Origin: Alphaproteobacteria bacterium
GTDB taxonomy: Bacteria > Pseudomonadota > Alphaproteobacteria > Rhodospirillales > Rhodospirillaceae
NCBI GenBank assembly: GCA_030604885.1
Contig: JAUVUZ010000005.1
Location: forward strand, 1 to 64,000
Direction of reading: 5' to 3'
DNA length: 64,000 nucleotides
In this document: positions 1-64,000 of the stretch, piece by piece
Layout of the letters: the number at the start of each line of letters is the position of its first letter
Numbering within the stretch: position 1 is the first letter of the stretch
Position numbers and translations under genes: made by a program
Notes under the pieces: model-generated
Told to the model about the DNA's origin: nothing
What the model saw: only the letters and a program-made list of their open reading frames with translations
Database searches by the model: none

Positions 1-563
1 CCGCCATCGCCGCGCCGCCCGAGCTGCGCCGCCTCGCCGCCGCCTACGTGCTCGAAGGCTTCGGCTATTCGGTCGCCGCCACCTTCCTGGTGGCGGTGGT
101 GGCGCGCGGCGGCGGCCTCGACCTCGGCGCCTGGGCGTGGGTGGTCACCGGGCTGGCCGCCGCGCCCGCGTTCTTCCTCTGGCGCCGGGCGGCGCGGCGC
201 CACGGCCTGTGGCGCGCCCTCGGCCTCGCCTACGCGATCCAGGCCGTCGCCATCGCCCTGCCCGCCCTTTCCACCGCCCCGGCCGCCGCGCTCGCCGCCG
301 CCGTCGGCTTCGGCGGCACCTTCCTCGCCATCACCGCCCTCACCGTGGCGGAGGCGCGCCGCCTCGGCGGCGTCCCCGCCATCGGCCGCGTCACCTTCCT
401 CTACGGCATCGGCCAGGCGCTCGGCCCGCTGCTCGCCGGGTGGCTGGCCGAGGCGCAGGGCGGCTTCGACTCCGCCCTCGTCGCCAGCGGCGCTTGCGTC
501 GCCGCGGGCGCCGTGATCCTCTTGTCCCACCGCATCAGGAGACCCGAACCATGCCCTTCGTGA
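1..563 (+). CDS. MFS transporter, YbfB/YjiJ-like, C-terminal part (5' end outside window)
   Basis: The reading frame is open from the first bases of the window, so the N-terminal part of the protein is missing; a GTG at 48 is internal. The visible roughly 187 residues are almost wholly hydrophobic, with about five to six membrane-spanning stretches rich in Ala, Leu and Gly. The segment LEGFGYSVAATFLVA resembles the start of the C-terminal half of YbfB/YjiJ-family major facilitator proteins. The family is presumed to move small molecules across the inner membrane; the substrate is unknown. The last 13 bases overlap the tautomerase gene that follows, which suggests co-transcription. Family assignment is from sequence recall only. 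Confidence 0.7.
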   Translation, partial: AIAAPPELRRLAAAYVLEGFGYSVAATFLVAVVARGGGLDLGAWAWVVTGLAAAPAFFLWRRAARRHGLWRALGLAYAIQAVAIALPALSTAPAAALAAAVGFGGTFLAITALTVAEARRLGGVPAIGRVTFLYGIGQALGPLLAGWLAEAQGGFDSALVASGACVAAGAVILLSHRIRRPEPCPS

Positions 564-757
564 ACATCAAGATCACCCCCGACGGCGCCACCCCGGAGAA
601 GAAGGCCGAACTCATCGCCGGAGTCACCAACCTGCTCCGCGACACCCTGGGCAAGAACCCCGCCACCACCGTCGTCATCATCGACGAGGTGGACACCGAC
701 AACTGGGGCATCGGCGGCGAATCCGTCACCGTCCGCCGCGCCCGCGCGCCCAAGTAA
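551..757 (+). CDS. 4-oxalocrotonate tautomerase-family protein
   Basis: This 68-residue protein has the size of a single 4-OT subunit. After Met removal the N-terminal residue is Pro, the general base of the tautomerase superfamily, and the C-terminal half contains NWGIGGES, matching the HFGIGGE-type segment of 4-OT. The two arginines that bind the dicarboxylate substrate in canonical 4-OT (Arg11 and Arg39) do not appear at the matching places, where Gly and Val are found. The natural substrate is therefore probably not 2-hydroxymuconate, and the real reaction is unknown. The gene starts inside the end of the transporter gene (13-base overlap). Confidence 0.85.
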   Translation: MPFVNIKITPDGATPEKKAELIAGVTNLLRDTLGKNPATTVVIIDEVDTDNWGIGGESVTVRRARAPK

Positions 758-760
758 CGG

Positions 761-2218
761 TCAGCGCGCCGCCTTCAAGAGGGCGTCCACGTCCACGTGG
801 GCTTCCAGGTGGTCGGCCAGCCGGTCGAGGGTGTCCTCCACCATCCGGTCGTAGGCGATGGTCGCCCGGTCCGGGTTGCCGACGTGGGCGAGGAACGCCT
901 TGCGGAAGCCGTCCGACGCGAAGATGCCGTGAACGTAGCAGCCCATCACCCGGCCGGTGGCGTCGATCGCCCCGGCCGGCGTGTTGCCGAGCGTCACCCA
1001 CGGGGTGTCGAGGCCCGGGCCGGTGGTCTCGCCCACGTGCATCTCGTAGCCGTGGATCACGCTGTCGGACCAGCGGTCGTGGCCCGAAACCTCCTCCAGC
1101 ACCTTCTTGCCGCGCATCGAGGTGGCAAGGTCGAGGTAGCCCAGGCCGGGGGTGTCGCCGGGCGGCCCCTCGATGCCGTCCGGGTCCGAAACGATCCGCC
1201 CCAGGCTCTGGAACCCGGCGCACAGGCCGACGAGATAGCCGCCCCGCCGCACGTGCGCGGCGATGTCCACGTCCCAGCCCTCGGCGCGAATCACGTCCAA
1301 GTCCGCCCGCGTCGCCTTCGAGCCGGGCAGGATCACCACCGTCGCGTCGGTCGGGATCGTCTCGCCGGGGGCGACGAAAATCACGTCCACGTCCGGCTCC
1401 GCCGCCAAGGGGTCCAAATCGTCGAAGTTGGCGATCCGCGAAATCCGCGGCACCGCCACCACCACCCGCCCGCCCTTGCGGGAATAGTCGCGGTTCTCCA
1501 ACGTCATCGCGTCCTCGGCGGGCAGCTTCGCCGCGTCGGCGAACCACGGCACCACGCCCAGGCACGCGAGGCCGGTCTTCTCGGCGATGGTCGCGATGGC
1601 GGGCGTGAACAGCGACACGTCGCCCCGGAACTTGTTGACGAGATACCCCACCGTGCGCGCCCGCTCGCTCTCCCGGATCAGCACGTGGGTGCCGACGATC
1701 TGCGCGATCACCCCGCCCCGGTCGATGTCGCCGATCAACACCACCGGAACGTCCGCCGCCTCGGCGAAGCCCATGTTGGCGATGTCGTTCTCCCGCAGGT
1801 TCACCTCCGCCGCGCTGCCCGCCCCCTCGATCAGAACGATGTCGCACTCCGACTCGAGCTTGCGGAACGCCGCCAGCACCTCGGGCATCAACGCCGCCTT
1901 GGTGGCGAAGAAATCCTTGGCGCTCGCCGAACCGCGCATCCGCCCCCGCACCACCACCTGGGCGCCGATGTCGGTCTGCGGCTTCAACAACACCGGGTTC
2001 ATGTCCACCGACGGCGGAACCCCGCACGCCCGCGCCTGCAACGCCTGCGCCCGGCCGATCTCGCCGCCGTCCGCCGTCACCGCCGCGTTGTTCGACATGT
2101 TCTGCGGCTTGAACGGCCGAACCCGCAACCCGCGCCGCACCAACGCCCGGCACACCCCCGCCACCAGCATCGACTTGCCCACATCCGACCCGGTGCCCTG
2201 AAACATGATCGCGGTCAT
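761..2218 (-). CDS. cobQ: Cobyric acid synthase
   Basis: CobQ amidates adenosylcobyrinic acid a,c-diamide at the b, d, e and g side chains, using glutamine and ATP, to give adenosylcobyric acid. The 485-residue length is normal. The N-terminal ATP-binding half begins with FQGTGSDVGKS (P-loop, residues 6-16) and contains the family-typical FKPQNMSNN. The C-terminal half is a class I glutamine amidotransferase domain with the nucleophile segment GLCAGFQSLG at about residues 330-340. The ATG at 2218 is chosen because the conserved domain begins within five residues of it. It is the promoter-distal member of a minus-strand cobalamin group but is separated from cobO by a palindromic repeat element, so it may have its own promoter. 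Confidence 0.95.
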   Translation of the reverse strand: MTAIMFQGTGSDVGKSMLVAGVCRALVRRGLRVRPFKPQNMSNNAAVTADGGEIGRAQALQARACGVPPSVDMNPVLLKPQTDIGAQVVVRGRMRGSASAKDFFATKAALMPEVLAAFRKLESECDIVLIEGAGSAAEVNLRENDIANMGFAEAADVPVVLIGDIDRGGVIAQIVGTHVLIRESERARTVGYLVNKFRGDVSLFTPAIATIAEKTGLACLGVVPWFADAAKLPAEDAMTLENRDYSRKGGRVVVAVPRISRIANFDDLDPLAAEPDVDVIFVAPGETIPTDATVVILPGSKATRADLDVIRAEGWDVDIAAHVRRGGYLVGLCAGFQSLGRIVSDPDGIEGPPGDTPGLGYLDLATSMRGKKVLEEVSGHDRWSDSVIHGYEMHVGETTGPGLDTPWVTLGNTPAGAIDATGRVMGCYVHGIFASDGFRKAFLAHVGNPDRATIAYDRMVEDTLDRLADHLEAHVDVDALLKAAR

Positions 2219-2238
2219 TCCGGCTTCGTCCCTCTCCG

Positions 2239-2449
2239 CTGCGGGGCTTCGCCCCGGTCCCCGTAAAGATCAAAACTTCGCGGAGGGACTCGGTCCCTCC
2301 GCACCTCCCGGACGTCTGGTTTTTCCGCGAAGCGGGATCGAACCGTCACGCGGCGCGATCGGCTTGGCCCGCTTCGCGGAAAAACCAACACATGGGGTCG
2401 AGGGGACCTCTGTCCCCTCGCGGGTCCGGGCAGCGCCCGGCCTGGTTTT
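2239..2449. repeat. Palindromic modular hairpin element, copy 1 (cobQ/cobO gap)
   Basis: The gap between cobO and cobQ is filled by inverted-repeat DNA. Its right half, read on the minus strand from the cobO stop, is stem 1 (CCGGGC-GCTG-type hairpin within CCAGG flanks), linker ACCCG, and stem 2 (CGAGGGGAC paired with GTCCCCTCG). The centre holds TTTTTCCGCGAAGCGGG at 2319-2335 facing its complement around 2370-2386. The left half is more divergent: a CGGGGC-TTC-GCCCCG hairpin near 2240, then CGGAGGGAC paired with GTCCCTCCG at 2281-2301. The stop codon of cobO (TGA) runs directly into AAAACCAGG of the element. There is no credible protein coding. Confidence 0.8.
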
Positions 2450-3063
2450 CAGAACTCCACCCCCGCCTGGGCTTTCACGCCCGCGCGGAAGGGGTGTTTG
2501 ACCATGGTCATTTCGGTGACGAGGTCGGCGGCCTCGACGAGGGCCTCGGGGGCGTTGCGGCCGGTGACGACGACGTGGAGGTCGGCGGGTCGGGCGGCGA
2601 GCGCGGCGAGGACGTCGGCGAGGTCGAGGTAGTCGTAGCGCAGGGCGATGTTGAGTTCGTCGAGGATCACCATGTCGAAGTCGCCCTCGGCGATCCAGGT
2701 TTTGGCGAGGCTCCAGGCGGCCCGGCAGGCGGCGACGTCGCGGGCGCGGTCCTGGGTTTCCCAGGTGAAGCCCTCGCCCATGATGCGGAAGTCGACTTGC
2801 TCGCCGAAGGATTCGAGGGCGCGGCGTTCGGCGGTGTCCCACGCGCCGGAGCCTTTGATGAACTGGAGGACGCCGACGCGCCCGCCGTGGCCGACGATCC
2901 GCAGCGCCATGCCCATGGCGGCGGTGGTCTTGCCCTTTCCGGCTCCGGTATGAACCATCAGCAGGCCTTTCTCGACCGTCTTGCCCGCCATCATGCGGTC
3001 GCGGGCGGCCTTGCGGGCCTTCATCTTTTCGGCGTGGCGGCGGTTGAGGTCGTCGTCGCTCAT
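2449..3063 (-). CDS. cobO: Cob(I)yrinic acid a,c-diamide adenosyltransferase
   Basis: CobO attaches the 5'-deoxyadenosyl group of ATP to the reduced cobalt of the corrinoid. The 204-residue protein has a charged N-terminal helix and a P-loop TGAGKGKTT at residues 39-47, followed by the family-typical LQFIKG and, near the middle, VILDEL of the Walker B region. The ATG at 3063 is chosen because it gives the normal family length and forms an ATGA overlap with the stop of the upstream cobP gene, implying coupled translation. It lies in the minus-strand series cobS - phosphatase - cobP - cobO. The stop codon abuts a palindromic repeat element that could end the transcript. Confidence 0.96.
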   Translation of the reverse strand: MSDDDLNRRHAEKMKARKAARDRMMAGKTVEKGLLMVHTGAGKGKTTAAMGMALRIVGHGGRVGVLQFIKGSGAWDTAERRALESFGEQVDFRIMGEGFTWETQDRARDVAACRAAWSLAKTWIAEGDFDMVILDELNIALRYDYLDLADVLAALAARPADLHVVVTGRNAPEALVEAADLVTEMTMVKHPFRAGVKAQAGVEF

Positions 3064-3605
3064 GGTTCGGCCTTCAGCGTCAGGGGCAGCCCGGCGGCGG
3101 TGAACACGACGCGCTGCGCGGCGGCGGCGACGCGCTGGTTGAGGCGCCCCTGCTCGTCGCGGAAGGCGCGGCCGAGCGGCGTTTCCGGCACCAGGCCGAG
3201 GCCCACTTCGTTGGAGACGCACACCACCGGCCCGGGGGCGCGGGCGAGGGCGGCGACGAGCTTTTCCGCCTGGGCGGCGGCGTCGCGCGCCTCCAGCATC
3301 TGGTTGGTGAGCCAGAGGGTGAGGCAATCGAGCAGGATCGGCCGCCCGGGCGGCAGGCCGGGCAGCAGCTCGGCCACCTCGAGCGGCTCCTCGACGGTTT
3401 CCCAGAGGTCGCCGCGGCGGGCGCGGTGGATGTCGATGCGCTCGCGCATTTCCGCGTCCCAGGCGCGGCCGGTGGCGAGGTAGAGGGCGCGCACGCCGGA
3501 TCGTTTCGCCTCCGCCGCGACCCACGCCTCGGCCAGCGTGCTCTTGCCCGAGCGCGCGCCGCCCAGCACCAGCGAGAGGGGCGGAAGCGGCCGGTCCTCA
3601 AACAT
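3060..3605 (-). CDS. cobP: Adenosylcobinamide kinase / adenosylcobinamide-phosphate guanylyltransferase
   Basis: This bifunctional enzyme phosphorylates adenosylcobinamide and then transfers GMP to give adenosylcobinamide-GDP, the substrate of CobS. The 181-residue protein carries the P-loop GGARSGKST at residues 15-23. The RIDIHRARR segment places His60 where CobU has its guanylylated histidine, followed by the expected WETVEEP. The start at 3605 leaves an 8-base overlap with the end of the phosphatase gene, and the stop overlaps the cobO start by four bases. Everything normal for the family is present. Confidence 0.95.
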   Translation of the reverse strand: MFEDRPLPPLSLVLGGARSGKSTLAEAWVAAEAKRSGVRALYLATGRAWDAEMRERIDIHRARRGDLWETVEEPLEVAELLPGLPPGRPILLDCLTLWLTNQMLEARDAAAQAEKLVAALARAPGPVVCVSNEVGLGLVPETPLGRAFRDEQGRLNQRVAAAAQRVVFTAAGLPLTLKAEP

Positions 3606-4263
3606 GGAGCACGTTCACCGCGCCGACGCGGGCGATGCCTTCGAGGTCGTCGAGGTAGTGGTCGATGCGGGTGATCGAGACGAAGTCGATGTCGAGCCGC
3701 TGGGCGTCGGCGTGGGGCAGGTTGAGGACGTTGGCGAGCTGGGCGCGGATGCTGCCCGCGTGGGCCACCGCCACCACGTCGCGCCCCGGGAACCGGGCGC
3801 TGATGCGCGCCACCGCCGCGCCGACCCGCGCCGCGTGGTCGAAGGTGTTCTCGCCGCCGCCCGCCGGGCGATAGGCGTAGGGATCGTTCCAGAACGCCTG
3901 GGGCGCGCCCGGCTCGGCGGCCTCGATCTCGTCCCAGGTGAGGCCTTCCCAGTTGCCGAAGTAGCGTTCCTCGAAGGCGGGTTCGGTGAGCACCGCGCCG
4001 GGGTCGAAGGCGAAGCCCTGGGCGGCGAGGGCCGCGAGGGTGAGGCGGGCGCGGGAGAGGCCGCTGGTGAGCACCACCGCGCCCTCGGGCAGGCGGCTGG
4101 CCTGGGCGGCGAACACCGTTTCGTCGGAGCAGTCGCACGCCACGTCGTGGCGGCCGTAGACGATCTTGCCCGCCACCGGCACCGGCGCGTGGCGCACCCA
4201 CCACCAGCGGGTCTTCACTCCGTTGAGCTTCACCGCAAGTCCCCTGCCCGTTGTCTTCGTCAT
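3598..4263 (-). CDS. cobC: Histidine phosphatase, probable alpha-ribazole-5'-phosphate phosphatase
   Basis: A 221-residue histidine-acid-phosphatase/phosphoglycerate-mutase-fold protein. The phospho-acceptor motif reads WWVRHAP (His25), a second conserved histidine lies in VAVAHAGSIRA, and a glutamate is present in the EERYFGNWEG segment. CobC-type enzymes remove the phosphate from alpha-ribazole-5'-phosphate or from the final cobamide phosphate. The role is assigned mainly by context: the gene sits between cobS and cobP and overlaps the cobS stop by four bases (ATGA). A general phosphatase role cannot be excluded from sequence alone. The ATG at 4263 is favoured by that overlap. Confidence 0.85.
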   Translation of the reverse strand: MTKTTGRGLAVKLNGVKTRWWWVRHAPVPVAGKIVYGRHDVACDCSDETVFAAQASRLPEGAVVLTSGLSRARLTLAALAAQGFAFDPGAVLTEPAFEERYFGNWEGLTWDEIEAAEPGAPQAFWNDPYAYRPAGGGENTFDHAARVGAAVARISARFPGRDVVAVAHAGSIRAQLANVLNLPHADAQRLDIDFVSITRIDHYLDDLEGIARVGAVNVLHV

Positions 4264-5063
4264 GACGGCGCGCGCAGCATCGCCACCAGAACCAGCACCA
4301 GGATGTCGACGGTCTGGGCGCCGCATCCGAGCACGTCGCCGGTATAGCCGCCGATGTGGCGTTTGGCCAGAGCCGCCAGCCCGGCGACCCCGGCGAGGGC
4401 GACGAAAAACGCCAGGAACCCCTGCCCCGGCCCGAGGGCGACGAGGGCGATCAGCAGCCCCAGCAGCACCGCCGCCCAGGTGGAGCCTTCGGTGGGATAG
4501 CCGGAGGACGCGGCGACGCCGTCGGAGCGGGCGGAGAAGTTGAGGGTCATCGACACCGGAATCAGCCCGCGCCCCAGCGCCCCCGCCGCGATCATCGCCG
4601 CCAGCGCGTCGAGCGGCGCCAGCGTGCCGACCGCGACGACGCGGATCAGCAGGCTCAGCACCAGCCCGGTGGCGCCGTAGGTGCCGAGCAGCGAGTCGCG
4701 CATGATTTCCATCTTGCGCTCGCGCTCGTAGCCGCCGCCGAAGCCGTCGCACACGTCGGCGAAGCCGTCCTCGTGCAGGGCGCCGGTGATCGCCACCGTC
4801 GCCGCGATGGCGAGGGCGCCCGCCAGCGCGTGGGGCGCGCCCAGGGTGGCGGCGAGCAGGAACGCCAGCCCGCCCAGCCCGCCGATCAGCGCCCCCGCCA
4901 CCGGAAACGTGCGCATCGCGGTGGCGAGCGGCTGGGTGCGCGCGGCGTTGCCCGCGGGCAACGGAATCCGGGTGAGAAAAATCATCGCGTACAGCAGGTC
5001 GTCCAGCCACGCGGCAAGGCCGGAGGCGGACGGAGGCGGCGCGGACGGGGTGGATCCGGACAT
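4260..5063 (-). CDS. cobS: Adenosylcobinamide-GDP ribazoletransferase (cobalamin synthase)
   Basis: CobS is an inner-membrane enzyme that joins adenosylcobinamide-GDP to alpha-ribazole (or its phosphate), completing the nucleotide loop. The 267-residue protein is strongly hydrophobic with about six to seven membrane segments. The signature acidic motif HEDGFADVCDG lies at residues 97-107, followed by GGGYERERKMEIMRDS, typical of the family. It is the first gene of the minus-strand cobalamin group and is divergent from the first cobT gene, with only 69 bases between the two starts. Confidence 0.95.
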   Translation of the reverse strand: MSGSTPSAPPPSASGLAAWLDDLLYAMIFLTRIPLPAGNAARTQPLATAMRTFPVAGALIGGLGGLAFLLAATLGAPHALAGALAIAATVAITGALHEDGFADVCDGFGGGYERERKMEIMRDSLLGTYGATGLVLSLLIRVVAVGTLAPLDALAAMIAAGALGRGLIPVSMTLNFSARSDGVAASSGYPTEGSTWAAVLLGLLIALVALGPGQGFLAFFVALAGVAGLAALAKRHIGGYTGDVLGCGAQTVDILVLVLVAMLRAPS

Positions 5064-5132
5064 AAGGGTGGTGATTTCCCTGCGGTGATCGTCTATAGAC
5101 GGGGCTTCCGCAGTCTAAGGAGAATCGGAAGG
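5064..5132. promoter_or_regulatory. Divergent cobS/cobT control region with nested dyads
   Basis: The 69 bases between the divergent cobS and cobT starts contain a perfect 12-base palindrome, CGTCTATAGACG (5090-5101), nested inside a wider inverted repeat CTGCGG (5080-5085) / CCGCAG (5108-5113). TATAGA inside the palindrome could serve as a -10 hexamer for transcription in either direction, which would tie the two promoters together; no strong -35 is visible. A clear ribosome-binding site (GGAAGG) precedes the cobT start. No cobalamin riboswitch could fit or was recognised. Operator function is inference from symmetry and position. Confidence 0.4.
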
Positions 5133-6167
5133 ATGGTGAAGGCCCTGATCGTCTCATCTCTGGACGACGTGCGCGCCCTGGTCGCGGCCATGCCCGGCCC
5201 CGACACCGCCGCCGCCGAAGCCGCCCGCACCCGCGAGGCCAACCTCACCAAGCCCCCCGGGTCCCTCGGCCGGATCGAGGAATTCGCGGAATGGCTCTCC
5301 GCCTGGCAGGGCCACCACCCGCCGGAGATGCGCCACCCCCGTGCCGCGGTGTTCTGCGCCAACCACGGCGTCGCGCGGCTCGGCGTCTCCGCCTATCCCA
5401 TGGAAGTGACGGCGCAGATGCACGCCAACTATGTGGCGGGCGGCGCGGGCTTCAACGCCATGTGCAAGGCGATGGACGTGCCCTACGACATCCACGCCAT
5501 CGAGATCGACACCCCCACCGCCGACTTCACCGAAGGCCCGGCGATGACCGAGGCCGAACTGGTGGCGGCGCTCGCCGTGGGCCTGCGCGCGGTGCCCGAG
5601 GGCGCCAGCGTGTTCTGCCCCGGCGAAATGGGCATCGGCAACACCGCCGCCGCCGCCGCGCTGCTGTGCGCGCTCCACGGCGGCAGCGCCGAGGACTGGA
5701 CCGGCGCCGGATCGGGCGTCTCGGGGGCCGACCTCGCGCGCAAGATCGAGGTGGTGCGCCAGGGCGTGGCGCTGCACGCCGCCGAGGCCGCCGACCCGCT
5801 CGACCTGCTCCGCCGCCTCGGCGGGCGCGAGCTGGCGGCGATGACCGGCGCGATCCTCGCGGCGCGGCACCTGCGGGTGCCGGTGCTGATCGACGGCTTC
5901 CTCTGCTCCGCCGCCGCCGCGGTGCTGGCGGCGATGCGGCCCGACGCCCTCGACCACTGCCGCTTCTCCCACGCCTCCGCCGAGCCGGGCCACGCCCTCT
6001 TGATGCAGAAGCTCGACGCCAAGCCGATCCTCCACCTCGACATGCGCCTGGGCGAGGCCACCGGCGCGGTGCTCGCCTCGGGCATCCTGCGCACCGCGGT
6101 GGCCGTCCACACCGAGCTTCTCACCTTCGAGGAAGCCCGCGTCACCCGCAATCATCCGGTGTCCTGA
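5133..6167 (+). CDS. cobT: Nicotinate-nucleotide:base phosphoribosyltransferase, CobT family, copy 1
   Basis: CobT transfers phosphoribose from nicotinate mononucleotide to the lower-ligand base (usually 5,6-dimethylbenzimidazole) to make alpha-ribazole-5'-phosphate. The 344-residue protein holds the family blocks NHGV (78-80 region), GEMGIGNT (164-171) and DMRLGEATGA with the probable catalytic glutamate at residue 308. Two differences from the usual family text are visible: NTA instead of NTT after GIG, and PMEVT where many CobTs have PQEVT, near the base-binding pocket. The ATG at 5133 follows a good GGAAGG site. A second cobT paralogue of equal length follows after a single base, so the two are surely co-expressed. 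Confidence 0.93.
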   Translation: MVKALIVSSLDDVRALVAAMPGPDTAAAEAARTREANLTKPPGSLGRIEEFAEWLSAWQGHHPPEMRHPRAAVFCANHGVARLGVSAYPMEVTAQMHANYVAGGAGFNAMCKAMDVPYDIHAIEIDTPTADFTEGPAMTEAELVAALAVGLRAVPEGASVFCPGEMGIGNTAAAAALLCALHGGSAEDWTGAGSGVSGADLARKIEVVRQGVALHAAEAADPLDLLRRLGGRELAAMTGAILAARHLRVPVLIDGFLCSAAAAVLAAMRPDALDHCRFSHASAEPGHALLMQKLDAKPILHLDMRLGEATGAVLASGILRTAVAVHTELLTFEEARVTRNHPVS

Positions 6168-6168
6168 G

Positions 6169-7203
6169 ATGCTGAAGATTTCCGCTCCGCAGATCGACTC
6201 CCTCGACCACCTGCGCCATATCCTGCGCAACCTGCCGGGGCCGGATACCGCCGCCCGCGACGCCGCCCTCGCCCGCGAGCCGCTGCTCACCAAGCCCCGC
6301 GGCGCCCTCGGCCGCCTGGAGGAACTCGCCGCCTGGCTCGCCGCCTGGCAGGGCCGCCACCCGCCGGTGATGGACCGCCCGGCCGCCGCCACCTTCGCCG
6401 GCAACCACGGGGTGATGAAGCACCGCGTCTCGCCCTGCCCGGTCGAGGTCACCTGGCAGCAGTCGAAAAACTTCGCCGAGGGCGGCGGCTCGATCAACGC
6501 CTTCTGCCGCTCCACCGGCACCGAACACAAAACCTACGACATCGCCATCGACAGCTTCACCCGCGACTTCCTCGAAGGCCCGGCGATGGACGAGGACGAC
6601 TTCGTCGCCGCCTTCAACGTCGGCATGGCGGCGGTCGAGGCCGGAATGAGCGTGTTCTGCCCCGGCGAAATGGGCATCGGCAACACCACCCCCGCCTCCG
6701 CCATGGCGATGGCGATCTACGGCGGCACCGCCGAACAGTGGACCGGCTACGGCGCGGGCGCGGTCGGCCCGATCATGGAACGCAAAATCCGCGTCGTCGC
6801 CGAAGGCGTCGCCAAACACACCGCCGATTCGCCCGACGCGGTGGAAATCGCCCGACGCCTCGGCGGCCGCGAACTCGCGGCGATGGCGGGCGCCACCCTC
6901 TCCGGCCGCCTCCAGCGCGTCCCGGTGCTGCTCGACGGCTTCCCCTGCACCGCCTCGGCGGTGTTCCTCGAAGCCTTCCAGCCCGGCGCCCTCGACCACT
7001 GCCGCATCTCCCACGCCTCCGCCGAAGTGGGCCACGGCATGCTCACCGAACGCCTCGCCCAACGCCCGCTGCTCCACCTCGGCATGCGCCTGGGCGAAGG
7101 CACCGGCGCCGTGCTCGCCGTCCACCTGCTGCGCGCCGCCGTCACCTGCCACGCCGACATGGCCACCTTCGACGAAGCCGCCGTCGCCCGCGCCGAGCGG
7201 TGA
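6169..7203 (+). CDS. Nicotinate-nucleotide:base phosphoribosyltransferase, CobT family, copy 2
   Basis: A second full-length CobT-family protein (344 residues) directly downstream of the first. It has GNHGV, GEMGIGNTT (167-174) and GMRLGEGTGA with the general-base glutamate retained at residue 310, so it looks catalytically competent. The base-pocket segment reads VSPCPVEVT, different both from its neighbour and from the usual PQEVT text. The two copies are clearly divergent rather than a recent duplication. Tandem CobT homologues can act as a heterodimer on unusual bases (the ArsA/ArsB pair of Sporomusa, which attaches phenolics); whether that applies here is inference. It is the last gene before a hairpin element with a strong terminator. 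Confidence 0.9.
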   Translation: MLKISAPQIDSLDHLRHILRNLPGPDTAARDAALAREPLLTKPRGALGRLEELAAWLAAWQGRHPPVMDRPAAATFAGNHGVMKHRVSPCPVEVTWQQSKNFAEGGGSINAFCRSTGTEHKTYDIAIDSFTRDFLEGPAMDEDDFVAAFNVGMAAVEAGMSVFCPGEMGIGNTTPASAMAMAIYGGTAEQWTGYGAGAVGPIMERKIRVVAEGVAKHTADSPDAVEIARRLGGRELAAMAGATLSGRLQRVPVLLDGFPCTASAVFLEAFQPGALDHCRISHASAEVGHGMLTERLAQRPLLHLGMRLGEGTGAVLAVHLLRAAVTCHADMATFDEAAVARAER

Positions 7204-7210
7204 GGGAAGG

Positions 7211-7372
7211 CCAGGGGCGCTGCCCCTGGGACCCCGCCGGGGGGTCTCGGACCCCCCGGACCCCGCGCTCACTTCAAAGGAAAAGGGCCTCCCGAACGGA
7301 GGCCCTTTTCCTTTGGAAACGAATGGGATCCAAGGGCCCAAGGCCCTTGGCGGGTCCAGGGCGGAGCCCTGG
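7211..7372. repeat. Palindromic modular hairpin element, copy 2
   Basis: Fills the gap between the convergent cobT copy 2 and J-domain genes. Left to right: stem 1 (CCAGGGGC-GCTG hairpin, 7211-7229), linker ACCCCG, stem 2 (CCGGGGGGTC paired with GACCCCCCGG), a central terminator-like hairpin at 7275-7315, then the second half reading inward from the right end as CCAGGGC-TCC-GCCCTGG, linker ACCCGC, and CCAAGGGCC paired with GGCCCTTGG. The right half is nearly identical to that of the copy at 30352-30512. Confidence 0.85.
7275..7315. terminator. Bidirectional rho-independent terminator in element copy 2
   Basis: Perfect 18-base arms (7275-7292 and 7298-7315) with the stem core GGGCCTCC/GGAGGCCC, flanking A- and T-tracts, and a five-base loop CGAAC at 7293-7297. 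The T-tracts on both strands suit it to end transcription from both cobT copy 2 and the convergent J-domain gene. Confidence 0.75.
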
Positions 7373-7379
7373 CCTGCCC

Positions 7380-8084
7380 TCACCCGCCCCGGCGCAGGAG
7401 GTCGAGGGCGGCGTTGAGTTGGCTCATGCGGTCGTGGCTGCCGGTGGGGCTATCGGGGTGGTGGACGGTGGCGAGGGTGCGAAAGCGGGAGCGGACCGTT
7501 GCGAACGCGGGTTTGACGTTGGGGGGGAAGCCGAGGACGTGGAGGGCGTCCTCGCGACTGCGGATGCCGCCCGGCAGGGGGGTGAAGGCGAGGGTGGCGA
7601 CGGTGGCGCGGAGGCGTTGGATTTCGGCTTCGGCCTGGGCGAGGCGGGCGTGGGCCTCGGCGACGGCGGCGTCCTGGACGGCGGGGGCGCGGGGCGGCTC
7701 GGGCGGTCGTTTCGGGTCGATGGCGAGGTCGAGGCGGCCGTCGGCGAGGGCGAGGGCGAGGCCGAGAGCGCGGCGGATGCGGTCCGGATTCGAGCCGTCC
7801 GCCATGCGGATTTGCAACCTTGGCTTGCGGCGCCAGGGTCGCCCGGCGGCGGGGCCGGATTTGAGGATCACGGTTTCCCGGTCGGCCGCGCCCGGTTCGC
7901 CGGGGTCGGGGGCCGCGTCCACCGCCTCGGCGGGCAGCATCAGCAGGATCGAGCGTGCGAGGTCGGCGGCGTTGACGCCGCGCGCCCGCGCGAGGGCCGT
8001 CACCGCGTCGCGGAACCACGCGGCGCAGGGCACGGTGTAGGAAACCTTGGAAGCCAATCGGAGTCCCCCGGATCGTCGCGGCAT
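7380..8084 (-). CDS. J-domain-containing protein of unknown role
   Basis: A 234-residue protein with three visible parts. Residues about 12-55 (VSYTVPCAAWFRDAV and on) look like a small helical, possibly ribbon-helix-helix-like segment. Residues 60-120 are a basic linker. Residues about 140-232 hold a coiled-coil-like helix (AEAHARLAQAEAEIQRLR) and a C-terminal J-like domain: a helix with FATVRSRFRTLATVHHPD, containing the HPD tripeptide that stimulates Hsp70 ATPase, then SQLNAALDLL. The N-terminal similarity is weak. An alternative TTG start at 8057 has a better GGGGGA ribosome-binding site than the ATG at 8084. No partner is evident among the neighbours. Confidence 0.7.
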   Translation of the reverse strand: MPRRSGGLRLASKVSYTVPCAAWFRDAVTALARARGVNAADLARSILLMLPAEAVDAAPDPGEPGAADRETVILKSGPAAGRPWRRKPRLQIRMADGSNPDRIRRALGLALALADGRLDLAIDPKRPPEPPRAPAVQDAAVAEAHARLAQAEAEIQRLRATVATLAFTPLPGGIRSREDALHVLGFPPNVKPAFATVRSRFRTLATVHHPDSPTGSHDRMSQLNAALDLLRRGG

Positions 8085-8145
8085 CTTGGGTTCGCCGCCG
8101 CAACGAGTCTAGCCGGTTCCCCCGGCTTTTCAACTGCGTTTGCGG

Positions 8146-8524
8146 TTAAGCCTTCGGCGCCACCCCGCCCGAAGCCGCCGCGGGACCGAGGGCGCGCCCG
8201 ATCGCGGCGATCAAATCGTTGTTTCTCAATGGTTTCTTGAACACGGCGACGACGCCGGGCATCTGGTTGGCGCGCTTTTCCGCATCGTCCTCGGGGGTGA
8301 AGAAACCCGAGTAGAGGATGATCGGCAGCTGCGGATGGCCCTGGTGCAGGGTGCGGATGAGGTCGACGCCGTTGCCGTCGGGCATCGAGAGGTCGACGAT
8401 CGCGAGATCGGGGCAGGATTTCGCCACCGCCTCCACCGCTTCGGCGACGCGGTGGGCCTGGCGCACCGCGTAACCGGCGGATTCCAGCACCAGGCTGATC
8501 GCCTCGCAGGCGAGGAGGTTGTCG

Positions 8525-8547
<23 letters not shown>
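8146..8547 (-). CDS. Single-domain response regulator (receiver only)
   Basis: A 133-residue CheY-like receiver without an output domain. Acidic residues at 8-9 (VDDN), the phospho-acceptor Asp52 in IVDLSMPDG, a Ser in ILYSG and the conserved Lys in FKKPL are all present. It begins inside the last codons of the histidine kinase gene (23-base overlap), so kinase and receiver form one operon and probably one phosphorelay. With no DNA-binding domain it must act by protein contact or as a phosphate sink. The ATG at 8547 is chosen because the receiver fold begins immediately after it. Confidence 0.9.
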
Positions 8548-10921
<2,374 letters not shown>

Positions 10922-10978
10922 GCGGAACCCGGAACGGAAGGAACGTTGATCGCGTCGGCGCGATCCCCCATCTTGGTC

Positions 10979-10997
10979 ACCGGCACCCGGTGCCGGT
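10979..10997. promoter_or_regulatory. Perfect inverted repeat upstream of the DUF1636 gene
   Basis: Nine-base arms ACCGGCACC and GGTGCCGGT around a single central C, ending 20 bases before the DUF1636 start codon and lying between the divergent kinase and DUF1636 genes. Its length and near-zero spacer suit a dimeric repressor operator. A short RNA hairpin is the alternative. The ribosome-binding site AAGGAG follows it directly. Confidence 0.4.
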
Positions 10998-11016
10998 CAA
11001 GGAGCGAACCCACACG

Positions 11017-11451
11017 ATGACTCATACCATTCAAGTCTGCATCCGCTGCAACTTCACCAAGACCGCCGAGGAAAAGGACGGCAAGCGGGGCGGCGCCGAG
11101 CTTTACGAGCGCCTGATGAAGAAATTCGCGGCCTGGCCCCTGCGCGACCGCTTCGCGGTGGAGCAGACCCGCTGCATGGGCGCGTGCGGCACCGCCTGCG
11201 TGGTGGCGTTCCAGGCGCCGGGCAAGGTGAGCTGGGTGTTCGGCAGCCTCAACCCACGCTTCGCGATCGCGAGCCTGCTGGAATTCGCCGAGAAATATTA
11301 CGCGGACGCCAAGGGAATGGTCGCCTACGCCGACCGCCCGCCGGACATGGCGGCGGGGCTGCTGGCGCGCCTGCACCCGGTGGGGTCGGCGCCCTCGAAG
11401 GCGGCGGCGGTGGCCGCCGGGCTGGAACCCGGCGGCGACTGCGGCACCTGA
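11017..11451 (+). CDS. DUF1636 protein, cobalamin-associated metal-binding candidate
   Basis: A 144-residue protein that starts with a thioredoxin-like-ferredoxin pattern: VCIRCNFT near the N-terminus and RCMGACGTAC around residues 53-62, giving a set of cysteines suited to a [2Fe-2S] cluster or another metal. DUF1636 genes are commonly found near cobalamin genes or cobW-type genes. Function is unknown. The ATG at 11017 follows AAGGAG at good spacing. Its stop codon abuts the cobA stop with no base between them (convergent), so the two transcripts must run into each other unless other controls exist. Confidence 0.75.
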   Translation: MTHTIQVCIRCNFTKTAEEKDGKRGGAELYERLMKKFAAWPLRDRFAVEQTRCMGACGTACVVAFQAPGKVSWVFGSLNPRFAIASLLEFAEKYYADAKGMVAYADRPPDMAAGLLARLHPVGSAPSKAAAVAAGLEPGGDCGT

Positions 11452-12279
11452 TTACTCGGCCGAAGCCGGGGAGAGCGGCGCGAGGCGCGGCGAGCGGTTG
11501 CCCGGGAACCAGTTGACCCAGGCGCGGTAGTCCACCACCGGCCCGACCACGAACAGCGACGGGTTGGGCAGGTCGCTCTCCGCCGCGTCGGCGGCGCAGC
11601 GTTCGAGGGTGGAGATCAGCACCCGCTGGTGGGGCGTGCTCGCCCGCGAAACGATCGCGCAATGTTCGGCGGGCGAGCGCCCGCCCGCGATCATCCGCTC
11701 GGCGATGTGGGCGAGAGACTTCATCGGCATGTAGATCACCAGCACCGGAACCGTGCGGGCGAGATCCTCCCACGCCACGCGGCGCGACATGCCGCCCGAC
11801 TCGTCGTGGCCGGTGACGAACACCACCGCGTCGTTGGTCTCGCGGGTGGTGAGCGGAATCCCCGCGTAGGCGAGGCCGCCGATGCCCGCGGTGATGCCGG
11901 GAACGATGCGGAAGGGAATCTCCGCCTTCACCAGCGCCTGGGTTTCCTCGCCGCCGCGCCCGAACACGAACGGATCGCCGCCCTTGAGGCGCACCACCCG
12001 CTTGTTCTGCTTGCCGAGGTCCACCAGCAGCTCGCAGATGTCGCTCTGCTTCGGGCTGCACTTCCAGCCGCGCTTGCCGACGTTGATCAGCTCCACGTCG
12101 GGGCCGACGAGGCCGAGGATGCGCTCGTCCACCAGCGCGTCGTGGACCACCACGTCCGCCTGTTCGAGGGCCGAAAGCGCGTGAAGGGTGAGCAGCCCCG
12201 GGTCGCCCGGACCGGCGCCGACCAGCCAGACCCAGCCGGGTTCCAGCTCCACCGTATATGTGTCGTATCGCTTGATCAT
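11452..12279 (-). CDS. cobA: Uroporphyrinogen-III C-methyltransferase
   Basis: CobA methylates uroporphyrinogen III at C-2 and C-7 with SAM to give precorrin-2, the entry point to cobalamin and siroheme. The 275-residue protein has the family SAM-binding text VGAGPGDPGLLTL near residue 20, VVRLKGGDPFVFGRGGEE at about 95-112, and PGITAGIGG. There is no siroheme synthase (CysG) fusion. The ATG at 12279 is chosen because the domain starts soon after it; upstream codons have no conserved character. A TTGTCA-N17-CATATA promoter lies so close that the transcript may begin at or near the start codon, and no Shine-Dalgarno sequence is visible. Confidence 0.95.
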   Translation of the reverse strand: MIKRYDTYTVELEPGWVWLVGAGPGDPGLLTLHALSALEQADVVVHDALVDERILGLVGPDVELINVGKRGWKCSPKQSDICELLVDLGKQNKRVVRLKGGDPFVFGRGGEETQALVKAEIPFRIVPGITAGIGGLAYAGIPLTTRETNDAVVFVTGHDESGGMSRRVAWEDLARTVPVLVIYMPMKSLAHIAERMIAGGRSPAEHCAIVSRASTPHQRVLISTLERCAADAAESDLPNPSLFVVGPVVDYRAWVNWFPGNRSPRLAPLSPASAE

Positions 12280-12285
12280 CGCGGA

Positions 12286-12314
12286 TATATGCCCGGCCGC
12301 AACGGCGATGACAA
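12286..12314 (-). promoter_or_regulatory. Candidate cobA promoter
   Basis: Read on the minus strand: TTGTCA (12309-12314), a 17-base spacer, then CATATA (12286-12291). The expected transcription start would fall about seven bases later, at the A of the cobA start codon. The -35 is a five-of-six match to consensus; the -10 is weaker. Confidence 0.4.
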
Positions 12315-12370
12315 GCCGACTTTCGTGGTCTAAGAGAATTTCGGGTACAGAGTTGCATGAAGGATCGGAC

Positions 12371-13450
12371 ATGGGCGAAGCGGACAAACCCCTGCGCAGC
12401 GGCTGGACCACCGGCGCCTGCGCGGCGGCGGCGGCGAAGGCGGCCTACCTCGCCCTGGCGGGCGACGGCTTCCCCGACCCGGTCGAGATCGTGCTGCCGC
12501 GCGGCGAGCGGCCGCGCTTCGCCCTCTCCACCCGCACCGTCGACGGCGACTCCGCCACCGCCGGGGTGATCAAGGACGGCGGCGACGACCCCGACGTCAC
12601 CCACGGCGCCGAGGTGCTCGCCACCGTGCGCATCGCCGCACCCGGCAGCGGCATCTCGTTCAAGGGCGGGCCGGGGGTCGGCATCGTCACCCGGCCGGGA
12701 ATCCCGGTGCCGATCGGCGAACCGGCGATCAACCCCGGGCCGCGCCGCATCGTCTCCGCCAACCTGCTCGCCGCCGCCGACGCCATCGGCGGCCCCACCG
12801 ACGTGGAAGTGACGATTTCGATTCCGAAAGGAATCGAGCTGGCGGACAAGACCCTCAACCCGCGCCTCGGCATCGTCGGCGGCATCTCGGTGCTCGGCAC
12901 CACCGGGGTGGTGGTGCCCTATTCCTGCGCCGCGTTCATCCAGACCATCCAGCGCGCCGTGCAGGTGGCCGCCGCCTCGGGCGCCACGCACATCGCCGCC
13001 TCCACCGGCTTCGCCTCCGAGCGGGCGGCGCGGCGGGTCCACGGCCTGCCCGACGTCGCCCTGATCGACATGGGCGACTTCGTCGGCGGGCTGCTGAAAT
13101 ACCTGCGCGCCCACCCCTTGCCGCGCCTCACCCTGGCGGGCGGCTTCGCCAAGTTCGTCAAACTGGGGGAGGGCGAACTCAACGTCCACTCGAAGGAATC
13201 CCGCGTCGACTTCGACGCCCTCGCCGAGCTGGTGCGCGAGATCGGCGGCGACGACGCCCTGGTCGCCGCCACCCGCGCCGCCAACACCGCCATCGAGGTG
13301 CTGGAACGCGCCCAGGCCGCCGGGCTGCCCCTCGGCGACGCGGTCGCCGCCCGCTGCCTCGCCGTGGCGCGCGGCATCGTCAAGCCGGAAACCGCCGTGG
13401 ACGTGCTGCTGGTTAACCGCTCCGGCGAGGTGGTCGGCCGTGCCGCGTGA
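12371..13450 (+). CDS. cbiD: Cobalt-precorrin-5B C(1)-methyltransferase
   Basis: CbiD performs C-1 methylation during ring contraction. The family belongs to the early-cobalt-insertion (anaerobic) branch. The 359-residue protein begins with the signature LRSGWTTGACAAAAAKAA, and contains GPGVGIVTRPG and a C-terminal EVLERA-type helix. It is divergent from cobA across 91 bases and overlaps the cobK start by 11 bases, forming a two-gene unit. Finding CbiD rather than the aerobic CobF suggests the organism makes its corrin ring by the cobalt-early route, but the cobaltochelatase genes that would settle this are not in the window. Confidence 0.94.
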   Translation: MGEADKPLRSGWTTGACAAAAAKAAYLALAGDGFPDPVEIVLPRGERPRFALSTRTVDGDSATAGVIKDGGDDPDVTHGAEVLATVRIAAPGSGISFKGGPGVGIVTRPGIPVPIGEPAINPGPRRIVSANLLAAADAIGGPTDVEVTISIPKGIELADKTLNPRLGIVGGISVLGTTGVVVPYSCAAFIQTIQRAVQVAAASGATHIAASTGFASERAARRVHGLPDVALIDMGDFVGGLLKYLRAHPLPRLTLAGGFAKFVKLGEGELNVHSKESRVDFDALAELVREIGGDDALVAATRAANTAIEVLERAQAAGLPLGDAVAARCLAVARGIVKPETAVDVLLVNRSGEVVGRAA

Positions 13451-14183
13451 CCTGATCCTGATCCTCGGCGGCACCGCCGAGGCCCAGGCCATCGCCGCCC
13501 GGCTGGTGGCCGAGGGGCGGCGCGTGCTCACCTCCCTCGCCGGGCGCGTCGCCTCGCCCAAGGCGCCCCCGGGCGAGGTGCGCGTCGGCGGCTTCGGCGG
13601 CCCCGCCGGACTCGAAACCTTCCTGCGCACCGCCCGCGTCGCCGCGCTGGTGGACGCCACCCACCCCTTCGCCGCGCAAATCTCCCGCAACGCCCGCCTC
13701 GCCTGCGACGCCGCCGAGGTGCCGCGCGTCCAGGTGCGCCGCGCCCCCTGGCCGCGCCACCCGGGCGACCGCTGGATCGCCACCGCCTCCGTCGCCGAAG
13801 CCGCCGAACGCCTGCCCGAAACCGGCCGCCGCGCTTTCCTCACCGTCGGCGTCGGCGAACTCGCGCCGTTCCGCCCCCTCACCCAAGTCTGGCGCCTCGT
13901 CCGCGTCGTCGATCCACCCGCCCAGCCCCTGCTCGACGGCCCCCACCTCACCCTCGCCGCGCGCGGCCCCTTCGCCGAAGCCGACGAACTCGCCCTCCTG
14001 CGCGCCCACGCCATCGACGTGCTCGTCACCAAACACGCGGGCGGTGCCGCCACCTACGGCAAACTCGCCGCCGCCCGGAAACTCGGCATCCCGGTGCTGA
14101 TGGTCGAACGCCCGCCCGCCGAACCGGGCGACACCTGCGCGCCGGACGAGGCGGCGGGGTGGGTGCGGAAGGTGGTGGAATAA
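13440..14183 (+). CDS. cobK: Precorrin-6A (cobalt-precorrin-6A) reductase
   Basis: CobK/CbiJ reduces the macrocycle with NAD(P)H. The 247-residue protein has an N-terminal ILILGGTAEAQAIA nucleotide-binding segment, VDATHPFA at about residues 71-78 (a family hallmark), and a C-terminal LVTKHAGG-type motif. It starts with GTG inside the end of cbiD (11-base overlap). Its stop codon TAA is itself part of the palindromic element that follows (TAAAACCAGG). Confidence 0.92.
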   Translation: MPRDLILILGGTAEAQAIAARLVAEGRRVLTSLAGRVASPKAPPGEVRVGGFGGPAGLETFLRTARVAALVDATHPFAAQISRNARLACDAAEVPRVQVRRAPWPRHPGDRWIATASVAEAAERLPETGRRAFLTVGVGELAPFRPLTQVWRLVRVVDPPAQPLLDGPHLTLAARGPFAEADELALLRAHAIDVLVTKHAGGAATYGKLAAARKLGIPVLMVERPPAEPGDTCAPDEAAGWVRKVVE

Positions 14184-14380
14184 AACCAGGCCGGGCGCTG
14201 CCCGGACCCGCGAGGGGACAGGGGTCCCCTCGACCCCATTTGTTTTGGTTTTTCCGCGTAGCGGGAAAGAGCCATCACGCCGCGCGACGGTTGGATCCCG
14301 CTTCGCGGAAAAACCGGAACGAACGGGTTCACAGGGCCCACGGCCCTGTGCGGGTCCGGGCAGCGCCCGGCCTGGTTTTT
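14182..14380. repeat. Palindromic modular hairpin element, copy 3
   Basis: The clearest full-length copy. Outer arms AAAACCAGG (14182-14190) and CCTGGTTTT (14371-14379) are exact complements and continue inward through the GCCGGGC-GCTG stem 1 and ACCCG linker on both sides. Stem 2 differs between halves: CGAGGGGAC with GTCCCCTCG on the left, CACAGGGCC with GGCCCTGTG on the right. The centre has TTTTTCCGCG facing CGCGGAAAAA, with a spacer containing TCACGCCGCGCGA. It separates the convergent cobK and Bax-inhibitor genes. Confidence 0.88.
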
Positions 14381-14392
14381 TGCTCAAACCAA

Positions 14393-14418
14393 AAGGGCCG
14401 GTCTTGCGACCGGCCCTT
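14393..14418 (-). terminator. Terminator of the Bax-inhibitor gene
   Basis: An 11-base stem AAGGGCCGGTC/GACCGGCCCTT with a four-base loop; on the minus strand the stem is followed by TTTTGGTTTG. It sits 24 bases after the stop codon of the minus-strand gene, so this gene has its own terminator in addition to the repeat element beyond it. Confidence 0.7.
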
Positions 14419-14441
14419 CGTGCATTCGCGTTCCGTCGTCG

Positions 14442-15191
14442 TTACTGGTTCCGGTTGCCCATGAAGCGCAGCATGATGAGGAACATGTTGATGAAGTCGA
14501 GGTAGAGCGACAGGGCGCCCATCACCGCGGTCTTCTCGGCGACTTCCGGGTTGCCGCCGTAGGCGAAGTACATCGACTTGATCTTCTGCGTGTCGTAGGC
14601 GGTGAGGCCCGCGAAGATCAGCAGGAACATCGCCGAGAGCGCGAGGTCGAGGACCGTGCTCTGCAGGAACATGTTCACCACCATGGCGATGATGCCGCCG
14701 ATCAGGCCCATGATCAGGAACGAGCCCATGCCGGACAGGTTACGCTTGGTGGTGTAGCCGTAGAGGCTCAAGCCGGCGAACGCCGCCGAGGTGATGAAGA
14801 ACACCCGGGCGATCGACGCGCCGGTGTAGAGCACGAAGATGTAGGCGAGCGACGCGCCCACCAGACCGGCGTAGATCCAGAACACCGTCTGCGCGGTGCG
14901 CACCTGCATCGAGCCGATCTTCATGCTGAGGAAGAACACCAGCGCCAGCGGCGCGAACATCACCACCCAGCCGAGCATGGTCGGCTGGACGCCGCGCGTC
15001 GAGGCGACGTAGAGCATCTGCATCAGCGCCGGGGTGTGCGCCACCAGGTAGGCGACCAAGCCGGTGAGCGCCAAGGCGGATGCCATGTAGTTGTAAACCT
15101 TCAACATATAGGCACGCAGACCCTGGTCGACGGCTTCCGCCGTCGCAGTGCGGCCCATCGTCGCAAAACGCGGGTCGGGGGTACTCGTCAT
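14442..15191 (-). CDS. Bax inhibitor-1/YccA family inner-membrane protein
   Basis: A 249-residue protein with about seven membrane spans from residue 35 on, matching the BI-1/TMBIM/YccA fold. The C-terminal block LTAYDTQKIK and the acidic LYLDFINMFLIMLRFMG end are typical; the family's pH-sensing/calcium-leak aspartate pair would be in these segments. In bacteria related proteins (YccA) interact with the FtsH protease. Cellular role here is unknown. The ATG at 15191 is preceded by GAGAGGA. It is a single-gene transcript by context, with a promoter candidate upstream and a terminator downstream. Confidence 0.9.
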   Translation of the reverse strand: MTSTPDPRFATMGRTATAEAVDQGLRAYMLKVYNYMASALALTGLVAYLVAHTPALMQMLYVASTRGVQPTMLGWVVMFAPLALVFFLSMKIGSMQVRTAQTVFWIYAGLVGASLAYIFVLYTGASIARVFFITSAAFAGLSLYGYTTKRNLSGMGSFLIMGLIGGIIAMVVNMFLQSTVLDLALSAMFLLIFAGLTAYDTQKIKSMYFAYGGNPEVAEKTAVMGALSLYLDFINMFLIMLRFMGNRNQ

Positions 15192-15266
15192 GGTCGTCCT
15201 CTCGGGTTGGATGGATGGGTCGCGCCCATCCCGACGAAAACATGTGGTGGGACGCGGCTTGGCGCA

Positions 15267-15296
15267 AGTATGCGCAGCATGGTGCGGCGATTGCAA
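15267..15296 (-). promoter_or_regulatory. Candidate promoter of the Bax-inhibitor gene
   Basis: Minus strand: TTGCAA (15291-15296), 18-base spacer, CATACT (15267-15272). It lies about 75 bases upstream of the start codon, in a short AT-richer stretch between two GC-rich genes. Confidence 0.45.
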
Positions 15297-15313
15297 ACGG
15301 AACCGGGATATCC

Positions 15314-17841
15314 CTAGAGATGCCGCAGCCGCCGCGCCGGGCGGGCGGCGAGAATCCGGCCCGAGATGGTGGCGCCGGTGGCCAGCCCGGCGACCGCGCA
15401 GACCAGCGCCACCGCCACCGCCGCGCCGGGGCGGAAGGTGAATTCCAGGCGCATCAGGTGGACCGCGACGGCCCAGGCCGCGGCGCTGCCCGCCGCCACC
15501 GCGAAGCCGCCGACGATGCCGCCGATGGCAAGGAACTCCCACGCGGTGACGCGCATCAAATCGCGCCGCCGCGCCCCCAGCACCTTGAGCACCACCGCTT
15601 GGTTGAGGCGGTCGCGCAGGCCCGAGGACACCGCGCCGCCGAGCACGAACAGCCCGGCGAGCACCGTCACCCCGGTCACCGCCAGCACCGCGCGGCCGCC
15701 GACGTCGGAGATCCCCTGCACCCGTTCGAGCACGTCGGCGACGCGCACCGCCGAGACGTTGGGCAGCGCCGCCGCCACCGCGCGCTCGAGCGGCGCCTCC
15801 GCCTCGGGCGTCGCCTTGACGGTGACGAGCCGGGTGTGGGGCGCCGCGTCGATCACGCCGGGGGAGAACACGAAGGTGAAGTTCATGGACAGCGAGGTCC
15901 AGCGCACCTTGCGCACCGAGGCGACGGCGGCGGTGATCTCGCGCCCGAGGACGTTGACGGTGACGGTGTCGCCGATCTTGAGGCCGAGGGACTCGGCGAC
16001 GCCGTCGGCCAGCGACACCTGGGGCGTTGGCGGCGCGCCCTGCCACCACGCCCCCGAAACGATCTCGGCGCCGCGCGGCGGATCGACGCTGGCGGTCAAG
16101 CCGCGGTCGCCGCGCACCACCCAGCGGGCGTCGGGCGGCAGGTTTTCCGCCACCGCCGGTTCGCCGTTGATGCGCACCACGCGGCCGCGCACCATCGGCG
16201 CGTCGTCCTCGATCCGCGCGCCGGGAACCGAGGCGACCACGGCGCGGAAGCGCTCCGCGTCGGCGGGTTGGATGTCGAGGAAGAAATAGGTGGGGTGGTC
16301 GTCGGCGCGGTCGCTGCCGACCTGGGCGGAGACGTTGCCCTGGACCTGCGTCAGCGTCACCAGCACCGTGGCGCCGAGGCCGAGGGCGATCATCATCGGC
16401 ACCATCGGCGAGCGCTTGCGCGCGAGGTTGGCGAGCGCGAGGCGGCCGAGCACGCCGGACACCCGCGCAGCGGCCAGCGGCACCGCCTTCTGCGCCGCCC
16501 AGGCGACGCCGCGCAGGCCCGCCAGCACCGCCGCCGCGCCGAGCACGAAGCCGATCCCCGCCACCGGCCGGTCGCCGGTTCCGGCGGCGAGCGCCAGCCC
16601 GGCGGCGATCAGCGCGGCGAGAATCGCCCAGGCGAGCGGCGGCACCGGCGAACGGGTGTCGCCCTCCGCATCCTTGAGCAGGCTGGCGGCGGGAATCTCG
16701 CGGGCGCGCAGCAGCGGCCACCACGCGAAGGCGGCGGCGATCACCGCGCCGAACCCGGCGGCGCGCAGCAGCGGCGCGGCATAGAGGCCGGGGATCGGCG
16801 CGGCGGGCAGGGGCGTCTCCACCCCCGCGATCAGCTTCGCCACCGGCCAGGGGGCGAGGGCGCCGAGCGCGACGCCGAGGAGAATCCCCGCCGCCGCCAC
16901 CGCGCCGATCACCAGGGCGTGGAGCACGACGATCTGGCGATTGGTGGCGCCCTGGGATTTCAGCACCGCGAGAATCGGGCGGCGCGCCTCGAGGGCGGCG
17001 GTCACCGAGCTGGCGACGCCGACGCCGCCCACCAGCAGCGCCGACAGCCCGGCCCAGGTGAGGAAGCTCGCGATGGTGTCGAGGAAGCGGCGGGTGCCGG
17101 GGGCGGCGGACTCCAGCCCGCGCACCCGGAAGGTTTCGCCCAGGGCGGCGCGCACCGCCGCGAGGTCGGGCGCCGGTTCGGCGGCGACGCGGCTGTCCCA
17201 GGTGATCATGCTGCCGGGCTGGATCAGGCCGGTGTCGTTCAGCCCGGCGATGTCGGTGAGCAGGCGCGGGCCGAGGACGAAGCTGCGCCCGCCGCCGTCC
17301 GGCTCGAAGCGGATCGCGGCGCGGATGCGGAAGGTCGCCTCGCCCACCCGCACCAGGTCGCCGACCGCGAGGTCGAGGCGGCGCAGCAACTGCGGCGCCA
17401 CCGCCGCGCCGCGCACGCCGTCCTCCACCCGGAACGCTTCCGCCAGCGGCAGCGGCGGGTCGAGGCGCACCGCGCCCACCAGCGGCCAGGCGTCGTCGGC
17501 CGCCTTCAGTTCGGCGAGCACGGCGCGGCCGGTGTCGTCGGCGCGGCGCACCATCGCGCGGGTCTCGGCGATTTCCGACACCCGGCCGAAGGCTTCGAGG
17601 CGGGCGCGCTCGGGCGGCGAGAGGGGGGTGTAGAGCCGCGAGGCTTCCACGTCGCCGCCCAAGAGGGCGCGGGCGTCGTGCCGCAGCCCCGCCTCCACCG
17701 ACGACACCACGCTGCCCGCCGCCGCCACCGCCGCGACGCCGAGGATCAGCCCGGCGAGCAGCACCCGGAAGCCCGAAAGGCGGTGCGCGAAGCTGCCCGC
17801 GAGATCGCGCCCGGCGAGGCGCAGCAGGGTGGCGAAGGTGG

Positions 17842-17845
<4 letters not shown>
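15314..17845 (-). CDS. ABC transporter permease, YbbP/FtsX-like
   Basis: An 843-residue permease with an N-terminal membrane anchor (about 25-50), a large periplasmic region, a first bundle of membrane spans (about 270-480) with FtsX/MacB-type text, and a second bundle at the C-terminus (about 720-835). This double FtsX arrangement is typical of E. coli YbbP. It follows its ATPase with an ATGA-type four-base overlap, and the esterase TesA is divergent next to it, the same gene neighbourhood as ybbA-ybbP-tesA in gammaproteobacteria. The exported substrate is unknown; a link to lipids or cell-envelope esters is an inference from that context. Confidence 0.9.
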
Positions 17846-18531
<686 letters not shown>

Positions 18532-18556
18532 CCGGTCCTGAATCCGAGGAGTGCCC

Positions 18557-19210
18557 ATGTTCATCCTTGCAAAACGGTTGCGCGACGTCGCGGTCGCGGC
18601 GGCCCTGGTTTCCGCCGCTGCGGCGCACGCGGAGGAACCCCTGGCGTTGCTGGCGTTCGGCGACAGTCTCACCGCGGGATACGGGCTGCCCGAGAACCAA
18701 GCGTTCCCCCAGGTTCTGGAGCGCCGCCTGGGGGACATGGGGTGGAACGTGCGGGTGCGCAACGGCGGCATCTCGGGCGACACCACCGCGGGCGGCCGGG
18801 CGCGGCTCGACTGGATGCTGGAGCCGCGCCCCGACGCGGTGATCCTCGAACTCGGCGCCAACGACGCGCTGCGCGGCCTGCCCCCGGCCCAGGCGAAGGC
18901 CAACCTCGCCGCCATCCTCGCCGAGCTGAAAACACGCGGCATCCCGACCCTGCTGGCGCCGATGGCGGCGCCGCGCAACCTGGGGCCGGAATACGTGGCC
19001 GAGTTCGACGCCATCTACGCCGCCCTCGGCGCCGAGTTCGGCGTGCCGCTGTCGCCGATCTTCATCCTGCCGATCGTGCAGCGGCCCGACCTCACCCTGG
19101 GCGACGCGATCCACCCCAACGCGGCGGGGGTGGAGGCGATCGTCGCGACGATCCTGCCCGACGCGGTGAAGCTGCTGGAAACCGCCCGCGCGGCGAGGGC
19201 GGCGAAATGA
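18557..19210 (+). CDS. tesA: Arylesterase / lysophospholipase, TesA-like SGNH hydrolase
   Basis: A periplasmic esterase of 217 residues. Residues 1-25 form a signal peptide ending in AHA. The SGNH blocks are all present: FGDSLTAG with nucleophile Ser37, the NGGISGDTT glycine, GANDALRG with the block III Asn, and DAIHPNAAG with the catalytic Asp and His. The ATG at 18557 is preferred over the GTG at 18551 because GAGGAG sits five bases before it. The gene overlaps thpR by four bases and is divergent from a YbbA/YbbP-type ABC system, as in E. coli. Confidence 0.93.
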   Translation: MFILAKRLRDVAVAAALVSAAAAHAEEPLALLAFGDSLTAGYGLPENQAFPQVLERRLGDMGWNVRVRNGGISGDTTAGGRARLDWMLEPRPDAVILELGANDALRGLPPAQAKANLAAILAELKTRGIPTLLAPMAAPRNLGPEYVAEFDAIYAALGAEFGVPLSPIFILPIVQRPDLTLGDAIHPNAAGVEAIVATILPDAVKLLETARAARAAK

Positions 19211-19758
19211 TCCGCCTGTTCGTCGGCCTCGCCCTGCCCGAGAGCTGCCGCTCCGCCCTCGCGCAAATCGGCGGCGGCCTGCCCGGCGCGCGCTGGGTGC
19301 CGCCCGAGAACTTCCACATCACCCTGCGCTTCATCGGCGAGCAGGAGGAACCGGACGCGGAACTGATCGCCGAATCCCTCTCGCGCCTGCGCTTCCCGCC
19401 GGTGACGGTGCGGATCGCCGGGCTGTCGATCGGCGGCGACGGCCACCGCGCCCGCACCCTGTGGGCGGAGGTGGAACGCTACCCCGAGCTGGTGGAGCTG
19501 CAACAGCGGGTGGAAAGCCTGGTGTTCGGCTCCGGCATCCTGCAACCGCCCGAGAGTCGTCGCTTCCGCCCCCACGTGACGCTGGCGCGGTTCTCCGGGG
19601 TGCGGCCCGACAAGCTCCAGGCGTTCCTCGGCGCCCACGCGCTGATCGCCTGCACGCCGTTCGTCGCCGACCGGGTGATCCTCTATTCGAGCGTGCTCGG
19701 GCGGGAGGGTTCGCGCTATACCGAGGAGGTGACCTTTCCCCTCGGAGACGCGCCATGA
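19207..19758 (+). CDS. thpR: RNA 2',3'-cyclic phosphodiesterase
   Basis: A 183-residue 2H phosphoesterase (LigT/ThpR). The two catalytic motifs are H37-I-T-L within FHITLRF and H123-V-T-L within RPHVTLARF. Members open 2',3'-cyclic phosphates at RNA ends to 2'-phosphates. It overlaps both neighbours by four bases (ATGA on each side), so tesA, thpR and the sirtuin gene form one coupled unit despite unrelated activities. Confidence 0.92.
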   Translation: MIRLFVGLALPESCRSALAQIGGGLPGARWVPPENFHITLRFIGEQEEPDAELIAESLSRLRFPPVTVRIAGLSIGGDGHRARTLWAEVERYPELVELQQRVESLVFGSGILQPPESRRFRPHVTLARFSGVRPDKLQAFLGAHALIACTPFVADRVILYSSVLGREGSRYTEEVTFPLGDAP

Positions 19759-20486
19759 CCGAAGCCCCGTCGATCGTCATCCTCACCGGCGCCGGAATCT
19801 CGAAGGAATCCGGCCTCGACACCTTCCGCGACAGCGACGGCATCTGGGCCAAGGTGCGGATCGAGGACGTCGCCACGCCCGAGGCGTTCGCCCGCAACCC
19901 GTCGCGGGTGCAGGAGTTCTACAACGCCCGCCGCGCCGGCCTCAAGGACCCCAAGGTGGTGCCCAACGCCGCCCACGAGGCGCTGGCGCGGCTGGAGCGG
20001 GAGTGGCCCGGCGAGGTGCTGCTGGTGACCCAGAACATCGACGACCTGCACGAACGCGCCGGGTCGGAAAACCTCATCCACATGCACGGCGAGCTGCTGA
20101 AGGTGCGCTGCGAATACTGCGACGCCCTGATGCGCTGGGAGGACCCGCTCTCCACCGCCACCCCCTGCCCCCACTGCGGCCGCAAGGGCGGCATGCGCCC
20201 CCACGTGGTGTGGTTCGGCGAAATGCCGCTCGGCATGGACACGATCTACGAAAAGCTCGACACCTGCGGCCTGTTCGTTTCCATCGGCACCTCGGGCAAC
20301 GTCTACCCGGCGGCCGGGTTCGTGCAGCACGTGCGCTATCGCGGCCTCGCCCATTCGGTGGAGCTGAACCTCGAACCCTCCCAGGGCGCCACCCTGTTCG
20401 CCGAGGTGATCCTCGGCCCCGCCACCGAGATCGTCCCCGCGTTCGTCGAGCGCATCCTCAAGGACGGCGTGCCCGAGGCGGACTGA
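19755..20486 (+). CDS. NAD-dependent protein deacylase, Sir2 family
   Basis: A 243-residue sirtuin with the NAD-binding GAGISKESG (12-20), TQNIDDLHERAG, catalytic His111 in HMHGEL, and a zinc site of four cysteines at 119, 122, 138 and 141. The text FYNARR puts Tyr56 and Arg59 where class III sirtuins (CobB, SIRT5) bind acidic acyl groups, so desuccinylase activity is plausible. The bacterial symbol cobB for this family is avoided here because cobB also names a cobalamin enzyme. It ends six bases before the convergent LysR gene. Confidence 0.93.
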   Translation: MTEAPSIVILTGAGISKESGLDTFRDSDGIWAKVRIEDVATPEAFARNPSRVQEFYNARRAGLKDPKVVPNAAHEALARLEREWPGEVLLVTQNIDDLHERAGSENLIHMHGELLKVRCEYCDALMRWEDPLSTATPCPHCGRKGGMRPHVVWFGEMPLGMDTIYEKLDTCGLFVSIGTSGNVYPAAGFVQHVRYRGLAHSVELNLEPSQGATLFAEVILGPATEIVPAFVERILKDGVPEAD

Positions 20487-20492
20487 CCGCGC

Positions 20493-21446
20493 TCAGGTTT
20501 CCGACACGTCGAGATCGTCGAGCGACAGCATCGGGTGGTCGGCGATCTCGCGCTTCCACGCCGCCACCTCCTCCACCAGCCAGTCGCGGAACACCCGGAT
20601 CTTCGGGTTCTCCTCGTCGCCCCGGGGGCAGACGAAGCGGTAGGCGTGGCGGTGCGGCACCCGCAGGCCGAACGGCGCCACCAGCCGCCCCACCTGAAGA
20701 TCCCGCGCCACCAGCGGCGTGCGGCCGAGGGCGATGCCGACGCCGTCCACCGCCGCCTGCAGGCTCATCGCCGAATCGAAGAACGCCGGGCCCTTGTGGA
20801 CGTCGTATTCGTGGGTCACCCCGGCCTTCTGGAACCACTCGTCCCAGTCGATGTATTCGTCCTGCAACAGGGTGTGGAAGCGCAGGTCCTCCGGGCGGCG
20901 CAGCGGCGGCGTGCCGCCGATCAGGAACGGCGCGCACACCGGGAAGATGTATTCCCGCATCAGCAGCTCGCCGTGCAGCGCCCGTGTTGCCGGGGTGCCC
21001 CAGTGGCCCAGGCGGATCGCCGCGTCCACGCCGTCGCGCTCGAAATCCACCGGGGTGAAGCTGGTGTGCAGGCGCAGGTCCACCTCCGGATGCCGCTGGC
21101 GGAAGCGGCCGATTCGCGGCACCAGCCAGCGCGCCGCCAAAGATGGCAGAATCGAGATGGTGAGAATGCCGGTCTTCTGGTGGGCGTCGAGCTTTCGCGT
21201 CGCCTCGGCGATCATCTGGATGGCGTGACGCACCGGCACCGCGTATTCCTGCCCGGCGTCGGTGAGCAGCAACGCGCGGTTGAGGCGCTTGAACAGCCGC
21301 ACCCCGAGCATCGCCTCCAACTGGCGGATTTGCTGGCTTACCGCCGCCTGGGTGACGTGCAGCTCCCGCGCCGCGAGCGTGAACGAGAGGTGGCGGGCGG
21401 CCGCCTCGAAGGTGCGCAGAAGCCCGAGCGGGGGTGCCGAAATCAT
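20493..21446 (-). CDS. LysR-family transcriptional regulator, GcvA-like
   Basis: A 317-residue regulator: winged-helix HTH at residues about 4-63 (LRTFEAAARHLSFTLAA, then VTQAAVSQQIRQLE) and a periplasmic-binding-type effector domain from about 90. The pattern IRLGHWGTP and the text around it are typical of GcvA-like members. The ATG at 21446 is where the HTH begins; in-frame upstream codons look unrelated. It is divergent from a DUF1127 gene, a pairing frequent in alphaproteobacteria, and probably controls it. No effector can be named. Confidence 0.9.
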   Translation of the reverse strand: MISAPPLGLLRTFEAAARHLSFTLAARELHVTQAAVSQQIRQLEAMLGVRLFKRLNRALLLTDAGQEYAVPVRHAIQMIAEATRKLDAHQKTGILTISILPSLAARWLVPRIGRFRQRHPEVDLRLHTSFTPVDFERDGVDAAIRLGHWGTPATRALHGELLMREYIFPVCAPFLIGGTPPLRRPEDLRFHTLLQDEYIDWDEWFQKAGVTHEYDVHKGPAFFDSAMSLQAAVDGVGIALGRTPLVARDLQVGRLVAPFGLRVPHRHAYRFVCPRGDEENPKIRVFRDWLVEEVAAWKREIADHPMLSLDDLDVSET

Positions 21447-21568
21447 CCTGGCCTCACATAAGCAGCGCTTATCCGACGACGACGAAGTATCGTTTGTCGA
21501 AACCGTGGCCGTCAACGATATTTCCCCTCAGGAAACACGACGATCACGGACGAGCCGAGGAGGCACCG

Positions 21569-21754
21569 ATGTCGAAATATCTGATGCCCGGCACCTGGAG
21601 CATGATGGCGCTGATCGATTATCTCGAGCAGCTCGAAAGCCGCCGCCAGGGGCGCCGCCTTCTGGCCGAGCTCGACGAGACCCAGCTCCGCGATATCGGG
21701 CTGACCCGCGCCGACGCCGACCAGGAAGCCAACAAGTTGCCGTGGGTCGCCTGA
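21569..21754 (+). CDS. DUF1127 small protein
   Basis: A 61-residue protein ending in the DUF1127 block: LLAELDETQLRDIGLTRADA with a C-terminal PW. GAGGAGG precedes the ATG at good distance. Short DUF1127 proteins have been linked in other alphaproteobacteria to RNA binding, phosphate responses and small-protein regulation; nothing here says which applies. It is divergent from the LysR gene across 122 bases and is followed by a strong terminator, so it is monocistronic. Confidence 0.88.
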   Translation: MSKYLMPGTWSMMALIDYLEQLESRRQGRRLLAELDETQLRDIGLTRADADQEANKLPWVA

Positions 21755-21883
21755 CCCACCCCCGACCGACGACGCGCCCGACCCCGGCGCGGGGCGGACG
21801 CCCCCACACATGAACGTCCGCCCGGGGGACCCTTGCCGGTCCCCGGTGCGTTCCGATCCGATCCCCGGTCGGAACCACGCAAC

Positions 21884-21916
21884 GGCCGCCGCTCCCCCGA
21901 GCGGCGGCCTTTTTTT
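21884..21916 (+). terminator. Rho-independent terminator after the DUF1127 gene
   Basis: Perfect ten-base stem GGCCGCCGCT/AGCGGCGGCC (21884-21893 and 21900-21909), six-base loop, then seven T. It lies 130 bases after the DUF1127 stop and 80 bases before the IalB-family start; an sRNA ending here is a possibility but no promoter for one was recognised. Confidence 0.85.
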
Positions 21917-21997
21917 CGCCGCATTGGGTTGGCCTCGCGGCCCCCCTGTGCAAGACTGCCGCATCCCCGACGACATCAACCCAAAGGAGGTTTCCCG

Positions 21998-22522
21998 ATG
22001 CGGTATCGCCCCAAGCTGGTTCCGGGCGCGGCGATCCTCGCTCTGCTCGCGGCGGCCACGCCCGCCGCCGCGCAGTCCGAGGTCAAGAGCCTGGGACGCT
22101 TCGGCGACTGGTCCACCTACACCTACCAGGAAAACGGCAACCCGGTGTGCTACGCGGCCAGCTCGCCCACCCGGCGCCAGGGCAACGTGAAATCCCGCGG
22201 CGACGTGTTCTTCCTCGTCACCCACCGGCCCGAGTACAACGACGTCGGCGTCGTCACCGTGGTGGCGGGCTACGCCTACGCCCCCGACTCCACCGTCGAG
22301 GTCAAGATCGGCCGCAGCGACTTCCGCTTCTTCACCCGCGACGAGACCGCCTGGGCGACCGGCGCCGACGACCGCGCGGCGGTGAACGCGATGAAGCGCG
22401 GCAACACCATGACCGTGAGCGGCCGCAGCAAGGGCGGCGCCGCCACCACCGACACCTTCTCCCTGATGGGGCTGACCAAGGCGTACCAGGCGATCAGCGC
22501 CGCCTGCAAGGTCAAGGGCTGA
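21998..22522 (+). CDS. Invasion-associated locus B (IalB)-family exported protein
   Basis: A 174-residue secreted protein: signal peptide residues 1-26 ending PAAA, then the IalB-like body with FGDWSTYTY, a cysteine pair (CYAAS near residue 50 and AACKVKG at the end) and a beta-rich centre. IalB was named from Bartonella but the family is widespread in free-living alphaproteobacteria and its function there is not known. The start at 21998 is supported by AAAGGAGG seven bases upstream. Convergent with the chemoreceptor gene. Confidence 0.85.
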   Translation: MRYRPKLVPGAAILALLAAATPAAAQSEVKSLGRFGDWSTYTYQENGNPVCYAASSPTRRQGNVKSRGDVFFLVTHRPEYNDVGVVTVVAGYAYAPDSTVEVKIGRSDFRFFTRDETAWATGADDRAAVNAMKRGNTMTVSGRSKGGAATTDTFSLMGLTKAYQAISAACKVKG

Positions 22523-22541
22523 GCCTTTCCCCGATGCGCGA

Positions 22542-22567
22542 ACGGCCGCCCGGGGTCGGGCGGCCGT
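22542..22567. terminator. Hairpin between convergent IalB and chemoreceptor genes
   Basis: An 11-base perfect stem ACGGCCGCCCG/CGGGCGGCCGT with a four-base loop, in the 66-base gap between two convergent genes. There is no T-tract on either side, so it is only a likely terminator by position and stability. Confidence 0.4.
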
Positions 22568-22588
22568 GGCGAGGCGTGGGCGCGGCGC

Positions 22589-24301
22589 TTACGCGTGGTC
22601 GGTGGAGGCGCGCACGATGGTGGTGAGATGGGTTTCCATCTCCTCGAGGTTGCTCGACAGGCCGCCCGCGGTGCCGCGCACCAGGTCGGCGAGGTCGGTG
22701 GTGCGGGCCGCCTCCTCGGAGACGTGGGCCATGCGGGAGGAGACGTCGCGCGCGGTGTCGGCGGTCTGCTGCACGTTGCGGGCGATCTCCTGGGTCGCGG
22801 CGGTCTGCTCCTCGATCGCCGAGGCGATCGACGCGGCGATCGCGCCCATGCTGTTGATGGTCTCCGCCACCTTCTCGATCGCCTGACCCGCTTCCTTGGA
22901 CACGCCCTGGATGGCGTTGACCTGACTCGCGATCTCCTCGGTGGAGCGGGCGGTCTGGGTGGCGAGGTTCTTGACCTCGTTGGCGACCACCGCGAAGCCC
23001 TTGCCCGCGTCGCCCGCGCGCGCCGCCTCGATGGTGGCGTTCAAGGCCAGCAGGTTGGTCTGCGCGGCGATGCCGTTGATCAGTTCCACCACCGTGCCGA
23101 TCTGCTCGGCGGAAACCGCGAGACCCTGCACCACGTCGCGGGTGCGGCCCGCCATCTCGATCGCCTCGTGCGCCACCTGGGACGACTTGTGGACCTGGCG
23201 GCCGATCTCGTCGATGGAGTTGGACAGCTCCTCGGCGGCGGCGGCCACCGTCTGCGCGTTGGAGAGCGCCTGCTCGGCGGCGGCGGCGGCGTTGGCCGCC
23301 TCCTCGGTCATGCGCGCGGCGGAGGCGTTCATGTCCACCGCCGCCCGCTCCATCTCGGCGGCGCGGGCGGATACCGACCCCACCGCCTTGTGCGCCTCCT
23401 CCTCGATGCGGTTGGCCATCTCCTGCAGCGCCTGGCGCTTCTGCTCGCGCACCAAGCCCTCGGCGTGGGCCTGCTCGTCGCGCATCGCCTGCATCTCCAC
23501 CGCGTTGTCGCGGAAGGTGACGAGGGCGTTGGTGAGGGCGCCGATCTCGTTCCTGGCGGTGGTGGCCTCGACCGAGATGTTGGTGTCGCCGCCGGCGAGG
23601 CGGCCCATTTCGTCGGTGAGCTTTTCCAGCGGGGCGGTGATGCTGCGGCCGATCCGCCACGCCGCCAGGCAGACGATCAGCAGCACCGCGCCGATCCAGA
23701 TCGCCATGATCTTGAGGTTTTCGCCGAACACCGTGTCCACGTCGTCGACGTAGATGCCGGTGGCGATCGCCATCCGCCACGGCGCGAACGAGCCGACGTA
23801 GGTGACCTTGGGGGAATCCTCGTTGGTGCTGCCGGGCTTGCGGCCGGTGTAGCGGACGAAGCCGCCGCCCGCCTTGCCCGCGTCGGAGAACGCCTGGTAG
23901 AGCGGCTTGCCGGTGACGTCGGTGAACAGGTTGCCGTCGGCCTTCTTCGCCTGCAGCATGCTGGTGCCGACCTGCTTCTGGCGGAACGGGTGCATCAGCA
24001 GCACGCCGTCGTAATCGTTGATCCAGAAGTAGTTGTCGCCCTGGTAGCGCAGCATCGAAACGTGGGCGAGGGCGGTGGCCTTGGCGTCGGCCTCGCTCAT
24101 CTCGCCTTTCTGGTAACGGTCGTAATAGGTCTGGACGATGCTCTGCGCCGCCTCGACCAGTTCCTGGGTCTTCTGGTAGCGGTCTTCCATCAGATTGCTG
24201 CGCAGATTGTTCAGGCCGATCGCGCCGACAAGCACCATGCCGACCAACGCAAGCATCACGATCGTGAGCATGCGGGTCGTGATCTTGGTTTTCCCGAGCA
24301 T
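22589..24301 (-). CDS. Methyl-accepting chemotaxis protein with single-Cache sensor
   Basis: A 570-residue chemoreceptor. Membrane spans at about 12-32 and 188-208 bracket a periplasmic single Cache (sCache_2) domain with the typical YFWINDYDGVLLMHP text. A HAMP domain (about 210-265) and a long cytoplasmic signalling helix follow, with the hairpin tip NLLALNATIEAARAG that contacts CheA/CheW. No C-terminal CheR-docking pentapeptide is seen. sCache_2 receptors often bind small carboxylates or other metabolites; the ligand here is unknown. The ATG at 24301 is chosen because GGGGAG stands seven bases before it; a TTG 15 bases upstream lacks such a site. Confidence 0.93.
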   Translation of the reverse strand: MLGKTKITTRMLTIVMLALVGMVLVGAIGLNNLRSNLMEDRYQKTQELVEAAQSIVQTYYDRYQKGEMSEADAKATALAHVSMLRYQGDNYFWINDYDGVLLMHPFRQKQVGTSMLQAKKADGNLFTDVTGKPLYQAFSDAGKAGGGFVRYTGRKPGSTNEDSPKVTYVGSFAPWRMAIATGIYVDDVDTVFGENLKIMAIWIGAVLLIVCLAAWRIGRSITAPLEKLTDEMGRLAGGDTNISVEATTARNEIGALTNALVTFRDNAVEMQAMRDEQAHAEGLVREQKRQALQEMANRIEEEAHKAVGSVSARAAEMERAAVDMNASAARMTEEAANAAAAAEQALSNAQTVAAAAEELSNSIDEIGRQVHKSSQVAHEAIEMAGRTRDVVQGLAVSAEQIGTVVELINGIAAQTNLLALNATIEAARAGDAGKGFAVVANEVKNLATQTARSTEEIASQVNAIQGVSKEAGQAIEKVAETINSMGAIAASIASAIEEQTAATQEIARNVQQTADTARDVSSRMAHVSEEAARTTDLADLVRGTAGGLSSNLEEMETHLTTIVRASTDHA

Positions 24302-24642
24302 TGGAATTCTCCCCAAAGGACTCGCGGGCGCCTCTTGTGTCGAGACTCCCCAGTATCGCCCTGGCTTCCTTGAGCGCCTCCCCCGGCGCTGGAAGTTCTC
24401 GGCGAACCGAATCTTGGATGCTTCGAGGGCGGACGCGTTCGGTCGGACGGCGCAACGGCGCGCGGCCCGGGCCGCGGCGGCGGCGAAACGGGAAGCATCG
24501 GCCGTAGATTACAGAGGAAACTCTTGGGGATGCAATAGATTCGGTTACGCCCGAATAACAAATCGGACAGGTGTACGTCGAAGGGAGCACCGGCGGATGA
24601 ATCCCCTCCCGTTTTTTCGCCGGGAGGGAGAAGTTCTTCGCC
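24302..24642. promoter_or_regulatory. Non-coding gap between hldE and the chemoreceptor, with promoter candidate
   Basis: No credible gene is seen in this 341-base gap. Its left third is GC-rich. An AT-richer stretch at about 24500-24590 holds, on the minus strand, TTGTTA (24556-24561) and TATTGC (24532-24537) 18 bases apart, a weak promoter for the chemoreceptor. An inverted repeat ATTCGG/CCGAAT (24539-24556) occupies the spacer and could bind a regulator. Near the hldE stop a CTCCCG/CGGGAG hairpin (about 24606-24627) has a T-rich loop rather than a T-tail, so it is not a canonical terminator. Confidence 0.35.
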
Positions 24643-26115
24643 TCATTCCCGCCGCGCGGTCATCCGCGCGACGGTGCGGGTGGTGGAGAATCCGTCCTCC
24701 AGGCGCGCCAGAACCACGCGCCCGCCCGCCGCCTGCACCACGTCCGCGCCCACCACCGTCTCCACGGTGTAGTCGGCGCCCTTCACCAGCACCTCGGGCA
24801 GAAGGGCGCGGATCAGCGCGATCGGCGTGTCGTCGTCGAAAATCACCACCGCGTCCACGTCGGCCAGCGCCCCCAGCACCGCCGCGCGGGCGTGTTCGTC
24901 CTGCACCGGGCGGGTCGGCCCCTTGAGACGGCGCACCGAGTCGTCCGAATTGAGGCCGACCACCAGCCGGTCGCAGGCGGCGCGCGCCTGGCGCAGCAGC
25001 GACACGTGGCCGGGGTGCAGCAGATCGAAGCAGCCGTTGGTGAAGCCCACCGCCAGCCCCTGGTCGCGCCACGCCGCCACGGTGGCGCGGGCGAGGTCGA
25101 GGGTCATGCGCTTGCCCGTCTCGCCGCCGCCGTCCGCCGCGTCGGCCGCGGCGTAAAGCTCGGCGAGGGAAGCGGTGGCGGTGCCGACCTTGCCGACGAC
25201 GATGCCGCCCGCGAAGTTGGCCAGGGTGGCGGCGTCGCGCAGGCTGCCGCCCACCGCCAGGGCCGCCGCCACGGTCGCCACCACGGTGTCGCCCGCACCC
25301 GAAACGTCGAACACCTCGCGCGCCCGCGCCGGAATGTGGTGAACCGCGCCCGAGGCCTCCACCAGGGTCATGCCGTCCTGGGAGCGGGTCACCAGAACGT
25401 TGGCGATGCCGCAGCTCTCGATGAGATGGCGCGCCGCCGAAACGATCTCCGCGTCGCCCGAAACCGGCATGCCGGTGGCCTCGGCCAGTTCCGCCCGGTT
25501 GGGCGTGGCGAGGAAGGCGCCGCGATAGCGGGCGTAGTCCCGCCCCTTGGGGTCGACGATCGCGGGCACCCCGGCGGCGGCGGCGAGCGCCAGCACCTCG
25601 GCCAGCAGCGCCGGAGTCAGCAGACCCTTGCCGTAGTCGGAAAGCGCCAGCACCCGGCACTCGGCCAGCCCGGCCCGCACCGCCGCCAGCACCGCCTCGG
25701 CGGCGCCGCCGGAAATCTCCGCCACGTCCTCCCGGTCGGCGCGCAGGAGCTGCTGCACCCCGGCGACGAAGCGCGACTTCTCGGTGGTGCGGCGGTCGCC
25801 GAGGATCTCCAGACGCGGCTCCACCCCCACCTCGGCGGCCAGCAGGCGCGCCACCTCGCGGCCCGCCGCGTCGTCGCCGACGCAGGCGACGAACACCGAA
25901 CCGGCGGTGAGCGCCGAGAGATTGCGCGCCACGTTGCCCGCGCCACCCAGCATCAGGGTGTCGCGGACGATGCGGAACACCGGCACCGGCGCCTCGGGCG
26001 AGATGCGCGTCACCTCGCCATAGAGGAAATGGTCGAGCATCACGTCGCCCAGGCACATCACCCGGGCGTCGCCGACGCGCTGCAGAATCTTCGAAAATCC
26101 GTCCGGAATCGCCAT
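24643..26115 (-). CDS. hldE: Bifunctional heptose-7-phosphate kinase / heptose-1-phosphate adenylyltransferase
   Basis: HldE makes ADP-D-glycero-D-manno-heptose for the inner core of lipopolysaccharide. The 490-residue protein is a full fusion: a PfkB-type kinase (about 1-330) with GGAGNVARNL and the catalytic DVSGAGDTVVAT, then a nucleotidyltransferase (about 350-490) with TNGCFDLLHPGHVSLL containing the HxGH motif. The downstream epimerase gene (hldD) often found with it is not in the window. Divergent from the GGDEF/EAL-like pair across 139 bases. Confidence 0.95.
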   Translation of the reverse strand: MAIPDGFSKILQRVGDARVMCLGDVMLDHFLYGEVTRISPEAPVPVFRIVRDTLMLGGAGNVARNLSALTAGSVFVACVGDDAAGREVARLLAAEVGVEPRLEILGDRRTTEKSRFVAGVQQLLRADREDVAEISGGAAEAVLAAVRAGLAECRVLALSDYGKGLLTPALLAEVLALAAAAGVPAIVDPKGRDYARYRGAFLATPNRAELAEATGMPVSGDAEIVSAARHLIESCGIANVLVTRSQDGMTLVEASGAVHHIPARAREVFDVSGAGDTVVATVAAALAVGGSLRDAATLANFAGGIVVGKVGTATASLAELYAAADAADGGGETGKRMTLDLARATVAAWRDQGLAVGFTNGCFDLLHPGHVSLLRQARAACDRLVVGLNSDDSVRRLKGPTRPVQDEHARAAVLGALADVDAVVIFDDDTPIALIRALLPEVLVKGADYTVETVVGADVVQAAGGRVVLARLEDGFSTTRTVARMTARRE

Positions 26116-26254
26116 CGTCGCCGCCTCTCCTTGGGGTCGCTACTCTTATAGCCGCGCGGCGGACGAAAGCAACCGCCCCCCTTTCGCGACCCCGCCGCTC
26201 CCTGATACACTCACCCCCGGCCGGAGCCGCTCCGGCAGCCGCGAAAGGGTTCGG

Positions 26255-27439
26255 ATGCAACCGGAATTCGTCACCCCCGAAAGCCTCCTCCTCGACACCG
26301 CCGAACGCCTCGGGCGCGTCCGCGCCGGGCGGGTGGCGGTGCGGGTGCGGCTGTCGCGGGTGGGCGCGGCGTTCCGCGACCCGGCCTACGGCCGCATCGC
26401 CGCGCGGATGTTCGACGGGCTGGTGGCGCAATACCGCTGCCAGGTGTTCATGCTCACCGACGGCGACATCGTCGCCACCGGCAAGGACATCCCGTTCGGC
26501 GATCTCGACGCGGTGGTCTACAAGCTGCGCACCCTGTTCGACGCCGACCCCCTGGTCCACCACGACCCCTACGGCCCCGACGACCGCTTCTGCGCGTGGT
26601 ACGACCTCGAAACCGACTACGACGCCTTCCTCGCCATGGCCGCCGACGCGGTGAGCCGCGGCCCCGCCCGCCGCCCGCCGCCGCCGCCCGCGATCGCCCC
26701 GGCGGAGGCCGAGCGCATCGTCGGCCTGCTGTCCGACGAGGTGGTGCGGCCGTTCATCGCCGCCCAGGCGGCGGTCACCGTGGGGGCCGACAAATCCGCC
26801 CGCCTGGCGTTCCAGGAGATTTTCGTTTCGCTGACGGAACTGGCGCCTCGCATCGCCCCGGGCCGCGACATCGCCCGGGACCGCTGGCTGTTCCAGTACA
26901 TTTGCGACGCCCTCGACGCGCGGCTGCTGGCGGGCATCCAGGGCCTCACCCTGTTCGGGCGCGAGCTGCCGGTGAACCTCAACCTCGGCATCGCCACCGT
27001 GCTCTCCCCGGCGTTCGGCGGGTTTCTCCGCCGCTTCCCCCAGGCGCGGGTGACGGTGGAGTTCCAGACCATCGACGCCTTCGCCGACCTGCCGGGCTTC
27101 CGCCGCGCCGCCGACCTGCTGCACGAGGCCGGGCACCGCGCGATGATCGACGGCCTCACCCCCCTCGGCCTGTGGATGCTCGCCGAGGCCGACCTGCCGG
27201 TGGACGGTTTCAAGCTGATCTGGAGCGACGACCTCGCCGCGCCCCCCCGGGGCGGCGAGCGCGACCCCGCCGCCGCGGTGCGCGAACTGGGGCCGGAGCG
27301 GATCGTCCTCGGCCGCTGCGGGTCCGCCGCCGCCATCGACTGGGGGCTGCGCCAGGGAATCTCCACCTTCCAGGGGCATTTCGTCGACGCGGCGCTGATC
27401 GGCCGCGCCGCCGAACCCGCCACCGCGGGAGGCGCCTGA
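26255..27439 (+). CDS. Degenerate GGDEF/EAL-like protein, copy 1
   Basis: A 394-residue soluble protein I do not recognise as a named family. The C-terminal 230 residues follow the order of an EAL domain in degenerate form: VNLNLGIATVLSP for the usual VNLS block, VTVEFQTID for LELEITES, MIDGLTPLG for the DDFGTG loop, FKLIW for KID, VLGRCGSA for VAEGVE, and FQGHFVD for QGYLF. Most metal-binding and catalytic acids of phosphodiesterases are gone. The N-terminal 140 residues may be a remnant GGDEF domain (VFMLTDGDIVATG). A regulatory, non-catalytic role is inferred. AAAGGG precedes the start. The next gene is a paralogue overlapping by one base. Confidence 0.7.
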   Translation: MQPEFVTPESLLLDTAERLGRVRAGRVAVRVRLSRVGAAFRDPAYGRIAARMFDGLVAQYRCQVFMLTDGDIVATGKDIPFGDLDAVVYKLRTLFDADPLVHHDPYGPDDRFCAWYDLETDYDAFLAMAADAVSRGPARRPPPPPAIAPAEAERIVGLLSDEVVRPFIAAQAAVTVGADKSARLAFQEIFVSLTELAPRIAPGRDIARDRWLFQYICDALDARLLAGIQGLTLFGRELPVNLNLGIATVLSPAFGGFLRRFPQARVTVEFQTIDAFADLPGFRRAADLLHEAGHRAMIDGLTPLGLWMLAEADLPVDGFKLIWSDDLAAPPRGGERDPAAAVRELGPERIVLGRCGSAAAIDWGLRQGISTFQGHFVDAALIGRAAEPATAGGA

Positions 27440-28749
27440 TGGCCACCCGGTCCGACATCGCCCGCGCCGCCGAGGCGGTCTCCGAAGCCGCCGCCGAGCG
27501 CAAGCTGATGATGCAGCTTCAGGAAGGGCTGCTGCTCGACTACGCCGAGCGCCTCGAGAAATTCCGCAAGCAGCGCCAGGCGCTGCACCTCCACCTCTCC
27601 CGCCTCGCGCCGCAGAACCGCCGCGAGGCGCAGATGCGCGCCGTCGCCGCCGCCTTCGACCCGCTGATCCTCGACAACCGCGCCCAGGTGTTCACCCTGT
27701 TCGGCGGCGACGTGATCGTGGTGTTCGCCTCCCGCCACCGCGACGAGGTGGAGGCGGCGCTGATCCGCCTGCGCTTCCTGTTCGCCGACGACCCGCTGCT
27801 CGACGACGAGCGCGACGGCGCCGACCGCTTCGCCACCTGGTATCTCCTCGCCGACGACTACCCGGCCTTCCTCCGCCTCGCCCAGCACCTCTACGCCGAG
27901 CAGGAGGCGCGCCGCCGCGCCGACATCGCCCGCGAACGGGCGCCCGAGCCGCCGCCCCAGCGCGCCCAGCCGTCGCGGCGGCTGAAGCCCCTCACCCCGG
28001 CGGTGCTCGGCAAGCTCGAGGAGGCGCTGGCCCGCACCGACCTCGCCAACCTCGTGCGCCACCAGTCGGTGGCGGCGATCGTCGGCCGCTCCCACCCCCA
28101 GCACATGTTCTCCGAGGTGTTCGTTTCGATCGCGGACCTGCGCGACGTGTTCGTCCCCGACGTCGACCTCACCGCCGACCGCTGGCTGTTCCAGCACCTC
28201 ACCGAAACCCTCGACCGGCGCGTCCTCGCCCTCGTCGGCGCGGGGCACGACCGCAGCCTGGCGGGCGGCTTCAGCCTCAATCTCAACGTCCGCACCCTGC
28301 TGGGCGAGGCGTTCCTCGATTTCGACGACGGCATCGCCGGCGGCCTGCGCGGAACCATCGTGCTCGAAATCCAGTTGTACGACATCCTCGCCGACGTGGG
28401 CGCCTATCTCTTCGCCCGTGACTTCGCGCGCGAACGGGGGTATCGCATCTGCGTCGACGGCGTCGGCGCGGACACGCTGCCGCTGATGGACCGCGTCAGG
28501 ATCGGCGCCGACCTCGTCAAGCTGATGTGGTCGCCCCACCTGGCGGACGCCCGCGGCGTCGAGGACCACCCGCTGCACGCCGCCCTGGCGCGCTGCGGCC
28601 GCAAACGCGTGGTGCTCGCCCGCGTCGACACCGCCGAACAGATCCGCGCCGGTCAGGACCTGGGCCTGACGATGTTCCAGGGGCGCGGAGTGGAACGCCA
28701 AATTCAGGCGCAAGGGCAGCGCCGCGCGGTGGACCGCGCCACGCCCTGA
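27439..28749 (+). CDS. Degenerate GGDEF/EAL-like protein, copy 2
   Basis: A 436-residue paralogue of the preceding protein, with the same two-part layout plus an extra N-terminal helix (about 1-50, Arg/Glu-rich). The remnant GGDEF signal is clearer here: VFTLFGGDVIVVF. The EAL-like part has LNLNVRTLL, IVLEIQLYD (keeping one acid), CVDGVGADTL for the DDFG loop, LVKLMW for KID, VVLARVDTAEQI for VVAEGVETAEQ and FQGRGV for QGYLF. The retained EIQ and Lys may keep nucleotide binding, but the active site looks dead. A proline/arginine-rich linker joins the halves. The start overlaps the upstream stop by one base (TGATG). Confidence 0.7.
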   Translation: MATRSDIARAAEAVSEAAAERKLMMQLQEGLLLDYAERLEKFRKQRQALHLHLSRLAPQNRREAQMRAVAAAFDPLILDNRAQVFTLFGGDVIVVFASRHRDEVEAALIRLRFLFADDPLLDDERDGADRFATWYLLADDYPAFLRLAQHLYAEQEARRRADIARERAPEPPPQRAQPSRRLKPLTPAVLGKLEEALARTDLANLVRHQSVAAIVGRSHPQHMFSEVFVSIADLRDVFVPDVDLTADRWLFQHLTETLDRRVLALVGAGHDRSLAGGFSLNLNVRTLLGEAFLDFDDGIAGGLRGTIVLEIQLYDILADVGAYLFARDFARERGYRICVDGVGADTLPLMDRVRIGADLVKLMWSPHLADARGVEDHPLHAALARCGRKRVVLARVDTAEQIRAGQDLGLTMFQGRGVERQIQAQGQRRAVDRATP

Positions 28750-28771
28750 CCGCGCCCATGTGGATTCTTCG

Positions 28772-29521
28772 ATGACCGACCTTCCCGCGATTGCAGTGAC
28801 CGACCTGGTCAAGGACTACGGCGACGTGCGCGCCGTCGACGGCGTCGGCTTCGCCGTGGCGCCGGGCGAGGTGGTGGGCCTGCTCGGCGGCAACGGCGCC
28901 GGCAAGACCACCACCATCAGCATGCTGCTCGGCCTGCTGCTGCCCACCTCCGGCACCATCCGCGTGCTCGGGCACGACATGACGAATGCGGAACGATTCG
29001 CGGTGCTGCCGCGCATGAACTTCGCCTCGCCCTACGTCAACCTGCCCTACCGCCTCACGGTGTTCCAGAACCTCAAGGTCTACGGCCTGCTCTACGGCAT
29101 TCGCGGCATCGACAACCGCATCGCCGAACTCGCCCGCGACCTCGACCTCGAACCCTATCTCAAGACCCCGGCGCGCAAGCTCTCGTCGGGGCAGAAGACC
29201 CGCGTCACCCTCGCCAAGGCCCTCCTCAACCAGCCGGAGGTGCTGCTGCTGGACGAACCCACCGCCTCCCTCGACCCGGACACCGGAGACTTCGTGCGCG
29301 CCTACCTCGAAACCTACGCCCGCGACAGCGGCTGCGCGATCCTGCTCGCCTCCCACAACATGCAGGAGGTGGAGCGCCTGTGCCGCCGCATCATGATCAT
29401 GAAGCGCGGCCGCATCCACGCCGAGGGCACCCCCGCCGACCTCGCCCGCCGCTTCGGCCGCGACAGCCTCGAACAGGTGTTCCTCGACATCGCCCGCGCG
29501 CCCGAGGAGGCCGCGTCGTGA
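28772..29521 (+). CDS. ABC-2 type exporter, ATP-binding protein
   Basis: A 249-residue ATPase with Walker A GGNGAGKTTT, signature LSSGQKTRVTLAKAL, Walker B LLLDEPTASLD and switch His in ASHNMQEVE. The text is of the drug/polysaccharide/lipid ABC-2 class. The ATG at 28772 is chosen; a GTG at 28760 in frame adds only four residues. It is coupled to the permease gene by a GTGA overlap. It may be co-transcribed with the GGDEF/EAL-like pair, which ends only 22 bases upstream. Substrate unknown. Confidence 0.93.
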   Translation: MTDLPAIAVTDLVKDYGDVRAVDGVGFAVAPGEVVGLLGGNGAGKTTTISMLLGLLLPTSGTIRVLGHDMTNAERFAVLPRMNFASPYVNLPYRLTVFQNLKVYGLLYGIRGIDNRIAELARDLDLEPYLKTPARKLSSGQKTRVTLAKALLNQPEVLLLDEPTASLDPDTGDFVRAYLETYARDSGCAILLASHNMQEVERLCRRIMIMKRGRIHAEGTPADLARRFGRDSLEQVFLDIARAPEEAAS

Positions 29522-30345
29522 TCGGCCGCCTCAGCGCCGTCGCGCAAAGCCGCTTCGCCGGGCACCGGGTGGGCGCGATCATCCTCCGCCACCTCTACGT
29601 GATGCGCACCAGCTGGCCGCGCATGCTCGAAATGGCCTATTGGCCCACCATCCAGATGCTCGTGTGGGGCTTCGCCAGCCAGTTCTTCCGCGAACACTCC
29701 ACCTGGGTCGCCCAGGCGGCGGGCGTGCTGATCGGCGCGGTGCTGCTGTGGGAGGTGATGTTCCGCGCCAACCTCGGCTTCGCCCTCTCCTTCCTCGAGG
29801 AAATGTGGGCGCGCAACCTCGGGCAGCTCTACCTCACGCCGCTCCGCCCCCACGAACACGTGGTCGCCCTCGCGATCATGAGCCTGATCCGCACCACCCT
29901 CGGCCTGCTGCCGCCGTCGCTCATCGCCATCTGGCTCTACGCCTTCAACATCTACGACCTCGGCCTGCCGCTGCTCGCGTTCTTCGCCAACCTGATGGTC
30001 GCCGGATGGTGCGTCGGCCTGTTCACCGCCGCCCTGGTGCTGCGCTTCGGCCTCGGCGCGGAAAGCCTCGCCTGGGTGCTGATCTTCGGCCTCGCGCCGA
30101 TCTCCGGCATCTACTACCCCATCGGCATCCTCCCCGAATGGGTCCAGTCGATCGCCTACAGCATGCCCCCCGCCTACGTCTTCGAAGGCATGCGCGCGGT
30201 GATGTTCGACCACACCTTCCGATGGGACCTCTTCGCCCGCGCCGCCGCCCTCAACGCCGCCTACTTCTCCGCCGTCACCGCCTTCTTCCTCTACATGGTC
30301 CGCGTCGCCCGCGTGAAAGGCTTGTTCCTGAACATGGGCGAGTGA
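29518..30345 (+). CDS. ABC-2 type exporter, permease
   Basis: A 275-residue permease with six predicted membrane spans and the ABC-2 pattern ISGIYYPIGILPEWVQ, SMPPAYVFEGMR before the last span. The start is a GTG at 29518 that overlaps the ATPase stop by four bases; no better ATG precedes the first membrane span. Together with the ATPase it makes a minimal exporter. Confidence 0.92.
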   Translation: MIGRLSAVAQSRFAGHRVGAIILRHLYVMRTSWPRMLEMAYWPTIQMLVWGFASQFFREHSTWVAQAAGVLIGAVLLWEVMFRANLGFALSFLEEMWARNLGQLYLTPLRPHEHVVALAIMSLIRTTLGLLPPSLIAIWLYAFNIYDLGLPLLAFFANLMVAGWCVGLFTAALVLRFGLGAESLAWVLIFGLAPISGIYYPIGILPEWVQSIAYSMPPAYVFEGMRAVMFDHTFRWDLFARAAALNAAYFSAVTAFFLYMVRVARVKGLFLNMGE

Positions 30346-30351
30346 CACCGG

Positions 30352-30512
30352 CTCGGGGCGCTGCCCCGAACCCCGCCGGGGGGTCTCGGACCCCCCGGAC
30401 CCCACGCTCACTTCCAAAGAAAAAGGGCCTCCGTTCGGGAGGCCCTTTTCCTTTGGAAACGAATGGGATCCAAGGGCCCAAGGCCCTTGGCGGGTCCAGG
30501 GCGGAGCCCTGG
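30352..30512. repeat. Palindromic modular hairpin element, copy 4
   Basis: Fills the gap between the convergent permease and gyrB genes. Layout is that of copy 2: stem 1 (TCGGGGC-GCTG-type), linker ACCCCG, stem 2 (CCGGGGGGTC/GACCCCCCGG), a central terminator hairpin at 30414-30456, and a right half almost identical over about 70 bases to copy 2 (CCAAGGGCC/GGCCCTTGG, linker GCGGGT, CCAGGGC-GGA-GCCCTGG). Only in the central loop is the sequence reversed relative to copy 2. Confidence 0.85.
30414..30456. terminator. Bidirectional terminator in element copy 4
   Basis: Arms of 19 bases with a single mismatch, core GGGCCTCC/GGAGGCCC, A- and T-tracts on both sides and loop GTTCG at 30433-30437. It can stop transcripts of both the ABC permease and gyrB. 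Confidence 0.75.
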
Positions 30513-30519
30513 GTCGGCG

Positions 30520-35290
<4,771 letters not shown>

Positions 35291-35414
35291 GTCGGTGCGG
35301 TCCACCCGTGATGACGGTTCGTTCGGGGCCTTCGGCCGCGCCCCCTGCGCCGCCGCGTCCCCCATGAATAATCCATTGAGAAACGAGAACAACCCCCACC
35401 GAAGAGGGCCGGTC

Positions 35415-35442
35415 AGTATAGCACAGGCGCCCATCGGCCCAA
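35415..35442 (-). promoter_or_regulatory. Candidate dnaN promoter
   Basis: Minus strand: TTGGGC (35437-35442), 16-base spacer, TATACT (35415-35420). The -10 is five of six to consensus. The -35 lies only three bases from the dnaA terminator T-tract, so termination and initiation signals are immediately adjacent. It gives a leader of about 115 bases before dnaN. Confidence 0.55.
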
Positions 35443-35444
35443 GC

Positions 35445-35462
35445 AAAAACGCCGTTGCGGCG
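35445..35462 (-). terminator. dnaA rho-independent terminator
   Basis: On the minus strand CGCCG-CAA-CGGCG followed by five T (A-tract at 35445-35449 on the plus strand). The stem is short but GC-rich and starts 13 bases after the dnaA stop codon. Confidence 0.6.
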
Positions 35463-35475
35463 CCGGGCGGGCGGC

Positions 35476-36867
35476 TCAGTTCTCCAGCATGCGGCGGAGG
35501 AGATCGACCTCTTCGGCGAAATCGGTGTCCTGGCCGATCAGCTCCTCCACCTTCTTCACCGCGTGCATCACCGTGGTGTGGTCGCGGCCGCCGAACTTGC
35601 GGCCGATTTCCGGCAGCGAGCGGGCGGTGAGCTGCTTCGACAGATACATCGCGATCTGCCTGGGGCGGGCGACGGCGCGGGCGCGCCGGGGGGACGACAT
35701 GTCGGCGATCTTGATGTTGAAGTGCTGCGCCACTTCCTTCTGGATCGCGTCGATGGTGAGGTGGCGTTCGCGGGTGCGCAGCAGGTCGTGCAGCACCTCC
35801 TGGGTGCCTTCGAGGGTGATGTGGCGGCCGATCAGCTGGGCGTGGGCGAACACCCGGCGCAGCGCCCCCTCGAGTTCGCGGACGTTGGTGGTGATCTTGT
35901 GGGCGAGGAATTCGAGAACCTTGGGGGGAACGACGATCTCGGCGGAGTCGGGGCGGGCCTGCTCGGCCCGGATCTGCTCCACCTTGGATTCGAGGATGCC
36001 GAGGCGCAGCTCGTAGCTGGTGGGGTGGATGTCGGCCACCAGACCGCAGCCGAGGCGGGATTTGAGGCGCTCCTCGATCCCCTGCAATTCGGCCGGGGAC
36101 TTGTCGGCCGAGATCACGATCTGCTTGCCCTGGTCCATCAGCGCGTTGAAGGTGTGGAAGAACTCCTCCTGGGTGGAATCCTTGTCGGAGATGAACTGGA
36201 CGTCGTCGATCATCAGCACGTCGAGGGAGCGGAGCTGCTCCTTGAAGTTCATCATGTCGTGGTAGCGCAGCGCGCGGATGAAGCGGTACATGAACTTCTC
36301 GGCGGAGAGATACCCCACCGTGCGCCCCGGGTCGCGCTCGCGGATGTGCCAGGCGATCGCGTGCATCAGGTGGGTCTTGCCCAGGCCGACGCCGGAATAG
36401 AGGAACAACGGGTTGAACGGCGGCACGTCGGATTCGGCGACGCGGCGGGCGGCGGCCCAGGCGAACTCGTTGGGCTTGCCGACGACGAAGGAATCGAAGG
36501 TGAAGCGCTTGTCGAGGGGGGCGGGCATCGCCTCCCGGTCCTCGGGCGGCTCGGGCGCGGGGCTGAGGGCGATCACCTCGGGCGCCGCCGCCGGGTCCGG
36601 CTCGGCCATGCCGCCCGCGGCGCGGCGCACCGGCTGGACGACGAACGACACCTCCATCGGCGCGCCCTGCACCTCGGCCCACACCTCGCGGATGCGGTTG
36701 GCGTAGTGGGTCACCACCCAGTCGCGGATGAAGCGGGTCGGCACGCCGAGGCACACCGCGTCCTCATGCGCCTCGACCACGCGAATCGGCTGCAACCAGT
36801 TGCGAAACGCGGCATCGCCGATTTCGCCCCGCATCCGATCCTGAACCCGCTCCCACTGCTGTTCCAT
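35476..36867 (-). CDS. dnaA: Chromosomal replication initiator DnaA
   Basis: A 463-residue initiator: domain I (about 1-75, start EQQWERVQDRMRGEIGDAAFRNWLQPI), a Pro/Ala-rich linker, the AAA+ domain with GVGLGKTHLMHA and VLMIDDVQFI (about 160-370) and the C-terminal DNA-binding domain with GGRDHTTVMHAVKKVEEL. The ATG at 36867 gives the normal N-terminus, with AGGGG upstream; in-frame codons further up look unrelated. No DnaA-box cluster was found on either side of the gene, so the chromosome origin is probably elsewhere, as is common in alphaproteobacteria. Confidence 0.96.
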   Translation of the reverse strand: MEQQWERVQDRMRGEIGDAAFRNWLQPIRVVEAHEDAVCLGVPTRFIRDWVVTHYANRIREVWAEVQGAPMEVSFVVQPVRRAAGGMAEPDPAAAPEVIALSPAPEPPEDREAMPAPLDKRFTFDSFVVGKPNEFAWAAARRVAESDVPPFNPLFLYSGVGLGKTHLMHAIAWHIRERDPGRTVGYLSAEKFMYRFIRALRYHDMMNFKEQLRSLDVLMIDDVQFISDKDSTQEEFFHTFNALMDQGKQIVISADKSPAELQGIEERLKSRLGCGLVADIHPTSYELRLGILESKVEQIRAEQARPDSAEIVVPPKVLEFLAHKITTNVRELEGALRRVFAHAQLIGRHITLEGTQEVLHDLLRTRERHLTIDAIQKEVAQHFNIKIADMSSPRRARAVARPRQIAMYLSKQLTARSLPEIGRKFGGRDHTTVMHAVKKVEELIGQDTDFAEEVDLLRRMLEN

Positions 36868-37185
36868 GTGCCCCTGACCGGCTGACCGGGCCGCCCGCAC
36901 GGCGAACGGCTCCCCCGCGGGATGAAGCTGCCCGCGCGACCCAAAAACCCCGATGACCTGTGAACCCACCGACCGCGGCCGGAAAGCGCCGATGGTATGC
37001 GCGGCGGCGGGCGGGCGCAACGACGCCGCTCACACCCCGGCAAAGCCCTTGGACTGCCGCCCGTTTCCCCCGCCGGGCGGGGGCCGCGGCGCGGCCGCCC
37101 CGACCCTCGGGCGCGCCGAATCCGGACATGCAAAGGGCGGCCCGAAGCCGCCCCTCGACCGATCCGCGGATCGACGGTTTCCCGC
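36868..37185. other. Non-coding gap between rpsT and dnaA
   Basis: This 318-base gap is GC-rich and holds no credible gene. It contains the rpsT terminator near its right end (37134-37153). A possible but weak dnaA promoter (GTTGCG, 16 bases, CATACC on the minus strand, around 36995-37025) was noted. No match to the DnaA box TTATNCACA was seen on either strand, nor an AT-rich unwinding stretch, so it does not look like oriC. Confidence 0.5.
37134..37153 (-). terminator. rpsT rho-independent terminator
   Basis: Minus strand: GGGCGGC stem, UUCGG-type loop, GCCGCCC, then TTTG. The extra-stable tetraloop and position 33 bases after the rpsT stop support the call; the T-tract is short. Confidence 0.7.
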
Positions 37186-37446
37186 TTACATCGCCTTGAT
37201 CTTGGCGGCGAGGCGGGAGGTCTTGCGCGCCACGGTGTTGGCGTGCATCACGCCGCGGCTGGCGCCACGGTGCAGTTCCGGCATCGCGGCCAGGAACGCG
37301 GCCTGGGCCTGATCCTTGTCGCCCGCGGCGATCGCAGCCTCGACCTTCTTCACGAAGGTGCGAATCCGGCTGACGCGGCTGGTGTTGATCTCGGCGCGCC
37401 GCGCGTTGCGACGGATACGCTTCTTCGAAGACTGGTGATTGGCCAT
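37186..37446 (-). CDS. rpsT: 30S ribosomal protein S20
   Basis: An 86-residue, very basic protein starting [19 protein letters not shown] and ending with an Ala/Lys-rich helix, standard for S20, a primary 16S rRNA-binding protein. A strong promoter lies 39 bases upstream and a UUCG-loop terminator downstream, so the gene is its own transcript. Position next to dnaA is typical for alphaproteobacteria. Confidence 0.97.
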
Positions 37447-37484
37447 GACGATACTTCAGCCCGTTCGTTTGATCGAGAGGGGGG

Positions 37485-37513
37485 CTTATACGCGGGGAAA
37501 CCGGCGAGGTCAA
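37485..37513 (-). promoter_or_regulatory. rpsT promoter
   Basis: Minus strand: TTGACC (37508-37513), exact 17-base spacer, TATAAG (37485-37490). Both hexamers match sigma-70 consensus in five of six places, the best promoter seen in the window, as expected for a ribosomal protein gene. Confidence 0.8.
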
Positions 37514-37553
37514 CCGGTTTCGTGCCGTTGGCGCCCCGAACGCCTCAAGTTTT

Positions 37554-37931
37554 TCAATCGGAGGTCAGGAGAATCCGCACCACCGTCGGCGAGCCCTTGC
37601 CCACCACCTCGAACACCAGGGTTTCCGCGCCGCGCACGTAGCGGGAGGGGGAGCGGCGGGTCCACCCCATCTGCGGCAGCGCCTCCGCGTAGGCGGCGAA
37701 CACCGCCTGGGCGGGTTCGGGAGTCTGGGCGAAGGTTTCGACGATCCGTCCCTGGGGCGTGTCGAACACCGTCACCGAGTCGGGGTCCTGGTGCAGCCCG
37801 GCGAGCAGCGGCAGGTCCTCGTGGCCGGAGAGATACTCCTGCGCCCACGCGGGCGCCGCGAGCAGCAGCGCGGCCGCCAGCGCCGCGCCGCGCACCCAGT
37901 TCCGCCCGTGTCCCATGCCCGGCCCCTTCAT
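37554..37931 (-). CDS. Exported hypothetical protein
   Basis: A 125-residue protein that I do not recognise. Residues 1-31 form a signal peptide (basic start, Ala/Leu-rich core, end PAWA). The mature part contains LPLLAGLHQDPDSVTVFDTPQGRIVET and a C-terminal VLRFEV-like strand series; the pattern of a short beta-rich domain with FAAYAEALPQMGW suggests an envelope protein. The start at 37931 overlaps the mutM stop by four bases; an internal ATG at 37916 has a better ribosome-binding site (AAGGGG) and keeps the signal peptide. Confidence 0.7.
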   Translation of the reverse strand: MKGPGMGHGRNWVRGAALAAALLLAAPAWAQEYLSGHEDLPLLAGLHQDPDSVTVFDTPQGRIVETFAQTPEPAQAVFAAYAEALPQMGWTRRSPSRYVRGAETLVFEVVGKGSPTVVRILLTSD

Positions 37932-38755
37932 CGTTGACAGTCGGGACAATAATACGTGGAACGGCCGCCTTGCACGACCCGTTTGATGGCGTGGCCGGGC
38001 TTGCCGCTGGGGCAGGCGCCGCCCTCCCGGTCGTAGACGCGGAAGGCCATCTGGAAATAGCCGAGGCCGCCGTCGGGGCGGCGGTGGTCGCGCAGGGTGG
38101 AGCCGCCCGCCGCCACCGCCTCCGCCAGCACCGCGCGGATCGCCGCCGCCAGCCGCGCCACCCGCCGCGGCCCCAGCGATCCGGCGGCGGCGAACGGCGA
38201 AATTCCGGCGCGGAACAGCGATTCGCACACATAGATGTTGCCGAGACCCGCCACCACCGCCTGGTCGAGCAGCGCCAGCTTGATCGGCTGGGCGCGCCCC
38301 GCCAGCCCGGCGGCCAGCACCGCCGCGTCGAACCCGGGGCCGAGCGGCTCCGGCCCCAGGCGGGCGAGCAGCGGGTCCAGCTCCAGCCGCCCCGGCGGCG
38401 CGTGGTCGACGAAGCCGAAGCGGCGCGGATCGTGGAAGGTGACGACGTCGCCCGAATCGAGGCGGAAGCGCACATGGTCGTGGCGCGCGGGCGGCGGCTC
38501 GCCCGCGCACACCGACACCCGCCCCGACATGCCGAGGTGGATCAGCACCGCGCCGCCGTCGTCCAGGTGCCAGATCATCACCTTGCCGCGCCGCGCCAAC
38601 GCCTCCACCCGCCGCCCGGTGACGCTCTGCCCCAGGCCCTCGGGCACGGCGCGGCGCAGGTCGGCGCGGCCGATCCACACCCCGGCGACGGTGCGCCCGG
38701 CGACGAACGGCTCGAGACCGAGGCGGGCGGTTTCGACTTCGGGGAGTTCGGGCAT
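37928..38755 (-). CDS. mutM: Formamidopyrimidine-DNA glycosylase
   Basis: MutM removes 8-oxoguanine and related lesions and nicks the strand. The 275-residue protein has the N-terminal catalytic PELPEVE (nucleophile Pro2, Glu3), Lys in GKVMIW, the helix-two-turn-helix text GNIYVCESLFRAGI and the C-terminal zinc-finger end QGGRSTYYCPDCQR. The finger is unusual: the first half reads CPSGKPGHAIKR, so the second of the normal four cysteines is missing. A nearby His could replace it. It is divergent from ubiE. Confidence 0.94.
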   Translation of the reverse strand: MPELPEVETARLGLEPFVAGRTVAGVWIGRADLRRAVPEGLGQSVTGRRVEALARRGKVMIWHLDDGGAVLIHLGMSGRVSVCAGEPPPARHDHVRFRLDSGDVVTFHDPRRFGFVDHAPPGRLELDPLLARLGPEPLGPGFDAAVLAAGLAGRAQPIKLALLDQAVVAGLGNIYVCESLFRAGISPFAAAGSLGPRRVARLAAAIRAVLAEAVAAGGSTLRDHRRPDGGLGYFQMAFRVYDREGGACPSGKPGHAIKRVVQGGRSTYYCPDCQR

Positions 38756-38829
38756 CGGGATCCTTCGGGAACGGCGGCGGCGGCAATTTCAACATGGTGC
38801 GGCGCGCCGCCATCCGCTATGGTGCGGAC

Positions 38830-39615
38830 ATGTCGTCCGCATCGCAAGACCCGGGTTCCGCCAACGCCGGAACCACGCATTTCGGCTTCCGCACCGTCGC
38901 CGCCAACGCCAAGGCGGGCCTGGTGCGGGAGGTGTTCGATTCCGTCGCCGACCGCTACGACGTGATGAACGATCTGATGAGCTTCGGCGTCCACCGGGTG
39001 TGGAAGAACGCGATGCTCGACGTGATCGCGCCGCGCCCGGGGCTGACCTATCTCGATGTCGCCGGGGGCACCGGCGACATCGCCTTCCGCATCCGCGAGC
39101 GGGTGGCGAAGCGGGGCGGCAAGGCGCGCATCGTCGTCGCCGACATCAACACCGAAATGCTGCGCGTCGGCCGCGACCGCGCCATCGACAAGGGCATCGC
39201 CGCCGATCTCGAATGGCTGTGCCTCGACGCCCAGAGCGTGCCGCTGCCGGACCGCTCGGTGGACGTCTACACCATCGCCTTCGGCCTGCGCAACGTCACC
39301 GACATCCGGCTCGCCCTCAGGGAGGCGCGGCGGGTGCTGAAGCCGGGCGGCCGCTTCCTCTGCCTCGAATTCTCGAAGGTGGTGCTGCCGATCGTCGACC
39401 GCGCCTACGACGCCTATTCCTTCACCGTGCTGCCGTTCCTCGGCCGCGCCGTCGCCCACAACGCCGACGCCTATCGTTACCTGGCCGAAAGCATCCGCAA
39501 GATGCCGCCGCAGGACGAGCTGGCGGCGTGGATGCGCGACGCGGGCTTCGCCAACGTCGGCTACCGCAACTATTCGGGCGGCATCGCGGCGCTGCACTCC
39601 GGCTGGCGGATCTGA
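38830..39615 (+). CDS. ubiE: Ubiquinone/menaquinone C-methyltransferase
   Basis: UbiE performs the C-methylation step of ubiquinone synthesis using SAM. The 261-residue protein has VADRYDVMNDLMSFG, the SAM motif LDVAGGTGDIAFRI, and RVLKPGGRFLCLEFSKV, all standard. The ATG at 38830 is chosen because the preceding in-frame ATG at 38794 adds residues not typical of the family. Its stop overlaps the ubiB start by one base (TGATG). Confidence 0.95.
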   Translation: MSSASQDPGSANAGTTHFGFRTVAANAKAGLVREVFDSVADRYDVMNDLMSFGVHRVWKNAMLDVIAPRPGLTYLDVAGGTGDIAFRIRERVAKRGGKARIVVADINTEMLRVGRDRAIDKGIAADLEWLCLDAQSVPLPDRSVDVYTIAFGLRNVTDIRLALREARRVLKPGGRFLCLEFSKVVLPIVDRAYDAYSFTVLPFLGRAVAHNADAYRYLAESIRKMPPQDELAAWMRDAGFANVGYRNYSGGIAALHSGWRI

Positions 39616-41156
39616 TGCTCCGGTCGGTCCGCAACACCGCGCGGCTTCTCACCATCGCCCGGGTGCTGGCGCGCCACGACGCGCTGTTCCTGCTGTCCAA
39701 CCTCGGCCTGACGCGGCGCGTCGGCGCCCTCGCCAGCCGCTTTTCCAACCGCCGCGCCCCGGGCCGCCCGGGGGAGCGCCTCGCCCGCGCGCTGGTGGAG
39801 CTGGGGCCGAGCTTCATCAAGTTCGGCCAGGCGCTCTCGACCCGCGCCGACCTGGTGGGCGACGCGGTGGCCGCCGATCTCTCGATGCTGCAGGACCGCC
39901 TCGCGCCGTTCCCGTTCGCCGAGGTGGAGCGCATCGTCGCCGCCGAGTTCGAACGGCCGATATCGGAGCTTTTCGCCGCGTTCGACCCGGAGCCGATCGC
40001 CGCCGCCTCGGTGGCGCAGGTCCACCGCGCGGTGACCCGCGACGGCCGCACCGTGGCGGTGAAGATCACCCGCCCGGGGGTGGAGGCGGCGTTCGAGCGC
40101 GACGTCGAGCTGCTGTTCTGGCTCGCCGAGGTCGCCAACCGCACCCAGCCCGGCCTGCGCCGCCTGCGCCTCACCGAAAGCGTCACCGCCTTCGCCGACA
40201 CCGTGGCGATGGAAATGGATTTGCGGTTCGAGGCCGCCGCCGCCTCCGAACTGGGCGAGAACTTCGCCGACGACGACACCTTCCGCGTGCCCGAGGTGCT
40301 GTGGCCGCTGACCGGCCGCAACGTGCTGACCACCGCCTGGATCGACGGCGGCATCCCGATCGACGAACGCGACCGCCTGATCGCCGCCGGGTTCTCCCCC
40401 ACCGTGATCGCCGAGCGCGCCGCCCGCGCGTTCTTCAAGATGGTGTTCTCCGACGGCTTCTTTCACGGCGACATGCACCCCGGCAACCTGTTCGTGGGTC
40501 CGGCGGGCGAGATCGTCGCGGTGGATTTCGGCATCATGGGCCGGGTCGACGTCGCCGAGCGCCGCTACCTCGGCGAAATGCTGCTGGCGTTCCTCAACGG
40601 CGACTACCGCCGCGCCGCCGAGGTCCACTTCGAGGCGGGCTACGTGCCGCCCGACCGCTCGGTGGACATCTTCGCCCAGGCGTGCCGTTCCATTGCCGAA
40701 CCGATTCTCGGCCTGCCCGCCGCCGACGTTTCGGTGGCGCGCCTGCTCGCCCAGCTGTTCAAGGTCACCGAAACCTTCGGCATGGAGGTGCAGCCCCAGC
40801 TGCTGGTGCTGCAAAAGACCATGCTCACCGCAGAGGGCATCGGCCGCGGCCTCTGCCCCGAGGTCAACTTCTGGGAACTCGCCCGGCCGCTGATCGAGGA
40901 ATGGATGGCGCGGAACGTCGCGCCCCCCGCCAGGATCCGCCGCGGCGTGGAGGACGCGTGGGACGCCATGCGCCGCATCCCCGCCATCGTCCGCCGCGCC
41001 GACGCGATGTCGCGCGACATGGCGCAAAGCGGCGTGCGCCTGCACCCGGACACGGTGCGCGCCCTGCTGGAGCGCCGACGCGGCCAGGTGGTCCACACCT
41101 GGGCGCCGTGGGCGCTGATCGTCGTCCTCATGGCGCTCCTGCTCACGCGGATGTGA
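39615..41156 (+). CDS. ubiB: Ubiquinone biosynthesis protein UbiB (ABC1/ADCK kinase-like)
   Basis: A 513-residue UbiB-family protein. Its kinase-like core has the KxGQ signature (FIKFGQALSTRADL, about 70), the Ala-rich loop AAASVAQVH, Lys in VAVKITRPG, the catalytic-type GDMHPGNLFV and DFG in VAVDFGIMG. The C-terminal 20 residues form a membrane anchor (WALIVVLMALLLT). The family is needed for ubiquinone extraction or assembly, probably through ATPase activity. Coupled to ubiE. Confidence 0.94.
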   Translation: MLRSVRNTARLLTIARVLARHDALFLLSNLGLTRRVGALASRFSNRRAPGRPGERLARALVELGPSFIKFGQALSTRADLVGDAVAADLSMLQDRLAPFPFAEVERIVAAEFERPISELFAAFDPEPIAAASVAQVHRAVTRDGRTVAVKITRPGVEAAFERDVELLFWLAEVANRTQPGLRRLRLTESVTAFADTVAMEMDLRFEAAAASELGENFADDDTFRVPEVLWPLTGRNVLTTAWIDGGIPIDERDRLIAAGFSPTVIAERAARAFFKMVFSDGFFHGDMHPGNLFVGPAGEIVAVDFGIMGRVDVAERRYLGEMLLAFLNGDYRRAAEVHFEAGYVPPDRSVDIFAQACRSIAEPILGLPAADVSVARLLAQLFKVTETFGMEVQPQLLVLQKTMLTAEGIGRGLCPEVNFWELARPLIEEWMARNVAPPARIRRGVEDAWDAMRRIPAIVRRADAMSRDMAQSGVRLHPDTVRALLERRRGQVVHTWAPWALIVVLMALLLTRM

Positions 41157-41158
41157 GC

Positions 41159-41187
41159 TTTACATCGCCGCGCCCGTCCGGTATCCC
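41159..41187 (+). promoter_or_regulatory. Candidate coaBC promoter
   Basis: TTTACA (41159-41164), 17-base spacer, TATCCC (41182-41187), in the 63-base gap between ubiB and coaBC. The -35 is good, the -10 weak; a start site here would leave a leader of about 25 bases. Confidence 0.35.
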
Positions 41188-41219
41188 CATAACGGCATGG
41201 TGAAATGGCGGAATGAACG

Positions 41220-42419
41220 ATGCTCGCCGGTAAAAAGATCTTTCTCGTCATCGCGGGCGGCATCGCCGCCTACAAGTCGCTGGAGCTGATCCGCCGGTTG
41301 CAGGACCGGGGCGCGACGGTGCGCTGCTGCCTCACCGCCAACGCGCGGGAGTTCGTCACGCCGATGGCGGTGTCGGCCCTCTCCCAGGGGCCGGTCTACA
41401 TGGACCAGTTCTCGCTCAAGGACGAAAGCGAGATGGGCCACATCGAACTCTCCCGCCAGTCGGACCTGCTGGTGGTGGCGCCCGCCACCGCCAACATCCT
41501 CGCGCGCATGGCGGCGGGCATGGCCGACGAGCTGGCCACCACCCTGCTGCTCGCCACCGACAAGCCGGTGCTGGTGGCCCCGGCGATGAACGTGCGGATG
41601 TGGCTGCACGCCGCCACCCAGGCCAACGTCGCCACGCTGAAGGCGCGCGGCATCGGCTTCGTCGGGCCGGAAGAGGGCGCGATGGCCTGCAACGAGTTCG
41701 GCCCCGGCCGCTTGGCCGAGGTGCCGGATATCGTTTCCGCCATCGAAACGATGCTGAATCCCCGCCGCCCGCTGGCGGGCAAGCGGGCGATCGTGACGAG
41801 CGGGCCGACGGTCGAGCCGATCGACCCGGTGCGCTTCATCGCCAACCGCTCCTCCGGCAAGCAGGGCCACGCCATCGCCCGCGCGCTGGCCGATCTCGGC
41901 GCGGCGGTGACCCTGGTGAGCGGCCCCACCGCCCTCGACGACCCGGCCGGGGTGTCGGTGGTGCATGTGGAAAGCGCGCGCGACATGCTCGCCGCCTGCC
42001 GGGCCGCCCTGCCCGCCGACGTGGCGGTGTGCGCCGCCGCGGTGGCCGACTGGGGGGTGGACACGGTCGCCACCCAGAAGCTCAAGAAGGAACCGGGCGG
42101 CGCCCCGCCCGCGATCCGGCTGGTGCCCAACCCGGACATCCTCGCCACCCTCTCCGCCCCCGGCAACGCCCGGCCGCGCCTGGTGGTGGGCTTCGCCGCC
42201 GAAACCGAGAAGCTGGTGGAGCACGCCACCGCCAAGCGCGCCCGCAAGGGCTGCGACTGGATCGTCGCCAACGACGTCTCCGCCGCCGCCGGAACCTTCG
42301 GCGGCGACTCCAACCAGGTCACCCTGATCTCCGAATCCGGCGCCGACCCCTGGCCCGCCGCTTCCAAAGAGGCCGTCGCCGCCCGTCTTGCCGACCGCAT
42401 CGCCGAGGCCCTGTCATGA
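41220..42419 (+). CDS. coaBC: Phosphopantothenoylcysteine decarboxylase / phosphopantothenate-cysteine ligase
   Basis: A bifunctional coenzyme A biosynthesis enzyme, 399 residues. The N-terminal CoaC flavoprotein (about 1-180) has [13 protein letters not shown], the catalytic His region [11 protein letters not shown], the PAMNVRMW loop and the [12 protein letters not shown] flap. The C-terminal CoaB ligase (about 185-399) has [20 protein letters not shown] and AAVADW with the nucleotide-binding loop. Its stop overlaps the dut start by four bases, a gene order shared with many proteobacteria. Confidence 0.95.
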
Positions 42420-42883
42420 CCATCGCCACCATCCCCGTCGCCGTTCCGGTGCAGCGCCTCGAACACGCCGCCGACCTGCCGCTGCCGCGCTACCAGACCC
42501 CCGGCTCGGCGGGCGTGGACCTGCTGGCGGCGGTGGTGGAGCCGCTCACCCTCGCCCCCGGCGCCCGCGCCCTGGTGCCCACCGGCATCTGCATCGCCCT
42601 GCCGCCCGGCTACGAGGCGCAGGTGCGGCCGCGCTCGGGCCTCGCCCTGAAGCACGGCATCACCGTGCTCAACGCCCCCGGCACCGTCGATTCCGACTAT
42701 CGCGGCGAGATCGGGGTGATTCTCGCCAACCTCGGCGCCGAGCCGTTCGTGGTGGAGCGCGGCGAGCGCATCGCGCAGATGGTGGTGGCGCCGGTCACCC
42801 GCATCGTCTGGCAGTCGGTGGGCACGGCGTTGCCGGAAACCGGGCGCGGCGCGGGCGGCTTCGGCTCCACCGGCAAGAAATAA
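42416..42883 (+). CDS. dut: Deoxyuridine 5'-triphosphate nucleotidohydrolase
   Basis: Dut hydrolyses dUTP to dUMP. The 155-residue protein carries the five trimeric dUTPase motifs: [40 protein letters not shown] and the C-terminal [11 protein letters not shown] that closes on the nucleotide. The start forms an ATGA overlap with coaBC. Confidence 0.96.
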
Positions 42884-42897
42884 CGGAGGCCGACCGC

Positions 42898-43350
42898 ATG
42901 CTCTCCCCGTCGAAAAAGACCCTGTTCGCGATCGAGGCGGTGCTCGACATCGCCTACAACGCGGGCGGCGAGCCGGTGCAGAGCAGCGAGATCACCGCCC
43001 GCCAGGGTATCCCCCGCCGCTACCTCGAACAGACCCTCCAGGCGCTGGTGCGCGCCAACATCCTGATCGGCGTGCGCGGCCCCAAGGGCGGCTACCGCCT
43101 GGCGCGGGAGCGCCGCCGCATCAGCGTCGGCGACATCGTGCGCGTGGTGCAATCGGCGGAAGGGCCGCCGCCCGAGGACGACCTGCCGCGCTCCGACATC
43201 GGCGTGCGGGTGATCCAGCCGATGTGGGGCGACCTGCAAACCGCGCTGATGGCCGAGCTGGACGCCCTCTCCATCGACACCCTCTGCCAGCGCGCGTCGG
43301 AAACCGGCGTCCCCTGCCAGGCCCGCGACCGCTTGAGCTACGACATCTGA
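42898..43350 (+). CDS. Rrf2-family transcriptional regulator (CymR-like)
   Basis: A 150-residue Rrf2 winged-helix protein: a helix with [16 protein letters not shown], recognition helix [19 protein letters not shown] and wing [15 protein letters not shown]. The three clustered cysteines that hold the Fe-S cluster in IscR are absent; only two cysteines are seen ([11 protein letters not shown]). This and the position 20 bases upstream of cysK fit a cysteine-metabolism regulator of the CymR type rather than IscR. GGAGG precedes the start. Confidence 0.88.
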
Positions 43351-43370
43351 ACCGCCAGACGGAGGTTGCC

Positions 43371-44336
43371 ATGCCCCAGACACCCCCTGCCGCCTCCTTC
43401 CGCGGGCGGGTCTACGACAGCGTCCTCGACACCATCGGCGCCACCCCGCTGGTGCGCCTCGGCCGCCTCGCCGCCGACCAGGGCGTCGCCGCCGAACTCC
43501 TCGCCAAGCTCGAGTTCTTCAATCCCCTCGCCTCGGTCAAGGACCGCATCGGCGCCGCGATGATCGCCGACGCCGAGGCCCGCGGCCTGATCGACGCCGA
43601 CACCGTGCTGATCGAGCCGACCTCCGGCAACACCGGCATCGCCCTCGCCTTCGTCTGCGCCGCCAAGGGCTACAAGCTCATCCTCACCATGCCCGAGAGC
43701 ATGTCCGCCGAGCGCCGCAAGCTGCTCGCCCTGCTCGGCGCCACCCTCGAGCTGACCCCCGCCGCCAAGGGCATGCGCGGCGCCATCGCCCGCGCCGAGG
43801 AACTGGCGCGCAGCCTGCCCAAGGCGCTGATCCTCCAGCAGTTCGCCAACCCCGCCAACCCGGCGGTCCACCGCGCCACCACCGCCGAGGAAATCTGGAC
43901 CGACACCGGCGGCCGCCTCGACTTCGTGGTCGGCGGCGTCGGCACCGGCGGCACCGTCACCGGCTGCGGCGAAGTGCTCAAGGCCCGCAACCCGGGCCTC
44001 AAGATCGTCGCGGTCGAGCCGGAGGACAGCCCGGTGCTCTCCGGCGGCACCGCCGGTCCCCACGGCATCCAGGGCCTCGGCGCGGGCTTCGTGCCCGAGG
44101 TGCTCGACACCGGCCTCCTCGACGAAATCGTGCAGATCGCCACCGCCACCGCGCTCTCCACCGCCCGCCTCGTCGCCCGCGTCGAGGGCATTCCGGTGGG
44201 CATCTCCTCCGGCGCCGCCCTCGCCGCCGCCATGGAAATCGGCAAGCGGCCGGAAAACGCCGGCAAGCGCATCGTCGTCATCATCCCCTCGTTCGCCGAA
44301 CGCTACCTCTCGACGCCGCTGTTCGACGGGCTGTGA
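43371..44336 (+). CDS. cysK: Cysteine synthase (O-acetylserine sulfhydrylase)
   Basis: A 321-residue PLP enzyme that makes cysteine from O-acetylserine and sulfide. The PLP lysine is in [11 protein letters not shown], the phosphate/substrate loop is TSGNTGIA, and [16 protein letters not shown] binds the PLP phosphate. The C-terminal [10 protein letters not shown] is typical of CysK. GGAGG lies seven bases before the ATG at 43371. It forms a likely operon with the Rrf2 gene and the ThiF-type gene after it. Confidence 0.94.
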
Positions 44337-44383
44337 GGCCCGGGGCCTCGGCCCCCGGCCCCGCGTACTCAGGGAACCGCACC

Positions 44384-45142
44384 ATGCCTCTGAACCGAGA
44401 CCAGAACCTGCGTTACGCCCGTCAGATCCTGCTGCCCGAGGTGGGCGGCGCGGGGCAGGAGAAGCTGCTGGCGGCCCACGCGGTGGTTGTGGGCGCGGGC
44501 GGCCTCGGCTCGCCGGTGCTGCTCTATCTCGCCGCCGCCGGAGTGGGGCGGATCACGGTGGTGGACGACGACACCGTGGCGCTCTCCAACCTCCAGCGCC
44601 AGGTGCTCTACGACACCGTGCAGGTGGGCCTGGGCAAGGCGAGCATGGCGGCGGCGCGGATCGACGCCCTCAACCCGGAAGTGCGGGTGACGGTGCGGGC
44701 CGAGCGCATGACCGCCGCCAACGCCGCCGAGCTGCTGGCGGGGGCCGACGTGGCGCTCGACTGCCTCGACAGCTTCGGCAGCCGCTTCACCCTCTCCGAC
44801 GCCTGCGCCGCGCAGGGCACGCCGCTGGTGTCGGCGGCGATCCAGGGCTTCACCGGCCTGCTCGCGGTGTTCGACCCGGCTTCGGGCGGCCCCTGCTACC
44901 GCTGCCTCACCCCCGCGCCGCCGCCGCGCGGCGGCAACGCCCGCGCCTGCGAGGACACCGGCATCCTCGGCGCCGTCGCCGGGTGGGTCGGCACCGCCCA
45001 GGCGCTCGCCGCGCAACGCCTGATCCTCGGCCTCGGCGACGACCGCCTGGGCTGGCTCACCACCTTCGACGGCCTCACCGGAACCGCTCGCCGCGCCCGC
45101 CTGCCGCGCGACCCGGCGTGCCCGGTGTGCGGCAACCGCTAA
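44384..45142 (+). CDS. ThiF/MoeB/HesA-family adenylyltransferase
   Basis: A 252-residue E1-like enzyme that activates the C-terminus of a small sulfur-carrier protein with ATP. It shows the nucleotide-binding VVGAGGLGSPVLLYLAAAGVG, the adenylation text VVDDDTVALSNLQRQVLY, DCLDSFGSRF and a zinc site with CYRC and CPVC pairs. There is no rhodanese domain. Its place after cysK suggests delivery of sulfur from cysteine to molybdopterin, thiamine or a CysM-like carrier; sequence alone does not separate these, and no sulfur-carrier gene adjoins it. Confidence 0.87.
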   Translation: MPLNRDQNLRYARQILLPEVGGAGQEKLLAAHAVVVGAGGLGSPVLLYLAAAGVGRITVVDDDTVALSNLQRQVLYDTVQVGLGKASMAAARIDALNPEVRVTVRAERMTAANAAELLAGADVALDCLDSFGSRFTLSDACAAQGTPLVSAAIQGFTGLLAVFDPASGGPCYRCLTPAPPPRGGNARACEDTGILGAVAGWVGTAQALAAQRLILGLGDDRLGWLTTFDGLTGTARRARLPRDPACPVCGNR

Positions 45143-45179
45143 ACACACCTCAGAACCTCGGCATAAGGGAGATCGCACC

Positions 45180-45941
45180 ATGGCCAACACGGTCGTCATC
45201 ACCGGCGCCACCGCCGGATTCGGCGCCGCCTGCGCGCGGCGGTTCGGCGCGGCGGGGTGGAACCTCGTGCTCACCGGGCGGCGGGCGGAGCGCCTGGAGG
45301 CGCTGAAGGCCGAGCTTTCGCCCGCCTGCGCGGTCCACACCGTCGTCCTCGACGTACGCGACCGCGCGGCGGTGCAGGCGGCGGTCGACGCCCTGCCCGC
45401 GCCGTTCTCCACCGTCCACACCCTCATCAATAACGCCGGGCTGGCCCTCGGCCTCGCCCCGGCGCAAGACTGCGACCTCGACGAGTGGGACCAGATGATC
45501 GACACCAACGTCAAGGGCTTCGCCTACGTCGCCCGAGCGCTGCTGCCGAAGCTGATCGCGGTGGGCGAGGGCACGGTGGTCAACCTCGCCTCGGTGGCCG
45601 CCAAATGGCCCTACCCCGGCGGCAACGTCTACGGCGCCACCAAGGCGTTCGTGCGCCAGTTCTCCTACAACCTCCGCTGCGACCTCGTCGGCACCGGCGT
45701 GCGCGTCACCTCCATCGAGCCGGGACTGGCGGAAAGCGAGTTCTCCCTGGTGCGCTTCCAAGGCGACGCCGAACGCGCCGCCAAGGTCTACGCCGGAACC
45801 GAACCCCTCACCCCGGACGACATCGCCGAATCGATCTTCTGGGTCGCTACCCTGCCCAAACACATCAACATCAACTGCCTGGAAATCATGCCCACCTGCC
45901 AAAGCTGGCAGCCGTTCCACATTCACCGCCGCGAGGGCTGA
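45180..45941 (+). CDS. Short-chain dehydrogenase, YdfG-like
   Basis: A 253-residue SDR with the NADP-binding TGATAGFGAACARRF, NNAGLA and the catalytic YxxxK in VYGATKAFV. The text VNLASVAAKWPYPGGNVYGATKAFV and the C-terminal ININCLEIMPTCQSW are characteristic of YdfG (NADP-dependent 3-hydroxy acid / L-allo-threonine dehydrogenase). Its stop TGA runs directly into the AAAACCAGG end of a repeat element. Confidence 0.9.
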   Translation: MANTVVITGATAGFGAACARRFGAAGWNLVLTGRRAERLEALKAELSPACAVHTVVLDVRDRAAVQAAVDALPAPFSTVHTLINNAGLALGLAPAQDCDLDEWDQMIDTNVKGFAYVARALLPKLIAVGEGTVVNLASVAAKWPYPGGNVYGATKAFVRQFSYNLRCDLVGTGVRVTSIEPGLAESEFSLVRFQGDAERAAKVYAGTEPLTPDDIAESIFWVATLPKHININCLEIMPTCQSWQPFHIHRREG

Positions 45942-46105
45942 AAACCAGGCCGGGCGCTGCCCGGACCCGCGAGGGGACTCGGTCCCCTCGACCCCGTTTG
46001 CTGGTTTTTCCGCGAAGCGGGACAACCCGGTCACGCCGCACGATGATCGAATAGCGCTACGCGCAAAAAACGAATGGGAGGTGCGGAGGGACCGAGTCCC
46101 TCCGC
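45941..46105. repeat. Palindromic modular hairpin element, copy 5
   Basis: Left half is complete: AAAACCAGG, stem 1, linker ACCCG, CGAGGGGAC/GTCCCCTCG. The centre has TTTTTCCGCGAAGCGGG but its partner is degenerate (CGCTACGCGCAAAAAA). The right half keeps stem 2 (CGGAGGGAC/GTCCCTCCG at about 46084-46104) and has lost stem 1. Convergent gene pair on either side. Confidence 0.8.
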
Positions 46106-46108
46106 GTC

Positions 46109-46142
46109 CTTACTTTCCCTTTCCCCTTTCCCTTTTCCCCCT
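46109..46142. repeat. Polypyrimidine tract after pabC
   Basis: The plus strand is nearly pure pyrimidine here, with runs such as CCCTTTCCCC and CCCTTTTCCCC, immediately downstream of the pabC stop codon on the other strand, where it reads as a G/A tract. It lies where the right outer hairpin of element copy 5 would be expected, so it may replace that part. Confidence 0.6.
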
Positions 46143-46946
46143 TCACATCTCCAGCACGTCGGAGAAGCGGACGAACGCGTCGGTGACGGGGGCGGGGAGG
46201 GGTTTGCTGTCGATGCTGGCGATCGGGCGGAGGGCGATGGCAGAGACGACGAATCCGGCCTGGGCTTCGGCGATCGTGGCGGCGGAGAGGGATTTTTCGG
46301 CGATCAGCCCGGCGTCGAGGAGGCGGGCGCGCGCGGTTCCGGGGAGGGCGCCGTCGGCCACCGGCGGGGTGACCCAGGCATCGCCGAGGCGGAAGACGAG
46401 GTTGGCGACGGCGGTTTCGGCGACCCGGCCTTCGGTATTGAGGAGGATAGCGTCGTCGGCGAGGGCGGCGTCCGCCTCGATGCGGGCGAGCACGGAATCG
46501 CCGTAGCTGGTGGTTTTGATGCGGGAGAGCGGCGAGAGGTGGTTGCGCCGGGTGGAGCGGGCGACGATCAGGCGCGCGGGCACCACCACCGGCAGGGTGG
46601 GCGCGACGGTGGCGAGGATGGTGGGCGTGGGGGTCGGCGGCGGCAGCGCGCCGCGCGGGCCGGGGCCGCGGCTGACGGTGAGGCGGGCGACGCCGTCGGC
46701 CACCGAGGAGGCGTGGAGGAGGTCGGCGACGACTTTCGCCGGGTCGAGCGGCAGGGGGCCGAAGCCGAGCACCTTCAGCCCCTCGGCGAGGCGGGCGAGG
46801 TGGCGGTCGAGGGCGACCGGGGCGCGGTGGCGGACGCGGATGGTTTCGAACACGCCGTCGCCGAGCAGGAAGCCCCGGTCGGACACCGGGATGCAGGCGC
46901 CGGAGGCGGGGAGGATGCGGCCGTTGAGGTTGACGGTGTCGGGCAT
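46143..46946 (-). CDS. pabC: Aminotransferase class IV, probable aminodeoxychorismate lyase
   Basis: A 267-residue PLP fold-type IV enzyme. It shows RGFLLGDGVFETIRV at the N-terminus, the PLP lysine in IKTTSYGDSVLA, and EGRVAETAVANLVF for the C-terminal cofactor-binding block. The PabC role (4-amino-4-deoxychorismate to p-aminobenzoate and pyruvate) is assigned because it follows pabB with a one-base overlap (TGATG); branched-chain or D-amino acid aminotransferases have a similar fold. Confidence 0.88.
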   Translation of the reverse strand: MPDTVNLNGRILPASGACIPVSDRGFLLGDGVFETIRVRHRAPVALDRHLARLAEGLKVLGFGPLPLDPAKVVADLLHASSVADGVARLTVSRGPGPRGALPPPTPTPTILATVAPTLPVVVPARLIVARSTRRNHLSPLSRIKTTSYGDSVLARIEADAALADDAILLNTEGRVAETAVANLVFRLGDAWVTPPVADGALPGTARARLLDAGLIAEKSLSAATIAEAQAGFVVSAIALRPIASIDSKPLPAPVTDAFVRFSDVLEM

Positions 46947-48283
46947 CAGAAGGCCTCCTCGCGCAGGATTTCCGGATCGGGGGTGACGGCGCGCAGCAGG
47001 GCGGCGGCCTTCACCAGGGTTTCGCGATATTCCTCGGCGGGCACCGAATCGGCGACGATGCCGCCGCCCGCCGAGACCGAGAGGGTGTCGCCGTCGACCA
47101 CCACGGTGCGGATGGCGATGGCGGTGTCCATGGCGCCGTCGTCGCCGAGCCAGCCGATCGCGCCGCAGTAGGGGCCGCGCCGCGCGCCTTCGAGTTCGGC
47201 GATGATCTCCATGGCGCGCACCTTGGGCGCGCCGGTGATCGATCCGCCGGGGAAGGCCTGGCGCAGGATGTCGAGGGTCGGCACCTCGGGGCGCGGTTCC
47301 GCCGTGACCACCGACACCAGATGGTGCACGGCGGCGAAGCTTTCCACCGTCCAGAGGGCGGGCACGCGGACGCTGCCGAGGGCGGCGGTGCGCGAGAGAT
47401 CGTTGCGCAGCAGGTCGACGATCATCAGGTTTTCCGCCCGGTCCTTGGCCGAGGCGCGCAGCTCGGCGGCGAGGCGGGCGTCCTCCTCCGGCGTGCGGCC
47501 GCGCGGGCGGGTGCCCTTGATCGGCCGGGTTTCGACGCGGCGGACGCCGCCCTCCGCCGACACCTTGAGGAACCGTTCCGGCGAGGCGGAGACCACCGCG
47601 CGGGCGGCGTCGACGCACAGGAACGCGGCGAACGGCGCCGGGTTGACGCGGCAGAGCTTGCGGAACAGGGCGAAGGCGCTCATCCCCGCCGGGCGCGGCG
47701 CGGTGAAGCGCTGGGCGAGGTTGGCCTGGAAGATGTCTCCGGCGCGGATGTACTCGAGCACCCGGCGCACCCGGGCCTCGTACTCCGCGCGGTGCCAGGC
47801 GGGGGTCCACGCCACCGCCTCCCACGGGGTTTCGGGCGGCAGCTCGGGCGCGGCGGCGATTTCGGCGGCGAGGGCCTCGGCGAGGGGCGCGCCGCCCACC
47901 GAGACGACGGCGGCGGTGCGGGTGCCGAGGTCGAAGATCGCGGCGGCGTCGAACAGGCCGAAGCGCAGGTCGGGCAGGCTCGGGCCTTCCGCCGCCGGGG
48001 GCGGCAGGCGTTCGAGGGTGGCGCCGAGTTCGTAGCCGAAATAACCCACCGCGCCGCCCGCGAACGGGCCGAAGGCGGGGGGCAGGGCGGCAGGCCGTGC
48101 CGCCAGCGCCGCCGCCAGCTCGGGGAAGCCGCCTTCGATCAGGCGGGTGGGGCGGGGCGCGAGAATGGCGAAGCGGCCGCCGGTCAGCAGCGCCGCGCCG
48201 GGAGTGTCCGCATGGGGCGCGAACGCGGCGAGCGGGTCCCGCCACGGGATCGGCCGGACGCATGGGCGGAGGCGCGCCGCCAT
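46946..48283 (-). CDS. pabB: Aminodeoxychorismate synthase component I
   Basis: A 445-residue chorismate-binding enzyme. The PIKGTRPRG segment has the catalytic lysine that distinguishes PabB from the PIAGT of anthranilate synthase, and SPERFLKV, NLMIVDLLRNDLSR and GGSITGAPKVRAMEII are standard. It transfers ammonia from the PabA glutaminase to chorismate; no pabA is in the window. It forms a coupled unit with pabC for folate synthesis. Confidence 0.93.
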   Translation of the reverse strand: MAARLRPCVRPIPWRDPLAAFAPHADTPGAALLTGGRFAILAPRPTRLIEGGFPELAAALAARPAALPPAFGPFAGGAVGYFGYELGATLERLPPPAAEGPSLPDLRFGLFDAAAIFDLGTRTAAVVSVGGAPLAEALAAEIAAAPELPPETPWEAVAWTPAWHRAEYEARVRRVLEYIRAGDIFQANLAQRFTAPRPAGMSAFALFRKLCRVNPAPFAAFLCVDAARAVVSASPERFLKVSAEGGVRRVETRPIKGTRPRGRTPEEDARLAAELRASAKDRAENLMIVDLLRNDLSRTAALGSVRVPALWTVESFAAVHHLVSVVTAEPRPEVPTLDILRQAFPGGSITGAPKVRAMEIIAELEGARRGPYCGAIGWLGDDGAMDTAIAIRTVVVDGDTLSVSAGGGIVADSVPAEEYRETLVKAAALLRAVTPDPEILREEAF

Positions 48284-48290
48284 CGGGCGC

Positions 48291-49268
48291 TCAGTGGTTG
48301 GGGAGGACGCGGTCGGGCGGCCGGTGGCCGTCGACGAAGGTCTTGATGTTGATGAGGACCTTCTGCCCCATTTCGTGGCGCGCCTCGTGGGTGGCGGCGC
48401 CGAGGTGGGGCATCAGCACGACGTTGTCGAGGGCGACGAAGCGCGGGTCCACCGCCGGTTCGTTTTCGAACACGTCGAGGGCCGCCCCGGCGATGCGGCG
48501 GCTGGCGAGGAACTCCAGCAGCGCCTCCTCGTCCACCACGTAGCCGCGCGCGGTGTTGACGAGGTACGAGGTCGGCCGCATCAGTTCGAGGCGGCGGCGG
48601 TTGAGGAGGTGGCGGGTCTGGGGCGTGCCGGGGCAGTGGATCGAGATCACGTCCATGCGCGGCAGCATCTGGTCCAGGTCGTCCCAGTAGGTGGCCTCCA
48701 GCGCGTCCTCGACCGAGGGGTGGAGGCGGCGGCGGTTGTGGTAGTGGATCGACATGCCGAAGCCGCGCGCCCGCTCCGCCACCGCCTGGCCGATGCGGCC
48801 CATGCCGATAATGCCGAGGCGCTTGCCGGAGACGCGGCTGCCGAGCATGGTGGTCGGCCCCCAGCCTTCCCACTTGCCGGCGCGCACCAGGCGGTCGCCC
48901 TCGATCACCCGGCGCGGCACCGCCAGCAGCAGCGCCATGGTCATTTCGGCGGTGTCCTCGGTGAGGACGTCGGGGGTGTTGGTGACGGTGATGCCGCGGC
49001 TCTGGGCGTAGGCGACGTCCACATGGTCGGTGCCGGAGCCGAAGTTGGCGATCAGCTTGAAGCCGGGACCGGCGGATTCCAGCACGTCGCGGTCGAGCAC
49101 GTCGGTGACGGTGGGGACGAGGACGTCGGCGGCGGCCACCGCGGCGCGCAGTTCGTCGGCGCTCATGCGGTGATCGTCGGCATTGAGCCGGACGTCGAAA
49201 AGCTCTTTCATCCGGGTTTCCGTGGCCTCCGGCAGACGACGGGTGACGATGACGATCGGCTTTTTCAT
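48291..49268 (-). CDS. D-isomer-specific 2-hydroxyacid dehydrogenase (glyoxylate/hydroxypyruvate reductase-like)
   Basis: A 325-residue NAD(P)-dependent dehydrogenase. The Rossmann motif is GMGRIGQAVAERA, and the catalytic triad sits in NTARG (Arg), DVFENEP (Glu) and PHLGAATHEAR (His). The text FGSGTDHVDV and NTPDVLTEDTAEMTMALLL suggests the glyoxylate reductase / D-glycerate dehydrogenase (GyaR) branch. The exact substrate cannot be fixed. It lies seven bases upstream of pabB on the same strand. Confidence 0.9.
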   Translation of the reverse strand: MKKPIVIVTRRLPEATETRMKELFDVRLNADDHRMSADELRAAVAAADVLVPTVTDVLDRDVLESAGPGFKLIANFGSGTDHVDVAYAQSRGITVTNTPDVLTEDTAEMTMALLLAVPRRVIEGDRLVRAGKWEGWGPTTMLGSRVSGKRLGIIGMGRIGQAVAERARGFGMSIHYHNRRRLHPSVEDALEATYWDDLDQMLPRMDVISIHCPGTPQTRHLLNRRRLELMRPTSYLVNTARGYVVDEEALLEFLASRRIAGAALDVFENEPAVDPRFVALDNVVLMPHLGAATHEARHEMGQKVLINIKTFVDGHRPPDRVLPNH

Positions 49269-49406
49269 GTGTGACCCTCCCCGGACGCCGCGCGTGCCCC
49301 CGCCCGGGCAGACTTACCAAGGCGCGCCCCGGTTGTCCAGGGTTGAGCCTGCGGGGCGGATGACGCTATGGTGAGGTCCGTATCCCCCCAGGAGGTTTCG
49401 CGCCGC

Positions 49407-49919
49407 ATGTTCCGGTTCCCGACGTTCGCCCGCGCCCTTGCCGTCGCCGCCGTTGCGACGCTCACCGCCGCGCCCGCGCTCGCCGCCGACCAGGGGGAAA
49501 GCGGCCAGAGGCTGCCGCGGTTCGTCTCCCTGCGCGCCACCCAGGTGAACCTGCGCTCCGGCCCCGGGGTGCGGTATCCGATCGAATGGGTGTATCTCCA
49601 GCGGGATCTGCCGGTGGAGGTGATCCAGGAGTTCGACCACTGGCGCAAGATCCGCGACTGGGAGGGCACCGAGGGCTGGGTGCATCGCAGCATGCTCTCG
49701 GGCAACCGCGCGATCCGCGTCGTCGGCACGGTCACGCCGTTGCGCGCCCAGCCGCAGGCGGAAAGCCCGGTGGTGGCGCAGTTGGAAGGCGGGGTGGTGG
49801 GGCGGCTGGTGGCGTGCCCGGAGGCCTCGGCGTTCTGCCGCATCGAGGCGGGCGGCTATTCGGGCTGGCTGCCGCGCGCCGCGTTCTGGGGCGCCTATCG
49901 CGGCGAGACGGTGAAGTGA
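49407..49919 (+). CDS. Exported SH3-domain protein
   Basis: A 170-residue protein with a signal peptide (residues 1 to about 27, ending ALAA) and two SH3-type repeats: residues about 40-100 (LRATQVNLRSGPGVRYPIEW with GWVHRSML) and about 105-160 (TPLRAQPQ with GYSGWLPRAAFWG). Such bacterial SH3 proteins are thought to bind peptidoglycan or other envelope partners. The ATG at 49407 is used; an in-frame start at 49368 would spoil the signal peptide. It overlaps the acetyltransferase gene by four bases (GTGA). Confidence 0.85.
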   Translation: MFRFPTFARALAVAAVATLTAAPALAADQGESGQRLPRFVSLRATQVNLRSGPGVRYPIEWVYLQRDLPVEVIQEFDHWRKIRDWEGTEGWVHRSMLSGNRAIRVVGTVTPLRAQPQAESPVVAQLEGGVVGRLVACPEASAFCRIEAGGYSGWLPRAAFWGAYRGETVK

Positions 49920-50386
49920 CGCCGCCGCCGCGGATCGTCGAACTCCCGCCCGCCGAGGCGCCGCGCGACCTGCTGCTGCTCGCCGATCCCTCCCCCGCGC
50001 GGCTGGACGCCTATCTGCCCGCCGCGCGCTGCTTCGCCGCCCGCCGCGACGGGGCGACGGTGGGCGCGTGCGCGGTGATGCCGCTGGGCGGCGATTCGTT
50101 CGAGCTGATGAGCATCGCGGTGGCGCCGGAGGCGCAGCGGCAGGGCATCGGCACCCGCCTGCTGCGCCACGTCATCGCGGCGACCGCCGCCGCCGGGGCG
50201 AAGCGCCTGGAGGTGGGCACCGGCAGCTTCGGCTACCAGCTCGCGTTCTATCAGCGCCACGGCTTCCGGATCGAGAGCGTGGATCGGGATTTCTTCGTGC
50301 GGAATTATCCGGAGGCGATCGTCGAGGACGGCATCCGGTTGCGCGACATGGTGCGGCTCGCGCGCACGGTTCCCCCCGAAACCTAG
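49916..50386 (+). CDS. GNAT-family N-acetyltransferase
   Basis: A 156-residue acetyltransferase. The acetyl-CoA-binding motif A is VAPEAQRQGIGTRLLRHV, and FYQRHGFRIESVDRDFF is motif B. The start is GTG at 49916, overlapping the SH3 gene stop. Substrate unknown. The organisation suggests one two-gene transcript. Confidence 0.87.
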   Translation: MTPPPRIVELPPAEAPRDLLLLADPSPARLDAYLPAARCFAARRDGATVGACAVMPLGGDSFELMSIAVAPEAQRQGIGTRLLRHVIAATAAAGAKRLEVGTGSFGYQLAFYQRHGFRIESVDRDFFVRNYPEAIVEDGIRLRDMVRLARTVPPET

Positions 50387-50439
50387 GCGCGCGAGCGCCC
50401 CCGCGCCGCGGCGCGGCGCGGGGAATGGTCGGACCCGTC

Positions 50440-50856
50440 TCAGTCGCCGACGCGGACGACGATGTCGATGCGCCGGATCGTCTTGCCCTCGGGAATCGCG
50501 GGCGTGCCCACCACCTGAAGGTTATGCGCCGGAATGTCCATCAGCATTCCGGTGTCCTCGTCGTAGCAGTGGTGGTGCGAGGCGACGTTGGTGTCGAAGT
50601 ACGAGCACCCGGCGTCCACGGTGATTTCCTTCAACAATCCCGCCTCGGTGAACTGGTGGAGGGTGTTGTAGACCGTGGCGAGCGAGACGCGCGCGCCCTC
50701 GGCGGCGGCCTCCTTGTGCAGCGCCTCGGCGGTCACGTGGCGGTCGGGCTTCTCGAACAGCAACTTGGCGAGAGCGAGGCGCTGGCGCGTCGGTCGCAAG
50801 TTGACGGACCGCAACTGTTCGAGAACGTGTGAAAACGGTCGCGTGCGGTTGAGCAT
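50440..50856 (-). CDS. irr: Iron response regulator Irr (Fur family)
   Basis: A 138-residue Fur-family regulator. The winged helix (LRPTRQRLALAKLLF, VSLATVYNTLHQFTEAGLL) is standard. The end of the metal-binding domain reads SYFDTNVASHHHCYDEDTG followed by LMDIPAHNLQVV, the Irr pattern with its HHH heme/metal motif; the CxxC zinc pairs of Fur and Zur are absent. In alphaproteobacteria Irr controls iron and heme genes and is destabilised by heme in some species. It is a single gene. Confidence 0.9.
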   Translation of the reverse strand: MLNRTRPFSHVLEQLRSVNLRPTRQRLALAKLLFEKPDRHVTAEALHKEAAAEGARVSLATVYNTLHQFTEAGLLKEITVDAGCSYFDTNVASHHHCYDEDTGMLMDIPAHNLQVVGTPAIPEGKTIRRIDIVVRVGD

Positions 50857-50954
50857 GTGTTTCGTCCCGGCTTTGCGCGCCGGCCCCCCGGTGCGGCGGA
50901 CTGTTGTCCTGCTGTCTGTATTTATTCAAATCCACCGGCAAAACGCAATCAAAG

Positions 50955-50985
50955 AAGCCGACGAAACCCGGGGTTTCGTCGGCTT
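50955..50985. terminator. Terminator of the flavin oxidoreductase gene
   Basis: A near-perfect palindrome: 15-base arms AAGCCGACGAAACCC and GGGTTTCGTCGGCTT with one central base, 30 bases after the stop of the minus-strand oxidoreductase gene. T-rich bases follow on the plus strand and CTTTGATTG on the minus strand, so it may act in both directions. It also insulates the start of irr from upstream transcription. Confidence 0.7.
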
Positions 50986-51015
50986 TTTCGCTTTTTCGGC
51001 GATTCGCGGGGGGAA

Positions 51016-52422
51016 TCAGCCGCCTTGGGCAATTCGTTCGACCAGTTGCTTCACCGTCGGCACGAAGCCGTTCCGGTAGAACGGGTCGGTCTTGAAGCGG
51101 TGGACGTTGTGCCCGGCGAACATCAGCTCGTTCTCCACCTCGCCGCTGTGGGCGATGTTCTGCAGCGTCTTCTGAATGCAGAACGAGCGCGGGTCGGCGC
51201 GGCGGCCGGTGGTGCCCGCCTGGTTCTGCGCCCAGTTGGAGAAGGCGCAGGCGGAAAGGCAGCCCATGCAGTCGACCTGATCCTTGAGGATCTGCTTGGC
51301 CGATTCGGGGGTGACGAACACCACCGTCTCGTCGGGGGTCTTGATCGCCTCGGTGAACCCGGCGGCGACCCACGCCTCGACCTTGGGCTTGTCTTCCGGC
51401 GCCACGAACACGGTGCGGCCGCGCTTGCCGTAGGCGACCTCGGCGGAGAGGGTCTCGGTGGCCTCGGGCGCGAACGCCACCTGCCGCTCCGAGCGCGCCA
51501 CCAGGTCGTCGAGGAAAGCGTTGCGCACCGCCGACGAATAGAACCCGGTGGGGCTGAAGCGGTGCAGCAGCACGTCGCCCGGGTCGAGGGTGGTGAGGCG
51601 CTTTTTCCACGCGTCGGGAATCGGGCTTTCCCGGGTCAGCAGCGGCCGGGTGCCGAACTGGAAGGCGAGCGGCCCGATCTCCGGGTTGCCGATCCAGTCT
51701 TCCCAATCCGCCAGCGACCACACGCCGCCCGCCATCACCACCGGGGTGTCGGGCAGGCCGCAGGCGATCATCTCGCGGCGCAGCTCGGCGACGCGCGGGA
51801 ACGGCGGCTGCGGCTCGCGCGGGTCCTCGACGTTGGAAAGGCCGTTGTGCCCGCCCGCCAGCCACGGGTCCTCGTAGACCACGCCGCCCAGCCACTCCTT
51901 GCTCTTGTGGTAGGCGCGCTTCCACAGGGCGCGGAAGGCGCGCGCCGAGGAGACGATCGGGTAATAGTAGACGCCGTATTTGGCGGCGATCTCGGCGAGG
52001 CGATAGGGCATGCCCGCGCCGCAGGTGACGCCGTGGATCAGGCCCTTGGCCTGCTCCAGCACGCCTTCGAGAATGCGCTCGCAGCCGCCCATCTCCCACA
52101 GCACGTTCATGTGCACGCGGCCTTCGCCGCCGGAGACGTCGTGCGCGATGCGCGCCTGGGCGACACCGCCCTTGATCGCGAAGGCGATCAGCTCCTCGTG
52201 GCGCTCGCCACGGGTCTTGCCGGTGTAGACCACCGGCACGAGGCGGCCGGTTTCGTCGTAGAAGTCCGCGTTCACGCCCGAGAAGGTGCCCACGCCGCCC
52301 GCGGCGGCCCACGCGCCCGCGCTCAGGCCGGAGGACGCGGCGATGCCTTTGCCGCCTTCCACCAGCGGCAGCACGTCCTTGCCCGACATCCAAAGCTTTT
52401 GGAGGGTTTTCACGCCGTCCAT
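51016..52422 (-). CDS. Nitronate monooxygenase-like NAD(P)H flavin oxidoreductase
   Basis: A 468-residue TIM-barrel flavoprotein of the NPD/YrpB class (IAASSGLSAGAWAAAGGVGTFSG, GVTCGAGMP, MAGGVWSLADWEDW, LAFQFGTRPL). After the barrel comes an extra segment with DCMGCLSACAFSNW and further cysteines, not found in ordinary nitronate monooxygenases; three closely spaced cysteines suggest a metal or Fe-S centre. The true substrate is unknown. The ATG at 52422 is used; further upstream codons are not conserved in character. Single-gene transcript with its own terminator. Confidence 0.8.
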   Translation of the reverse strand: MDGVKTLQKLWMSGKDVLPLVEGGKGIAASSGLSAGAWAAAGGVGTFSGVNADFYDETGRLVPVVYTGKTRGERHEELIAFAIKGGVAQARIAHDVSGGEGRVHMNVLWEMGGCERILEGVLEQAKGLIHGVTCGAGMPYRLAEIAAKYGVYYYPIVSSARAFRALWKRAYHKSKEWLGGVVYEDPWLAGGHNGLSNVEDPREPQPPFPRVAELRREMIACGLPDTPVVMAGGVWSLADWEDWIGNPEIGPLAFQFGTRPLLTRESPIPDAWKKRLTTLDPGDVLLHRFSPTGFYSSAVRNAFLDDLVARSERQVAFAPEATETLSAEVAYGKRGRTVFVAPEDKPKVEAWVAAGFTEAIKTPDETVVFVTPESAKQILKDQVDCMGCLSACAFSNWAQNQAGTTGRRADPRSFCIQKTLQNIAHSGEVENELMFAGHNVHRFKTDPFYRNGFVPTVKQLVERIAQGG

Positions 52423-52621
52423 CTCCACCCGATGCGGCGGCCGGTGGCCGCCGTGTTGTCCCGTCGCGCGCCAACCTGCGCGCGTCCCCCTCTCGACCCT
52501 GCGCCCCATCCCCCTGGGGCGGACCGCGTCGCGGTCGATCGCGAAAGCGAATACCGGGGCATCCCCCGATGTGCGGCGCCCGCCCCCCGGCTCGGCGGGG
52601 GGCGGCGCGCGACCTTGCGGT
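52423..52621. other. Gap between pnp and the flavin oxidoreductase
   Basis: This 199-base stretch is very GC-rich, with an imperfect CGCCCCCC/GGGGGGCG hairpin near its left end, 17 bases or more after the pnp stop, but no T-tract. No gene or clear promoter was seen; the oxidoreductase promoter must lie here but no convincing hexamers were found. Confidence 0.4.
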
Positions 52622-54754
52622 TTAGGCTTCGGTCTTCGGCGCGGCCTGGATTTCCTCGCCGGTTTCCTGGTTCACCACCTTCATCGACAGCTTCACCTTG
52701 CCGCGGTCGTCGAAGCCGAGCAGCTTCACCTTCACCGCGTCGCCGACCTTCACCACGTCGTCCGGATGGGCGACGCGCTTCTGCGCCATTTCCGAAACAT
52801 GCACGAGGCCGTCGCGGTTGCCCATGAAATTGACGAACGCGCCGAATTCCAGAACCTTCACCACCTTGCCGGTGTAGATCGCGCCGATCTCCGGCTCCGC
52901 GGCGATGCCCTTGATCCAGCGGATCGCCTCTTCCTGCTTCGCGGCGTCCACCGCGGCGACGCGGATGGTGCCGTCGTCCTCGATGTCGATCTTGCAGCCG
53001 GTGGTCTCGCAGATCTCGCGGATCACCTTGCCGCCCGAGCCGATCACTTCGCGGATCTTGTCCTTCGGAATCGTGAAGGTGGTGATGCGCGGCGCGTTGC
53101 CGGACACCTCGGAGCGGGCGCCGGTCAGGCCCTTCGCCATCTCGCCGAGGATGTGCAGGCGGCCGTCGCGCGCCTGGTTGAGGGCGATCCCCATGATCTC
53201 CTTGGTGATCGAGGTGATCTTGATGTCCATCTGCAGCGAGGTGACGCCGGTCTCGGTGCCCGCGACCTTGAAGTCCATGTCGCCGAGGTGGTCCTCGTCG
53301 CCCATGATGTCGGAGAGCACCGCGAAGCGCTCGCCTTCCTTGATCAGGCCCATGGCGATGCCCGCCACCGGGCGCGGCAGCGGCACGCCCGCGTCCATCA
53401 TCGAGAGCGAGGCGCCGCACACCGTCGCCATCGACGACGAGCCGTTCGACTCGGTGATCTCGGAGACGATGCGGATGGTGTAGGGGAACGCCTCGGCGCT
53501 CGGCAGCAGCGGCTTCACCGCGCGCCAGGCGAGCTTGCCGTGGCCGATCTCGCGGCGACCCGGCGAACCCATGCGGCCCGCCTCGCCCACCGAGTAGGGC
53601 GGGAAGTTGTAGTGCAGCATGAAGGGCGAACGGTATTCGCCTTCGAGCGCGTCGATGATCTGCTCGTCCTGGCCGGTGCCGAGGGTGGTGACCACCAGCG
53701 CCTGGGTCTCGCCACGGGTGAACAGCGCCGAACCGTGGGCGCGCGGCAGGATGCCGACCTCGACCTCGATCGGGCGGATCTGCGCGTTGTTGCGGCCGTC
53801 GATGCGGATGCCGGTGTCGAGGATCGCGCCGCGAACCACGTCCGCTTCCATCTGTTCGAAGATGTCCTTGGCGGCGGCGGCGTCCACGGTGGTGTCGTCG
53901 AGCAGGGCGACCGCCTCGGCGCGCACCGCCTTCACCGCGTCCTGACGCGCGAGCTTCGCCTTGATGCCGTAGGCGGCGGCGAACTTCGCCGGAATCCCGG
54001 CGGACTGGAACTTGGCGAGGGTGATCGCCACTTCGGCCGCCGGCGGCGGAACCTCGCGCGGCTCCTTGGCGGACTTCTCGGCGAGCGAGATGATGAGGTC
54101 GAGCACCGCCTGGAAGCTGTCGTGGCCGAAGGTCACGGCGCCCAGCATCACGTCTTCCGACAGTTCCTTGGCCTGGCTCTCGACCATCAGCACGCCCTCG
54201 CGGGTGCCCGCGACCACGAGGTCGAGGTCGGACTCGGCGGTCTCGGCGATGGTCGGGTTGAGGACGAACTCACCGTTCTTGTAGCCCACCCGCGCCGAGG
54301 CGATCGGCCCGAGGAACGGCAGGCCCGAGATCGTCAGCGCGGCGGAGGCGCCGATCATCGCGACGACGTCCGGCGCGTTCTCGAGATCGTGGGAGAGCAC
54401 GGTGCAGACCACCTGGGTCTCGTTGCGGTAGCCCTCGACGAACAGCGGGCGGATCGGCCGGTCGATCAGGCGCGAGATCAGGGTCTCGGCCTCCGACGGA
54501 CGGCCTTCGCGCTTGAAGAAGCCGCCGGGGATCTTGCCCGCGGCGAACGCCTTCTCCTGGTAGTTGACGGTGAGCGGGAAGAAATCCTGCCCCGGCTTGG
54601 CCGACTTCGCGCCCACCACGGTGCAGAGCACGGTGGTCTCGCCATAGGTGGCGAGCACGGCGCCGTCCGCCTGGCGGGCGATCTTGCCGGTTTCGAGGAC
54701 GAGCTTGCGGCCGCCCCACATCATTTCCTTACGCGTCACATTGAAAAGAGACAT
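52622..54754 (-). CDS. pnp: Polyribonucleotide nucleotidyltransferase (PNPase)
   Basis: A 710-residue 3'-5' exoribonuclease, a core part of the RNA degradosome. Two RNase PH domains (about 10-225 and 320-550, with [18 protein letters not shown] and MAGIAMGLI-type blocks), a KH domain ([13 protein letters not shown], about 560-620) and an S1 domain ([15 protein letters not shown], about 625-695) are all present. The start at 54754 follows a purine-rich site. A long hairpin lies between rpsO and pnp, as in enterobacteria. Confidence 0.97.
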
Positions 54755-54853
54755 GCATCTATCCTTTGGGTTCGTGTCCCGCGCCCGCGGCGCCATCGGG
54801 GCGCGTCGGCGGGCGTGAAAACGGGACCGGTTATGCTCACGACCCGAGGGTTC

Positions 54854-54906
54854 AGGTTCTGTACGCATAATTCCCGCCAACCTCGGAAATTATGACTACA
54901 GAACCT
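54854..54906 (-). promoter_or_regulatory. pnp leader stem-loop (RNase III-type processing site candidate)
   Basis: Two nested inverted repeats: AGGTTCTGTA (54854-54863) with TACAGAACCT (54897-54906), and CATAATTCC (54866-54874) with GGAAATTATG (54885-54894), the latter with one bulged A. The result is a stem of about 19 base pairs in the pnp 5' region, like the leader that RNase III cleaves and PNPase destabilises in E. coli. Autoregulation is inferred from position and form. Confidence 0.55.
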
Positions 54907-54919
54907 CGCCTCAGGCGGG

Positions 54920-54961
54920 AAAAACGCGAACCGGCGGGACGCGCGTGGCGTCTCGCCGGTT
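54920..54961 (-). terminator. rpsO terminator/attenuator
   Basis: Minus strand: a stem with AACCGGCG and CGCCGGTT outer arms plus a GACGC/GCGTC inner part, a short spacer CGCG, then five T. It begins 11 bases after the rpsO stop; some read-through into pnp is expected since no good pnp promoter was found. Confidence 0.6.
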
Positions 54962-54971
54962 TCGCTTCGGC

Positions 54972-55241
54972 TTAGCGGCGCAGGCCGAGCCGCTGGATCA
55001 GGCCTTCGTAGCGCTTCACGTCCTTGCCCTTCACGTAGTCGAGAAGGCGGCGGCGCTGGCCGACCATGATCAGAAGGCCACGGCGGGAGTGGAAGTCCTT
55101 CTTGTGTTCCTTGAGGTGCTCGGTGAGGTTCTTGATCCGCTCCGAGAGCACCGCCACCTGGACTTCCGGCGAACCGGTGTCGCCTTCCGAAGTGGCGTAT
55201 TCCTTAATCAGTTCCTGCTTGCGTTCCTGCGTAATCGACAC
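54972..55241 (-). CDS. rpsO: 30S ribosomal protein S15
   Basis: An 89-residue ribosomal protein with the standard text [42 protein letters not shown] and the end QRLGLRR. The start is a GTG at 55241 with ACGGAG six bases before it; that gives exactly the usual S15 length, whereas an in-frame GTG further upstream adds 11 non-conserved residues. The gene starts 38 bases inside the end of truB, so it is tightly coupled to it. Confidence 0.97.
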
Positions 55242-56184
55242 CGGAAACTCCGTTTTCAGATGAATGAATGACACGCACCGGCTTCAGCCTCCCGGCCTCC
55301 ACCTTGGCGATCGCAACCACCCTTTCGCCCAGCATCGCCCGGATCGCGGGCGCGCTCGCGGCTTCGGGGCAGGGGCATCGCTTCAAAATCGGCAGCAATG
55401 CGAGAGCCTGCCCGTGGGCGAGGTGGCGGGCCTCGTCTTCGGTGACGGCCAGCGCCGGGATGTCGTCCAGCGCGGTCGCCACGGAGCGCAAAAGGCCCAA
55501 GGACGGCGCACTATGCCCGAGGGACAAGAGTTTATCCAGAGAAATCGCGTCCGCCTCGGCGAACGGACCGCAGCGCGTGCGGCGCAACGCCGAGACATGC
55601 CCGACGGTGCCGAGAGCGAGCGCGAGATCCCGCGCCAGGGAGCGAATATAGGTGCCCTTGCCGCACTCGGCGACGAATTCGGCGGTGTCCGCGTCGGGAA
55701 AGCCGAGCAGGGCGAGGCGGTGCACCTCCACCTCCCGCGGTTGAAGATCGGGGGTCTGGCCGTCGCGCGCAAGGTCGTAGGCGCGCTCGCCCGCCACCTT
55801 GATCGCCGAATAGCGCGGCGGAACCTGCCGCAACGTGCCGTGGAAATCCGGCAGCACCGCCGCGATCTCGTCCGCGCCCGGCCGCACCTCCGAGGTCGCG
55901 CACACCGCGCCCTCGGCGTCGTCGGTCTCGGTCGCCTCGCCCCAGCGCACGCTGAAGCGATACGCCTTGCGACCGTCCATCACGAAACTCACGGTCTTGG
56001 TCGCCTCGCCGAACGCGATCGGCAGAATCCCCGAGGCGAGCGGGTCGAGGGTGCCGCCGTGGCCCGCCTTCTGCGCGTCGAAGGCATGGCGGCAGCGCGC
56101 CAACGCCGCCGTCGAGGTGATCCCCACCGGCTTGTCGAGCACCAGCCAACCGTCGATCGGGCGGCCCTTCTTCCTACGCGCCAT
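55204..56184 (-). CDS. truB: tRNA pseudouridine(55) synthase
   Basis: A 326-residue TruB with the catalytic aspartate in [15 protein letters not shown], the Tyr-containing AYRFSVRWG block and [11 protein letters not shown]. The ATG at 56184 (MARRKKG) is preferred over a further-upstream ATG since the domain begins soon after it. It overlaps the rbfA stop by 11 bases. Near the C-terminus a PUA-like end (KPVRVI) is visible. Confidence 0.94.
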
Positions 56185-56626
56185 GCCCGCCCTCGTCGGC
56201 GTCGGCGTCGGCGTCTTCATCGTCGGCGTCGCCCGCCGAGGGGCGCTTGGCCAGATCCCGCGCCACCTCGGGCCGACGCAGCACCGAATCGATGTGCGAC
56301 GCCTCGTCGAAGCTCGGATCGGCGATGAACTTCAGGGTCGGCGAATAGCGCAGCTTCAAGCTCCGCGCCACCGCCTTGTTGAGCGCCCAGGCGTTGCGCC
56401 CCAAAGCCTCCAGAACCTCGTCCAGCCGCACCCCGCCCAGCGACATCACGAACGCCGTCGCATGCCGCAGATCCGGGCTGACCCGAACCTCGGAAATCGT
56501 CACCGGAACCGTGTCGAGAACCCGGTCGTGCAAATCGCCGCGCTCCAACGCGCGCGCCACCACGTGGCGAATCTCCTCGCCCACGCGCAGCTGCCGTTGC
56601 GAAGGTCCTTGAGCGGTGGTGGTCAT
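56174..56626 (-). CDS. rbfA: Ribosome-binding factor A
   Basis: A 150-residue RbfA that assists late 30S maturation. The KH-like core has RQLRVGEEIRHVVARALERG, VTISEVRVSPDLRHATAFVM and LKLRYSPTLKFIADPSFDEASHID. The C-terminus is a low-complexity Asp/Ala run (DADDEDADADADE), longer than in E. coli. The ATG at 56626 is where the conserved core begins. It is preceded on the transcript by a repeat element that separates it from infB. Confidence 0.94.
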   Translation of the reverse strand: MTTTAQGPSQRQLRVGEEIRHVVARALERGDLHDRVLDTVPVTISEVRVSPDLRHATAFVMSLGGVRLDEVLEALGRNAWALNKAVARSLKLRYSPTLKFIADPSFDEASHIDSVLRRPEVARDLAKRPSAGDADDEDADADADEGGHGA

Positions 56627-56659
56627 GGGGCTGTGCCTCCGGATGGAAACGGGAGAAGA

Positions 56660-56840
56660 CCAGGGCTCCGCCCTGGACCCGGCAAGGGCCGTGGGCCCTT
56701 GCATCCCGTTCGTTTTCGCCGCGAAGCGGCAATCGGTCTTCGCGCCGCACGACGATCTTATCGCGCTTCGCGCCAAAACCAAAACGAACGGGGACCGGGG
56801 CCAGCGGCCCCGGCGGGGTCGCCAGGGGCGGCGCCCCTGG
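56660..56840. repeat. Palindromic modular hairpin element, copy 6 (divergent)
   Basis: Same modular layout as the other copies but with different hairpin sequences: CCAGGGC-TCC-GCCCTGG, linker ACCCG, CAAGGGCC/GGGCCCTTG; a centre with TCGCCGCGAAGCGG and CGCGCTTCGCGCC and the shared CGCCGCACGACGA text; then CCGGGGCC/GGCCCCGG, linker CGGGGT and CCAGGGGC/GCCCCTGG. It lies within the infB-rbfA gap of a co-directional operon, so its effect must be internal termination or RNA processing. Confidence 0.8.
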
Positions 56841-56853
56841 CATCATCCCGGGA

Positions 56854-59409
56854 TTACAGGCTGACGGCGATTTCCTCGATTTCGTAGCATTCGATCACGT
56901 CGCCGACCTGGAGGTCGTTGTAGTTCTCGAACGACATGCCGCACTCGTAGCCTTCGCGGACTTCCTTGGCGTCGTCCTTGAAGCGCTTGAGCTGGCCGAG
57001 GGCGCCTTCGTGGATCACCACGTTGTCGCGCAGCAGGCGCACCTTGGCGCCGCGGCGGACCACGCCTTCGGTGACCATGCAGCCCGCGACGCGGCCCACC
57101 TTGGTGATGTTGAACACCTGGCGGATTTCCGCGTAGCCGATGAAGTTCTCGCGCAGTTCCGGCTCCAGCATGCCCGAGAGGGCGCGCTTCATGTCTTCCG
57201 CCACGTCGTAGATGATCGAGTAGTAGCGGATTTCGGCGCCGTCGCGGCGCGCGAGATCGCGGGCCTGGGCGTTGGCGCGGACGTTGAAGCCGATGGTGAG
57301 CGCGTGCGAAGCCTTCGCCAGGGTGACGTCGGATTCGTTGATCGCGCCGACCGCCGCGTGCAGCACGCGGACGCGCACGTCGTCGTTGCCGATCTTCTCG
57401 AGGGTGCCGATGAGGGCTTCCACCGAGCCTTGCACGTCGGCCTTGACGACGACCGGGAACTCCTTGACCTCGCCGGCCTGGATCCGCGCGAACATTTCCT
57501 CCATCGAGGAGCGGGCGGACTTGACCTGGCTCGCTTCGCGCTCCTTGCGCTGGCGGTAGTCGGCGACTTCGCGGGCCTTCTGCTCGTTGCCGGTGACGAT
57601 GAAGTCGTCGCCCGCGCCGGGCGTGCCCTGGAAGCCCACCACCTCGACCGGAACGCCGGGGGTGGCCTCGTCGATCTTCTGGCCGCGATGGTCGGTCATG
57701 GCGCGCACCCGGCCCCATTCCTTGCCCGCGACGAAGATGTCGCCGACCTTGAGGGTGCCGCGCTGCACCAGCACCGTGGCGACGGAGCCGCGGCCGGTTT
57801 CCATGCGCGCCTCGACCACCACGCCCTGCGCCTCGCGGTTCGGGTTGGCCTTGAGGTCGAGGATTTCCGCCTGCATCAGGATCGCTTCCTCGAGGGCGTC
57901 GAGGTTGAGCTTCTTCTTCGCCGAGACTTCGACGGTCTGGACGTCGCCGCCCAGGGACTCGACCACCACCTCGTGCTGGAGCAGGTCGGTGCGGACGCGG
58001 TCCGGGTTCGAGCCGGGCTTGTCGATCTTGTTGATGGCGACGATGATCGGCACCTTCGCCGCGCGGGCGTGGCGGATCGCCTCGACCGTCTGCGGCATGA
58101 TGCCGTCGTCGGCGGCGACCACCAGCACGACGATGTCGGTCACCTGGGCGCCGCGGGCGCGCATCGCGGTGAACGCCTCGTGACCGGGGGTGTCGATGAA
58201 GGTGATCTTCTGACCGCCGGCACTCTCCACCTGATAGGCGCCGATGTGCTGGGTGATGCCGCCCGCCTCGCCCGCCGCCACGTCGGTGGAGCGGAGCGCG
58301 TCGAGCAGCGAGGTCTTGCCGTGGTCGACGTGGCCCATCACCGTGACCACCGGCGGGCGCGGCAGCAGCGCCGCGTCGGCGTCGGTGTCGCCGCGCAGGC
58401 CCTCTTCCACGTCCGACTCCGCGACGCGCTTGAACACATGGCCGAATTCCTCGACCACCAGCTGCGCGGTGTCGGCGTCGATCACCTGGTTGATGTTGAC
58501 CATCATGCCGAGCTTCATCAGCGTCTTGATGACGTTGGCGCCGCGCTCGGCCATGCGGTTGGCGAGATCCTGCACCGAGATCGTCTCGGGGATCACCACC
58601 TCGCGCACCACCTTTTCCTGGTTCTTCGCCATCGAGAGCTGCTTGAGCCGCTCCTTCTCGCGGGCGCGGCGCACCGCCGAGAGGCTGCGGCCGCGCTCTT
58701 CGCGGTCCTCGCTCGAGAGGGCGGCGGTGATGGTGAGCTTGCCGGAGCGGCGGCGCGGCTCGGTCTTCTTCGGCACCGCCACCTTGGGCGCGGCGGGCGC
58801 GCCGGGGCGCACCGCGGCCTTGCGGCGGGCACGGTCGTCCTCGTCCTCGTCGTCGGCGGCCTTGGCCGGAGCCTCGTCGTCGCGCTTCGGCTTGCGCACC
58901 TCGGCGGGCTTGCCCTCGGCGTCGGTCTTCGGCACCGGCGGCGGCATCGGCGCCGCGACGGCGGCGGGCGCGGCGGCCTCGCGGGCGGCTTCCTCGGCCT
59001 CCTTGGCGGCGGCCTCGGCGGCGCGGCGCGCCTCTTCCTCGGCGGCGGCCTTACGGGCGGCCTCTTCCTCGACGGCGCGCTGGGCGGCCTCCTCGGCGGC
59101 GCGGACGGCCTCTTCCTCGGCGCGGCGGCGGTTTTCCTCCTCGACGCGGCGCGCTTCCTGCAACACGCGCAGGCGTTGCGCCTTCTCCGAGTTGGTGAGG
59201 ACGCCGTTGTCGAAGCCGTGGTCGGATGCGGACGCGCCGCCGGTGGCGATCGTCCGCTTGCGGCGGACCTCGACCTTCACCTCTTTCGAGCGGCCATGGG
59301 AAAAGCTCTGACGAACACGGCCTTTTTCAACCGTCTTCTTCAACTCCAGAGTCCCCGTACGCAGGGTCAAGGGAGCCTTCCGATCGTTATCCGTGGTATC
59401 GTCCGCCAT
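56854..59409 (-). CDS. infB: Translation initiation factor IF-2
   Basis: An 851-residue GTPase that delivers initiator tRNA to the 30S subunit. The N-terminal part (about 60-230) is a long Ala/Glu/Arg-rich coiled-coil typical of alphaproteobacteria. The G domain has [31 protein letters not shown] and NKIDKPG. Domains II-IV follow, ending in [22 protein letters not shown]. The ATG at 59409 is preferred, since it gives the normal MADDTTD-type start. Confidence 0.97.
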
Positions 59410-59431
59410 CACTGTCCTGATTTCTGTACGT

Positions 59432-60068
59432 TCACTGCGCCGGTTCGGCGCTCCGATCCTCGTCGTGCCCGCGATAGGCGGCAAGCCGTGCCATGTCGCG
59501 GGCGATCCGCTCGCCGAGCGGACCGGCACTCACCCAACCATGCACCGCTCGTTCGCGGGCGAACGCGGCACCCAGCTCCGCCGCGGTCAACGCCGCTTCG
59601 GCATGCCGCACCGGGGTTCCGGCGCGGCGCTCCGCCTGGCCGATCTTGCGCAGGCCGTCGGCGCCGCCGTCGGTGGCGGCGATCAACCAGCCCGCGCCCC
59701 CGGCGATCGCCTCCGCGACCTTGTCGAAGCCGCAAACCGCGGCGCCCGAGCGGCGCGCCAGCCCGAGCGAGTCGAGGCAGCGACGCAGCAGCAGCCGTTC
59801 GAGCCGGTCGGCGAGATCCTCGGGCACCGCCACCGCGCGGCGAGCCGCACGGGGGAAAGCTTTGCGCTTGACCGCCGTTTCTACCACATCCCGGCGCGCA
59901 CTCAACCAAAAACCCCGCCCCGGCAGGCGCTCGTCCACGTCGGGCACGATCGTGCCGTCGGGGCCGACGACGAACCGCAGCAGAAGCGCGGTCGGCTGCG
60001 CCTCGCCCCGCACCAGGCAGCGGCGGCGGCGGCCGTCGTCGTCGTCCGCGTCCTCTTCGGTCACCGGG

Positions 60069-60085
<17 letters not shown>
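59432..60085 (-). CDS. RNA-binding protein, YlxR/DUF448 plus L7Ae-like fusion
   Basis: A 217-residue fusion. Residues about 18-85 are a YlxR (DUF448) domain ([21 protein letters not shown] with [14 protein letters not shown]). The rest resembles an L7Ae/L30e-type RNA-binding domain ([36 protein letters not shown]). It lies between nusA and infB, the normal location for ylxR genes. Fusion of the two domains is frequent in alphaproteobacteria. YlxR is linked to RNA processing and transcription control elsewhere. Confidence 0.85.
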
Positions 60086-61607
<1,522 letters not shown>

Positions 61608-61609
61608 CC

Positions 61610-62113
61610 TTAAGACCCCTGACCTTGTTCTTTTTCCGCTGCCTTGATCAGCTCGTCGGTGAGCACCAGCTTCGCCCGCGCGAAGTTGGAAAACGGCACG
61701 GCGACCTCGCCGCCCTCCTCGAGGGCCATCGCGATCTCCCCGGCGTCGGTGAGGCCGAGGAGCTTGCCCTTGAAGCGCTTGCGGCCGTCCACCGGCATCG
61801 TCGTCTCGAGCTTCGCCTCATACCCGGCGAAGCGCAGGAAATCCTCGCGGCGGGTCAGCGGCCGGTCGAGACCGGGAGAGCTGACCTCCAACAGATATTG
61901 TCCGGCGATCGGATCGTCCACGTCCAACAGCGCCGACACCGCTCGGCTGATGTCGGCGCAGTCCTCCACCGTCATCCCCGCGCGATCGACGCGCTCCGCC
62001 ATGATCTGCAGGACCTTCTTGATGTTGCCGGTGAATTGCACCCGCACCACCTCGTAGCCCATGTCGGCGAGGGAGGGCGCGATCAGCTCCGCCACGTGCC
62101 GCGAAATATCCAT
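61610..62113 (-). CDS. rimP: Ribosome maturation factor RimP
   Basis: A 167-residue RimP with IAPSLADMGYEVVRVQF, the VEVSSPGLDRPLTR-type block (EVSSPGLDRPL) and DFLRFAGYEAKLE. The ATG at 62113 gives the usual length. A terminator-like hairpin lies in the leader 39 bases upstream, so a longer N-terminus is excluded. First gene of the rimP-nusA-ylxR-infB unit. Confidence 0.95.
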   Translation of the reverse strand: MDISRHVAELIAPSLADMGYEVVRVQFTGNIKKVLQIMAERVDRAGMTVEDCADISRAVSALLDVDDPIAGQYLLEVSSPGLDRPLTRREDFLRFAGYEAKLETTMPVDGRKRFKGKLLGLTDAGEIAMALEEGGEVAVPFSNFARAKLVLTDELIKAAEKEQGQGS

Positions 62114-62151
62114 GCGTTCGTCCACCCGTTCCGGCCGAACGGCGCACAAAC

Positions 62152-62175
62152 AAAAAAAGTGGGCCACCGGCCCAC
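62152..62175 (-). terminator. Strong terminator or attenuator in the rimP leader
   Basis: Minus strand: GTGGGCC-GGT-GGCCCAC (62159-62175) followed directly by seven T (62152-62158). It is a classic intrinsic terminator but sits 39 bases before the rimP start codon and 271 bases after the trmB stop. It is either the end of the metK-trmB transcript with a new promoter following, or an attenuator in the rimP-nusA leader. An attenuator class upstream of rimP has been described for alphaproteobacteria, which supports the second option. Confidence 0.75.
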
Positions 62176-62256
62176 CCTCATCGGCGTCCGTGAGCCGTCC
62201 AATAAGAATGTCGAGGCACAATCTAGACGATCGGGGGGAAGTGTAAAGAAGATTCT

Positions 62257-62447
62257 AAAACTAGGCCGGGCGCTGCCCGGACCCGCGAGGGGACAGAGGT
62301 CCCCTCGACCCCCGTTCCTGGTTTTTCCGCGAAGCGGGAGTCATCCGTCACGCCGCGCGATGGTTCGATCCCGCTTCGCGGAAAAACAAATGGGTTCACA
62401 GGGCCACCCGGCCCTGTGCGGGTCCGGGCAGCGCCCGGCCTGGTTTT
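62257..62447. repeat. Palindromic modular hairpin element, copy 7
   Basis: Near-complete copy in the 332-base trmB-rimP gap. Outer arms AAAACTAGG and CCTGGTTTT (one mismatch), stem 1, linker ACCCG, stem 2 (CGAGGGGAC/GTCCCCTCG on the left; CACAGGGCC/GGCCCTGTG on the right), and the centre TTTTTCCGCGAAGCGGG facing CCCGCTTCGCGGAAAAA around TCACGCCGCGCGA. The trmB stop TAA is part of its right end (TAAAACCAGG on the minus strand). The rest of the gap holds only the rimP leader. Confidence 0.88.
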
Positions 62448-63156
62448 ATCGCGGATTGCGCCGGAACCGCAGGATCACCGGCGCGCGGCCCTGGCGGATG
62501 GCTTTCCGTTCGTAGCGGGTCGGCACCCAGTCGTCCGGGCGGCCGAGCCAGTCGGTCGGGGTTTCGGCCATCCAGGTGAAGTCGGGCGAGTCCATCAGGT
62601 GGCGGAGCGACCAGCGGATGTAGGTCATGTCGTCGGAGGCGACGCGGAGTTCGCCGCCGTCGGCGAGCAGGCGCGCGAGTTCGGGCAGGTTGTCCGGCCC
62701 GATGAAGCGGCGCTTGGCGTGGCGCAGCTTGGGCCACGGGTCGGGGAAGAGGACGAACACCCGGGAGAACCCGGCGTCGGGGAAGCGCGGCGTGAGGGCG
62801 CGCACGTCGCCGTGGTGGATGCGCACGCGATCGGTGGCGTTGCCCGCGTCGAGCAGCGACATCAGGCGGGCGACGCCGTTGAGGAAGACCTCGCAGCCGA
62901 CGATGCCGACGGATGGGTTGGCTTCCGCCTGGCCCGCCAGGTGTTCGCCGCCGCCGAAGCCGATTTCGAGCCAGGCTTCGGCCACCGGCGCGGCGAACAG
63001 CGCCTTCGGCTCCAGCGGACCCTCGCCGCCGGGGACCGAAATCTCCGGCAGCAGGGTTTCCATCAGGCGGGCGCGGCCGGGCCGCAGGGCCTTGCCCTTG
63101 CGGCGACCGTAGAACTTGAGATCCCGCGCCTCGGGCGGAAGGTCCTCGGGCCGCAT
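62446..63156 (-). CDS. trmB: tRNA (guanine-N7-)-methyltransferase
   Basis: TrmB methylates G46 of tRNA with SAM. The 236-residue protein has the SAM motif LEIGFGGGEHLAG, VLFPDPWPKLRHAKRR (family signature) and the C-terminal TRYERKAIRQG. The ATG at 63156 overlaps the metK stop by one base (TGATG), supporting it over an earlier in-frame start. SAM supply and use are thus coupled to the same transcript. Confidence 0.95.
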   Translation of the reverse strand: MRPEDLPPEARDLKFYGRRKGKALRPGRARLMETLLPEISVPGGEGPLEPKALFAAPVAEAWLEIGFGGGEHLAGQAEANPSVGIVGCEVFLNGVARLMSLLDAGNATDRVRIHHGDVRALTPRFPDAGFSRVFVLFPDPWPKLRHAKRRFIGPDNLPELARLLADGGELRVASDDMTYIRWSLRHLMDSPDFTWMAETPTDWLGRPDDWVPTRYERKAIRQGRAPVILRFRRNPR

Positions 63157-64000
63157 CAGCGGATCAGCCCCCGCAGCTTGTCCGCGAGGTCGGTGCGCTC
63201 CCACGAGAATCCGCCGTCCGCTTCGGCCGGGCGGCCGAAGTGGCCGTAGGCGGCGGTGCGGGCGTAGATCGGACGGTTGAGCGACAGGTGCTCGCGGATG
63301 CCGCGGGGCGACAGGTCCATCAGCTCCTGGAGGGCGCGGGACAGCTCGGCCTCCGGCGCCTTGCCGGTGCCGTAGGTCTCGACGTAGACCGACAGCGGCT
63401 TCGAGACGCCGATGGCGTAGGAGAGCTGGATCAGGCAGCGCGCGGCGAGGCCCGCCGCGACCACGTTCTTGGCGAGGTAGCGGGCGGCGTAGGCGGCCGA
63501 GCGATCGACCTTGGTCGGGTCCTTGCCGGAGAACGCGCCGCCGCCGTGGGGGGCCGCGCCGCCGTAGGTGTCGACGATGATCTTGCGCCCGGTGAGGCCG
63601 CAGTCGCCGTCCGGCCCGCCGATGACGAAGCGGCCGGTGGGGTTGACGTAGAACTCGTCCTCCGGCGGCATCCAGCCTTCCGGCAGCACCGCCTCGACGA
63701 ACGGGCGCACGAGGCGGCGGATGTCCGCCTGGGAGACGCCCTCGACGTGCTGGGTGGAGACCACCACCGAGGTGGCGCCCACCGGCTTGCCGTCGACGTA
63801 GCGCAGGCTGACCTGGCTCTTGGCGTCGGGGCCGAACTCGGGGCGGCTGCCGTCGTGGCGGGCGGCGGCCATGTGCTGGAGGATGGCGTGGGCGTAGACG
63901 ATCGGCGCGGGCATCAGCTCCGGCGTTTCGTCCACCGCGTAGCCGAACATGATGCCCTGGTCGCCGGCGCCCTCATCCTTGTTGCCCGCGGCGTCCACGC
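63156..64000 (-). CDS. metK: S-adenosylmethionine synthase, C-terminal part (5' end outside window)
   Basis: MetK makes SAM from methionine and ATP. About 281 residues are visible; the first 100 or so lie beyond the window. The text [39 protein letters not shown] with the P-loop-like GGGAFSGKD, and [16 protein letters not shown] are diagnostic. It is co-transcribed with trmB. Confidence 0.96.

Follow-up and report, generated by a model that had tools for sequence, protein, structure and literature searches.

Tandem CobT paralogues in the genus Oleispirillum, one with an altered base pocket

Two genes for CobT, the enzyme that readies the lower base of vitamin B12, lie side by side in the genus Oleispirillum and are here called T1 and T2; in T2 the two hydrophobic residues at the positions reported to govern the choice of lower-ligand base have been replaced by Cys and Gln. 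As these are the two residues reported to bear on use of the B12 base versus adenine, T2 may yield a B12 of a second type. On the reading that we prefer, T1 would activate 5,6-dimethylbenzimidazole (DMB) and T2 would be repolarised for purines, most simply adenine; judged from the sequences, this reading as a whole is as probable as its negation.

Two adjacent, full-length CobT genes

The pair was analysed in a window of 64,000 nucleotides (the whole stretch of DNA under analysis), at the following positions:

5133..6167, + strand: T1, CobT with an ordinary pocket (open reading frame of 344 aa; TIGR03160 and PF02277 matches; alignment)
6165..6169, + strand: junction of T1 stop, one base and T2 start (sequence)
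6169..7203, + strand: T2, CobT with an altered base pocket (open reading frame of 344 aa; TIGR03160 and PF02277 matches; alignment)

Both proteins pass the CobT family cut-offs, with 367.4 bits for T1 and 346.6 bits for T2 against TIGR03160 (NCBIfam; cut-off 319.3), and 374.9 and 353.1 bits, respectively, against PF02277 (cut-off 22.6). The host genome has no other PF02277 match. Pairwise alignment gives 55% identity across 338 aa, and so 45% difference. The open reading frames and family scores bear out the first-pass annotation of this DNA, which had described two full-length adjacent CobT genes, and the T1 stop and the T2 ATG are indeed separated by a single base. The RLGE and GEMGIGNT blocks that it had listed are present in both proteins, as are the differences between PMEVT (T1) and PVEVT (T2) and between NTA and NTT. 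Across the seven genomes with a full pair, the gap between the genes is 1–11 bases, taking the first ATG as the T2 start.

Origin and distribution of the pair

The Oleispirillum genus comprises spiral alphaproteobacteria; among its members are Oleispirillum naphthae Y-M2 and several metagenome assemblies. The full adjacent pair was found in seven of the eight genomes examined; the eighth is 74% complete, and its contig breaks off within T1. Elsewhere in the family, the remaining 65 genomes have at most one CobT, except for one with two contig-edge pieces. Wider surveys took in the order (225 genomes), the class (290) and the phylum (299); these overlap, and the class and phylum sets are drawn samples. 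All 55 genomes outside the genus that had at least two CobT matches across the three surveys were re-searched, and no other tandem pair was found among them in this sampling of Pseudomonadota. Full-length CobT copies on one contig were never nearer than ~47 kb in these 55 genomes, and the remaining copies were on different contigs or were pieces of one gene. A plasmid search gave 130 records, 40 of them listed, all below 60% identity to T2. No title on a cobT pair of the Oleispirillum type appeared among the matches listed in a search of the open-access literature for second or paralogous cobT.

A maximum-likelihood tree of 104 rows (the partial T1 of genome G026 was excluded from the tree and from the counts) placed the seven T1 rows in one clade and the seven T2 rows in another (bootstrap/SH-aLRT 100/100 for each). 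The two clades are sisters (100/99; 99 in a quick tree) and lie amid alphaproteobacterial CobTs. ArsA and ArsB have very long branches among enteric and other reference chains, where their exact place is unsure, and they lie apart from T1 and T2. Because T1 and T2 each form a clade across seven genomes, as sisters, the duplication predates the radiation of the genus. Tree and gene order together show that an ancestral alphaproteobacterial CobT was duplicated in tandem on the stem lineage of Oleispirillum. There was no sign of gene conversion between T1 and T2 in the tree, and we rejected both recent duplication and gene conversion, as the copies cluster by type across the seven genomes.

The first-pass annotation had proposed a phylogeny as a check on its idea of a widened or changed lower-ligand choice, against which a position of both copies within ordinary CobTs was to count as one half of the case, the other half being cells with dimethylbenzimidazolyl cobamide only. 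In the phylogenetic half, that is the position found, since T1 and T2 are sisters among ordinary alphaproteobacterial CobTs. T2 is not thereby ordinary.

T2 differs at two reported selectivity positions

Ser80 and Gln88 of the Salmonella enzyme are reported, in the available part of PMC4657239, to contact adenine and to govern use of adenine versus DMB. The S80F and Q88M mutants show lower adenine use, and Q88M raises DMB use; the same part of that source gives F/M at 80/88 for the CobTs of S. meliloti and P. denitrificans (PMC4657239). The corresponding codons, assigned by alignment, are:

5394..5396, + strand: T1 Tyr88, at the position of Salmonella Ser80
5418..5420, + strand: T1 Met96, at the position of Salmonella Gln88
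6436..6438, + strand: T2 Cys90, at the position of Salmonella Ser80
6460..6462, + strand: T2 Gln98, at the position of Salmonella Gln88

Aligned with Salmonella positions 80/88/175/317, T1 has Y88, M96, M166 and the catalytic E308 (Y/M/M/E), and T2 has C90, Q98, M168 and the catalytic E310 (C/Q/M/E). The paralogues thus do differ near the pocket, as had been noted on first reading, but the change from PMEVT to PVEVT is not itself at a reported selectivity position. Those positions are the residue immediately before this motif (Y88/C90) and the residue eight further on (M96/Q98).

Both T2 residues are invariant across the genus (Cys at 80 and Gln at 88, each in 7/7), while T1 has Tyr (6/7) or Phe (1/7) at 80 and Met (7/7) at 88; the partial T1 of G026, outside these counts, has Y and M. 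In a background of 155 CobTs, position 80 was Y in 77, F in 69, A in seven, W in one and S in one, and position 88 was M in 154 and Q in one, an enteric-like row with S/Q/L. This background includes two identical rows (L056 and L090). It excludes five reference chains and the aberrant or distant rows L076, L077, L079, L117 and L118 (M, K, Y, R and R at position 88), and probably under-samples enteric-type CobTs, as it also excludes matches in three more genomes from the family of the Gln88 row. One of these excluded rows, L118 (G250:C1:1134090-1135350), has Ser at the position of the catalytic Glu, and its genome has a distant, normal second copy (L119).

The C/Q of T2, against a near-universal Y/F and M in the sampled Pseudomonadota, lends support to the earlier suggestion of a changed lower-ligand choice, though not to the ArsAB-like, phenolic mechanism that came with it. 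Columns that are fixed in T2 and present at ≤1% in the background number 11 of 313, and positions 80 and 88 are both among them. Under random placement the chance of this is 0.0011, or ~1 in 900, a rough figure as columns are not independent. T1 has seven such columns of the 313, and neither 80 nor 88 is included. With nine further rare columns fixed in T2, the changes at 80 and 88 are not the only ones in this protein.

Gln88 requires two origins on the tree, one in T2 and one in the enteric chains (character states were entered by hand from the alignment). The correlation of BluB with residues 80 and 88 gave no useful signal in 70 non-alphaproteobacterial genomes (the 30 best-scoring and 40 picked from the matches listed), of which one had Gln88. 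Met88 was still present in 28 of the 29 genomes read without a BluB match; therefore Gln88 is not needed for life without DMB synthesis. Neither Gln88 nor Cys80 occurred in any of 20 second CobTs read from other genomes, several of which had other odd pockets. The second CobTs L197–L209 of Pseudomonadota, which are far from the first copy, have, for example, M/L/I, H/M/I or R/A/L at 80/88/175, and in some of them GKS or GKT replaces the GNT motif; Glu317 is retained in 12 of the 13. These may be base-specialised CobTs or have other functions.

Both copies are conserved

Glu317 and Glu174 (Salmonella numbering), the roles of which in Salmonella CobT are described in the available part of PMC9561151, are present in all seven T1 and all seven T2 proteins, and the aligned Lys213 and Asp263 are retained in all 14 rows. 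As both chains retain the catalytic Glu and the other listed active-site residues, neither has the look of a helper subunit. Both genes are open in all seven full pairs, and the codon-model omega is 0.090 for T1 and 0.056 for T2 (seven rows each), which rejects a pseudogene reading. Values for comparison genes were 0.068 for cobS (six rows), 0.112 for cobU (six) and 0.051 for cobQ (five). Simple pairwise ratios against the window's copies were higher than in the codon model (0.21–0.45 for T1, 0.18–0.30 for T2), and all were below 1. Identity to orthologues is 80–94% for T2 and 73–91% for T1. T2 is thus under purifying selection and is the more conserved copy, with T1 evolving faster.

An AlphaFold model of T2 alone had a mean pLDDT of 93.9. 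Its best match among solved folds was Salmonella CobT (Z ~43, 31% identity in the fold alignment), followed by the Yersinia and Thermus CobTs (Z 42 to 41) and then by ArsA chains (Z ~38).

Gene neighbourhood and lower-ligand supply

T1 and T2 run in the same direction as a short unit, with cobS divergent from it, among other genes of corrin synthesis:

3060..3605, − strand: cobU/cobP, adenosylcobinamide kinase/guanylyltransferase (NF004469, 191.9 bits against a cut-off of 161)
3598..4347 as searched, start approximate, − strand: alpha-ribazole phosphatase-like, cobC-like (TIGR03162, 96 bits, below the cut-off of 162.9; synteny)
4260..5063, − strand: cobS, adenosylcobinamide-GDP ribazoletransferase, the divergent neighbour (PF02654, 148.3 bits, above cut-off; TIGR00317, 102.8 bits, below the cut-off of 110)
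12377..13450 (searched as 12377-13447, start approximate), + strand: cbiD, cobalt-precorrin-5B methyltransferase (TIGR00312, 389.9 bits against a cut-off of 200)

Beyond cobS, the cobC-like gene and cobU are cobO- and cobQ-like genes, named by eye, and the order cobS, cobC, cobU, cobO, cobQ is kept across the genus as far as the contigs extend. Genes for uroporphyrinogen-III methyltransferase, cbiD and cobK lie 4–7 kb downstream of the pair. For riboswitch control of the pair, Rfam was searched at the gathering threshold and nothing matched in the window, despite the corrin genes there; six cobalamin riboswitches were found by Rfam elsewhere in the host genome. By eye, G+C-rich stretches with inverted symmetry lie 3′ of T2 (7204-7380), and a small cysteine-containing, DUF1636-like protein (11000-11451, + strand) adjoins the uroporphyrinogen methyltransferase gene. 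A DUF1636 gene is also found at a cobT match on a Sphingopyxis plasmid.

BluB was above cut-off in all eight genomes of the genus, so DMB should be obtainable at least in air. A second, weak BluB-like protein, under the BluB cut-off, is also present in all eight (G000:C16:14218-14661 and equivalents). Anaerobic benzimidazole genes were rejected as a reason for T2, as no ThiC-like bza gene matched above the TIGR04386 cut-off in the eight genomes; all 14 control genomes also failed this cut-off, so the search has no positive control. One of the eight has a second ThiC-like gene under the cut-off (G027:C1:3915999-3917192). A profile search found no CobG match in the host genome, and across the genus CobG was above cut-off in one genome with a weaker match in another. 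O. naphthae is microaerophilic, according to the available part of PMC10963914, and BluB acts under aerobic conditions, according to that of PMC4850488. Given cbiD, no CobG match, a microaerophilic habit and an aerobic BluB, it is plausible that the host makes the corrin without oxygen and DMB solely with it. The words cobalamin and B12 were not found in the available part of the Oleispirillum paper (PMC10963914).

A proposed division of labour, and alternatives

What could a duplicated CobT with an altered pocket be for? T1 keeps the hydrophobic base pocket and, from its residues and the presence of BluB, is likely to be the DMB enzyme, activating BluB-made DMB for cobalamin. T2 would activate a base of greater polarity, for which adenine or another purine is the simplest candidate; that its base range has shifted in this direction is, on its residues, about an even bet. 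A purinyl cobamide could then be completed via T2 when oxygen is too scarce for the oxygen-dependent BluB. We also entertain, with appreciable doubt, that the pair is a genus-wide and probably co-translated switch of lower ligand by oxygen within a single transcription unit, T1 serving cobalamin and T2 a purinyl cobamide, possibly with mixed-pocket heterodimers. Several observations count against the division of labour between a DMB and a purine enzyme. At 80 and 175, T2 carries Cys and Met in place of the Ser and Leu of Salmonella CobT, BluB is universal in the genus, Met88 is the rule in the non-alphaproteobacterial genomes read without a BluB match, T2 has nine other rare columns, and altered pockets are also found in second CobTs of other bacteria. 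The faster evolution of T1 would fit T2 being the main enzyme as well.

Both chains contribute to the base pocket in Salmonella CobT, according to the available part of PMC9561151, and a T1:T2 heterodimer could therefore be a second route to the same end. T1 and T2 would then form an obligate or preferred ArsAB-like assembly, with two unlike two-chain pockets setting a new specificity. The short gaps in all seven full pairs favour co-translation, although simple co-regulation also fits them, and reports of adjacent cobT genes are otherwise nearly confined to the arsAB of Negativicutes (PMC6461909, available part). With active-site residues intact in both chains and no close kinship of either to ArsA or ArsB, we regard such an assembly as rather unlikely. 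We give slightly less credence still to T1 and T2 both being ordinary DMB CobTs, retained for reasons of gene dosage or expression, with the T2 changes irrelevant to the base. Their family scores, their nesting among ordinary CobTs and the universal BluB all agree with this. It does not readily explain why all seven T2 proteins have C80 and Q88 when these residues are almost absent elsewhere, nor why the paralogues have diverged so far, clustering by type without evident gene conversion.

Aromatic compounds are plentiful in oil sludge. That T2 activates a non-purine base, such as a benzimidazole with a hydroxyl or another polar group, or a phenolic, would suit a pocket changed towards polar and a genus for which oil sludge is one habitat (PMC10963914, available part). 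We consider it very improbable, as the TIGR04386 search, with the lack of a positive control noted above, found nothing above cut-off in the genus, and the engineered Salmonella CobT crystallised with p-cresol is S80Y/Q88M/L175M (titles of 4kqj and 4kqk), which is the pattern of T1 and not of T2. If T2 is purine-directed, it puts the two-residue rule for lower ligands to a natural and independent test, with its sister T1 as a built-in control, and would be a case of one genome with separate enzymes for two cobamides.

Comparison with known systems

As a marker for arsAB, Shelton and colleagues took the presence of two cobT genes next to each other; they found arsAB in 27 species, nearly all of them Negativicutes (PMC6461909, available part). 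The Oleispirillum pair breaks the rule by which adjacent cobT genes mark ArsAB and phenolyl cobamides (PMC6461909), and as it is not ArsAB by descent, the marker would give a doubtful prediction here. The genes are adjacent, as in ArsAB of Sporomusa ovata, but have neither the kinship of ArsAB nor the features of ArsB, and we therefore assign both to CobT, with T2 as a variant. The first-pass analogy with ArsAB, and with it a phenolic reading of the pair, is rejected on grounds of both descent and residues: T1 and T2 form sister clades, neither ArsA nor ArsB groups with either of them, and T2 lacks the degenerate features of ArsB. ArsB has Q/R at 80/88 and GEMGLGG at the NT motif, whereas T2 has C/Q and GEMGIGNT. 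The Y/M/M of ArsA is common to T1 and many other CobTs.

The closest likeness in descent is to the alphaproteobacterial CobT/CobU (TIGR03160, NaMN:DMB phosphoribosyltransferase), with which both copies share the catalytic Glu, length and position in the tree, and T1 also the Y/F-M pocket; the Oleispirillum genus differs in having two tandem copies, with C/Q at 80/88 in T2. CobT of Salmonella enterica shares Gln88 with T2, and the T2 Cys is a small residue that could stand for Ser80; T2 nevertheless has Cys for Ser80 and Met for Leu175, and its Gln88 has a separate origin. The BluB/CobT2 of Propionibacterium freudenreichii recalls T2 in its name, CobT2, and in that its use of DMB versus adenine has been discussed by residues 80 and 88, but it is a fusion protein with hydrophobic F/V at these positions (PMC4657239, available part).
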